Positions 1 to 41,686 of a DNA stretch of 41,686 nt are shown here, piece by piece (position 1 is the first letter of the stretch; every line of letters starts with the position of its first letter). Source of the DNA: Thermoguttaceae bacterium (lineage in GTDB: Bacteria > Planctomycetota > Planctomycetia > Pirellulales > Thermoguttaceae); contig JARKPK010000029.1 of the NCBI GenBank assembly GCA_029975295.1, positions 113,047 to 154,732 on the forward strand. The letters are read 5' to 3'. Made by a program: the position numbers and the translations under genes. The notes below the pieces were generated by a model. It saw nothing but the letters and a program-made list of their open reading frames with translations. It did no database searches and had not been told where the DNA came from.

Positions 1-1
1 C

Positions 2-328
2 CAAGCTCTGTCGATCGAGCCGAACAACGCCCGGGCGCTGACCGCTCTGGGCAAACTCCGCGAAGAATCAGGCCGGCACGCCGAGGCCTTGGCCGCCTAC
101 CAGCGATCGTATGCGGCCGACGACCGGCAAAGCGAATTGGCCACCCGCATCGCCTCGCTGCAAACCGTGCTGCCGGCGCCGGCGTGGGCTTCGGGCCCCG
201 GCAGTCCACCGTTGCCCAATTCTGCCGGTCCGGCGGCAACAATGGCCGGCCGTCCCGGGGCGTCGAGCTACGCCGTGCCGCCGGTCGGGCCGTCGAACAC
301 GCTGGTTGGCCAATCCCCCTGGCGCTAG
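2..328 (+). CDS. TPR-repeat protein, C-terminal end (5' truncated)
   Basis: The frame is open from the left edge to a TAG at 326-328, so only about the last 108 residues are present. The first 40 or so residues read as a tetratricopeptide helix pair: the motif ALSIEPNNARALTALGKL is followed by GRHAEALAAYQRSYAADD, with the usual small and aromatic positions. After about residue 50 the chain becomes a Pro/Gly/Ala/Ser-rich tail with no recognisable domain. TPR arrays normally mediate protein-protein contacts. The partner cannot be told from this fragment. It lies about 700 bases upstream of fliL and is probably not cotranscribed with the flagellar genes. The TPR call is firm; the function is unknown. 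Confidence 0.75.
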   Translation, partial: QALSIEPNNARALTALGKLREESGRHAEALAAYQRSYAADDRQSELATRIASLQTVLPAPAWASGPGSPPLPNSAGPAATMAGRPGASSYAVPPVGPSNTLVGQSPWR

Positions 329-1028
329 GGATTTGCTCGCGATTTCGCGCGGAGCGGCGTCCCCTTCTCTCGGCCCGATCGCATGGTTCCCGTCTGCCGG
401 CGGCAATCAGCCCGTCGGGCCTGCGCGCCATTCCCCAAACTTCCCCACGGCTCGCGTGCCGCTGGTTTGCAGCCTGTGGAATCGCCCCTGCGCGCCAGCC
501 CGCCTGCCCGAATACACCGGAATTGGCCTTTGCGCCGCCGGGCTGTTTGGGCACAATGTGGCCCGAAAAGACCGGCGAGCGGACCGTCCGCTGTCCCGAC
601 GGTGCAAGGCCAACCGCAAGGCAGTTGCAAGGCCCGAGGCGGCGGCGATCGTCCCCGGGCAAAGGCGGCGAAACGTCGGGCAGATGCGCTTGGCCCCCAA
701 CGCCAGGCGTGCCCGTCAGCACCCGTGGCATCGCATCTGTGAGTCGAGGTGCAATCGTCGGCCCTACGATCGGTGCAAACGGTGCGATCGGCGCTTCGCT
801 TGTCTATGGAACCAGCGCTTTCCACGAAGCCTAATCCCAAGGAGACGCGTGCTCTTTTTTGCCTCAATGGCAGAGTCTTATAACCTAGACTTTCAATGCT
901 CAGGCGGATGACGCCCCTGCGCTGGCGCTGTTGTCGTACCCAGAAGGGAACGCGCCGACCGCGGCGCAGGGCCAGCCGCCGCCGCTGCGATCGGGCAGAT
1001 CTAGGTTCTTTGACGATGCGACTGAGGT
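329..1028. other. 700-base gap without a convincing gene
   Basis: Open frames of up to 266 codons cross this stretch, but their translations are rich in Arg, Pro, Cys and Ala, lack any domain and overlap one another in several frames, as expected of GC-rich non-coding DNA. Base composition falls near 851-900, where a T-run and a possible promoter lie. I see no tRNA, no repeat and no strong terminator hairpin after the upstream TPR gene. Confidence 0.6.
856..884 (+). promoter_or_regulatory. possible sigma70-like promoter for the flagellar cluster
   Basis: TATAAC at 879-884 matches the -10 consensus at five of six positions. It sits 17 bases after a weak -35, TTTTTG at 856-861. The predicted transcription start is about 135 bases before the fliL start codon. 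No sigma54-type TGGCAC-N5-TTGC element was seen here. The weak -35 keeps the confidence low. Confidence 0.3.
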
Positions 1029-1721
1029 ATGAGCAATCAAACAACAACCAATCCGGCTGAAGAAGCAGGCGGTGCGCCTGCGGCAAAGACATCGATGTTG
1101 GCCAAGATCAACGTGCTGTTGTTCTTGGCCGTGGTGATTGTCGCTGAATGCCTGATCGCCTATTTCTATCTGCCGTCGGCATCGGCCACGGCGGCCGTCA
1201 CCGCGCCGCCTCCGCCAGAGAAGAAAACCGAGAAGGAATCGGAGAAAGCCGCGCACGGCAAGGAATCAAAAGAGCCGGCGAAGGAATCGGCCAAACACGA
1301 GAAGACCGAAAAGGCCTCGGGCCACGGCAAAACGGAGAAGAACGGAGCGAAACACGGCGAAGCCGCCCCGGCCGAAGAAGCCGAAGAGGCCGAACCGCCC
1401 GACACCTTGGAAGTCGATTTGGGCGAGTTCAGCGTCACGGTGTATCAGCCGGTTTCCAACTCGACGTTGCGGATCGACTTCCACCTGTTTGGAACCGTGC
1501 CCGGCGAGCAAGGCAAGGAGTTCACCAAACTCTTCGACGAAACGAAACACCGTTTCCGCGATCAGGTGCTGATGATCGTTCGCAGTGCCGAGATGACCGA
1601 CCTGACCGACGCGGGCCTCGGCCTGATCAAACGCCGCATCCAAGACCGCGGAAACAAACTGTTGGGCAAACCGCTGCTGCAAAGCGTGATCATCAGCGAT
1701 TTCGCCTTTATCGAACACTAA
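1029..1721 (+). CDS. fliL: FliL, flagellar basal-body-associated protein
   Basis: FliL is an inner-membrane protein beside the flagellar stator that affects motor torque. This 230-residue protein has a short cytoplasmic start, one membrane segment at about residues 24-50, a Lys/Glu/Ala-rich linker at about 63-122 with repeated KE-type motifs, and a C-terminal FliL domain at about 125-230. The domain starts TLEVDLGEFSVTVYQ and ends with the usual hydrophobic strand plus short tail (VIISDFAFIEH). It is longer than typical FliL (about 150-190 residues) because of the charged linker. The start is the ATG at 1029; a GAGG lies unusually close to it, so initiation may be weak. It heads the fli cluster, with 330 bases before fliN. 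Family assignment is confident from sequence and context. Confidence 0.88.
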   Translation: MSNQTTTNPAEEAGGAPAAKTSMLAKINVLLFLAVVIVAECLIAYFYLPSASATAAVTAPPPPEKKTEKESEKAAHGKESKEPAKESAKHEKTEKASGHGKTEKNGAKHGEAAPAEEAEEAEPPDTLEVDLGEFSVTVYQPVSNSTLRIDFHLFGTVPGEQGKEFTKLFDETKHRFRDQVLMIVRSAEMTDLTDAGLGLIKRRIQDRGNKLLGKPLLQSVIISDFAFIEH

Positions 1722-2051
1722 ACCGCCGCCGTGGTGGAAACGACTGTCCGCTGAGGTTCGAAACGGAAATGCAACGCGTCTGACGATCGCATAGCCGGAT
1801 TCTGCGGGCGCTGTTGCCTTCGCAGAGTTGCCAATGTTCTACGAGAATTCAGCGAGTAGAGGATTGAACGAGTAATCGCCCCAGGCCCAAGCGGCCAAGG
1901 GCGACACGTAAAGCAAGGAAGTGATGGTTGCCCACGGCATCGCCATGCCGAGGCCTCCCCAGCCCGAATCGGAGCGAACCGTCCGCCGGCCGAGGGGCCG
2001 CGGCTGAACCGATTTCGATTCGACTCCGCCTGAAAGGAATGGACTCCGATC
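1722..2051. other. 330-base gap between fliL and fliN
   Basis: No plus-strand gene is visible, and nothing resembling FliM can be read in any frame. The only coding-like signal is the minus-strand miniprotein frame at 1839-1946. No terminator-type hairpin was recognised, so read-through from fliL into fliN is possible. Confidence 0.5.
1839..1946 (-). CDS. possible 35-residue membrane miniprotein antisense to the fliL-fliN gap
   Basis: On the minus strand an ATG at 1946 follows GGGGAGG with about seven bases of spacing, a good ribosome-binding site. The frame runs 35 codons to a TAG. The peptide starts MAMPWATITSLL and is mostly hydrophobic with several Trp and Tyr, enough for one membrane segment. 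Counting by hand, 25 of 35 third positions are G or C, which suits the neighbourhood. There is no homology evidence, and GGAGG strings arise easily in GC-rich DNA. It occupies the place where fliM is usually found between fliL and fliN. It may be a real small protein, the end of a decayed gene, or chance. Confidence 0.3.
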   Translation of the reverse strand: MAMPWATITSLLYVSPLAAWAWGDYSFNPLLAEFS

Positions 2052-2687
2052 ATGGCCGACGATTCCCTGATGAGCCAAGACGAAATCGAGCGACTGCTGG
2101 CCCAAACGGCCTCCAATCGCCCAGCGGCCGAGACGCCGGCCCCCGCGCCGTCGCCGACGGAAGCCGCCGCGGTTTCCCCGCCTGCGGCCGCTGCTCGCCC
2201 CGCCGCCACTGGACCGACCGCCGCCGCTGCTGCGCCGTCGCCCGCCAGGGCCGCGGCGGCAGTCAGCGCGCCGGCCCCCGCGCCGTCAACCGCTGACGAG
2301 TCGCTCTCGCAAGGCGATATCGAGTATCTCCTCAATCAGGCGGAACGCGCTTTGGCCTCGATCGATTCGCCCAGCGAGGTCCCGCCGGGAGTCACCAGTT
2401 TCCGACTGCCCGAGTTCACTCCGGCGCCGCCGAGCACCGAGGCGGCGACGATCGAACTGGTGAGCGACATCGAGCTCGATCTGCGCATCGAATTGGGCCG
2501 CACCCACATGTATTTGGAAGACGTGCTGCGGCTCCGCAAGGGCTCGGTCGTTCCGCTGGATAAACTGGCGGGCGATCCGGTCGATATCTTCGTCAATGGC
2601 CGGCTGATCGCCCGCGGCGAAGTGCTGGTGCTCAACGACAACTTCTGCGTGCGCGTGGCCGAACTGCTGGCCGCGATGCCCGCTTAG
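2052..2687 (+). CDS. fliN: FliN, flagellar motor switch protein with two FliM-like N-terminal motifs
   Basis: FliN forms the lower C-ring of the flagellar switch and helps dock the export apparatus. The 211-residue protein ends in a clear FliM/FliN C-terminal (SpoA) domain at about 136-207: [17 protein letters not shown], then the [11 protein letters not shown] turn, then [16 protein letters not shown]. The N-terminal half is unusual. Residues 6-16 read [11 protein letters not shown] and residues 85-94 read [10 protein letters not shown]. Both resemble the segment at the start of FliM that binds phospho-CheY. They are joined by an Ala/Pro-rich linker of about 65 residues. E. coli FliN is about 137 residues and has no such motif. 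The ATG at 2052 follows GAAAGGAATGG. With no fliM beside it, this protein may combine signal-receiving and ring roles, somewhat like FliY; that is inference. Confidence 0.88.
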
Positions 2688-2820
2688 CGCCCGCCGGCCG
2701 AGTCGGCCACGGGAGCGGCGAAGCGGCCCAACCGGCCTGCTTCGCCAGACAGAGCCGCGTTCGCCTTCCCGCAGCTCAGTCCAGAAATCGAACAACGGAA
2801 TCAACGGCAAGGACGCCGCA

Positions 2821-3918
2821 ATGAACAGGCCGAGCCTTTCCACCGCGCCATTGAAGCAACGCCCGCGGCGCGCGCCGAGGTTGGTCCAGCGAGACCGGCT
2901 CAGATCGCCCGCGCTTGGCGCCATTCTTGCGATCGCGGCGGCCATGCTGAGCGCATCGGCGGGCAAACCGGCCTGCGCCCAATCCCGTCCGGCGGCTTGG
3001 GTCGCCGAGGAACAGGCTGCCGACCACCGCGACGGCCGCGCCGTGGCCGAACGAACGCTTGTTGACAATCGCTCCCCATCCCCGCACAACGCGACCGACA
3101 ACCGCATCAACGCCGACTACGCGCCCCCGCCGGCTTCGCCGGGCATGAGGCCGCAGCGAATCGGATCGCCCGGCGATCTTCGCTGGTCCGATGCCCCGGG
3201 CGGCAGCGTTGTGCCGATCGCGTATGCCGCCGAAGCGCCGGATCCCGGGGCCGCGCCGTCTTCAACCGCTTCGGAGGCCGCGCGCGTCCTCCCGCCCCCC
3301 GATCCGGCTCCGCAAAGCGCACACTCCGCTGAGTCGTTGCCGTTGAGTCCGCCGCGGCCTTCGCCGCAAACGGAACCGCCCGTCGAGTTCAGTGCGTCGC
3401 AACGCCAGCCCGAAGTTTCACCCGCGCCACCGGCCCAAGGCAACACCGGCGCCGGTCCGCAGCCGACACTGCTTCCGGCCCCGGTGGTCAAACCGCCGTC
3501 CGAGCCGGTGAGCCTCACGCCGCATCGCCAAAGCGAGACTGAGGGCCGCGGGTCGAGCTTCAAAGCGTTGGGAACGATCGCCGGCAGCCTGGCGATCGTG
3601 CTCACGCTCTTGTTCGTCGCCCTTTGGCTGCTGCGCCGCACCGGGCCGGCCGCCGCGCAACCGCTGCCCGTGGAAGTCGTCGAACTGCTCGGCCGCGCGC
3701 CGCTTTCCGGGCGGCAACAGATGCACTTGCTGCGATGCGGGCGCAAGCTGCTGTTGGTGTCGGTAACGCCCGAATGCGCGAAAACCCTGACCGAAATCAC
3801 CGATCCGGTGGAAGTCGATCGCCTTTCGGGCCTGTGCCAACAAAGCCGGCCGAACAGCGCAACCGCCGCGTTCCGCCGCGTGTTCGAACAGTTCGCCTCC
3901 GCCCGTCCGGAGGCATGA
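2821..3918 (+). CDS. fliO: FliO, flagellar export protein with a long Pro-rich N-terminal extension
   Basis: FliO helps assemble the FliP ring of the flagellar export gate. The 365-residue protein has a hydrophobic signal-like segment at about 29-53 ending CAQS, and a disordered Pro/Ser/Ala-rich stretch at about 55-245. A membrane helix follows at about 249-271, then the conserved FliO region at about 280-335 ([24 protein letters not shown], here given in two parts: [12 protein letters not shown] and [12 protein letters not shown]), ending [18 protein letters not shown]. Enterobacterial FliO is only about 120 residues; the extension is the difference. If the first hydrophobic stretch is a signal peptide, the linker is periplasmic. 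The ATG at 2821 has an AAGGA about seven bases upstream. It lies between fliN and fliP, the usual place. The assignment is good; linker topology is uncertain. Confidence 0.82.
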
Positions 3919-4108
3919 GTGCAACCGAGGAGCGCCCGAAGCCGACTTTTCGGAAGACGCTGGATCGTTCTTCTCGGTTGCGTTGCGGCAATCGACGAAC
4001 GCCGCGCAAGAGTGCGAAAAACGTTCGAAAGAGCAGATCACCGATGTCGTCCGCGCCCCATTGAAGGCGCGAACGCCGCCATCAGCGAACAACCCCAACG
4101 GTCCCCCA

Positions 4109-4972
4109 ATGAACGCCCCGAGCCCGAGCCGTCCGAACCTCTTGCGACTGGCGCTTGCCGCGCTGCCGGCGCTGGTTCGTTGCAGCGCGGTTTGGGCCGT
4201 GATTGTCGCCGGCGCGATCGCGCCGCTGGAAGCCTCGGCCCAAGAGAACGCCAACCAGCCGCTCACCATGAAGCTGCCCGACGGGCTTGCCGCCGGGCCC
4301 GAGCACTGGACCAGCCCCGAAGGGCTCAGCTCGTCGCTTCAAGTGATGCTGCTGATGACCGTGCTGAGCCTGGCGCCGGCGATCTTGCTGATGACCACCT
4401 GTTTTGTTCGAATCGTCGTGGTTCTCGGCCTGCTCCGGCAAGCGATCGGCACGCAACAACTGCCGCCCAGCCAGGTGATCACCGCGCTGGCGCTGTTCGT
4501 CACGTTGCTGGTGATGGCCCCTGTTTGGAAACAAGTCTATACCGACGGCGTGGCGCCGTACACCAACCGCGAGGTCTCGCTCGAACAGGCATGGGAGCAA
4601 GGCGTTCGGCCGATTCGCCGCTTCATGAGCATGCAGATCGAACGCGCGCAGAACAGCGACGACGTGTGGCTGCTCATGCAGTACGCACCGGCTCAGGAGC
4701 CGCCGAAAACCTACGACGACGTGCCGCTGACGGTCCTTTTGCCCGCCTACATGCTCAGCGAATTGAAAGTGGCGTTCCTCATCGGTTTTCAGATTTATCT
4801 GCCGTTTCTGATCCTCGACATGGTCGTGGCCAGCGTGATGGTTTCGATGGGCATGCTCATGCTTCCGCCGGTGCTCATCTCGCTGCCGTTCAAACTGTTG
4901 CTGTTCGTGCTTTGCGACGGCTGGCATCTGATCGTGGGCATGCTCATCGAGAGCATCGAGCCGTTCTCGTAG
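4109..4972 (+). CDS. fliP: FliP, flagellar export gate protein
   Basis: FliP forms the pentameric core of the membrane export gate with FliQ and FliR. The frame opens at 3983, but the ATG at 4109 is preferred because it puts a signal peptide directly at the N-terminus: [19 protein letters not shown], a hydrophobic core, then ASAQE. The mature part shows family landmarks: [20 protein letters not shown], then [19 protein letters not shown], then [20 protein letters not shown]. The last helices include [18 protein letters not shown] and a final segment ending in a short charged tail. At 287 residues it is slightly longer than E. coli FliP (245). It stands 190 bases after fliO and about 100 before fliQ, in standard order. 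Confidence 0.95.
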
Positions 4973-5068
4973 CCGCGGCGCGACAGCCGGTTGTGCGGCT
5001 ATGAGTCACGCAACGCTCCGGGGCAACACCGATCGGGTTCCAACGCATTCCTCCGCCGATTCTCGCTT

Positions 5069-5335
5069 ATGGACGCTCAAACAGCCGTGGATCTGGGCCG
5101 GCAGGCATTGTGGATGTCGCTGTTGATCGGCGCGCCGGTGCTGCTGGTCGGCCTGTTGGTCGGTCTGATCGTCGGTTTGTTGCAGGCATTGACTCAGGTT
5201 CAGGAACAAACTGTCGCCTTCGTGCCGAAATTGGCGGCAATGATCATCACCTTGGGATTGGCCCTGCCCTGGCTGATCCAACAGATGGTCCAATACTCGC
5301 AGGAACTGATCGGCGGAATCGCCGGCAGGCTCTGA
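5069..5335 (+). CDS. fliQ: FliQ, flagellar export gate protein
   Basis: FliQ is a two-helix membrane protein that wraps the FliP/FliR core of the export gate. The ATG at 5069 gives an 88-residue protein, matching the usual 89. The upstream in-frame ATG at 4991 would add 26 polar residues not typical of the family. It begins MDAQTAVDLGRQALWMSL, followed by a helix with repeated GLLVGLIVG and the conserved LLQALTQVQEQTVAFVPKL. The second helix is AMIITLGLALPWL. It is placed between fliP and fliR as usual. Nothing is odd except the 96-base spacer before it, which lacks a strong ribosome-binding site. Confidence 0.95.
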   Translation: MDAQTAVDLGRQALWMSLLIGAPVLLVGLLVGLIVGLLQALTQVQEQTVAFVPKLAAMIITLGLALPWLIQQMVQYSQELIGGIAGRL

Positions 5336-5462
5336 GCCGGTCGGCCCCGCCGCGAGCCGCCGGCGCCTCGGGCGGCATGGCTCGGCGCCTTGTCCGCCCC
5401 GTGCGATCGACCGCGTCATAGTGTACCGCCGCAACCCCCGAACACCGCCCACTCTGTAAGCC

Positions 5463-6287
5463 GTGAACGCGTTTCTGGCGCAACTGACCACTGAAAAGTT
5501 CCTGCTGTTCACGCTGGTGCTGACGCGTGTGACCGGATTGACGATGACTGCGCCGATCTACGGCGGCCGCGACGTGCCCGCCGTGGCTCGAGCGCTGATC
5601 TCCTTCGCTTTGGCGCTGCTGATTACGCCGATGCAATGGCACGTGTCGGTCGCCCCGCCGGGAAGCACGCTCGGCTACTTGGCGCTGGCGGCCGGCGAGT
5701 TGGTGATCGGCGTCAGCTTGGGTCTGGGCATCATGATCCTCTTCTACGGAATGCAACTGGCCGGCGAATTGGTCGCCCAAGTCGGCGGGCTGATGTTGGC
5801 CGACGTGTACGACCCGAGTTCGGAAACCACGGTGCCGCTCTTCTCGCGGTTTTTCTTTTTGGTGGCGGCCGCCGTCTTCGTATGCATCGGCGGACACCGC
5901 ATGGTGCTGGCGGGCCTGCTCGACACCTTTGCCGCCATCGAACCGGGCGGAATGGGAATGCCTGCCGACGTGGCCGACGCCTTCCTGCTGCTGCTGACCG
6001 AAAGCTTTTCGCTGGGCATTCGCGCCGCCGCCCCCACCGTGGCCGCGCTGCTTGTCGCCACGCTGGTGATGGGACTGATCGGCCGCACCCTGCCGCAATT
6101 GAACGTAATGGTGATGGGGTTCGGTCTGAACGCCATGCTCACTTTCGTCGCCTTAGGGTTGACCTTGGGCGCCGCCGTTTGGCTGCTCCACGACTACTTC
6201 CCGGCCGGACTGGAAACCATGCTGGCCGGGCTCGGCGCCGCCCCCGAGGGCAAGGGCGGCGCCGCTTGGCTTCCAGAAACGTATTGA
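5463..6287 (+). CDS. fliR: FliR, flagellar export gate protein
   Basis: FliR is the single copy subunit that completes the helical FliP/FliQ/FliR gate. The 274-residue protein starts with GTG at 5463 and has about six membrane segments. Typical stretches are FTLVLTRVTGLTMTAPIYGG near the start, VPAVARALISFALALLI, LGLGIMILFYGMQLAGELV and the late RTLPQLNVMVMGFGLNAML. Length is close to the usual 260. It is followed by flhB after 146 bases. The short Gly/Ala/Glu-rich C-terminus after the last helix appears variable. Assignment is secure. Confidence 0.94.
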   Translation: MNAFLAQLTTEKFLLFTLVLTRVTGLTMTAPIYGGRDVPAVARALISFALALLITPMQWHVSVAPPGSTLGYLALAAGELVIGVSLGLGIMILFYGMQLAGELVAQVGGLMLADVYDPSSETTVPLFSRFFFLVAAAVFVCIGGHRMVLAGLLDTFAAIEPGGMGMPADVADAFLLLLTESFSLGIRAAAPTVAALLVATLVMGLIGRTLPQLNVMVMGFGLNAMLTFVALGLTLGAAVWLLHDYFPAGLETMLAGLGAAPEGKGGAAWLPETY

Positions 6288-6433
6288 TTTTCGGAGAAGG
6301 CCCGGCGGTGCCTCGGGAATCGACATCCCGCCGACCGGTCCGGTTGCACGAATCTTCCGAAAGACAGCACGAACCCAGCCGCACAGCGGCCACCCTGCGG
6401 CAATAACCAAAATCGGTTTTCCGGAGACGATCG

Positions 6434-7519
6434 TTGGCCGATCTCGAAGGCGACAAGTCGCAAGAGGCAACCCCGCATCGCCGGCAACAGGCCCGCGAAG
6501 AAGGGCACGTTGCGCGCAGCCACGATCTGGCCTCGGCCGGGCTGCTGCTGGTGGGCTTGCTGGCGCTGTGGGGACTGAGCGGCGGGCTGTTCGACTACCT
6601 CGGCCGGATGACCCGCAGCCAGTTGGGCGGCGCGCCTTGGGTGCATGCCGATGTCCAGTTCGTCTCGGCCGCCTTTTGGCAGCATCTGGCCGCGTTGGCG
6701 CGGTTCGTCGGGCCGCTGCTCGGGCTGCTGTTGGTGGCCGGCGTGTTGGTGAATCTGCTGCAAACCGGTCTGCTCTTTCTGCCCGACAAGTTGATGCCCG
6801 ACGCCTCCCGCATTTCGCCCCTGCAAGGGTTCGGCCGCATCTTCTCGCTTCAGAACGTCGTTCGTTTGGGGTTCGGGCTATTTAAAGTCGCCCTGATCGG
6901 CGGCATCGCCTATGTCGCCGTCCGCCAGCGGAGCAACGAGTTGATGGCTCTGACGGCGCTGTCGGTCGGCGCTATCGCGCAAACCCTGCTCGAACTGCTT
7001 TTCTCTATCGCGATCAAAATCGCCCTGGCGCTGGTCGCACTGTCCGTGCTCGACATGATCTTCCAACGATGGAAATTCGAGCAAGACATCCGCATGACCC
7101 CGCAGGAAGTCCGCGAAGAGTTCAAAAACCTCGAAGGAAACCCGCAGGTCCTTGCCCGCCGAAAACAAGTGCAGCGCCAACTGGCGATGGGCCGGGTGTC
7201 AACGGCCGTGCCCAAGGCGGACGTGGTTGTCACCAACCCGACGGAGTTGGCCGTGGCGATCCAATACGACCCCGAAACTATGGCCGCGCCGATCGTCGTG
7301 GCCAAAGGGGCCGGCTCGGTCGCCGGACGCATCCGGCAGTTGGCCCTGGAACACGGCGTGCCGATCGTCGAGCGGAAACCGCTGGCACAAGCCCTCTTTC
7401 GCGAGGTCGAGGTGGGCAAGCCGATTCCGCACGACAAATATGCCGCCGTGGCCGAAGTGCTGGCCTACGTCTATCAGCTCAAGGGCAAAGAGATTCCCAC
7501 GCCCAAACAGGCCGCCTAA
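6434..7519 (+). CDS. flhB: FlhB, flagellar export switch protein with NPTE cleavage site
   Basis: FlhB regulates the change from rod/hook to filament export through its self-cleaving cytoplasmic domain. Translation begins at TTG 6434, giving the family-typical opening GDKSQEATPHRRQQAREEG. Four membrane segments lie at about 31-52, 90-115, 141-165 and 185-207, followed by the cytoplasmic domain from about 212 to 361. The autocleavage motif, normally Asn-Pro-Thr-His, is here N268-P269-T270-E271 (bases 7235-7246). Asn and Pro, the residues flanking the cut, are kept; His is replaced by Glu. The position agrees with Salmonella FlhB Asn269. Length, 361 residues, is normal. It ends the flagellar block; flhA does not follow. 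Assignment is secure, and the effect of Glu271 on cleavage is unknown. Confidence 0.95.
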   Translation: MADLEGDKSQEATPHRRQQAREEGHVARSHDLASAGLLLVGLLALWGLSGGLFDYLGRMTRSQLGGAPWVHADVQFVSAAFWQHLAALARFVGPLLGLLLVAGVLVNLLQTGLLFLPDKLMPDASRISPLQGFGRIFSLQNVVRLGFGLFKVALIGGIAYVAVRQRSNELMALTALSVGAIAQTLLELLFSIAIKIALALVALSVLDMIFQRWKFEQDIRMTPQEVREEFKNLEGNPQVLARRKQVQRQLAMGRVSTAVPKADVVVTNPTELAVAIQYDPETMAAPIVVAKGAGSVAGRIRQLALEHGVPIVERKPLAQALFREVEVGKPIPHDKYAAVAEVLAYVYQLKGKEIPTPKQAA

Positions 7520-7621
7520 TCCGCTCACCTGACAGCCCGTTGAACTAGTATTTGCAAGCACACTTGGCAGCGGTGGCAAACGATTTTGCCCACAAGAGCT
7601 TGTGCAAGCATTGTGTTCTTT

Positions 7622-7655
7622 AGCGGGCTGCTGAAAAGGGCGAGAACGGCCCGCT
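7622..7655. terminator. possible hairpin between convergent flhB and sulfotransferase genes
   Basis: AGCGGGCTG at 7622-7630 can pair with CGGCCCGCT at 7647-7655, including one G-U pair, leaving a 16-base loop. It lies in the convergent gap between two gene ends, where a bidirectional terminator would be expected. There is no T-run on either side, so an intrinsic terminator is only a possibility. Confidence 0.25.
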
Positions 7656-7721
7656 CGCGGAACATCGGCACAGTCCGATCGGCGCCGCCGAAGAAAGCCG
7701 CCGCAAAACCGCTGCCGCCGG

Positions 7722-8894
7722 CTACCGCGCCGCGCCCGGGGCCGCGTGGTCTTCGTGAACGTAGCCGAATCGCTCGGCGTAGCCGGCCCAGCGATGGGCC
7801 ACTTCGTCGCGCCATTGCGGCGAAAGCGAGTATTTGTTGGTTTTGTAGTCGGCCTTGGCGGCGAAATAGGCGTCGAGCTTCGGCCGAACCGTTTCGAAGC
7901 CGCCCAATTCGATTTCCTCGTACACCCGCCGCATGACCTCCAACGGCCGGGCCACCAGGTCTTCGTAGCGAATCTCGCAAAGCTGCCCATGCGGCACGGT
8001 GATCCGGTCGCGCTCGTAGGCGGCGTACATCCGTTCGAGCGAGTCGAGTACGTGTTCTTCCAAGCCCTCGAACCGCGGATGCTGCAACCCTTGGGTTTCG
8101 TAGAGCCGTTTCCAGAGGTTGACCGTCGAGGCGAACAACACCATCGGATCGCGCGAGATATGCACGAACCGCGCCCGCGGAAACAAATCCAACAACACGC
8201 GAATCCGCCCGGTGTGCGGCGGCGACTTGAGCACGGGCGGCTTGCCGCTGCGGAGTGTGATGCGTTTGACGAACTCGAACAAGCCCGCCTGCCAGGCGGC
8301 CACATCGTCGGGGCCGACGCCGTCGAAGGTTAGATAGTCTTGATCCTGCGGCGGTTCGTTGGGGAAGGCGATCGTGTTGTACGGCGAACGCAGCCCCATG
8401 GTGCACAGGGCGAACTCGTCTTCCTGCGGCAGGTGCCAGGCCGAAAGCATGTTGTCCATCGGCCGATGCGAGGGAATCAGCGGCCACAAAAGCGGCTTGA
8501 GCAGCCACGCCGAAACGAGGAAATGATCGGGGGCGAAAACCGCGTAGCTGTCCGGGTAGGTGAATCGCTCGTCGAGCACCAGCAGCTCGTGCAGCAACGT
8601 GGTGCCCGATCGCCAGTGGCCGATGACGAAGATCGGATCGTGTTCGATCTGCCGGCGCCGAAGGCGCCTGCCGTACAGCCCGCGCTGAAGCAGGGCCAAC
8701 ACCGAATTCAACGGGGAAAAGAAGGTAATGATGCCGGCCATCGCCCAGCGGCTCGGACTAATGCGAAAGCGGTTCCGCCGAACAAGCGAGAGCCACACCG
8801 AGGTCCGCATGCCGTGCCAGAACCGGGGACTCCACGGCCATACCCGCGACCCGATCGGCTTCGTCGTTACGCCGCTTGTCCGCGAACTCGACAT
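7722..8894 (-). CDS. sulfotransferase family protein
   Basis: The protein probably transfers sulfate from PAPS to a hydroxyl or amino group of an unknown acceptor. The 390-residue sequence has the 5'-phosphosulfate-binding loop at about 90-104 (VIGHWRSGTTLLHELL), with the Arg-Ser-Gly-Thr-Thr core. The 3'-phosphate-binding region is at about 243-262: FVHISRDPMVLFAS, with R248 and S256 in the expected places. A basic, hydrophobic N-terminus with AMAGIITFFSPLNSVLALL could sit at a membrane. The ATG at 8894 follows GAGAGG at about ten bases. A PAPS synthesis gene is not nearby. It is convergent with flhB. Substrates could be lipid, glycan or protein. Confidence 0.85.
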   Translation of the reverse strand: MSSSRTSGVTTKPIGSRVWPWSPRFWHGMRTSVWLSLVRRNRFRISPSRWAMAGIITFFSPLNSVLALLQRGLYGRRLRRRQIEHDPIFVIGHWRSGTTLLHELLVLDERFTYPDSYAVFAPDHFLVSAWLLKPLLWPLIPSHRPMDNMLSAWHLPQEDEFALCTMGLRSPYNTIAFPNEPPQDQDYLTFDGVGPDDVAAWQAGLFEFVKRITLRSGKPPVLKSPPHTGRIRVLLDLFPRARFVHISRDPMVLFASTVNLWKRLYETQGLQHPRFEGLEEHVLDSLERMYAAYERDRITVPHGQLCEIRYEDLVARPLEVMRRVYEEIELGGFETVRPKLDAYFAAKADYKTNKYSLSPQWRDEVAHRWAGYAERFGYVHEDHAAPGAAR

Positions 8895-9030
8895 CGACCC
8901 GTAGCCTCTCAGAAAAGAAATGCAACTTGCCCGCCCGGCTCAGCGCCACATGGGCGACCGGGCCGTTGCATCCTTCGTCTGAAGATCAAGAAATCTTGCT
9001 TAGAGCGACCGCTCCTGCCAACCTCCGTGC

Positions 9031-9059
9031 ATCATAAGAAAACCAGTCCGATGGAACAA
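9031..9059 (-). promoter_or_regulatory. possible sigma70-like promoter for the sulfotransferase gene
   Basis: On the minus strand TTGTTC (9059-9054) is followed after 17 bases by TATGAT (9036-9031). The -10 matches five of six consensus positions and the -35 matches three. It lies about 137 bases before the sulfotransferase start, in the 266-base gap after lspA. Confidence 0.33.
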
Positions 9060-9160
9060 GACACAAAATCAACACCCAAACGTGGGGTAATCAACGGCTC
9101 ATCATTCTCACGCGCCCGGCCCGCCGATTCCCCCCAAAACACGCCGAATTGCGGGCGAAC

Positions 9161-9838
9161 TTACAGCCGGCCCGGCCCCGATGGGCCGGCCGCAACCGCT
9201 TTAGCGCGGGCCGGTTCGGCTGCGCCGTCGGGCGGCCGCACCAGCAGCGAGTGAACAATCAGCACGGCCGCGCCGCCGACCAACAGGCTGTCGGCAATGT
9301 TGAAGTTCGGCCAATGGTATCGGCCGATCATCACCAAGATGAAATCGCGGACGGCGTAAACCGGCTCGCCCGCCGCCGCGTGCCATTGGGGCCATGACAA
9401 ACCGTGCCAACCGAGCCGGTCATAGAGGTTGCCCAGCACGCCGGCCGTCACCCCGGAAAGCGAACGGCAGAGCCAAGCGTCGCGGGCGGCCCCCAAGTAG
9501 AACAGCCAGTAACAAACGCCGACCAACGCGCCGAAGGCCAAAACAATAAACAGCGTTTGCCGCCCTTGCCCGATGCCGAATAGGGCGCCCTCGTTCAGGC
9601 TCGTCTGAAACCCGAAAACCTCGGGCCAAACCCACCAAACTCGGCCGTGATCGGGCATGCCGAGCCGGTCGAACATGTAGCTTTTGGTCCAAAGGTCGGC
9701 CGCTAAACCGCCGCCCACCACGAACACGAACAGCAGCCAGCGACTGACGGCGATCCGACCGCCGCCCGAGCCGTCTCCCGTTGACGCGGCGTTGCTACTT
9801 GTCGAGCCGTTCGGCGCACTTGACGCAGTGGGTTGCAT
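9161..9838 (-). CDS. lspA: LspA, lipoprotein signal peptidase (signal peptidase II)
   Basis: LspA is an aspartyl protease of the inner membrane that removes the signal peptide from lipid-modified prolipoproteins. From the ATG at 9838 it has 225 residues and about four membrane helices. Family landmarks are LNEGALFGI, then GVLGNLYDRLG, VYAVRDFI and PNFNIADSLL. The two catalytic aspartates should be those in VRDF and IADS, about residues 165 and 183. The insert between GNLYDR and VRDF and the polar first 30 residues make it longer than E. coli LspA (164). An upstream ATG at 9850 is also possible. The start lies inside the end of the dksA-like gene, an overlap of 44 bases, suggesting coupled translation. 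The window's right-edge gene encodes a likely client lipoprotein. Confidence 0.93.
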   Translation of the reverse strand: MQPTASSAPNGSTSSNAASTGDGSGGGRIAVSRWLLFVFVVGGGLAADLWTKSYMFDRLGMPDHGRVWWVWPEVFGFQTSLNEGALFGIGQGRQTLFIVLAFGALVGVCYWLFYLGAARDAWLCRSLSGVTAGVLGNLYDRLGWHGLSWPQWHAAAGEPVYAVRDFILVMIGRYHWPNFNIADSLLVGGAAVLIVHSLLVRPPDGAAEPARAKAVAAGPSGPGRL

Positions 9839-10163
9839 ACGGAAGAACATTCAATCGAGCCTTGGGAATCCTCACCCCGCACTCTTCGCAGATCCCGTAC
9901 GTCCCCTCTTCGATCCGATGGAGCGAATCCTCGATCTTCTGGAGCGTCGTGCTGTCGTTCTCCATCAGCGTCAAGGTGAATTCCTGGTCGAAATTATCGC
10001 TGCCGATGTCGGCCATGTGGATCGGCATGCTGGAAAGGTCGCCATTGGCTTGCGAGCGGTTCTTTTTCAGCGCCGACTCGGCCAATTGCGTCACATCCTT
10101 TCGCAGTCTCGCCCGAAGGCTCACGAGCCGATCCCGATAGGCCTGCAATTCCGCCTGATTCAT
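9795..10163 (-). CDS. DksA/TraR-family zinc-finger protein
   Basis: DksA/TraR proteins bind in the secondary channel of RNA polymerase or act as related regulators. The long open frame reaches 10502, but the ATG at 10163 is chosen: GGAGG precedes it by about ten bases, and the family-like sequence starts there. The 122-residue protein begins MNQAELQAYRDRLVSLRARL, a coiled-coil-type helix pair with conserved acidic tip region (IGSDNFDQEFTL). It ends in a C4 zinc finger, CEEC at the start and CVKC after 17 residues. The context RIEEGTYGICEECG and RLNVLPYATHCVKC is typical. It sits upstream of lspA and overlaps it by 44 bases. It is smaller than E. coli DksA (151), so it may be a general DksA-like protein rather than the classical one. 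Confidence 0.9.
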   Translation of the reverse strand: MNQAELQAYRDRLVSLRARLRKDVTQLAESALKKNRSQANGDLSSMPIHMADIGSDNFDQEFTLTLMENDSTTLQKIEDSLHRIEEGTYGICEECGVRIPKARLNVLPYATHCVKCAERLDK

Positions 10164-10229
10164 CAAAGGACAACCTCCGCACCAGCGCAACGAAACAGCA
10201 TCGATGAAAGACAACGCCACAGACTTCTT

Positions 10230-10258
10230 ATTATAGATGTCGCAAAAAACGGTGTCAA
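10230..10258 (-). promoter_or_regulatory. perfect-consensus sigma70 promoter for dksA-like/lspA
   Basis: On the minus strand TTGACA at 10258-10253 is followed by exactly 17 bases and TATAAT at 10235-10230. Both hexamers are perfect. The predicted start of transcription is near 10223, about 60 bases before the dksA-like ATG at 10163. In DNA this GC-rich the chance of such a match is small. It should drive strong housekeeping expression of the dksA-like and lspA genes. Confidence 0.88.
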
Positions 10259-10389
10259 ACAACCGCGCGCCGTCCGGAAAGATCGAACGCCGCCCATGCG
10301 GCCGGCAGTCGTTGGAAACCGACCGCCGGGCGGTTCTCTGTTCATCGTACTGTCTACATCTCGCGTTCCGGGGCCGGCTGCGGCAGAAG

Positions 10390-13300
10390 TCACATTGCAC
10401 CGCGCCCCTGCTGCAACAGCCGCAACGGCTCGGTTCTCGCTGCGGCAATGGCGGGCCAGAACGCGGCCAATGCGCATAGGGTGAGCGTGGCGCCGACGCC
10501 AACCCCGATTTTCGCCCAAGGAATGATTAGCCGGACGTCCATGCCGCCGAAGAAGCTCACGTGTTGCGAGATGCTTGTGCCGCACCAACCGGCCGTGATG
10601 CCGAAGCAAAGGCTGATTATGCCGGCGACAACGCCGATCATGAAGCCTTCGAGAATAAATATTCGGAAGATGCCCCATCGCGTGACGCCGACCGCCCGCT
10701 GAACGCCCAGTTCCCACTGCCGAGCACGAACAGACGCCGTCACACTGCCGACAACTCCCAACGAAGTGATTACCAGGGTGATCAATGGGAATTGGCACAT
10801 GGCCCAGATCATGTCATCGGCTCGGGCGAACAGTCGTCCACGCACTTCAGCGGGCGTTGTCACGCGAAGCGACGGCCCGAACATCGTCGCCCCGAATGCC
10901 CATGTCCCCTGGGCATTGACCGGTTGTTGCTCGCCCCGGTAACGTTCCACGATGGGTTGCAGGGCCTCGGCCACTTTGATGACTGCAGCCCGCTTCGCGT
11001 CGATCGTCGCCTCGGGGGCGGCGCGGGTTGGGGGAGCGCCGGGCCCGCGGGCGGAAGCCATCGGAGAAATAGCGGGCGCAGCGGCCGCCTCGCGGCGAAC
11101 TTGGTCGAGATGCGCATTTCCGAATTGCCCATCCACATTGATCCAAAGGAAGTTGATCGTCTCGATATTGAAGTCGCGACGGACTCTATCGAAGTCGGCG
11201 AAAACGATCGCAGCCGATCGTCCGCTGCGGCGGCGCAAACCGGAGAACTTGGTCATCCAATGCCAACCGGGCAGCGATACCGCCCCGGCGATGGTGTAAT
11301 CGACGCTCCGGCCGGGCGCGTTCGGGGGAACCATGCTGAACCGGTCGCCGACGCGCAAACCGGTGGCGGCCAAGAAATGATCGGGCACGATGCAGTACCG
11401 CCCGCGACGAAGCAGTTCCCGGGCCTCCGCGGGAGTCCCCGCGGTGAATGAAACGCGAAGCATCGGATTGTCGTCGGCGAACGCGATCGATGGGTTCAGA
11501 CCGATGATTATGACGTTGTCTTGCCGCGTTACGGAACTGCCGCGCCGCGAATCGGTGATGTCGGCCGCCAATCGCGGTTGCTCGACAGCCAACGGGAGGC
11601 ATTGCCCGGAGGCGACGCCCTCGATGCGACGAATCGCATCCAGTTCGGAGTCCGGCAGCCCGCCCGACTGAATGGCCGCGAGCATGTCGGGATGCCAGTC
11701 GCCGGGGGTGAACGGACCGAGCATCGTGTATCCCCAAACAGTCATCGAGACATATAGCCCCAGCCCGACACTCAGGGCCAAGGCCGCGCCGACGGCGCGC
11801 CAGAGATTGCTCGACAACTGCGATCGCAAAAAGGCGGGATCAAGTCCGACAAGTCGGGCGGCCAGCGGGCTTAGTAAGGTTTCCGTCACAACGACCATTG
11901 CCGGTGCGAGTAAAAGGAAACCAACCGCCATGACCGTGTAACCGACGGCCGCATAGACAGCCCATCTCATGGCGTCGCCGGGCGGGGCGGCGGCGACGAG
12001 CAACGGATGGACCGGGACAAGCGCTGCTCCGCACAAGGCGAGCGTTCCGACCGTCAGCCCGCTGGGCCGAACCGCCCGGCGCGGTGCAATCGCATCGAGC
12101 GGACTGGCCCGCATTGCGCGCCACGCAGGGACGATGCCGGCCACAAGAGCCCCGCCGAACGCGCTTAGGCCGGCCATGAGGACGCACCACATCCCCAATG
12201 ATGCGCCACCGAGCAGACTCGGGCGATTCCAGCCGACGAGGGCAAGCAAGGCCCAACCGGCGCCCAACCCGCCGATCCAGCCGATCAGGGCCAGCAGCAA
12301 TCCCTCGACGAAGATCACTCGCCCCACCTGCCAACGCGTCAGGCCGACCGCACGAAGCAGCGCGAACTGACGCGATCGTTCATCGACCCCCATGCTCAAC
12401 GTCGTGAATATGATGAACAACGCCGCCAAGAGAGACATCCCTGTCGCCGCCCACGCTTGATTGCGACTTCCGGCGGCCATCATTCCCTCTTCGAGCGCAC
12501 CGATGATCTCCTTTTCACCGACCAGCGAGGCAACGGCCGGGAGACCGCAAGTCTGAGCCGTGAACCGGGCGCGAAACGCGCTCGGATCGGCCCCATCGCG
12601 CAGGACAACGCCGGCTACATTGAATCCCTCTTCGCAGCGGACGATCTTGCGAGCCAAGTCGATCGGCACATAGACGGCCGAGGCGGCCGGCCCCATTGGC
12701 AGCCCCGGGGCCGCCATCATCGGTCGTCCGGTCGGCGACCGTTGCCGCACGGTCGGCGCAACGGCCGGACCGGCGAGCACCCCTACGATCTTCAAGCGAT
12801 ACTCTTTGGTTTCGAAGATCACCAGCAACTCATCGCTCAGTCTCAAGCCCAACGAATCTGCCAGCGATTTGGTCACAACGGCCTCGCGTCGGGTCGGATC
12901 GCCAAGTTCGAGCCAACGACCATCCAGCAGTTCGTAAGGCGGCTGTTCGGCCGCAACGCCGAGGAGCATCGGAGCATTGAGCCCACCGATCCGACCGCGA
13001 GAACCGCCCGGCTGTCCGTATGCCGCCGCGGTCGGCCGCTGTGACTCAGTTAGCGCTGTCGGACCGCTGACGCGCCTGTCGCCAGTGACGCCATCGCCCT
13101 CGGCACTGCCCGGGAGCCGCCTGGGGCCGGGCATGCGATCGCCCGAATCTTTGTCACGGCTTGGTTCAATGCTGCGGCCGGGCGGCCCGCCGAGGCCCAT
13201 GTCGCCCCCGAATCGTCCTCCGCCGCCATCACGAGGGCTGAGGCTTCGCTGGGGCAAGCCTGAGGCAGTGTACTCCACCGCAAAATCGGGTTGGGCGCGC

Positions 13301-13590
13301 ACTGTCCATTGCAACATCGCTTCGATGCGTTCAACGTCGGCATCGGCCGTTAATGCGGCGAGCATCTCCGACGTGACCGGAGCGGCGTCGGGCGTGTCGG
13401 CCACGATTAAGAGGTGATAGCGTCCCATGTATTCGGCCGCCCCCGGCCCGAATTGCGAAACAATCGCGTCGTAGCCGCTGACGACCCAAACCACTGCCGC
13501 TGAGGCCGCAGCCATGGCCCAGGCCGCCAACACGAACCGTAAGGGCCGTCGCACCACGGCGGTCACGGCGAGCTTCCAAGGAAGACTCAT
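10390..13590 (-). CDS. large FtsX/MacB-like ABC transporter permease
   Basis: This is the membrane part of an ABC system of the FtsX/LolCE/MacB type, which move lipoproteins, peptides or drugs or transmit force rather than importing nutrients. The 1066-residue protein has one membrane segment at about 18-38 and a first extracytoplasmic domain at about 40-375. Three helices follow (about 380-500) with LLRAVGLTRWQVGRVIFVEG, the FtsX signature, then helices near 512-530, 545-568 and 595-620. A second outer domain spans about 625-930. The last FtsX block again carries GVQRAVGVTRWGIFRIFILEG. The first outer domain holds a Gly/Pro/Arg-rich insert at about 111-205. Its ATG overlaps the stop of the ATPase gene by four bases (ATGA). 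No membrane-fusion protein gene is adjacent. The substrate is unknown. Confidence 0.9.
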   Translation of the reverse strand: MSLPWKLAVTAVVRRPLRFVLAAWAMAAASAAVVWVVSGYDAIVSQFGPGAAEYMGRYHLLIVADTPDAAPVTSEMLAALTADADVERIEAMLQWTVRAQPDFAVEYTASGLPQRSLSPRDGGGGRFGGDMGLGGPPGRSIEPSRDKDSGDRMPGPRRLPGSAEGDGVTGDRRVSGPTALTESQRPTAAAYGQPGGSRGRIGGLNAPMLLGVAAEQPPYELLDGRWLELGDPTRREAVVTKSLADSLGLRLSDELLVIFETKEYRLKIVGVLAGPAVAPTVRQRSPTGRPMMAAPGLPMGPAASAVYVPIDLARKIVRCEEGFNVAGVVLRDGADPSAFRARFTAQTCGLPAVASLVGEKEIIGALEEGMMAAGSRNQAWAATGMSLLAALFIIFTTLSMGVDERSRQFALLRAVGLTRWQVGRVIFVEGLLLALIGWIGGLGAGWALLALVGWNRPSLLGGASLGMWCVLMAGLSAFGGALVAGIVPAWRAMRASPLDAIAPRRAVRPSGLTVGTLALCGAALVPVHPLLVAAAPPGDAMRWAVYAAVGYTVMAVGFLLLAPAMVVVTETLLSPLAARLVGLDPAFLRSQLSSNLWRAVGAALALSVGLGLYVSMTVWGYTMLGPFTPGDWHPDMLAAIQSGGLPDSELDAIRRIEGVASGQCLPLAVEQPRLAADITDSRRGSSVTRQDNVIIIGLNPSIAFADDNPMLRVSFTAGTPAEARELLRRGRYCIVPDHFLAATGLRVGDRFSMVPPNAPGRSVDYTIAGAVSLPGWHWMTKFSGLRRRSGRSAAIVFADFDRVRRDFNIETINFLWINVDGQFGNAHLDQVRREAAAAPAISPMASARGPGAPPTRAAPEATIDAKRAAVIKVAEALQPIVERYRGEQQPVNAQGTWAFGATMFGPSLRVTTPAEVRGRLFARADDMIWAMCQFPLITLVITSLGVVGSVTASVRARQWELGVQRAVGVTRWGIFRIFILEGFMIGVVAGIISLCFGITAGWCGTSISQHVSFFGGMDVRLIIPWAKIGVGVGATLTLCALAAFWPAIAAARTEPLRLLQQGRGAM

Positions 13591-14390
13591 TTGACAATCC
13601 TTCCGGACAGGACAGAGCCGACTAGATCGTGGTAAAGTGCCGCGAGCCGGTGTGCGTCACCGGACTGATCAACTGGAAAATCGCCGATAATGCGCCCATC
13701 GGCCAGAACGATCACGCGCTCGGCCCAAAGGGCAACGGTTGGTTCATGCGTCACCACGAGGATCGTACGTCCGTGATCGCGGCAGAGGCTCTGCAGCAAG
13801 CGGCAAATCGCCTGACCGGCGGCCGAATCGACACTGCCGGTCGGTTCGTCGGCAAGCAAGACCGTCGGCCCTAAGATCATCGCTCGGGCGATCGCCACGC
13901 GTTGCTGCTCGCCGCCAGAGAGAGCGTCGGGCCGATGCCGCCCACGATGCTGCAAACCCAAGTGATCAAGCAACGATTCCAATCGCTGCCCCATTTCGTG
14001 AGCATTGCCCTCGGCCAAGGCCGGCAATAGGATGTTCTCGCGGGCGGTCAGCGTGGGAATCAGATTGAACGCCTGAAATACCAAGCCGATGTTTCGACGC
14101 CGGAAGACCGTCGCTTGATGATCAGTCATTGAGGTCACGTCGCGCCCCTCGACGAAGACCTGCCCCTGATCGGGCCGTGTCAACCCGGCCAAGACGTGAA
14201 GCAAAGTGCTTTTGCCCGAGCCGCTCGGGCCCATAATGGCCTTAAAGCTCCCCCTGGCAATTCTCAGGGAAACGTCGTTGATCGCCTCGACCACGGCGCC
14301 GCCTGGGAAAAAAAGCATGGTCACCCGAACCAGCTCAAGCGCGGCAGACTGATCGTTCGACGGCGTCACTTCTCGAGATTGTTCAATCAT
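13587..14390 (-). CDS. ABC transporter ATP-binding protein (LolD/MacB type)
   Basis: The ATPase powers the neighbouring FtsX-like permease. From the ATG at 14390 it has 267 residues. It shows Walker [10 protein letters not shown] at about 54-62, the Q-loop glutamine in [15 protein letters not shown], the signature [14 protein letters not shown], Walker [10 protein letters not shown] and the switch histidine in VVTHEP. The [16 protein letters not shown] stretch is typical of the LolD/MacB branch. The frame is open to 14429, but 14390 has AGAGGTGG just upstream and needs no extra N-terminus. Its start overlaps the end of the DUF1559 gene by eight bases and its stop overlaps the permease start, so all three are likely translated together. 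Confidence 0.93.
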
Positions 14391-15531
14391 GTTGGACCAC
14401 CTCTCGACCATTACGCGTCCAAAGCGCATGCCACGCCGGTTTTTCGATCTCGTCGTTCAAGAAACGAACACTGCCGTCGCACAACGCAGCGTTCACTCCG
14501 CCGCCGTGTCTACTGCGCGCGGCCGCCAAACGGCCCGAACCACCGATCAGATCCGGTATCGGACTGTTCGGCGGAAACCGCCCAATCATCACAGGGCCGC
14601 CGGGCGGATACCCGCGAATCCAATATGCCAGCCGAGTCCCGTCCCAGCCGGCGACTTGGGGGAAGACGGCTTCGAACCCGTTGGTTTCCGCCGATTCGGC
14701 CGCCGCCAATAATCCGGCGGGCGACGAAAGCCTTGCGCGATAGACCTGCGCGTCGGCCGGCGGCGACAGGGGCGGTGAATCGCATCGTCCGATCAAGCTC
14801 TCGGTAAACGCCAAGGTGTTGGAAAGCCCGTCGGTGATGCCCGAAAGCTTCAGCGTTGCCCCGCAGTAGCAGATTCCGTCGGTGGCCCTCATGAACGCCG
14901 TTTTGCCGTCGGTCCCGCTGCCGCCGTTCATCGCATAGTTGCTGGCCGCGTAACGAATCGTCTCCGAAACGAGCTTCAATTCATGAACCGGCGATTCGGT
15001 ATCGCTCGGGCAGAGAAAAAAGGGCACGACTGTGGCTGCCGCCGGCCGCAACTCCGCCGGCAGATCGGTTGCGCCCACATGTCCCATGTTGATGCGAAAG
15101 TCGATCAGATTGTGCAGTTGCTCTTGCTCGCAATACGGCAACATCCGCGCAAGCGGGGAGAAATCGTCTTTCATCGCGTTGCCCGAATTGGGCAACACTT
15201 TCCGGGCGCTCTCGTAATTGAGCATCGCCAATCCGAGCTGCTTGAGATTGTTGGCGCACTGCGTCCGACGAGCAGCTTCGCGCGTCGTTTGCACCGCCGG
15301 CAACAGCAGCCCCACGAGAATCGCAATGATGGCGATGACCACCAGCAACTCGACCAACGTAAAACCCCGAAGCCGAGAGTCCGCAGAAAGAGCATCCCGT
15401 AGTCGCTCAGCGCAACTCGTGTTCTGCGTCGGCGAAATGAAACCACTTCGGTTGCCCCGTCTTTGTCCACCAAAACATGCAACTGCCCTGGTGCTTGAAA
15501 AAAAGTCAGTTGAACAACGCGCGACGGACAA
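14383..15531 (-). CDS. DUF1559 protein with prepilin-type N-terminus
   Basis: DUF1559 proteins are abundant in planctomycetes. They carry the type IV pilin/pseudopilin signal and probably sit at the cell envelope; their exact role is unsettled. The motif [18 protein letters not shown] spans about residues 55-72, with cleavage expected after Gly56 and the conserved Glu at mature position 5. Downstream are family marks: [27 protein letters not shown], and near the end [19 protein letters not shown]. Length is 382 residues if the ATG at 15531 is used. That puts about 55 residues before the cleavage site, unusually many, so a later start is possible but no clear one was seen. Its stop lies inside the ATPase start, which places it in the ABC operon. 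Confidence 0.9.
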
Positions 15532-15599
15532 TCATTCCTCTCCCCCTGCCGCTTGCCGCAAGCCCCAACTCCCTATCGTCTGTGAATCCGAGAAAGCCG

Positions 15600-16736
15600 C
15601 TACCGTTGAACTGGCCCGACTTGCTTCGGTCCGCAGTAGCTCAGCGCCAGCAAAGCGAAAGCGGTGGCCAAATTGGAATCGGATTCCATCCATCGAGGAT
15701 TCTTGTTCACCCACGAACCGTCGCTGCGTTGCCGCGACGCCAGCTCCTCCGTCAAGTCTTTGCGCCAGTCGTGTTTCACGCCGGCGGCGTCAACGATCTC
15801 GTCCTCGCCGAAAACATCGAGCGCCTTGGCGAACGTGTGATAGTAGTAATACAGACCCGCATCGCCCATGCCGGGATTGCTTCTCACGTCGTAGTTCTTG
15901 CCGATCCATTTGACGGCGGCTTTCACTCGCGGATCATCTTTCGTCAGTCCGGCGTAGATCATGCTTTTCAATCCCGAATAAGTCATCGACCCGTAGCTCC
16001 GCAACCCGCCCTCGGGCGATTCCCGCTCTTCGTCTTGACGGCTGACGACGCAAGTGTAGTAGAACCCGCCGTCGTTGATCTTGGCCGCGTAAGGCGTCGT
16101 GTTGTGCGGCGATTCGAGATTCTGACAGCGGGAGACGAACACCAACGCTTTCTTCAACGCTTCATCGTCGGGCCCGGCGCCGCACGACCGAAGCGCTTCG
16201 ACGAGAAACGCCGTATTCGAAAGATCCGGACGCGACTTTCCCCCGTAGCCGGCGCCGCCGTAGGAAAAGTCGGCTTGCTCTTTCCCCTTGCTTTCATCCG
16301 TTTGGACGCCGCGGATGAACTTCTCGCCGGCGGCAATCACTTTGTCGAATCGCCCGTTGCGATTCGCCTCACGAAAGCACACCAGCGCTACGCACGTCTC
16401 GTACGTCGAAATATGACTGCCCGGCGTATAGATTCCTCCGTTCTCTTGAACATACTTCTCCAAATACTCCAATGCCTTTGCCACGACAGGGTCGGCCACC
16501 TCGCGACCGTTGCGCAACATCCCCAATGCCGCCAACGCCGTTGGGCCGATTCCCATTTGCGGGCTGAGCGAGCCGTCGGGCGACTGCTTTGAAGACAAGT
16601 ACTCGATCGCTCGAGAAACAACCGTTTGGTGGAGTTCAGGCTTGGGACCGCACATTGGCGACTCCGCGGCCCGCCCCTCGCTCGCCGTGATCGCAACACC
16701 AATCAATACCATCAGCAGACACATGGGAAAACGCAT
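15600..16736 (-). CDS. secreted prenyltransferase/squalene-cyclase-like toroid protein
   Basis: The 378-residue protein has a signal peptide at 1-24 (core CLLMVLIGVAITAS, then GRAAES). It is followed by repeated helical units of the alpha/alpha-toroid type found in prenyltransferases and squalene oxidocyclases. QW-like motifs appear at the start (SKQSPDGSLSP) and end (SRQRSDGSWVNKNPRW), with FSYGGAGYGGKSRPDLSNT in the middle. A terpene cyclase DxDD acid motif was not seen, and export argues against terpene chemistry, so a binding or structural role is more likely. The ATG at 16736 follows AGGAGG. It is 68 bases upstream of the DUF1559 gene and looks like the first gene of the operon that ends with the large permease. 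Function unknown. Confidence 0.85.
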   Translation of the reverse strand: MRFPMCLLMVLIGVAITASEGRAAESPMCGPKPELHQTVVSRAIEYLSSKQSPDGSLSPQMGIGPTALAALGMLRNGREVADPVVAKALEYLEKYVQENGGIYTPGSHISTYETCVALVCFREANRNGRFDKVIAAGEKFIRGVQTDESKGKEQADFSYGGAGYGGKSRPDLSNTAFLVEALRSCGAGPDDEALKKALVFVSRCQNLESPHNTTPYAAKINDGGFYYTCVVSRQDEERESPEGGLRSYGSMTYSGLKSMIYAGLTKDDPRVKAAVKWIGKNYDVRSNPGMGDAGLYYYYHTFAKALDVFGEDEIVDAAGVKHDWRKDLTEELASRQRSDGSWVNKNPRWMESDSNLATAFALLALSYCGPKQVGPVQR

Positions 16737-17374
16737 CGATCATCCTCCTATTCGGTTCGTGCATTGGCAAAGACAGCGGCGCCTAACGCGGCCCGACCGG
16801 CGCAATCGCAATGGCAAAAAGGGCTTTGGCTCGGGTACATCGCCTGCTGTGCGAAAACCGATAGTTTCGCCGCGAAAGCGAACGATGGTCGCTGCGCTCA
16901 CAGCCGGCTCTTGGGCGCAAGAACCGCCGCACGCCAGAGTCAGCAAATCATGTGCCAACCGGCCAAGCAGCGTTCGCCGTCGAGCGCATGATGGCCAGCC
17001 CTTCGGCGAAAATCATGCGGGACCGTCGCAAGAGCGAGATTTTATCGGCCCAACGGCAGACCGCCCGGCAAGTCGATCGGCGCAGCATCGCTGTCGAATG
17101 AATCGACAAGCCGCGGCTTTTCGCAGATGCCCGAGTCCCGCCCGTCCGTCGGCTCGATCCTTCCAAACGGCCTTGTCGAACAATTCGTTCTTTCTACCGC
17201 CCGTTGCGATAGCGATCGTCGTGCCGACACGACAAATAGGCGAAAAGCGCCCATTGCTTCGACAAGGCCCTCCCAAACTGGGAACGGAAGACTGAACGTG
17301 GCAGAAGCGTTGCCGCGCCATCGAGGCAAACGACAAGCATGAGAAACTGAGAAACCTTGCCTCAGCCGGAAGGC
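16737..17374. other. 638-base gap upstream of the toroid/ABC operon
   Basis: Several overlapping open frames cross this stretch without domain-like content. It should contain the promoter of the minus-strand operon starting at 16736, but I found no pair of good -35 and -10 hexamers. No hairpin or repeat stands out. Confidence 0.5.
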
Positions 17375-18313
17375 TTATTGCGGGGCCAGGGCCAGTTGGC
17401 GAAGGGCTTCGAGCACCGAAAGCAGGTCGTCGCGCGCGATATCGGACCAGCCCGAAACACGGCGGCTGACAATCGCCAGCTTCATCGCTTCGAAGGCCTC
17501 GGCCACATCGGGCGGCAGAGGCGGCAGGCTTTCAAAAGGCCGAAGAGCCGGGGCATCGGCCGCGGCGGCCGTCGTGGCGGCCGCCGCGCTGGAAGCCGTC
17601 GCCGGCCCATCGGAAGCCTGATCGGTCGCTGGGCGGTCGTCGAGATCGTCGAACTCTTCCGACCATTCGGCCGGCTCCGATTCGTCGTTTGCCGCGGGCC
17701 GAACTTGCTGAAGATGCCCGTCGCCTTCCGATTCGTCGCTCGATGTCCACGGCTCGGGTTCGGCGGGCTGGACCTCGACGGTTCGCCCCAGCGCCTCGGC
17801 CCGTCGCTCGCGCATCTGACTGATCGACCAGGCGTTCTGCACCGCCCCTTCGAGCCACATCTCGGCGTCGTCCCAATCCAAGGCGGCCTGAAAGTGGCTC
17901 CAGTACAGGCCGCGGTAGCCCGAGAACACCTGCCCAAACCGCTCCCAAACGCGGCGCAATCGCCCCACGTGCTGCGAGGTGATGCCGCCCACGCGCGACG
18001 CCCATGCCTCGTCGCTGTAGCCGGTGGCAGGCATGCCGGCGGCGATCATCGCTTCGCGCCATTCGGCGATGATCCGCCCTTTGTGCCAATTGGTTTGGCT
18101 GATCAGCCGATTCCAACGATCGACATAGGGGCGGCTGGCCAACTCGAACGAGCCGGACGAATCGTCCCAATCGCCCGCGCCGGACAACCCCGGCTCCGTG
18201 GCCGCGGCCGCCGAAGGGGTTTCCCAGGGCGCATCGCCACGGGCGTCGGCCTGGGAGACGATGCCGTCCCGGTGCGGCATTTGCGACTCGTCCAAAGGGT
18301 CTCGGTCGAACAT
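17375..18313 (-). CDS. orphan protein with a DUF1016_N-like core domain
   Basis: The 312-residue protein starts at ATG 18313, preferred over 18334 because GAGAGGAAG lies about seven bases upstream. The first 60 residues are polar. The core at about 62-175 contains ISQTNWHKGRIIAEWRE, GITSQHVGRLRRVWERF, YRGLYWSHFQAALDWDDAE and QNAWSISQMRERR. The order and spacing of these four elements recall the N-terminal domain of DUF1016/YhcG proteins, where a WSHY-type helix and a WSVRQLER-type helix occur; that domain is helical and thought to bind DNA. The PDDEXK nuclease domain that normally follows is absent. Instead come an acidic Glu/Asp/Ala-rich linker (about 185-260) and a short helical C-terminus (about 265-312). 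A DNA-binding or complex-forming role is inference. No operon partner is evident. Confidence 0.75.
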   Translation of the reverse strand: MFDRDPLDESQMPHRDGIVSQADARGDAPWETPSAAAATEPGLSGAGDWDDSSGSFELASRPYVDRWNRLISQTNWHKGRIIAEWREAMIAAGMPATGYSDEAWASRVGGITSQHVGRLRRVWERFGQVFSGYRGLYWSHFQAALDWDDAEMWLEGAVQNAWSISQMRERRAEALGRTVEVQPAEPEPWTSSDESEGDGHLQQVRPAANDESEPAEWSEEFDDLDDRPATDQASDGPATASSAAAATTAAAADAPALRPFESLPPLPPDVAEAFEAMKLAIVSRRVSGWSDIARDDLLSVLEALRQLALAPQ

Positions 18314-18910
18314 CGGCTTCCTCTCCGCAAGCAATGGACTGCCAAGCGACCAGCGGACCTCGGGCCACAGGTCTTTGGTTTCAACGGCGGCCGCTGCAAC
18401 AGGCGGCCCGGCGGCCAGACCCGGCGCTGATACCGAAGCAGCTTACCAACAAGGCGGCCAACCGCTCCAGATGCCCACCGCCGGCGCGGCGAGGCGCGGG
18501 CAAGCCGGAGCCGAATTTCCCCGGAAGTTGTTCGCCTCGCGTTTCGAGAAAACGCCCGCGACGATCGGCGTCCCTGGAGCCCGCCGTTGGGGAAAAGCTG
18601 TTGGCGGGTCGGCGAGCGCGCCAACGAGTTCGTCGCGACAATCCGCCAGGCCCCAACCGTTTGCAGCAATGTGTTCCGCCGCTTGCCGCGGCAAACACCA
18701 TCAAAGCCCCCAACCGATGTTCGAGCGGCGGCCGCCTCCGCAAATCATGCGACGCAGGCCGGCCATCAGATATTGTTGCACCGACTGGGCAAACCGTGCC
18801 GATCGGAACGGACCGTCCCCACGGCGCAAACATCCCGATGAATCGAACGATCCATCGATCGGCCGATCGGCGGCGCAACCAGAAGGGCAGTGGCTACTGC
18901 GGTGCAGTGG
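18314..18910. other. 597-base gap between the anti-sigma gene end and the orphan gene
   Basis: Frames here are Arg/Pro/Ala-rich shadows without domain content. The stretch holds the upstream region of the DUF1016_N-like gene and, at its right end, one copy of a 17-base tandem duplication. I recognise no promoter or terminator. Confidence 0.5.
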
Positions 18911-18921
18911 CTACTGCGGTG
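18888..18921. repeat. 17-base tandem duplication across the anti-sigma stop codon
   Basis: CAGTGGCTACTGCGGTG occurs twice in direct succession (18888-18904 and 18905-18921). The inner copy contains the stop codon and the last codons of the anti-sigma gene; the outer copy lies just beyond it. It looks like a recent slippage or duplication event that left the protein end intact. Confidence 0.9.
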
Positions 18922-21562
18922 CAGAATTGGGGGCAGGATCGTCGCGAGTCTCGCCGCCGTTGGCTTCGCCCGGCGGTGCAGCGCGTTCGGCATCGGGCGA
19001 TGCGACGGCATCGGCCGGCGCGGCTGCGGGCGCGAAGCCTTGGGGCCGGGCTGCCGCCGCTTGCACGGCCGGCACCGTCCGCAAAACAAAGAGCACTCGC
19101 TGCTGCCGGGCGACGTGCGGCAGAGCCATCTGGGAGCCGGGCCGAACGAGCGACGAGTCTCGGCCCGCCCCGTCGTCGCCTTGTTTGGCCTTCTCGACGA
19201 GCTCGACCGCATCGGGCGCCGCGCCGAGCGGCTGGCCGGCCTCGCGGCGAACCAACGCCTGCCGAGAACCATCGTGCAACAGGGCGTCGGCCGCATCCGG
19301 CTGCGCCGACGCCGAGCCCCCTTCCGCCGGTTCTGCAACCGCCTTGCCGCCCTGCGCCGGCGCCGCGGCCATTTGATCTTTCCAAGTATGTCCGGCAACT
19401 TGGTTCTGGGCGTCGAGACGCGCGACACGATGGGCGCGACCCAAAACGACTTGACCGCCCGCGGGGCCCTCATTCGATGCCCCCTGCTCGGCCGCGCGGC
19501 CGAACTGCGGAATGCGATCGGCTTGCGGCTTCGACTCCGGCCATTCCCTCTCCGCTCGATCGGCCTTTTGTTGCAATCGCTCGTTCTCGGCGGTTGCCGC
19601 GTTGTACTCCCCGGCCAACTGCCGCGACGCAGCGCCCGCGCCCGACAACGGCCCCTCCACTCCCGGCGCAGACTTCGGCAGATGTTCGGCCGGCATGTCC
19701 GGCGAGCGGATTGCTCTGCCCTCCTCGGGCTGCGCCGGCAGCCCGTCGGCCATCAGTCTTTTCTGCCCGCCGCCGGAAATCGCCTCGCCCGGCGGCGGCG
19801 ACGGCAACGCCCGGGTTTGCGCGAGCTGCCCCACCGGCCGACCCCGTTGCTGGGCCGCAAAGTTCTGCGTCCCCCGAGCCGGCTCGACAGCCACCGACAC
19901 GACCGATTGGTGCGCGTCGGTCAAGTCGGCGATGAGGTTCTGGATTTGCGAAGCCTGCGCCTCGACATAGACCAGTTCAATCTCAGGCGAAGGCGGCGCC
20001 TTCAGCGCGCGCAACGCCGCTCCCTCCGGCACACCACCGAACGCCTGGCCCTCTGACTTGGCCAACGAGGGACGCTGGGCGATCGGGCTCGCCGCGGGAA
20101 GATCTCCCGCCTCGGGTTCGATGGCTGCCGGCGGTGCGCTGGCTGTCGGCGATGCGGCGGCGGTTCCCTTCATCGCCCTGGCGACGCTTCCGCGGCCCTC
20201 ACCATTCCCAGGCGGCACCCCCCCTTGGTCGGACGGATCGGCCGCACCGCGCAGCCCGCCCGGTTGCAACGGTTCGCGAAAAGCCATCTGGTTCTCTTTG
20301 GTTTTCTGGTCGGCCGCCCCGCGCCCGTCCGTATCGGAATCGGCCACGGCCGGCGCCGCTTTGTCGCGAGTGGTCGGCGCATCCGATCGACCTGCTGAAG
20401 CGTCGGCGTCGGTCGCCCGCCACAGGGGATTGAGGCTGTTCCAGCCGCTGGCACCCGCCAGGGCCGGATCGGGCTCCCAGAGAATGTAGTTCTGGGCCAA
20501 GAGCTGGCCGAAGACGTCGTTTCTCGCGGCGTCGGCGGCGATGTCAACGTGAACGACGAGAATTCCTTCTTCCGCCGCTTCCGAGTCCGCGGTCGCCTCT
20601 TCCATCAACGCATCAACCGACGCAATGCCCGAGCGCCGGCCATCCTCGGGCGCGCGGGCGGCTGTCGTTGGCGCACCGTCGGACCTCAGGTCATCCGCAG
20701 CCGGCAACGGCGCAGCAGCCATGGCCGCCGGGGGCGGCATAGCCGCGCCCACATTACCAGCCCCGCCGCCCGCGCTGCCAACGGCCATCGACCGGCGTTC
20801 GACCGGGCGCTGCGGGGCGTGCGCGGCGCCGTAAGCCATCGGCTCGCCGGGGTCGGCCGCGCCGTTTCGCGGCTTGGCCGCGGCAGACCCGACATTCAAC
20901 CGTTCGCTCTCGTCGTTGGCTTTGCGAGCGACGGCCTCGTCGCCCGAAGCAACGGGACCGATCATGGCCGGTTTGGGCGCAGGCACGGCCGCGCCGGCCT
21001 CGCTGGTCGAAGTGATCTCGGACGAAGCGGCGTCGCCGCGGGCGCCGACGGAGGCGGCATCAACTCCAACGCTGTTGGCCGCAACCCGATTCGATCCCAT
21101 GGCACCCACCGCCGCATCGCCGCCGGCCGGGGCGTGCTTGAGCGGATCGGTCGCGTTGACGATTTCGCGCTGATGCGGCGCGACGCCAACGCGGCCCAAG
21201 TCGGTCAGCACGATCCACAGGGCCAACACGGCGGCCACGGCCGGCCAGAACAGGGCACGGCCGGTCAGTCGCTTTCGCAACTGCGTCCAGAGCGAGCCGG
21301 CTGTGCCGGTCGAATCCGCCGCCGCCTCGCCGCCGGTAAGGATCTGCCGCTGCGCCGCCCGAATCACTCGATCGCTCAAGTCGGTTTCGAGCCGGGCCGG
21401 CGGCAGCGATTGCAACGCGCCGCTGAGCGCGCGCAGCTCGTCGAGCAGTTGCCGGGCCTGCGGTTGCGACGCCAGCAGCTTCTCGATCTTCGCTTGCTCC
21501 TCGGCAGTGACTTCACCGTCGAGGTACGCGCTGAGCAGTTCGTCGTTGATCCACTCGTTCAT
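18911..21562 (-). CDS. very large membrane-anchored anti-sigma factor
   Basis: The protein probably holds the ECF sigma factor encoded just upstream at the membrane. From ATG 21562 it has 883 residues. The N-terminal about 60 residues (INDELLSAYLDGEVTAEE, then KLLASQPQARQLLDELRAL) match the helical anti-sigma domain but lack the His-x3-Cys-x2-Cys zinc motif. One membrane helix follows at about 103-122 (FWPAVAAVLALWIVL). About 760 outer residues remain, mostly Ala/Pro/Gly/Gln-rich. They are punctuated by ordered islands: ILVVHVDIAADAARNDVFGQ, ELVYVEAQASQIQNLIADL with VVSVAVEP, and QQRVLFVLRTVPA near the end. Typical anti-sigma factors are 200-300 residues. The frame opens at 21607, but the later ATG starts at the domain. 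The outer part may sense envelope state; that is inference. Confidence 0.82.
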   Translation of the reverse strand: MNEWINDELLSAYLDGEVTAEEQAKIEKLLASQPQARQLLDELRALSGALQSLPPARLETDLSDRVIRAAQRQILTGGEAAADSTGTAGSLWTQLRKRLTGRALFWPAVAAVLALWIVLTDLGRVGVAPHQREIVNATDPLKHAPAGGDAAVGAMGSNRVAANSVGVDAASVGARGDAASSEITSTSEAGAAVPAPKPAMIGPVASGDEAVARKANDESERLNVGSAAAKPRNGAADPGEPMAYGAAHAPQRPVERRSMAVGSAGGGAGNVGAAMPPPAAMAAAPLPAADDLRSDGAPTTAARAPEDGRRSGIASVDALMEEATADSEAAEEGILVVHVDIAADAARNDVFGQLLAQNYILWEPDPALAGASGWNSLNPLWRATDADASAGRSDAPTTRDKAAPAVADSDTDGRGAADQKTKENQMAFREPLQPGGLRGAADPSDQGGVPPGNGEGRGSVARAMKGTAAASPTASAPPAAIEPEAGDLPAASPIAQRPSLAKSEGQAFGGVPEGAALRALKAPPSPEIELVYVEAQASQIQNLIADLTDAHQSVVSVAVEPARGTQNFAAQQRGRPVGQLAQTRALPSPPPGEAISGGGQKRLMADGLPAQPEEGRAIRSPDMPAEHLPKSAPGVEGPLSGAGAASRQLAGEYNAATAENERLQQKADRAEREWPESKPQADRIPQFGRAAEQGASNEGPAGGQVVLGRAHRVARLDAQNQVAGHTWKDQMAAAPAQGGKAVAEPAEGGSASAQPDAADALLHDGSRQALVRREAGQPLGAAPDAVELVEKAKQGDDGAGRDSSLVRPGSQMALPHVARQQRVLFVLRTVPAVQAAAARPQGFAPAAAPADAVASPDAERAAPPGEANGGETRDDPAPNSAPQ

Positions 21563-21737
21563 CGTCTCACCAGCCCTGTGCCGACGAGCGCCCTTAGGCC
21601 AACCCATTCGGCTCGGTTCGCGCCACTCCTATATCCCGTTTGCCTCGTGATGTTCTTGCCTTCGCCCTGTTGCCTTCGGCCCGATTCGGCCGCCCCCAAA
21701 AATAGTTCTTGCTCCGACGACGCCCGTGCCGAGCGGG

Positions 21738-22307
21738 TCAGTCGATCCTTTGTTTCGCGGCCAATTGTTCTTGAAGCAATTGGCGCATTTGCAAACGGGC
21801 GCGATGCAGTCGGCTGCGCACCGTTCCGATCGGCACGTCGAGTATTTCGGCAATCGTCTCGTAACAGCAGCCGTCCATTTCTCGGAGCACCAGCACGGCG
21901 CGGTGATCTTCGTCGAGCCGCTCAATCGCCTCGCGCACCTGCCGCTGCTGCTCGCGCCGCTCGAGCCGGTCGGTCGGGCCATCGCCCCGATCGATCACCT
22001 CGGACAGATCGCCCGGGCCGCCCGGCGCTCGCACGGGAGCGTACCGGCGGCTCCTCTTTCGGTCGATCGCCGCGTGGAACGCAATCCGATAAAGCCATGT
22101 GTAGAAAGCGCTTTTGCCCTCGAAACTATCCAGTTTGAGATAGGCCTGAACAAACGCCTCCTGCACTACGTCTTCAGCGTCTTCGGAATTCCCAACGACG
22201 TGAAAAACCACGTTATAGAGCCGATTTTGGTACTTGCGCACCAAGAGCCCGAACGCGGCCGACCGGCCCGCCAATGTCTGTTCGATCAATTCGGCGTCGT
22301 CGTTCAC
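21738..22307 (-). CDS. ECF-family RNA polymerase sigma factor
   Basis: The 189-residue protein has both conserved sigma regions of the extracytoplasmic-function group. Region 2 is at about 20-95 (FGLLVRKYQNRLYNVVFHVV, then NSEDAEDVVQEAFVQAYLKL and FYTWLYRIAFHAAIDRKR). Region 4 is at about 130-180 (LDEDHRAVLVLREMDGCCYE, then IAEILDVPIGTVRSRLHRAR). The linker between them carries a short Pro/Gly-rich stretch. Translation begins at GTG 22307. It is 175 bases upstream of the anti-sigma gene on the same strand, the standard arrangement. A GGAAC-17-CGTC element precedes it, suggesting that it transcribes its own gene. The closest described relatives are RpoE-like proteins; the regulon is unknown. 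Confidence 0.95.
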   Translation of the reverse strand: MNDDAELIEQTLAGRSAAFGLLVRKYQNRLYNVVFHVVGNSEDAEDVVQEAFVQAYLKLDSFEGKSAFYTWLYRIAFHAAIDRKRSRRYAPVRAPGGPGDLSEVIDRGDGPTDRLERREQQRQVREAIERLDEDHRAVLVLREMDGCCYETIAEILDVPIGTVRSRLHRARLQMRQLLQEQLAAKQRID

Positions 22308-22328
22308 AGTCGTCTCGTCACTAATTAC

Positions 22329-22354
22329 GACGCAGCGGGCGGAAGAAAAGTTCC
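22329..22354 (-). promoter_or_regulatory. ECF-type promoter ahead of the sigma factor gene
   Basis: On the minus strand GGAACTT begins at 22354. After GGAAC there are exactly 17 bases and then CGTC at 22332-22329. GGAAC with a 16-17 base spacer and a CGTC-type -10 is the usual form recognised by ECF sigma factors. It lies about 22 bases before the GTG start at 22307, leaving a short leader. Autoregulation of the sigma/anti-sigma pair is the simplest reading. Confidence 0.5.
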
Positions 22355-22686
22355 CCGCCGGCGTCGTGCCGACCGGAAAAAAGTTGCAGGGGCGCCCCTA
22401 CCAACCCACCTCACGGCCGTCGATCGACCGACCGTTTTCCCCAACAGGGTCGTCGCGACCGGGCCGAAGCCCCAGACCGCCCCCATACTCCACCATCTTC
22501 AGGCGATCGGCGGTGTTTGTCAAACTGTTCCACCGGGCCGAACACCGTCTCTCTCGGGCCGAACACCGCCCGCAGCCGCCCGGCCGTGCCGTCAACCGTT
22601 CGACCTGCCGACCTGCCAGGCGACCTGCTGCACAACCTGCCGAGTATTCTCCTGAGCAGCCGAGCGACGTGCCGCGTAACATGGGG

Positions 22687-22715
22687 TTGGGAATCACCGG
22701 CCATGCCATTATAAT
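22687..22715 (+). promoter_or_regulatory. sigma70-like promoter for the UDP-sugar dehydrogenase gene
   Basis: TTGGGA at 22687-22692 (four of six consensus positions) is followed after exactly 17 bases by a perfect TATAAT at 22710-22715. The predicted start is about 200 bases ahead of the ATG at 22925. Confidence 0.55.
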
Positions 22716-22924
22716 GCTTACTCATTCGGTGAACCAAATCATGTATCCGCCGAGTCTTCGGAAAAGAAACGCCGCGGCAGTCCTCCCGTGCTTTTCGGCA
22801 GTTCAGCCGCGGGCGGGCCGGCCCGGTTGGATTGCCGATCTCTCGGGCAGATGGGCGCCGTCCGTTGCTGCGGGCCGTGGCTGAACGGCCCGGTTCGCTC
22901 GGGCGGCAAGGGAGAATCACCTCG

Positions 22925-24289
22925 ATGTCGAACCAAGCGTCTGTGTCGGCGGCTTCTCATGGCGTGCCCGCTCTCTGCCGTCAACTGCTGGAAAAGATCG
23001 AACGCAAGACGGCCTTGGTCGGCGTGATCGGTTTGGGCTACGTGGGGCTGCCGCTGATTCGCACGTTCGAGCAGGCGGGCTACCGCTCGTTGGGTTTCGA
23101 CGTGGATGCCGCCAAGGTGGAGTTGCTCAAGCAAGGCAAGAGCTACATCGAACACATTCCGGCCGAGTGGATCGCCCAATGCGTCGCTCGCGGCGCGCTG
23201 GAACCCACGGCCGACATGAACCGTTTGAACGAGCCCGACGCATTGCTGATCTGCGTTCCCACCCCGCTGAACGCCACGCGCGATCCCGACCTTTCGTATA
23301 TCGAACGTACCGGCGAAGACATCGCCCGGCGGCTTCGTCCCGGTCAACTGATCGTCTTGGAAAGCACCACCTATCCGGGCACAACGCGCGAGGTGCTGCT
23401 GCCGATTTTGGCCCGCTCGGGCTTGCGGGTGGGCGACGACTTCTTCCTGGCCTTCAGCCCCGAACGAGAAGACCCCGGCAATCCGAAATACACGGCCGGC
23501 AACATTCCGAAAGTGGTGGGCGGCCACGACGAGCCGAGCCGGCTGGTCGCCGTCGAGCTTTACCGCCGCGGCGTCAGCCACGTGGTGCCAGTGAGCAGTT
23601 GCGAAGTGGCCGAGGCCTGCAAGATCTTGGAAAACACCTATCGCGCGGTCAACATCGCTTTGGTCAACGAATTGAAACTGCTGTTCGCGCGGATCGGCAT
23701 CGACGTTTGGGAGGTGATCGACGCGGCGAAGACCAAACCGTTCGGATTCCAGGCGTTCTATCCAGGCCCGGGCCTGGGCGGGCACTGCATTCCGATCGAT
23801 CCTTTCTATCTCACTTGGTTGGCCCGGCGCAACGGCATGGCGACGCGATTCATCGAGTTGGCCGGCGAGATCAACACGGCCATGCCGCACTACGTCGTGC
23901 AGCAGGTGATGGAAGCGCTCAACGAGCGCGGCAAGGCCGTGCGCGGCAGTCGGGTGATGATTCTCGGCGTGGCCTACAAACCCAACGTGGACGACACGCG
24001 GGAAAGCCCCGCCTTCGAAATCATGGACTTGTTGCGCGATCGCGGGGCCGACATCTGCTACCACGATCCCCATGTGCCCGCCCTGCCCAAGAAGCGGGAT
24101 TATCAAATCGCACTGGAAAGCCTGCCGCTGACGCCCGAGGTGCTCCGCTCGATCGATTGCGCGTTGATCGTCACCGATCATGCCCGTGTGGACTATGCGG
24201 CCGTGGTCCGCGACGCCCCGCTGATCGTCGATACCCGCAACGCGACGCGCAACGTGGCGGAGGGGCGAGAGAAGATCCGCCGAGCTTAG
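22925..24289 (+). CDS. UDP-sugar 6-dehydrogenase (UDP-GlcNAc/UDP-glucose dehydrogenase family)
   Basis: The enzyme oxidises C6 of a UDP-hexose to the uronate with two NAD+, feeding capsule, O-antigen or exopolysaccharide synthesis. From the ATG at 22925 (GGGAGAA upstream) it has 454 residues. The NAD-binding motif GVIGLGYVGLP is at about 33-43. PTPLNATRDPDLSYIER is typical of the WbpA/WecC branch, and so is FSPEREDPGNPKY. The catalytic cysteine is Cys288 in GPGLGGHCIPIDPFY, and the C-terminal domain starts VMILGVAYKPNVDDTRESP. These features favour UDP-N-acetylglucosamine 6-dehydrogenase over plain Ugd, but substrate cannot be fixed by eye. It stands alone; no glycosyltransferases are beside it. 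The frame opens earlier at 22832, but the extra residues are Arg/Pro-rich. Confidence 0.92.
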   Translation: MSNQASVSAASHGVPALCRQLLEKIERKTALVGVIGLGYVGLPLIRTFEQAGYRSLGFDVDAAKVELLKQGKSYIEHIPAEWIAQCVARGALEPTADMNRLNEPDALLICVPTPLNATRDPDLSYIERTGEDIARRLRPGQLIVLESTTYPGTTREVLLPILARSGLRVGDDFFLAFSPEREDPGNPKYTAGNIPKVVGGHDEPSRLVAVELYRRGVSHVVPVSSCEVAEACKILENTYRAVNIALVNELKLLFARIGIDVWEVIDAAKTKPFGFQAFYPGPGLGGHCIPIDPFYLTWLARRNGMATRFIELAGEINTAMPHYVVQQVMEALNERGKAVRGSRVMILGVAYKPNVDDTRESPAFEIMDLLRDRGADICYHDPHVPALPKKRDYQIALESLPLTPEVLRSIDCALIVTDHARVDYAAVVRDAPLIVDTRNATRNVAEGREKIRRA

Positions 24290-24338
24290 CGGCCGACCTT
24301 CCGGCCCGATCCTGCCGAAGGAATCGGCTCTTCCAAAA

Positions 24339-24357
24339 CTGATGATTATTTCATCAG
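24339..24357. terminator. hairpin after the UDP-sugar dehydrogenase gene
   Basis: CTGATGA (24339-24345) and TCATCAG (24351-24357) form a perfect seven-base stem around a five-base TTATT loop, 50 bases after the stop codon. There is no following T-run, so it may be a weak terminator, a transcript-end stabiliser or a protein-binding palindrome. Confidence 0.4.
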
Positions 24358-24605
24358 CGACGCCACGTTCACTTTGATCGCGTCATTCCAGCGGTTCGCT
24401 TTCTTCGGAAACGGACGATTGTTCTTTTCGCCAACGCCGGCTGGACACCCGATTCAGCCGGGCTCTGGCGTTTGCGTTCGAGTCTTTCGGCCCCGTTCGC
24501 CAGGCGGCGGGGGGCCCCTGGCGGGAACCGACCCTCAACGGCAACGATCTTAGAGCCGGCCCCGTGCGGCCCGCACACAGCCGCTCAGGCCAACGGGCCG
24601 GTGGT

Positions 24606-24636
24606 GTTGACCGTGAAACGGCCCGGTTCGGTCAAC
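24606..24636. other. imperfect hairpin of unknown role
   Basis: GTTGACCG (24606-24613) pairs with CGGTCAAC (24629-24636) over eight bases. After a three-base bulge, a further three pairs close a six-base loop. It is in non-coding DNA about 475 bases before the TPR gene. No T-run follows. It may be an RNA structure, an operator, or chance. Confidence 0.35.
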
Positions 24637-25111
24637 CGAGGGGCGATGGCCGGCAGTGGAGCCCGCTGCCGCGTGGGGCGGCGGCTCGAAGGGGCGGCAC
24701 TGCCGAGTTCCCCCCGGACAAGCTGCCCCAATGCCCGGATATATCGTAAAATAAAGAGCGATCACCGATTGCCGCCTTCGCGAGGCAACGTCGGGCCGAG
24801 CTGCGAAAAGCCCCGGGGAACGCGGCGGCCGCTCGGGCCGCGCGGCCTAATGGGGTAGGCCGATTGCGCCGGCCCGCCGCAACGGGCTTTCACCGGGCGA
24901 CGATCGGGGATGTGCGCGCGTCCCCACAAATTAGGAAGGACGATCGGCCTGCCGATTGCGCAGCGGACACTGGTTCCTTGAGAAAACAGCGTCGGGCAGC
25001 GTGTTCGCCCTGCGGGAAAAGGCAAAGTCGCCCCGCGGCAGAATACGCTCGCATCCGCAACAAAGCTCGCTGTTTCGCTGCGGGAACCGTTTGAATTCGA
25101 GGAATCAACTG

Positions 25112-28100
25112 ATGAGAAGCGTTAACGTTCCCTTGTTGATCACGCTGCTGGTCCTCGGAGCCGTGGTCGCCGGCGGCGGCTATGCGCTGCACCGCTACCA
25201 GATGAAACGCAATGCCGGCGTCTTCCTTCAACAGGCGGAGAAAGCGCGCGAGCGGCTGGAACAGGGCGCGGCGACGGAAGAACAATATAAGTCGATGGTC
25301 GAAGACGTGCTGCGCCAGTACAACAGCTACCTCGCCCTCCGCCCCGACGACACCGCGGCCCTGGAAGCGATGGGCGATTTCCTCATGGCGCAGCGGCAAT
25401 GGCCCGCCGCAGCCGACACGTTCGAGCGACTGTTGCGTTACGATGCCGACCGCGACGACATCCGCCGCCGGTTGGTGCAGGTTTCGATCGACATGGGCGC
25501 CCGGCAACGCATGCACCCCGACCCGACCGAGCGCGCACGTCGCAGCGCCCGATGGTTCGGCACGGCGCGGCAGCACTTGATCGACTACTTGCTGAAGTCG
25601 CGTCCGAACGACGCGGAGTTGTTGGAATGGGCCGGGCGGTGCGAAGAGTCGTTGGGCAACGACGACCAAGCCGCCGAGTACTGGCGCCGGGCGATCGCCG
25701 CCGATCCGCAGTACGTCGACGCCTACACCCGCCTGGCCGGCCTGCTGCGGAAGAACCCGCGCGAAACGAAGCAGGCCGACGAGCTGATCGCCAAACTGGC
25801 CCGCGAGAACCCCGACTTGCACTTGGCCCAAGTCGCAGCGGCCAACTACAGCCTTCTGACCGGACAAGTGGACGAGGCGATTGCGCGGGTGGCCCGCGCC
25901 TTGGAACTCGAACCGCAAGATCGCGACACCCTGATCTTGGCCGTGCGGTGCGCCCTGGCCAAACAGGCGCAACTGCTCGCCCAGCGCAAGCGCGACGAGG
26001 CCGACGAGTTCCTCGCCAAGGCGCGCACCTACAGCCGCCAGTTGCGCGACCTGTTCCCCAACGACATCGCCACCTATCAAACGGCGGCCGAAGTCGAGTA
26101 TCGGGCAGGCAATCCCAAAGGAGCTGCCGAAGTGCTTCGCGAGGGCATGCAGGCCACCCGCGACAACCCCAACCTGCTCTTCACTGCCGTCAATTTGCTG
26201 CTCGACAGCGGCGAGCGGGCCGAAGCGCACGAGCTGTTCGAGAAGTCGGGCCGGCGGGCGCTGAACGAAACGCTCGTCCATTATCTCAACGGCCGACTGA
26301 AACTCGCCGACGAGCAGTGGCGCGAGGCGATCCGCTACTTCGAACTGGCCCGCCCCACGCTGGCCGCCGAGCCGGAACTGATCAAACAACTCGACTATTT
26401 CAGCGGTCGGGCATGGGCGCAGTTGGGCAACTACGATCAGGCGATCCGCTCCTACCGCTTGGCGCTCGACCGCGACCCGTTCTTCGCGCCGGCCCAAACC
26501 GCGCTCATGGAAAGTTACGTCAACAGCGGGCAGCTCGAAGCGGCCGCCGAGCTTTACCGCCAGCTGGCCGGCCGGATGTCGGCCGCCGGTTTGGTGTCGG
26601 CGGCGCGGGTGCTGATTGTGCGCAATCGCCAACTGCGCCCGGCCAACCGCGATTGGACGACCATCGAACGAATGCTCGACGAAGCCGACCGGCGCGAACC
26701 GAACACCGTGGCCGTCGCCTTGGCCCGCGCCGAGCTCTACGCCGCCCAGGGCCGCACCGCCGACGCCGAGCGCGTGCTGGCCGCCGCGCGCGCCGCGCTG
26801 CCCGAAAGCGGCGACATCTGGTCGCATTCGATCAATCTCGCCCAACAACAGCGCGATTGGCCCAAGGTCGAGGCGTTGTTGGCCGAGGCCGCGGAAAAAG
26901 CGGGCGATCGCGTCGAACTGCGGTTGACGAAGGCTCGCTACCTGACCCAACGCTACGGCAAGGAAGCGGCGCCCCGCATCCGCGAGCTGGCGCAGAACGT
27001 CGACGGCTTCAACGTCGCCGATCAGCAAACGCTGCTCGCCGGCTTAAGCGCGCTGCTGCAAGGCGACGACTTGAACCTGGCTCGCGAAATGGTCCGGCAG
27101 TTGGCCCTTCAGCAGCCGAACAACTTGCAGGTTCAGTTCCATCTGTTCGAGTTGGCCATTCGCGCCAACGATTCCGAAGAGATGAAGCGCGCCGCCGCCG
27201 AGATCGAACGGATCGAAGGCCAAGGAGCCTCGTGGCACTATGCGCAGGCCGTGCTGGCCAGCGTGCAGAGCAAGGGCCGCGACGACCCCTTGCTGAAGAA
27301 GGCGATCGAGCATTGCCGCGCGGCCATCGAGGCCCGCCCCAGTTGGGGACGCGCCTACCTGCTCTTGGCTGGCATCTACGATCAACAGGGCGATTACCGC
27401 AACGCCTTCGACTACTACCGCGAGGCCGTCGACCGCGGCGAACGGAACGTGGCGGCCATCCGCCGGTTGGCCGACCTTTACTCCGCTCGGCGCGATTTCG
27501 CCAACGCGCAGAAGACCATCGCGCTGGTCGAAGCCGCCGGCGGAGGCAGCGACCTGGAAACCCTGCGGCGGATGAGCCGCTTCGACGCCTTCGAGGGCGA
27601 TCTCGACCGCGCGCTGCAAGCCGCGCGCAGAGCCACGGAGAACTCCACCAATTTCCGCGACTACCTCTGGCTGGGCCAATTGCTCGAATCGAACGGCCGC
27701 CAAGCCGCGGCCGCGGGCAACGCCGACGAAGCCGTCAAGTTGCGTGACGAGGCCGAAGCCGCGCTGCTCAAGGCCGCGGAAATCGCCCCGGCCGCGCCCG
27801 ACGTGTGGGCCACGATGGTCCGCTTCTATGTCGTCACCGGCCAGCGAGAAAAGGCCGAACGCACCGTTGCGCAAATCCGCGGCAAAATCAAACCCTCCGA
27901 ATTGCCGCTGACGCTGGCCCAATGCTACGAGGCCCTCGGCCGTGGGCCCGAAGCGCAACAGCAGTATCAAGAGGCGCTGGCCGCCGCTCCGCAAGACGTC
28001 GGCGTTCTTCGCGCTGTGGCCGATTTCCATTGGCGCACTCAACAAGCGGCCAAGGCCAAAGAGCTGGCCCAGCGCGTGCTCGATGGCCAAGTGACCGCCG

Positions 28101-29485
28101 TTGAAGCCGACAAGGCCTGGGCGCGCCGGCTGATGGCCGTCTTGTTGGTCAGTGAAGGCGGCACGGCCAATCTGCAAAAGGCCCTGGAGATGGTCGAGCA
28201 GAACCTGAAGGCCGACGCCAACTCGATCACCGATCTGCGACTGAAGGGCAGCCTGTTGGCGATTCTCCCGTCGCGTCCGGAAACCGAAGAGTCGATCGCC
28301 GCGTTCCGTAAAGTGGTGGCCGATTCCGCGCTGCCCGACGACCAATTCATCCTCGCCCAGCTCTACGCCAAACAGGGCAATTGGACCGCGTGCAGCGCTC
28401 AGATGCTCAACCTGCTGGCCGCCCACGGGAGCGACCCCCGATACCTCGGCTTCTACGTGGGCCAGTTGCTCAAACGGGGCGAATGGGTCAACGCGGCCGA
28501 CTACCTGAACCGTTTGGAGCGCGCCGCACCGAATCACTTCGAAACAGTGCAATACCGCGCCGACTATCAGATTTGGCGAAAGGACTACGACGGGGCGGCG
28601 CAAACGCTCAAATCGTGGATCGATCGCGACGGCGCCATTCCGAACGATCGGCCCACCCGGCTCCGCCTGGTGGCCGAGGCGCTCGAGCGGTTCAGCCACC
28701 GCATCCGCGAGCCGGGATTGCGGAGCGTGGCCGACGCCTACACCCGCGACGCGGAGATGCTCTTCCGCTTGTACATCGAAGCTCGGCCCGAGCGCGAAAT
28801 CGTGATGGTCGGCTTCCTGGCCCGTCTGGGACGGATCGGCGAGGCTCTCGATCTGCTCGAACGAATCTGGGAAAAGCAGCAGCCCGACCCGCTCGCCTCG
28901 GCCGTGCTCGAATTCGCCCGGTCGCCGGTGGTCAAACAAGCCGAATTGGAGCGGCTGGAAAAGACGGTTGATCAGGCGATCAAGAAGTTCGAGCAGCCCG
29001 CCAACCTCATGCTCGTCATGGCCGAAATCTACCAGAAAGAGAACCGCATCGACGAAGCGGAGAAGCTCTACCGGTTGGTCATTCAGCGCGAACCGCACAA
29101 CGTGGTGGCCCTGAACAACCTGGCCGTGCTTCTGGCGCTGGAAAGCCGCCATCTCGACGAAGCGCTGCGGCTGGTCAACACGGCCATCGAACACGCCGGC
29201 CGCGAAGGGCAGATTCTCGACTCGCGGGCCAGCGTCTATATCGCGCTGCGCCGCCCGAACGAGGCCCTCCGCGATCTCGAAGAAGCGATCAACGAGTTGC
29301 CCGACCCGATCCGGTTGTTCCACCGCGCACAGGCCTACTTCCTCACGGGCAAGCGGCAGCAGGCGGCCGAATCGCTCAACGAGGCCTTCGAGCGCGGGCT
29401 CGACGCCGACAAGTTGCAGATTCCCGAGCGCAAAGCGCTCGAAGAACTCAAGAAGGTGGTCGACCTGGAAGCGGCGCGAAAGTAG
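25112..29485 (+). CDS. giant membrane-anchored TPR-repeat protein
   Basis: From the ATG at 25112 (GAGGA eight bases upstream) the protein has 1457 residues. One membrane helix lies at about 7-24 (PLLITLLVLGAVVAGGGYAL); nearly all the rest is tetratricopeptide repeats. Clear units include WPAAADTFERLLRYDADR, YDQAIRSYRLALDRDPFF, YRNAFDYYREAVDRGER, EAEKLYRLVIQREPHNVVAL-type segments near the end, and PNEALRDLEEAINELPDP. The frame is open back to 24956, but the earlier residues are not domain-like. Such long single-anchor TPR proteins resemble scaffolds of polysaccharide export or envelope assembly machines, but no pel, bcs or exosortase gene is adjacent, so the role is open. It stands alone and converges on larE with a 51-base gap. 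Confidence 0.9.
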   Translation: MRSVNVPLLITLLVLGAVVAGGGYALHRYQMKRNAGVFLQQAEKARERLEQGAATEEQYKSMVEDVLRQYNSYLALRPDDTAALEAMGDFLMAQRQWPAAADTFERLLRYDADRDDIRRRLVQVSIDMGARQRMHPDPTERARRSARWFGTARQHLIDYLLKSRPNDAELLEWAGRCEESLGNDDQAAEYWRRAIAADPQYVDAYTRLAGLLRKNPRETKQADELIAKLARENPDLHLAQVAAANYSLLTGQVDEAIARVARALELEPQDRDTLILAVRCALAKQAQLLAQRKRDEADEFLAKARTYSRQLRDLFPNDIATYQTAAEVEYRAGNPKGAAEVLREGMQATRDNPNLLFTAVNLLLDSGERAEAHELFEKSGRRALNETLVHYLNGRLKLADEQWREAIRYFELARPTLAAEPELIKQLDYFSGRAWAQLGNYDQAIRSYRLALDRDPFFAPAQTALMESYVNSGQLEAAAELYRQLAGRMSAAGLVSAARVLIVRNRQLRPANRDWTTIERMLDEADRREPNTVAVALARAELYAAQGRTADAERVLAAARAALPESGDIWSHSINLAQQQRDWPKVEALLAEAAEKAGDRVELRLTKARYLTQRYGKEAAPRIRELAQNVDGFNVADQQTLLAGLSALLQGDDLNLAREMVRQLALQQPNNLQVQFHLFELAIRANDSEEMKRAAAEIERIEGQGASWHYAQAVLASVQSKGRDDPLLKKAIEHCRAAIEARPSWGRAYLLLAGIYDQQGDYRNAFDYYREAVDRGERNVAAIRRLADLYSARRDFANAQKTIALVEAAGGGSDLETLRRMSRFDAFEGDLDRALQAARRATENSTNFRDYLWLGQLLESNGRQAAAAGNADEAVKLRDEAEAALLKAAEIAPAAPDVWATMVRFYVVTGQREKAERTVAQIRGKIKPSELPLTLAQCYEALGRGPEAQQQYQEALAAAPQDVGVLRAVADFHWRTQQAAKAKELAQRVLDGQVTAVEADKAWARRLMAVLLVSEGGTANLQKALEMVEQNLKADANSITDLRLKGSLLAILPSRPETEESIAAFRKVVADSALPDDQFILAQLYAKQGNWTACSAQMLNLLAAHGSDPRYLGFYVGQLLKRGEWVNAADYLNRLERAAPNHFETVQYRADYQIWRKDYDGAAQTLKSWIDRDGAIPNDRPTRLRLVAEALERFSHRIREPGLRSVADAYTRDAEMLFRLYIEARPEREIVMVGFLARLGRIGEALDLLERIWEKQQPDPLASAVLEFARSPVVKQAELERLEKTVDQAIKKFEQPANLMLVMAEIYQKENRIDEAEKLYRLVIQREPHNVVALNNLAVLLALESRHLDEALRLVNTAIEHAGREGQILDSRASVYIALRRPNEALRDLEEAINELPDPIRLFHRAQAYFLTGKRQQAAESLNEAFERGLDADKLQIPERKALEELKKVVDLEAARK

Positions 29486-29536
29486 CGTTCCCCGCCCTCG
29501 CCGCCACTCTCGCCACAGGCCATTGCAAGCGCCCGA

Positions 29537-30415
29537 TCAACCACTGCCCCGGGCGATCTGAAGGCTTTCCACGGGAAGAACCGCATTGAGGCTCCCGCTG
29601 CGAAAGCCCTCGAGATCGATCGACACATACTTGAAGCCCGCCGACTTGAGGAACGCCACCGTTTCGCGGCGGAGTTCGTCGTCGGCGAATCGGGCCACGG
29701 CTGCCGTATCGACCTCGATCCGCGCCAAATCGCCGCGGTGGTAACGCACCCGCAACGGCTGGAAGCCCCGCTCGCGCAGAAACCGCTCGGCCCGTTCGAC
29801 CATCTCCAACCGCTCCGGCGTAACCTCCTCGCCGTAGGCAATGCGGCTGCTCAGGCAGGGAGAAGCCGGCTTGTCCCAGATGGGAATGCCCCAGGCTCGG
29901 GCCAATGCGCGGATATCGGCTTTGGTCAGCTCGCACTCGGCCAACGGGCTGCGCACGTTGCGCCGGCGGGCGGCCTGCAACCCCGGGCGATGATCGCCCA
30001 AGTCGTCGGCATTGCTCCCATCGCACACAACGGCCACCTGCAACCGCTCGGCCAACTGCTCAACCTTGAGAAACAACTCCGTCTTGCAGTGGAAACAGCG
30101 ATCGCCCAAGTTGGCCCGATATTCAGGCAACTCCATTTCGTGCGTTTCGATCGTTTCAAAGCGGATTCCGATCCGCTCGGCCAACTGGCGGGCGTCATCG
30201 TGTTCGACCGAAGCCAAGCTCGCGCTGCGGCCCGTAACCGCCACCGCCCGATCCCCAAGCACGCGATGGGCCGCATGGGCCAGCACCGTACTGTCCAGTC
30301 CGCCGGAAAATGCCACGGCACAACTGCCGAAGCTGCCCAGCAGTTCGAATAGCCGGTCGCGCTTAACACGAAGCTCCGGCGACAAAGCGTCTTCGGTCGC
30401 AAGCGGGGGAATCAT
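29537..30415 (-). CDS. larE: LarE-like ATP-dependent sacrificial sulfur transferase
   Basis: LarE is a PP-loop enzyme that adenylates the pyridinium carboxylate precursor and donates the sulfur of its own cysteine to build the nickel-pincer cofactor of lactate racemase and related enzymes. The 292-residue protein has the PP-loop SGGLDST at 37-43. It also has the conserved region NLGDRCFHCKTELF at about 102-115, and Cys187 in KPASPCLSSRIAYGEEVT, which corresponds to the sacrificial Cys176 of Lactobacillus plantarum LarE. Length is close to the usual 270-280. No larA, larB or larC is in the window. Its ATG is at 30415. A TACAAT about 75 bases upstream could be a -10. The role with an unlinked partner set is inferred. 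Confidence 0.9.
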   Translation of the reverse strand: MIPPLATEDALSPELRVKRDRLFELLGSFGSCAVAFSGGLDSTVLAHAAHRVLGDRAVAVTGRSASLASVEHDDARQLAERIGIRFETIETHEMELPEYRANLGDRCFHCKTELFLKVEQLAERLQVAVVCDGSNADDLGDHRPGLQAARRRNVRSPLAECELTKADIRALARAWGIPIWDKPASPCLSSRIAYGEEVTPERLEMVERAERFLRERGFQPLRVRYHRGDLARIEVDTAAVARFADDELRRETVAFLKSAGFKYVSIDLEGFRSGSLNAVLPVESLQIARGSG

Positions 30416-30777
30416 TGCAGAACGCCTTCCACAAGCGGCAGGGAACGAACATGTGCGGAAAGTACGGCCCAGGGCCGCGACAAAGCGTCCTATTGTACGG
30501 TGGCGCGGATCGCCGGGCCAGACCGGCGAAATACACGATCCTCACGGAGAGCTTGCGCAACAGCAATCGCGTTCGCATAAGCTGGCTTGCCTCAGTGAGT
30601 GGAATCTCGGCCCGAGGCGTCGCTTGTACGGAACGACTTGCCGATGGATTGCCCGACTGCGTATAGTGTTAGGCAAGCGCGCGGCCTCGCATTGAAGAAT
30701 GCCCTCCGCCCGCGACGTGGTCGCCCGCTGCCGATGCCTGGTGTTTTCGCCCCCCTTTCAACCGCACCGCGATTCCC
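30416..30777. other. divergent gap between larE and the rhomboid gene
   Basis: About 360 bases separate the two divergent starts. No gene is visible; frames here are shadows. A plus-strand promoter candidate lies at 30638-30667, and a weaker minus-strand -10 (TACAAT, 30497-30492) with a poor -35 may serve larE. Confidence 0.55.
30638..30667 (+). promoter_or_regulatory. possible sigma70-like promoter for the rhomboid gene
   Basis: TTGCCG at 30638-30643 (four of six) is followed after 18 bases by TATAGT at 30662-30667 (five of six). The expected start is about 105 bases before the rhomboid ATG at 30778. Confidence 0.42.
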
Positions 30778-31362
30778 ATGACGTCCCTCGACCAACGCAT
30801 CGGCGCCGCCCACACGATTCGCGAAGAGCTGAGCGGCATTTTGATCTTCGTGGGCGCGATTTGGGCGACGTTCCTGCTTTCGTACCTTTTGCCGCTGAAC
30901 GAACGGCTCGCCCTGGCGCCGCGAAGCGTCGGCGGCCTGCCGGGCGTGGTCGCCATGCCGTTTCTTCACGCCGGCTGGGGGCACCTGCTGGCCAACACTC
31001 CGGCGCTGTTGATCCTGTTGGCGTTGCTGGCCGGCTCGCGCGCCCGATCGTGGTTGGCGGTCGCTTCGATCATCATCCTCTCCGGCGGACTGCTGTGGCT
31101 GTTCGGCCGGTCGGCCCTGCATATCGGCGCCAGCGGATTGGTGTTCGGCCTGATCACCTTTTTGATCGCCGCCGGTTGGTTCGAACGCCGCGTATTGGCC
31201 GTGGTGATCGCCGTGATCACGGCCGTGTTGTTCGGCGGGGTGTTGCTCACCGGAGTGCTGCCCACTGCGGGGGCGAATGTTTCGTGGGACGGGCACCTGT
31301 GCGGTGCGGTGGCCGGAGTGTTCACCGCCTACGCGTTGACCGCCCGGCGCGCGCAGAACTGA
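30778..31362 (+). CDS. rhomboid-family intramembrane serine protease
   Basis: Rhomboids cut membrane proteins inside the bilayer with a Ser-His dyad. The 194-residue protein has about five to six hydrophobic segments and the family marks: HAGWGHLLANTPAL (His-x3-Asn of helix 2, about 64-77), HIGASGLVFGL with the catalytic Ser at about 119, and VSWDGHLCGAVAG with the catalytic His at about 173. The loop after helix 1 is short, and the protein is close to the minimal six-helix core. The ATG at 30778 is the first in frame. It is followed by a GC-rich hairpin before the PHP gene, so it is probably monocistronic. The substrate is unknown. Confidence 0.88.
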   Translation: MTSLDQRIGAAHTIREELSGILIFVGAIWATFLLSYLLPLNERLALAPRSVGGLPGVVAMPFLHAGWGHLLANTPALLILLALLAGSRARSWLAVASIIILSGGLLWLFGRSALHIGASGLVFGLITFLIAAGWFERRVLAVVIAVITAVLFGGVLLTGVLPTAGANVSWDGHLCGAVAGVFTAYALTARRAQN

Positions 31363-31498
31363 ATGACGACGCAGAATGCGACTGGAAGGCGAACAGCGGC
31401 CCGGGCGGGCAGAGCGCGCCTTTGGGCCGCTCGGTTGTGGTTTTTTTACTACTTCGGCTCATGTTCCGACCGGTGTTATTGATAATCGGCCGATCCGG

Positions 31499-31518
31499 CG
31501 GCAGGCTCGTGCCTGCCG
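31499..31518. terminator. strong GC-rich hairpin after the rhomboid gene
   Basis: CGGCAGGC (31499-31506) and GCCTGCCG (31511-31518) form a perfect eight-base stem around a TCGT loop, about 137 bases after the rhomboid stop. The following bases, GAGTGCTTTCAT, contain only a short T-run. It may be a terminator or a dispersed palindromic element. The 10-base palindrome ATCGGCCGAT lies just before it (31486-31495). Confidence 0.42.
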
Positions 31519-31603
31519 GAGTGCTTTCATACTGAGCGAATCAGGGTCGTCTTCGTTTCTTTGAATGCCGTTCGTTTCGTTTTGCTCCAGGAGGACGTTT
31601 CCG

Positions 31604-32692
31604 ATGTTGCTTCGTCGAACAATGTGGATGTGGGCGCTGTTGGCGTGCGCGTGGTGCCAGGCGGCCGGGGCGGCCGAGGCCCGATACGAAGTGGGCTTCC
31701 CCGACCTGCCCGAGTATAAAACCTGGGTTGTCGATCTGCACATGCACACGGTGTTTTCCGACGGGCAGGTGTGGCCCACCGTGCGCGTGGTCGAGGCCTG
31801 GCGCACCGGGCTGCACGCCATCGCCATCAGCGACCACATCGAGTATCAGCCCCACAAAGAAGACGTGCCCACCAAGCATAATCGTCCTTACGAAATCGCG
31901 CTGGGAGCCGCCCGCGACCGCGGATTGCTGCTGGTCCGCGCCGCCGAGATCACCCGCGACACCCCGCCGGGCCATTTCAACGCGGTGTTTCTCGACGACA
32001 TCCAGCCACTCGACACGCCGGGCTTCGTCGATTCGCTTGAAGAAGCGAAGAAGCAAGGGGCCTTCGTCTTCTGGAACCACCAGGGTTGGAAGGGCGAAGA
32101 AAAAGGCCGTTGGATGGATGTGCATACCGAGATCTTCGACAAAAAGCTCTTCCAAGGTATGGAAGTGTGCAACGGCAACTCGTATTTCCCCACCGCCCAT
32201 CAATGGTGTTTGGAAAAGAACCTGACGATGATGGGCACCAGCGACATCCACGATACCGAAACCCGTTTGAAGAACACCGCGTCCGACCACCGCACCGTAA
32301 CGCTGGTGTTCATCAAAGAGCCCACTGCCGTCGGCTTGAAAGAGGCGTTGCTGGCGGGCCGCACACTGGTATGGTTCAAAGACCAACTGATCGGCAAGCC
32401 CGAGTGGCTCGAGGCGATGTTCAAAGCCGGCGTGCGGGTGTTGCCGCCGAATAGCCGCGGCAAGGCGCACATCTTCTTCGCCGTTGAAAACTCGCTGCCG
32501 TGCGACTTGGTGCTGAAGCAGGCCGGCAACGTCGGCCCGGCCGAAATCGTTCTACCGGCCAAAGCCACCGCGCTGATCCGGCTGCCGGCCAAAGAACCCA
32601 ACAGCCCGCAAGAGCTGAAATACACCGTCAGCAACTGGCTGGTGGCTCCGCAGAAAGGGCTTGATGTAACGCTCACCGTCGCCGGCAAGTAG
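31604..32692 (+). CDS. secreted PHP-domain metal-dependent phosphoesterase
   Basis: The PHP fold hydrolyses phosphoesters with a cluster of metal ions. From the ATG at 31604 (AGGAGG nine bases upstream) the protein has 362 residues. It begins with a signal peptide: WMWALLACAWCQAAG, then AAEA. Metal ligands visible are the HMH pair in VVDLHMHTVFSDGQ (about His46 and His48), Asp-His in AISDHIEY, Glu in RAAEITRD, His in GHFNAVFLDD, His in FWNHQGW, and the final Asp-x-His in GTSDIHD. The sequence resembles the group named for Sphingobium phosphodiesterase (Sb-PDE); this is from memory of the family. A beta-rich C-terminal domain follows from about 270. It lies upstream of a sulfatase and a beta-helix protein, all exported. 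Confidence 0.87.
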   Translation: MLLRRTMWMWALLACAWCQAAGAAEARYEVGFPDLPEYKTWVVDLHMHTVFSDGQVWPTVRVVEAWRTGLHAIAISDHIEYQPHKEDVPTKHNRPYEIALGAARDRGLLLVRAAEITRDTPPGHFNAVFLDDIQPLDTPGFVDSLEEAKKQGAFVFWNHQGWKGEEKGRWMDVHTEIFDKKLFQGMEVCNGNSYFPTAHQWCLEKNLTMMGTSDIHDTETRLKNTASDHRTVTLVFIKEPTAVGLKEALLAGRTLVWFKDQLIGKPEWLEAMFKAGVRVLPPNSRGKAHIFFAVENSLPCDLVLKQAGNVGPAEIVLPAKATALIRLPAKEPNSPQELKYTVSNWLVAPQKGLDVTLTVAGK

Positions 32693-33071
32693 GGCGGTCC
32701 AAGGCCGATTCATTCTGAGCCGTTTGGAATACTCTCACGCCGGTGCGGCCGTGGCGGGTGAACGAAGCCGCCGGTCGGCTGAATGATCTCCGGCGGTTCG
32801 CCATTGCCGCAGCCGTTGCCACAGGCGGCGGATCAGGCGTTGAGCTTCGGGACTTGCTTCGAGCAGCGCGCGCGATATGCTGTAGGCGATCGGTCGCAGG
32901 TGCGGCCGGTCGCCTTTTGTCGTGTTGTGCGCCCTGTTCGTTGAAAATCGCTGGAATCATCTGCGTTAACAACGTCTGTCGCCGTGGCGATCCGGGCGAC
33001 CGATCGCCGATGGCTTCCGCCGCGTGCCGCCCTCCCGCTTTGCCATTCCTTTTGATTGAGGATGCCCGCCG
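32693..33071. other. 379-base gap between the PHP and sulfatase genes
   Basis: No gene is supported; the 110-codon plus-strand frame in it is Arg/Ala/Cys-rich with no domain and overlaps the sulfatase start. No clear promoter, hairpin or repeat was found. A GAGGATG ribosome-binding site precedes the sulfatase ATG. Confidence 0.5.
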
Positions 33072-34733
33072 ATGAACACCAGGACTTTGGTTCGTCTTCG
33101 CCGCCCAAGCGGCGTTTGCCTCCTCGGTGCGATCGTCGTTGCCGGTTGGGCGCAGCTTAGCGTTACGGCGGCGGGGGCGGCAACGAAAGCGGCCCAACGC
33201 CCGGCAACCTCGGCCTCGGCCAATGCCGAACGCAGCAGTGCCGTGCGAGCGCCGAAGCCCGTCGCAGCAGTCGGCGCCGACACACCCGCAGCGGCACAAT
33301 CGGCGCACGCAAGCGACGAACGCCGGCGGCCGAACATCCTCTTCATCGCCATCGACGACCTGAACGATTGGACCGGCTTTTTGGGCGGTCACCCCCAGGT
33401 GAAAACGCCTCATCTCGACCGGCTGGCCCGCGAAAGCATCGTCTTTACCCGAGCCTACTGCTCGGCGCCGGCCTGCAATCCGTCGCGGGCGAGCCTGCTG
33501 TGCGGGATGCGGCCTTCGACCTCCGGCGTCTATCACAACGACAACCCCTGGCGGCCGCAAATGCCGGACACGGCCACGCTTTTCCAGCACTTCACGGCCC
33601 ATGGCTATAAAGTGCATGGCGGCGGCAAGCTGTTTCATAACAGCTTCAATGATCGCGCGTCTTGGGAGGTGTATTGGTCGCGGCCGAAAGATCCCGAGCC
33701 CAGCGGCAAGCCGCTCAACGGCATCGCCGGCGCCGCTCAGTTCGATTGGGGCCCGCTAGAGGCGACCGATGCCGAGATGGGCGATGCCAAACTGACCGAC
33801 TGGGCCGCGGAGTTCCTCAAGCAGAAGCACGATCGGCCGTTCCTGTTGGCCGTCGGCTACATTCGCCCGCACTTGCCCTGGTACGTGCCGCGCAAGTATT
33901 TCGACGACTTCCCGCTCGACGGCGTTCAACTGCCGCAAGTGACGGCCGACGACCTCGACGACGTGCCCCCGGCCGGCGTGCGCATCGCCAAGCCCGACGG
34001 CGACCACGCCAAAGTGCTCGCCACGAACAACTGGCATCGGGCCGTGCAAGGCTACCTGGCGAGCATCGAGTTCGTCGATGCCCAGGTGGGACGCTTGCTC
34101 GACGCTTTCCGCGCCAGCCCCCACGCGAGCGACACGATCGTGGTTGTTTGGGGCGACCACGGCTGGCATTTGGGCGAAAAACAGCACTGGCGCAAGTTCG
34201 CCTTGTGGGAAGAGGCCACGCGCGTGCCCCTGTTGATCCGTCCGGCGGGCCAGGCGGGCCGCGGCGGTCGCTGTGAGCGAACCGTCAGCTTGCTCGATCT
34301 CTATCCCACGCTATGCGAAATGAGTGGGCTGCCCGTGCCCAAACACTGCGAGGGCGACAGCATCAAGCGGCTCGTCGAACAGCCCGAAGCGGCGTGGGAT
34401 CGTCCCGCGGTCACCACGCACGGCTACAAGAACCATGCCGTGCGCTCCGAGCGATGGCGATACATCCGCTATGCCGACGGCAGCGAGGAGCTGTACGACC
34501 ATCAGAACGATCCGCTGGAGTGGACCAACCTGGCGTCACGCGACGAGCTGAAGGCGGTCAAAGACGAGCTTGCCCGCCAACTGCCCAAGATCGACCGCGA
34601 AGAAGGTCCGCGCGCAGGCGCGCGGGCCGGTCCGCGGCGCCGAGCGGCGCAGGCCGCCGCAGCCGCCGCTTGGCCGCCGAACGTGCGCGACTACTTCGCC
34701 CGCGAATGGTACGGCGAATTCGATCGAGATTGA
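33072..34733 (+). CDS. secreted sulfatase (formylglycine type, iduronate-2-sulfatase-like)
   Basis: Sulfatases of this class release sulfate from glycans or other sulfate esters. The 553-residue protein has an export signal at about 10-36 and a low-complexity Ala/Pro/Ser stretch at about 37-85. The sulfatase domain begins RRPNILFIAIDDLNDW with two Asp metal ligands. The formylglycine motif CNPSR is at 135-139 (ACNPSRASLLCGMRPSTSG), so the Cys-type maturation enzyme is needed. Further marks are GYKVHGGGKLFHN, IRPHLPWYVPRKYF and VWGDHGWHLGEKQHWRK. IDDLNDWTG is typical of the iduronate-2-sulfatase-like group. A C-terminal Arg/Ala-rich insert lies at about 514-535. The ATG at 33072 follows GAGGATG. 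No anaerobic or aerobic formylglycine-generating gene is in the window. Confidence 0.93.
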   Translation: MNTRTLVRLRRPSGVCLLGAIVVAGWAQLSVTAAGAATKAAQRPATSASANAERSSAVRAPKPVAAVGADTPAAAQSAHASDERRRPNILFIAIDDLNDWTGFLGGHPQVKTPHLDRLARESIVFTRAYCSAPACNPSRASLLCGMRPSTSGVYHNDNPWRPQMPDTATLFQHFTAHGYKVHGGGKLFHNSFNDRASWEVYWSRPKDPEPSGKPLNGIAGAAQFDWGPLEATDAEMGDAKLTDWAAEFLKQKHDRPFLLAVGYIRPHLPWYVPRKYFDDFPLDGVQLPQVTADDLDDVPPAGVRIAKPDGDHAKVLATNNWHRAVQGYLASIEFVDAQVGRLLDAFRASPHASDTIVVVWGDHGWHLGEKQHWRKFALWEEATRVPLLIRPAGQAGRGGRCERTVSLLDLYPTLCEMSGLPVPKHCEGDSIKRLVEQPEAAWDRPAVTTHGYKNHAVRSERWRYIRYADGSEELYDHQNDPLEWTNLASRDELKAVKDELARQLPKIDREEGPRAGARAGPRRRAAQAAAAAAWPPNVRDYFAREWYGEFDRD

Positions 34734-34927
34734 TTCGCCCCGGGGCGGCCCGCCTTGCGCCGCGCGATCGTGCAACACATCAGAACGCGTTAGGTTGAAG
34801 GCCCGACCCGAACATTCGGCCGCGGCGCCCGGCCGAATGGAGCGACGAGTCGTTTGATGCGTTATTGCGATTCAGTTACATTTCACTCACCTTCCCGCCT
34901 GAACTCGCCTTCCGAGGAGATTTGTTG

Positions 34928-37267
34928 ATGACTCTACAGAATCGGCCGAGCCTTTTGCGTTGCCCTTCGGCACAGGTGTCTGTTTGGTTCAGCGCAGTCG
35001 CGGTTGCCGTCAGGTTGCGCGGCGCGGTTCGGGCGGCGATTGTCGCGGCCGTTGCCCTTGCCGCGGAGGTTGGCGCCGCTGTTGCGCCCGTTGCCGCTGA
35101 CGCGGCCCGGACGGGCGAGGCCGCGGCAGTCGTCGAAGCACCGCGTGGGCTGCCGCTGGCAGTATTGCACGCAGGCGGCACGGCCGTTGCGGTTCAGGCG
35201 GAGCAGGCGCTCTACTCGGCCGACCTCTATGTTTCGCCCCGCGGCAACGACGCTCACAGCGGCACGTTGCCCGAGCCAAAGGCCGACGGTTCCGACGGCC
35301 CGTTGGCCACGCCGGCCGCCGCGCAACAGGCGGTGCGCAGGTTGAAGCAGCGACGGGCGGCCGCCGGCGAGCGGCCTCGGCCGATCGTGGTGGCTGTCCG
35401 CGGCGGCGTCTATCGATTGAGCGAGCCCTTGGTGTTTTCGCCCGACGATTCCGGCTCGGCCGACGCGCCGGTGATCTATCGCGCCTATCCGAACGAATCG
35501 CCTGTATTCACCGGCAACGTGCCGATCGGTCCTTGGCGCGCCGACGGCGGCGGGCTGTGGACGGCCGACGTGCCCGAGGTCGCTCGCGGCGACTGGTACT
35601 TTCGCACTTTGTTCGTCAACGGCCGCCGCGCGGCTCCGGCCCGAACGCCCAACGAGGGATGGTACGCCGCGGGCGGGCCGATCGACAAGCTCGATCGCAC
35701 CACGGCGCGGAACGACCCGAACACCCGCAAGGGCTTTCGCTTTTCCGGCGACGAAATCCGCCCTTGGCGGAACCTCGACGATGCCGTGGTGGTGTACCAT
35801 CACTGCTGGACCACCTCGCGGCATCGCATCACCGGCATCGACGCCGAGCAAAAAATCGTTCGGCTGAGAAATCCGCCCAACTGGCCGTTCGGCTGGTGGA
35901 AGGAGGAACGGTACTACGTCGAGTATCTGGCCGAGGCGCTCGACGCGCCCGGCGAGTGGTATCTCGACCGCGCGACCGGACGGGTCGCCTACAAGCCGCT
36001 GCCGGGCGAAACGCTCGAACGCATTTCGGCCGAGGCCCCCAAGCTGGAAGAGCTGCTGCGGCTGGAGGGCGATGCCGCTGCGGGCAAATGGGTGGAGCAC
36101 ATCCACTTCGAGGGGCTGCGCTTCCGCGGCACCGACTGGACGATGCCCCGCGACGCCCCGGTCGATCGGCAGGCGGCGGCCTTTCTGACCACGGCCGCGG
36201 TGCGCTGCCGCGGCGCGCGGCACTGCCGATTCTTCGATTGCGAGATCGCGCAAACCAGCGGCTACGGGCTATGGTTCGAGCGCGGCGTGAAGCACTGCAC
36301 GGCCGAGCAGTGCCGGCTTTGCGATCTGGGCGCCGGCGGGGTGCGCATCGGCGAAAACACGCTGCCGAAGAACCCCGACGAACAGACCTCGCACAACACC
36401 ATCGATAATTGCTTCATCCACGACGGCGGTCGGGTGTTCCACGCCGGCGTGGGCGTGCTGATTCAAAAGAGTTCGTACAACACGCTGAAGCATTGCGAAA
36501 TCTGCGATTTCTTCTACTCGGGCGTTTCGGTCGGCTGGAGCTGGGGCTATGCCGAAAGCGAGGCGCACCACAACATCGTCGAAAAGAACCATATCCACCA
36601 CCTCGGCTACGGCGTGCTGAGCGATATGGGCGGCATCTATTGTTTGGGCAAGGCCCCCGGCACGCGGCTGGCCAACAACGTGATTCACGACGTGCTGGCG
36701 CACACCTACGGCGGTTGGGGTCTTTACACCGACGAAGGCAGCACCGGCGTCGTGATGGAAGACAACATCGTATATCGGTGCAAAGACGCTTCGTTCCACC
36801 AGCACTACGGCCGAGAGAACATCGTCCGCAACAACGTGCTGGCGTTCGCGGCCACCGTCGGGCAAATCCGCCGCAGCCGTGAAGAAGACCATCTTTCGTT
36901 CACCATCGAGCGGAACATCATCCTCTACGGCGACGCCCCGTTGCTCGGCGGCAACTGGAAGAACGGGCAATACAAGTTCGAGAAGAATCTCTACTGGAAC
37001 ACCGCGGGCAAGCCGGTGCTGTTCCCCGGCAATCTCACGTTGGAGCAGTGGCAGGCTAAGGGGCAAGACGCCGGGAGCATCATCGCCGACCCGCTGTTCG
37101 AGAACGCCGCGGCCGGCGACTTCCGCCTGAAGCCCGACTCGCCGGCGCTGAAGCTCGGGTTCCGCCCGATCGACGTTTCGCAGGTGGGCCTGCGCGGCCC
37201 GGCCCAATGGCGGGCATTGCCCGGCGCCGTGCAGCGGCCCGCGCTGAAAATGCCCGGCGAACCGTAA
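34928..37267 (+). CDS. secreted right-handed parallel beta-helix protein
   Basis: The 779-residue protein probably binds or cleaves a polysaccharide. The ATG at 34928 is chosen since GAGGAG sits nine bases upstream; the frame itself opens at 34865. The N-terminus has a long hydrophobic Ala/Val-rich segment with signal character. The mature part begins ADLYVSPRGNDAHSGTLPEP, the usual opening of beta-helix proteins of this type, then RPIVVAVRGGVYRLSEPLVF. From about residue 370 it runs in beta-helix coils: HCRFFDCEIAQTSGYGLWFE, NTIDNCFIHDGG, HNIVEKNHIHHLGYGVLSD and VMEDNIVYRCKDASFHQ. The C-terminal part places ADPLFENAAAGDFRLKPDSP, a typical ending. Catalytic residues could not be assigned. It follows the sulfatase after 194 bases. 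Confidence 0.88.
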   Translation: MTLQNRPSLLRCPSAQVSVWFSAVAVAVRLRGAVRAAIVAAVALAAEVGAAVAPVAADAARTGEAAAVVEAPRGLPLAVLHAGGTAVAVQAEQALYSADLYVSPRGNDAHSGTLPEPKADGSDGPLATPAAAQQAVRRLKQRRAAAGERPRPIVVAVRGGVYRLSEPLVFSPDDSGSADAPVIYRAYPNESPVFTGNVPIGPWRADGGGLWTADVPEVARGDWYFRTLFVNGRRAAPARTPNEGWYAAGGPIDKLDRTTARNDPNTRKGFRFSGDEIRPWRNLDDAVVVYHHCWTTSRHRITGIDAEQKIVRLRNPPNWPFGWWKEERYYVEYLAEALDAPGEWYLDRATGRVAYKPLPGETLERISAEAPKLEELLRLEGDAAAGKWVEHIHFEGLRFRGTDWTMPRDAPVDRQAAAFLTTAAVRCRGARHCRFFDCEIAQTSGYGLWFERGVKHCTAEQCRLCDLGAGGVRIGENTLPKNPDEQTSHNTIDNCFIHDGGRVFHAGVGVLIQKSSYNTLKHCEICDFFYSGVSVGWSWGYAESEAHHNIVEKNHIHHLGYGVLSDMGGIYCLGKAPGTRLANNVIHDVLAHTYGGWGLYTDEGSTGVVMEDNIVYRCKDASFHQHYGRENIVRNNVLAFAATVGQIRRSREEDHLSFTIERNIILYGDAPLLGGNWKNGQYKFEKNLYWNTAGKPVLFPGNLTLEQWQAKGQDAGSIIADPLFENAAAGDFRLKPDSPALKLGFRPIDVSQVGLRGPAQWRALPGAVQRPALKMPGEP

Positions 37268-37369
37268 TCGCCCAAGTCATAAGCAAGGCAGCGGTGATCG
37301 GCAGGCGGCAAAGTCGTCGCTGCGCGAAGCAGCGAAAACGCCTGGCGCGCAGCAAGCGCGTTTGGGCGC

Positions 37370-37398
37370 TTGCCGTGATAGTTTGGGCTGCGTATGCT
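37370..37398 (+). promoter_or_regulatory. possible promoter of the toxin-antitoxin pair
   Basis: TTGCCG (37370-37375, four of six) is followed after exactly 17 bases by TATGCT (37393-37398, four of six). It lies about 90 bases before the antitoxin ATG. Matches are moderate. Confidence 0.38.
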
Positions 37399-37487
37399 GA
37401 ACTGAGAACGAGTTCGGCTCGTTTCGTTGAGCGGGAGCGCGCCGCCATTGCTCTAGAGCGTAATGCTGCAACGGGAAACGAGGGGAT

Positions 37488-37712
37488 ATGACTGAAACGA
37501 TCACGATTCCATTGGATTCTGATGCGGCGCGGTTGTACAGTCAGGCGCCCGCCGACGTGCAGAAGAAGTTTCGGCTCTTGGTCGGTCTTTGGCTCCGCGA
37601 GTTCATCGAGTCGCCGCGGTCGCTCGAAGTCGTCATGGATGAGATCGGCCGAAAAGCGGAGCAGCGCGGTTTGACGGCCGAGGCTCTGGAGACGTTGCTC
37701 GATGCCGAGTGA
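37488..37712 (+). CDS. putative antitoxin of a PIN-toxin module
   Basis: The 74-residue protein begins MTETITIPLDSDAARLYSQA and is otherwise helical: QKKFRLLVGLWLREFI and SLEVVMDEIGRKAEQRGL, ending in ETLLDAE. A short beta segment followed by helices is compatible with a small DNA-binding or toxin-wrapping antitoxin. It does not look like classical VapB with an AbrB domain. The last 11 bases overlap the PIN toxin frame, the typical arrangement of a translationally coupled pair. The ATG at 37488 follows GAGGGGAT. Autoregulation would be expected, but no operator was identified. The call rests mainly on context. Confidence 0.68.
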   Translation: MTETITIPLDSDAARLYSQAPADVQKKFRLLVGLWLREFIESPRSLEVVMDEIGRKAEQRGLTAEALETLLDAE

Positions 37713-38130
37713 ACTGCGATTCGTTTTCGATACGAACGTCGTCGTTAGCGCGTTGCTCCTGAGGCATTCCGTCGCCCGACTGGCCTTTGAAAGGGGGAGC
37801 CGGCAAGGCAAGCTGCTCATTTCGCGCGATACCATCGAAGAGTTGAGCTCCGTCTTGCAGCGAAAAGGATTCGAAAAATACATCTCCGAAGAAGAGAGGA
37901 TGGAGTTTCTCGTCGCGTTGGCGAACGCTTGCACCCTGGTCGAAACGTCGGAGCGGGTCTCCGCCTGTCGCGATCCGCGAGACGACAAGTTTCTGGAATT
38001 GGCGGTCAACGGCGGCGCGACTTGCATCGTTACCGGGGATCACGACTTGCTCGTCTTGCATCCCTTTCGCGGAATCGCCATCGTCTCGCCACGGCAATTC
38101 TTGGAGTGTACGTTCTCCGACGCAGGCTGA
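37702..38130 (+). CDS. PIN-domain toxin (putative ribonuclease)
   Basis: PIN-domain toxins are metal-dependent ribonucleases. The 142-residue protein has the acidic residues in order: Asp10 in FVFDTNVVVSALL, Glu46/Glu47 in RDTIEELSSVL, Asp91-Asp95 in CRDPRDDKFLELAV and Asp113/Asp115 in IVTGDHDLLVL. The region between, LQRKGFEKYISEEE, is typical of the COG1569-like group. Its ATG overlaps the end of the antitoxin frame by 11 bases. The stop codon falls at the start of a hairpin. Toxic activity and RNA target are not predictable. Confidence 0.88.
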   Translation: MPSELRFVFDTNVVVSALLLRHSVARLAFERGSRQGKLLISRDTIEELSSVLQRKGFEKYISEEERMEFLVALANACTLVETSERVSACRDPRDDKFLELAVNGGATCIVTGDHDLLVLHPFRGIAIVSPRQFLECTFSDAG

Positions 38131-38161
38131 AGATCGAGCTGATCCAACCGATCGGATCTTC
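38129..38161. terminator. possible hairpin between convergent toxin and glgA genes
   Basis: GAAGATC (38129-38135) pairs with GATCTTC (38155-38161) over seven bases with a 19-base loop. It starts inside the toxin stop codon. The large loop and absent T-run make it a weak terminator candidate. Confidence 0.22.
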
Positions 38162-38247
38162 CGCGAAACCGTCAGCAGCCGACGTTGCAGCCCAGCGGCG
38201 CCGCTGCCTCGATCGCCGGAGCAAAGCCGGCTGCCCGCCGGTGGGCC

Positions 38248-39741
38248 CTACACCCCGTTGGGCGATTCGGCGCGGACGCGGCGGCAGGTTTCTTCGTAGA
38301 GTTGGGCGTATTGCCGCGCGCTGCGGGCCCACGACCAATCCTGGGCCATGCCGGTGGCCACGATTCGTCGCCAGAGGTCGCCGTTTTCGCGATACGCGTC
38401 GCAGGCGCGCCGCAACGCCTCGCTCAGGGCAGGCGCCGAATACTCCTCGAAGGCGAAGCCGTTGGCGGGCCGTTCTTCGGTCGCCTGATCGGGGTCGGTG
38501 ATCGTGTCGGCCAGGCCGCCGGTGCTGCGAACGACCGGCACGGCGCCGTACTTGAGGCTGTAGAGCTGGCTCAAACCGCACGGCTCGAACTTGCTGGGCA
38601 TGACGAACAGGTCGGCCCCGCCCTCGACACGATGGGCCAGCGGAGTCGAGAATTCGAGCCGCACGGCCAGCTTCTGCGGGAAACGCTCGGCCAGGGTTTC
38701 CAGCAGCCGATGATACTTGGGCTGCCCGGTGCCGAGGATCACCCATTGCGCGGCGTGGGCTTGCAACCAGGTTTGCAACACCTCGACGAGAATATCGAGA
38801 CCCTTTTGATCGGTCAGTCGGCCCACAAAGCCGATCAGCGGCGCCCGCGGATCGGCAGGCAGGCCCAACTCGCTTTGCAAGGCCGCCTTGCAGGCCGGCT
38901 TGGCCTCCCACACGGTTTCGGGCGCGTAACGGACCGGCAGATGCGAATCGGTGGCCGGGTTCCAGTCGTTCGCGTCCATGCCGTTGAGGATGCCGCGCAG
39001 CACGTCGCGTCGCTGCTGCAACACGCCTTCGAGTCCGCAACCCAGTGGGCTTGATTGAATCTCCTCGGCATAGCGGGGGCTGACGGTGGTGATCGCGTCG
39101 GCGAATACCAAACCGGTTTTCAGCAAGTTCAGCTTGCCGTGGAACTCCATCTGATGCCAGTTGAAGTATTTCCAATCCAGCCCGGTCAACAGCATGTCCC
39201 AGTGCCAAAACTGGCCCTGATAGGCCAAATTGTGGATGGTGAATACCGAGGCGATCTGCTGATAGCGCGGCACGTGGCGGTATTCGATGCGTAGATAAGC
39301 GGGCACCAAGCCCGTCTGCCAGTCGTTGGCGTGGATCACATCGATATCGAGCCCAAGCAGCCGCACAGCCTCCATCGCCGCCCGGCAGAAGAAAACGAAC
39401 CGCTCGCAGTTGTCGGCATAGTCCTTGCCATCGACGCTGTAGAGTTGGTCGCGGTCGAAATACTGATCTTGCGCCACCAGATAGACGGGCACGTCGGTCC
39501 CGGGCAAACGGCTGCGCAACAAACGCCCCGAAACCATCTTGCTGCCGATCGGCACAATGAACTCCAAGTCCATCGGCTCCAGCGGCAAACCGCAATAACG
39601 AGCCGAACGGTAGGCCGGCAATATCAATGTCGGGCAATGGCCCTGTCGGGCGAGCTCGATGGGCAGCGCGCCGCAAACGTCGGCCAAACCGCCCGTCTTG
39701 GCAAAAGGCACCGCCTCACTGGTCACCAGCAAAATGTTCAC
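38248..39741 (-). CDS. glgA: GlgA, glycogen synthase (ADP-glucose type)
   Basis: The enzyme extends alpha-1,4-glucan chains from ADP-glucose. The preferred start is GTG 39741, giving MNILLVTSEAVPFAKTGGLA directly, with GGAGAGAG upstream; the frame opens earlier at 39819 but those residues are not family-like. Length is 497, near the E. coli 477. The ADP-glucose loop K-x-G-G-L is at about 15-19. Other marks are HANDWQTGLVPAYL, FTIHNLAYQGQF, NGMDANDWNPATD and IGFVGRLTDQKGLDIL. Further on are FVMPSKFEPCGLSQLYSLKY and RSTGGLADTI. No glgB, glgC or glgP lies alongside. It is in reverse orientation to the toxin pair, with an AT-rich upstream region for its promoter. Confidence 0.96.
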   Translation of the reverse strand: MNILLVTSEAVPFAKTGGLADVCGALPIELARQGHCPTLILPAYRSARYCGLPLEPMDLEFIVPIGSKMVSGRLLRSRLPGTDVPVYLVAQDQYFDRDQLYSVDGKDYADNCERFVFFCRAAMEAVRLLGLDIDVIHANDWQTGLVPAYLRIEYRHVPRYQQIASVFTIHNLAYQGQFWHWDMLLTGLDWKYFNWHQMEFHGKLNLLKTGLVFADAITTVSPRYAEEIQSSPLGCGLEGVLQQRRDVLRGILNGMDANDWNPATDSHLPVRYAPETVWEAKPACKAALQSELGLPADPRAPLIGFVGRLTDQKGLDILVEVLQTWLQAHAAQWVILGTGQPKYHRLLETLAERFPQKLAVRLEFSTPLAHRVEGGADLFVMPSKFEPCGLSQLYSLKYGAVPVVRSTGGLADTITDPDQATEERPANGFAFEEYSAPALSEALRRACDAYRENGDLWRRIVATGMAQDWSWARSARQYAQLYEETCRRVRAESPNGV

Positions 39742-40493
39742 GGCTCTCTCCACACGTTGTCGCGTCGGTTGCGAAACAATATTATGCGTTATTGCGCAGC
39801 ACGGCAAAAGCGACCGCACCGGGGTGGCCGTATTTTTATCCGAAACACGATAGTATCGCTATTCTGTGCAGTCTCCATATAATTCGTAGCTTACAATTCG
39901 TCCCCATGCCGTGGTTTTCCGTTCCCACAACTGCCAGCAGGCCCAACCCCGGATCGGCCCGAGCGTTACAAACGATTCAGCTTACCAAGTGCCCGATCGA
40001 TGACCGTGCGGCGTGCCTCCGGCAAAGAGAAAAATCTGTCGCAAATCTCGAAATGGCGTCTCGTTGGGGGCGATCTTACCCTCCGACCGTGGGCAACCGC
40101 CCGCACAGTGGACAGCGAGCAGCCGTAGATGGGGACTCCTCCCACATCTCCCACAACCCAGGGCCGCAAGCCTGATTACGCTTGCACAGCGCCTACAGGC
40201 ATGGGGCCCTGTAGATGAGACGTGTTGAACGCGATCGGGCCAAGCAGGCGACTGCTGAGGCGGGGATGAGAGTCCGGCTTCGCCGGTGTCTGAACCCCCT
40301 TGAATCCGGCGGCCTTCTGAATCAAGACCTGGGAAACGGCAAGATTCCCCAAGCCCCCAACCGCAGCGAGCTACTCGAACGCACGCCCCTTCGCGCAACA
40401 AGCCGCGGCACGGGCGGCGACATCGGCTCGCCCAGCAACATCGGAACGGCAATGTCCGGCGGCCACGGTTCGGCCGTGGGAGAGTTGGCGAGC
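39742..40493. other. 752-base gap upstream of glgA and downstream of the lipoprotein gene
   Basis: The glgA-proximal part (about 39775-39900) is AT-rich for this window and should hold the glgA promoter, although no clear hexamer pair was found. It contains the 11-base pseudo-palindrome CGATAGTATCG at 39848-39858, a possible protein-binding site. A pair of hairpins lies at 40166-40214. All open frames here are shadows. Confidence 0.5.
40166..40214. other. two adjacent small hairpins
   Basis: GCAAGC (40166-40171) pairs with GCTTGC (40180-40185) around eight bases. CTACAGG (40193-40199) pairs with CCTGTAG (40208-40214) around another eight. They sit in non-coding DNA about 280 bases beyond the end of the minus-strand lipoprotein gene. 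They may be part of a small RNA or a transcript end. No function is supported. Confidence 0.28.
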
Positions 40494-41686
40494 CTACCGC
40501 ACCCGGCACGAGAAGCGGATCACGCCGCCCTCGTTCGGCTTGAGCGGTTCGGCCAGCTCGCAGCGAACCACCAGCGATCCGGCAGAGTTGGTCTCGGTAA
40601 AAAACTTTGCCTCGCGGCTGCATTGGGCGCTGTCGTGAACGAATTCCAACCGCGGCGAAAGACTGTCGAGGATCGTTACGTTGCCGATCACCTGCGTGCC
40701 CACGTTGTCGAACCGAATGGTGAAGTCCACCGTTTCGCCCGGCGCGGCGGCAGCGGTCGAAGCGACCTTCAGCACGCGGAGCTTCGGGCTGCCGACGTCG
40801 GATTTGTACGTGAACACTTCTTGGGCCTGCTCGTCGCGGACCAGTTCCACAACGCCTTGGTTGTCAACCAACGCCTGGGCCGATTGATCGACGGTCCAGG
40901 CCATCGCGGCGGCCGCTCCCTTGGCCAGCATGGCCGCTTGCGAGGCCTCGGCCTGTCCGCAGCGGATGACGGCCAGATCTTCGTACGGCAGGAAGGCGTC
41001 TTGGAAGGCGCGAACCACCAGCGCGTCGGAAACCACGCCGTCGCCCTGCCGCGACTGGAGATTGACCGGCGGCCTGGCGGCAATCTGGCCCAGCGGTTGG
41101 AGGTTCTGCCGCGACGAAACCGCCGGCAGGTTCTCGCGTCCCAAGATCGGACGCACCGTCGCCAGCGTGCCGCCGGCCTGATCAAGGCGCTCGTGAGCCA
41201 CCACATTGACCACGTGCCGCACCGAAGCGAATCGCGGGGCATAAATGCACACGCGGTTCGACGGCTCGACCACAGTGCGGCCGTCAACCGTATCGAAATG
41301 GGCCACGGTGTCTTCCACCTCGAGTCCGCGCACCTCCCAATCGGACATCACGCCGGTGCGAATCTCGCCGTCGCCGCCGTCGCAAATGTATTCGTCTTGC
41401 GGCCAAGGGCACGGCAAACCCGCCGGACGCCAGGGCGAACAGGGCTGCATTGGGTGGGGCAGCGGTTGCTCGTCGGGCAGCGGGCAGATCGGGCCTCCGG
41501 AGGAACCCAGGGCATTATGGTGCGGACGATGCCCGCCCGCCCCAGCGACCGCCATCGCCGGGCCATGCGCGAAATCGCCGGCCGGCGTGGCGAACCCCGG
41601 GTGCGATTGATCGGGCGACGCCGGGCCGCGGCACGAGGCGAGGAAGATCAACCCCAATGCTCCGAGAATAGCCCACCGCGATGGTC
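40494..41686 (-). CDS. lipoprotein with DUF11-type C-terminal domain (5' truncated)
   Basis: The frame is open through the right edge, so the true start lies beyond it. The last visible upstream codons read WAILGALGLIFLASC, a hydrophobic signal ending in a lipobox (L-A-S-C), so the protein is very likely lipid-anchored after processing by LspA. At least 397 residues are present. After a Pro/Gly/His-rich stretch come a conserved middle part (CIYAPRFASVRHVVNVVAHE) and a C-terminal domain of the DUF11/CARDB-like beta type at about the last 100 residues: PKLRVLKVASTAAAAPGETV, then FTIRFDNVGTQVIGNVTILD and SPRLEFV. DUF11 domains are common in cell-surface proteins. The function is unknown; envelope attachment is the safe part. 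Confidence 0.8.
   Translation of the reverse strand, partial: PSRWAILGALGLIFLASCRGPASPDQSHPGFATPAGDFAHGPAMAVAGAGGHRPHHNALGSSGGPICPLPDEQPLPHPMQPCSPWRPAGLPCPWPQDEYICDGGDGEIRTGVMSDWEVRGLEVEDTVAHFDTVDGRTVVEPSNRVCIYAPRFASVRHVVNVVAHERLDQAGGTLATVRPILGRENLPAVSSRQNLQPLGQIAARPPVNLQSRQGDGVVSDALVVRAFQDAFLPYEDLAVIRCGQAEASQAAMLAKGAAAAMAWTVDQSAQALVDNQGVVELVRDEQAQEVFTYKSDVGSPKLRVLKVASTAAAAPGETVDFTIRFDNVGTQVIGNVTILDSLSPRLEFVHDSAQCSREAKFFTETNSAGSLVVRCELAEPLKPNEGGVIRFSCRVR

Follow-up and report, generated by a model that had tools for sequence, protein, structure and literature searches.

The window, by which we mean the whole stretch of 41,686 nucleotides that was analyzed, encodes on its minus strand a 312-residue protein whose gene is a core gene of Pirellulales and usually follows a rare 18-bp element of a kind also found at dnaA and at the probable origin of replication. 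The conservation of the gene, the fold match of its product, the element, and the recurrence of the element at dnaA and the probable oriC were computed here, and the suggested link of the gene to replication, drawn from sequence evidence, is new. At a probability of roughly 0.55, we favor a DNA-binding regulator or nucleoid protein that has a ParB/Noc-like helix-turn-helix but no recognized CTPase, and whose gene is tied to DnaA through the upstream element. Among the papers listed by literature searches for DUF1016, for ParB, DnaA boxes and oriC of Planctomycetes, for signature proteins, and for DnaA of Pirellulales, none was seen to deal with a protein or element of this kind. The main text of PMC10632474 mentions neither DnaA nor ParB. 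The features discussed below are as follows.

17375..18313, minus strand: coding sequence, 312 amino acids plus stop (ATG at 18313, stop at 17377-17375; from the open reading frame listing and homologues)
17786..18160, minus strand: N-terminal helical domain, residues ~52-176, with a predicted ParB/Noc-like fold and related to DUF1016_N (AlphaFold, VIA, hhalign)
17936..17977, minus strand: putative recognition helix of the helix-turn-helix, residues 113-126, SQHVGRLRRVWERF (model helix 62-75; invariant residues)
17567..17746, minus strand: predicted disordered acidic linker, residues ~190-249 (pLDDT <50; low conservation)
17387..17512, minus strand: C-terminal two-helix unit, residues ~268-309 (model helices 217-235 and 243-258; conservation)
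18588..18605, minus strand: conserved tandem pair of DnaA-box-like units, GCCAACAGCTTTTCCCCA (24.0 bits; 275 bp ahead of the ATG)
18911..21607, minus strand: anti-sigma-factor-like protein, upstream neighbor (zf-HC2 at 20.8 bits, just under the cut-off of 22.2)
21738..22307, minus strand: ECF sigma factor, upstream neighbor (Pfam Sigma70_r2, 4.6e-20)

A core gene of Pirellulales

The 312-residue frame is overlapped by a longer plus-strand open reading frame (17357-18430), and is taken as the coding one because its protein is conserved across genomes; it is a real gene and the conserved frame of the pair. The exact start codon is uncertain because the conserved core begins only near residue 55, and residues 1-51 are poorly conserved in the family alignment. 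A first-pass annotation had called the protein an orphan while proposing a survey of planctomycete homologues, and that survey overturns the label. At E <= 0.001, a homologue occurs in 50 of 60 genomes (the window's own counted), including 36 of the 43 with at least 90% completeness and at most 5% contamination. Each gene-bearing genome yielded one match, except four with two pieces of one open reading frame, and the 59 named contigs that carry homologues belong mostly to Planctomycetaceae, Pirellulales and Pirellulaceae MAGs, plus Adhaeretor mobilis. The gene is also present in 11 of 11 additional Pirellulales genomes that were fetched later, and a phylum-wide profile search matched 20 of 294 genomes. 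A second family of the class, labelled f21, holds weaker homologues, both among the matches listed (16, beyond which f21 genomes without a homologue may exist) and in 8 of 8 genomes fetched later. Ten of the 60 genomes have no credited homologue, a single match at E 0.23 not being counted. For one of these, G005, a copy of the element lies 232 bp from a contig end, and the gene may be cut off there rather than absent; three others in which no homologue was found (G012, G027 and G038) are 98-99% complete.

An identity cut at 80% reduced 83 distinct homologue sequences to 81, and the resulting 81-row alignment contains 26 invariant columns, every one within the N-terminal domain. The four elements that the first-pass annotation had singled out (TNWHKGRII, QHVGRLRRVWERF, LYWSHFQAAL and AWSISQMRERR) stand in the order it gave, and all contain invariant residues: N24, W25 and G28 in the first, Q63, H64, G66, R67, L68, R69 and R70 in the second, W87 and H89 in the third, and W111 and R120 in the fourth (numbered on the trimmed protein; full-protein numbers are higher by 51). 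Given these invariant columns, the four elements are not due to chance.

An operon with the sigma/anti-sigma pair was considered as a functional link and rejected. Among loci with enough upstream sequence, a same-strand ECF sigma factor is present in only 23 of 50 and an anti-sigma factor in 17 of 51, so that their presence upstream is not taken as functional linkage. A small CDGSH protein occurs in 23 of 54 eligible loci, its identity confirmed by Pfam in L073; no CDGSH copy belonging to that cluster occurs in the window. Proximity to the origin was also dropped as a general rule: by arithmetic on match coordinates, the gene lies within ~13% of genome length of dnaN in seven Pirellulales genomes, but ~18-50% of genome length away from it in 12 single-contig f21 genomes. 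Elsewhere in the window, the next gene downstream encodes a squalene-cyclase-repeat-like protein (15600-16736, minus strand; SQHop_cyclase_C, 1.4e-12), and consecutive plus-strand open reading frames at 3983-7519 resemble, from a reading of the sequence, the flagellar/type III export proteins FliP, FliR and FlhB.

Predicted fold and distant relatives

The AlphaFold model of the protein has a mean pLDDT of 80.8, with block means of 84-97 across residues 52-181. An acidic linker and a short helical C-terminus had been read in place of a nuclease by the first-pass annotation, and the model agrees: pLDDT is below 50 over most of residues 190-249, as for a disordered linker, and two confident helices follow. 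These two C-terminal helices carry the conserved pattern LP.Dl.eAfe.fKlaI..Hk...W and probably dimerize the protein. Within the N-terminal domain, residues 113-126 form one helix, preceded by a short helix (the DEAWASRV region), in what the model presents as a helix-turn-helix. The second helix of this unit is the most conserved element of the family and is our putative recognition helix.

Foldseek places ParB/Noc DNA-binding domains at ranks 1-8 among solved structures, with probabilities of 0.97-1.00 and weak E-values (0.02-0.24; best 2.3e-2). VIA re-alignment, which was confined to the chains proposed by Foldseek, returned ParB/Noc/Spo0J chains in all of its top 12 rows. The best was Caulobacter ParB (6t1f_D; Z 11.6, 111 residues, rmsd 3.0), and Z was 11.5 for Thermus Spo0J (1vz0), 10.2 for 6y93, 7.9 for KorB (1r71) and 5.6 for SopB. 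Because VIA warns that helical models with Z under ~13 may share only a common arrangement, and because Raf1 chains score 8.2, the fold link is based on the consistent top rows together with the helix-turn-helix, and not on Z alone. The predicted fold of the N-terminal domain is closest to the ParB/Noc DNA-binding domains. The likeness to ParB, Noc and KorB spans the predicted fold of residues 52-176 and the helix-turn-helix of the model, whereas the protein differs from ParB and Noc in having no recognized ParBc CTPase domain, no match to the HTH_ParB profile and a different C-terminus. Pfam credibly recognizes no family in the window protein. A ParBc CTPase domain was found neither in its full length nor in any of the 81 members, which had been trimmed to begin near residue 52, and the protein should therefore bind DNA specifically but not slide along it as a CTP clamp. 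HTH_ParB (PF17762) is not among the 24 Pfam families matched by the 81 members, and hhalign comparison of the family with planctomycete HTH_ParB sequences (26 of 30 loci used, two left out by hand and two by script) gave a probability of 0.2%, that is, no sequence-profile similarity. Since HTH_ParB matches occur at other loci in 59 of the 60 genomes, the protein supplements ParB rather than replacing it.

The first-pass annotation had likened the protein to the DUF1016 N-terminal domain and proposed a profile comparison, which upholds the likeness as distant homology. The window protein has no Pfam match to DUF1016_N even at E 10; with a threshold of E <= 1, 34 of the 81 members match PF17761, the lowest E-value being 8.2e-4. 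When nine members were rescanned, four matched at 12-18 bits (L088 at 18.4 bits, E 0.0024), and the curated cut-off of 32.8 bits was reached neither by them nor by the window protein. Aligned by hhalign with 26 planctomycete DUF1016_N sequences (from 30 loci, four left out by hand), the family reached 92.2% (E 5.7e-7) versus 0.2% for the reversed alignment. We consider the two to be distant homologues only, with the landmarks W..G..I, L.WSH and WS in common. In YhcG-type proteins DUF1016_N precedes a PDDEXK nuclease, and DUF1016 appears in a list of PD-(D/E)XK families (PMC1913061); in the 312-residue protein no nuclease is recognized, as PDDEXK families are absent from the 24 Pfam families matched by the 81 members and only two helices follow the linker. 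Occurrence differs as well: DUF1016_N exceeds its cut-off in 31 of 98 genomes of the class, whereas the gene for the 312-residue protein is widely kept.

Nor is DUF1016_N the sole relative. With E <= 0.1 as the limit, 50 of the 81 members match LmbU regulators (NF038070), the strongest at 5.9e-4, and the window protein itself is below threshold (14.1 bits; cut-off 125). In the LmbU study, the authors aligned LmbU with structures of Spo0J (ParB) and reported homodimers (PMC6510168). The actinomycete LmbU genes have a genomic context unlike that of the gene described here, and the LmbU binding site given in the same study, CGCCGGCG, is unlike the element upstream of it (PMC6510168). In addition, hhalign relates DUF1016_N to the ParB helix-turn-helix at 75%. 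The simplest reading of these profile comparisons is that DUF1016_N, LmbU and the present family may all fall within one ParB-like helix-turn-helix superfamily. Further searches gave no match at E <= 0.001 in a viral fold library, two matches of no meaning in the PDB by sequence (E 0.16 and 0.95), weak scattered matches in PHROGs, and no relative in a pattern-based scan of viral contigs.

An upstream element that recurs at dnaA1 and dnaA2

Motif discovery in the 450 bp that precede the conserved core in 82 homologues (one of the 83 upstreams being too short) yielded atCgACAnGTTTTCCcCa with an EM log-likelihood of 719, versus 145-147 for the same free model on three shuffled sets. The element is 18 bp long, close to RTCRACAnGTTWTCCMC, and forms an isolated conserved island with flanking columns at or below 0.35 bit. 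In a matrix scan of the gene's strand, it was found upstream of 75 of the 83 homologues at 10 bits or more and of 69 at 15 bits or more; the remaining eight are without it. The median distance from the element to the chosen start is 253 bp, and the copy in the window is the sole site of at least 12 bits in the entire stretch. The matrix was trained on these target-side sites, and later scans read both strands. Of the sites that reach 15 bits in 777 kb of loci, 51 precede the gene, each on the same strand as the gene (45 plus six duplicate-locus sites directly upstream of the gene that were first classed as 'other'), and four lie elsewhere; the reversed matrix gave five sites in the same sequence. 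Pirellulales genomes fetched after the matrix had been built, some of which share genera with the training set, have the element in 11 of 11 cases (19.3-25.3 bits), or in 12 of 13 with the inclusion of G262, which has it, and G331 (L093), which does not.

The element reads as two DnaA-box-like units in direct repeat with an 11-bp period. The classical DnaA box is TTATCCACA, from which the first unit departs by A or G instead of C. At position 15 (counted from 0, in the second box), C occupies 43 of 69 target-side copies, and A occupies 34 of 37 copies at dnaA1 and 23 of 33 at dnaA2. This difference may reflect weaker or paralogue-specific binding at the target gene, and is what speaks most strongly against a plain DnaA box there; exact TTWTCCACA has no occurrence in 81 target upstreams. 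Two other interpretations were discarded. For a palindromic operator, spaced-dyad counts gave scattered weak matches only, and a model constrained to palindromes scored 302 (90 and 85 on two shuffled sets), far under the 719 of the free model. For TCGACA as a sigma70 -35 hexamer, the downstream column profile contains no conserved -10.

In f21, one locus (L103) has an upstream site of 20.1 bits with three repeats, two (L104 and L106) have weaker repeats at 12.0 bits, and the other 13 of 16 stay below 11; none of eight more f21 genomes has 12 bits upstream of the gene. L330 contains a site of 18.2 bits as well, but this one follows the core start and is on the opposite strand, and so is not an upstream element. 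A separate f21 upstream motif proved to be a tRNA-Cys gene (ARAGORN found it in each of five loci run), which in most f21 homologues precedes the gene by ~370-600 bp (for example in L096, L100, L107, L327 and L334).

Most Pirellulales genomes searched have two DnaA homologues (loci L202-L314). The long dnaA1 is present in at least 59 of 60 genomes and the shorter dnaA2, its match usually beginning at profile position ~110, in at least 54; both sets were picked by hand among the matches listed, and some stretches end at contig ends (L213, L217 and L256). At 15 bits or more, 37 of 59 genomes have the element upstream of dnaA1, always on the gene's strand, with 36 of these 37 sites positioned 254-645 bp upstream of the dnaA1 match. 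The dnaA2 region has it in 33 of 54 genomes, 31 of them within ~400 bp downstream of dnaA2, and the reversed matrix gave no site in either region. The exact pattern TCRACANGTTWTCCMC has 37 matches in 28 of the 60 genomes (0-2 per genome), and its reverse has one. A hand tally from coordinates assigns 12 of the 37 to the region upstream of the 312-residue protein's gene, seven to that upstream of dnaA1, six to that directly downstream of dnaA2, and 12 to other places, where 11 loci viewed by eye had no common gene.

Several features mark the sequence that follows dnaA2. Adjacent dnaN genes are found in G042, G059, G041, G051, G048 and G049, and five loci have dnaN-like open reading frames on the far side of the dnaA2 sites. 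DnaA-box-like 9-mers (one mismatch) downstream of dnaA2 number 69, versus 8 in shuffles, and TAC-type runs, which we take to be DnaA-trio-like repeats, are succeeded by AT-rich sequence in 4 of 8 stretches viewed (L298, L262, L284 and L275 as examples). The stretch between dnaA2 and dnaN is probably oriC.

Candidate binders of the element and the role of the protein

Because the gene is usually preceded by an element of the kind seen at dnaA and at the probable origin, it may be connected with the replication cycle. Genomes in which the gene is undetected keep the element, at the level of the matrix, at dnaA1 (6 of 10) and dnaA2 (6 of 8), much as gene-bearing genomes do (31 of 49 and 27 of 46). 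Some of these ten genomes may be incomplete, yet the near-complete G012, G027 and G038 all keep the element at dnaA1. Its retention without the gene makes DnaA a likelier binder than the 312-residue protein. As we picture the sequence of events, DnaA would bind the tandem box pair upstream of the gene and thereby adjust its expression with the replication cycle, and the protein would in turn regulate genes or organize the nucleoid by binding DNA.

It seems improbable that the protein is an ordinary transcription factor with no role in replication, for which the boxes would be a passive DnaA-titration or reset locus (datA/DARS-like) or a means of slight tuning. The variable distance of the element upstream (10th-90th percentile 195-367 bp) is consistent with such a role, as is the frequent ECF sigma neighbor, which would fit a regulon for stress or for another purpose; however, the element stays with the gene across genera while the upstream genes change. 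We give still less credence to the element being the operator of the protein itself, which would then repress its own gene, bind upstream of dnaA1 and at oriC, and itself regulate initiation, the likeness to DnaA boxes being coincidental or competitive. The predicted fold is DNA-binding-like and autoregulation is common, as illustrated by LmbU, which, according to the study cited, binds its own promoter when freed of its inhibitory N-terminus (PMC6510168). Recurrence of the element at dnaA and oriC would be compatible with this scheme, and the exact pattern is rarer in genomes without the gene (3 of 10) than with it (25 of 50), partly because the gene's own site adds to the latter count. This scheme conflicts, however, with the retention of the element where the gene is undetected, and with its form, a direct repeat of 11 bp and not a palindrome. 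In addition, f21 has the gene mostly without the element there, and a tandem pair is visible by eye in the dnaN-upstream region of one f21 locus (L315). Finally, the first-pass annotation had offered a DNA-binding regulator, which the ParB/Noc-like predicted fold supports, or the leftover of a defense nuclease; a degenerate DUF1016/YhcG-type remnant with only its N-terminal domain kept would account for the profile-profile similarity to DUF1016_N, but is very unlikely given the 26 invariant columns in 81 rows, the wide one-copy occurrence of the gene, the lack of any nuclease family among the matches of the 81 members, and the lack of a viral relative in the pattern-based scan of viral contigs.

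For the favored reading, a ParB/Noc-like regulator or nucleoid protein with a DnaA-linked gene, a broader role can be put forward tentatively. Planctomycetes divide without FtsZ (PMC12283558), and dnaA1, the dnaA2-dnaN origin and the gene described here could conceivably constitute a Pirellulales DnaA circuit, in which a CTPase-free ParB/Noc-like protein would couple initiation to chromosome organization or to FtsZ-less budding division. A gene that combines a predicted DNA-binding fold with a precise 18-bp element common to dnaA and the probable origin bears on how replication, segregation and budding are coupled in planctomycetes, and the element provides a handle on oriC and the two DnaA paralogues of Pirellulales.
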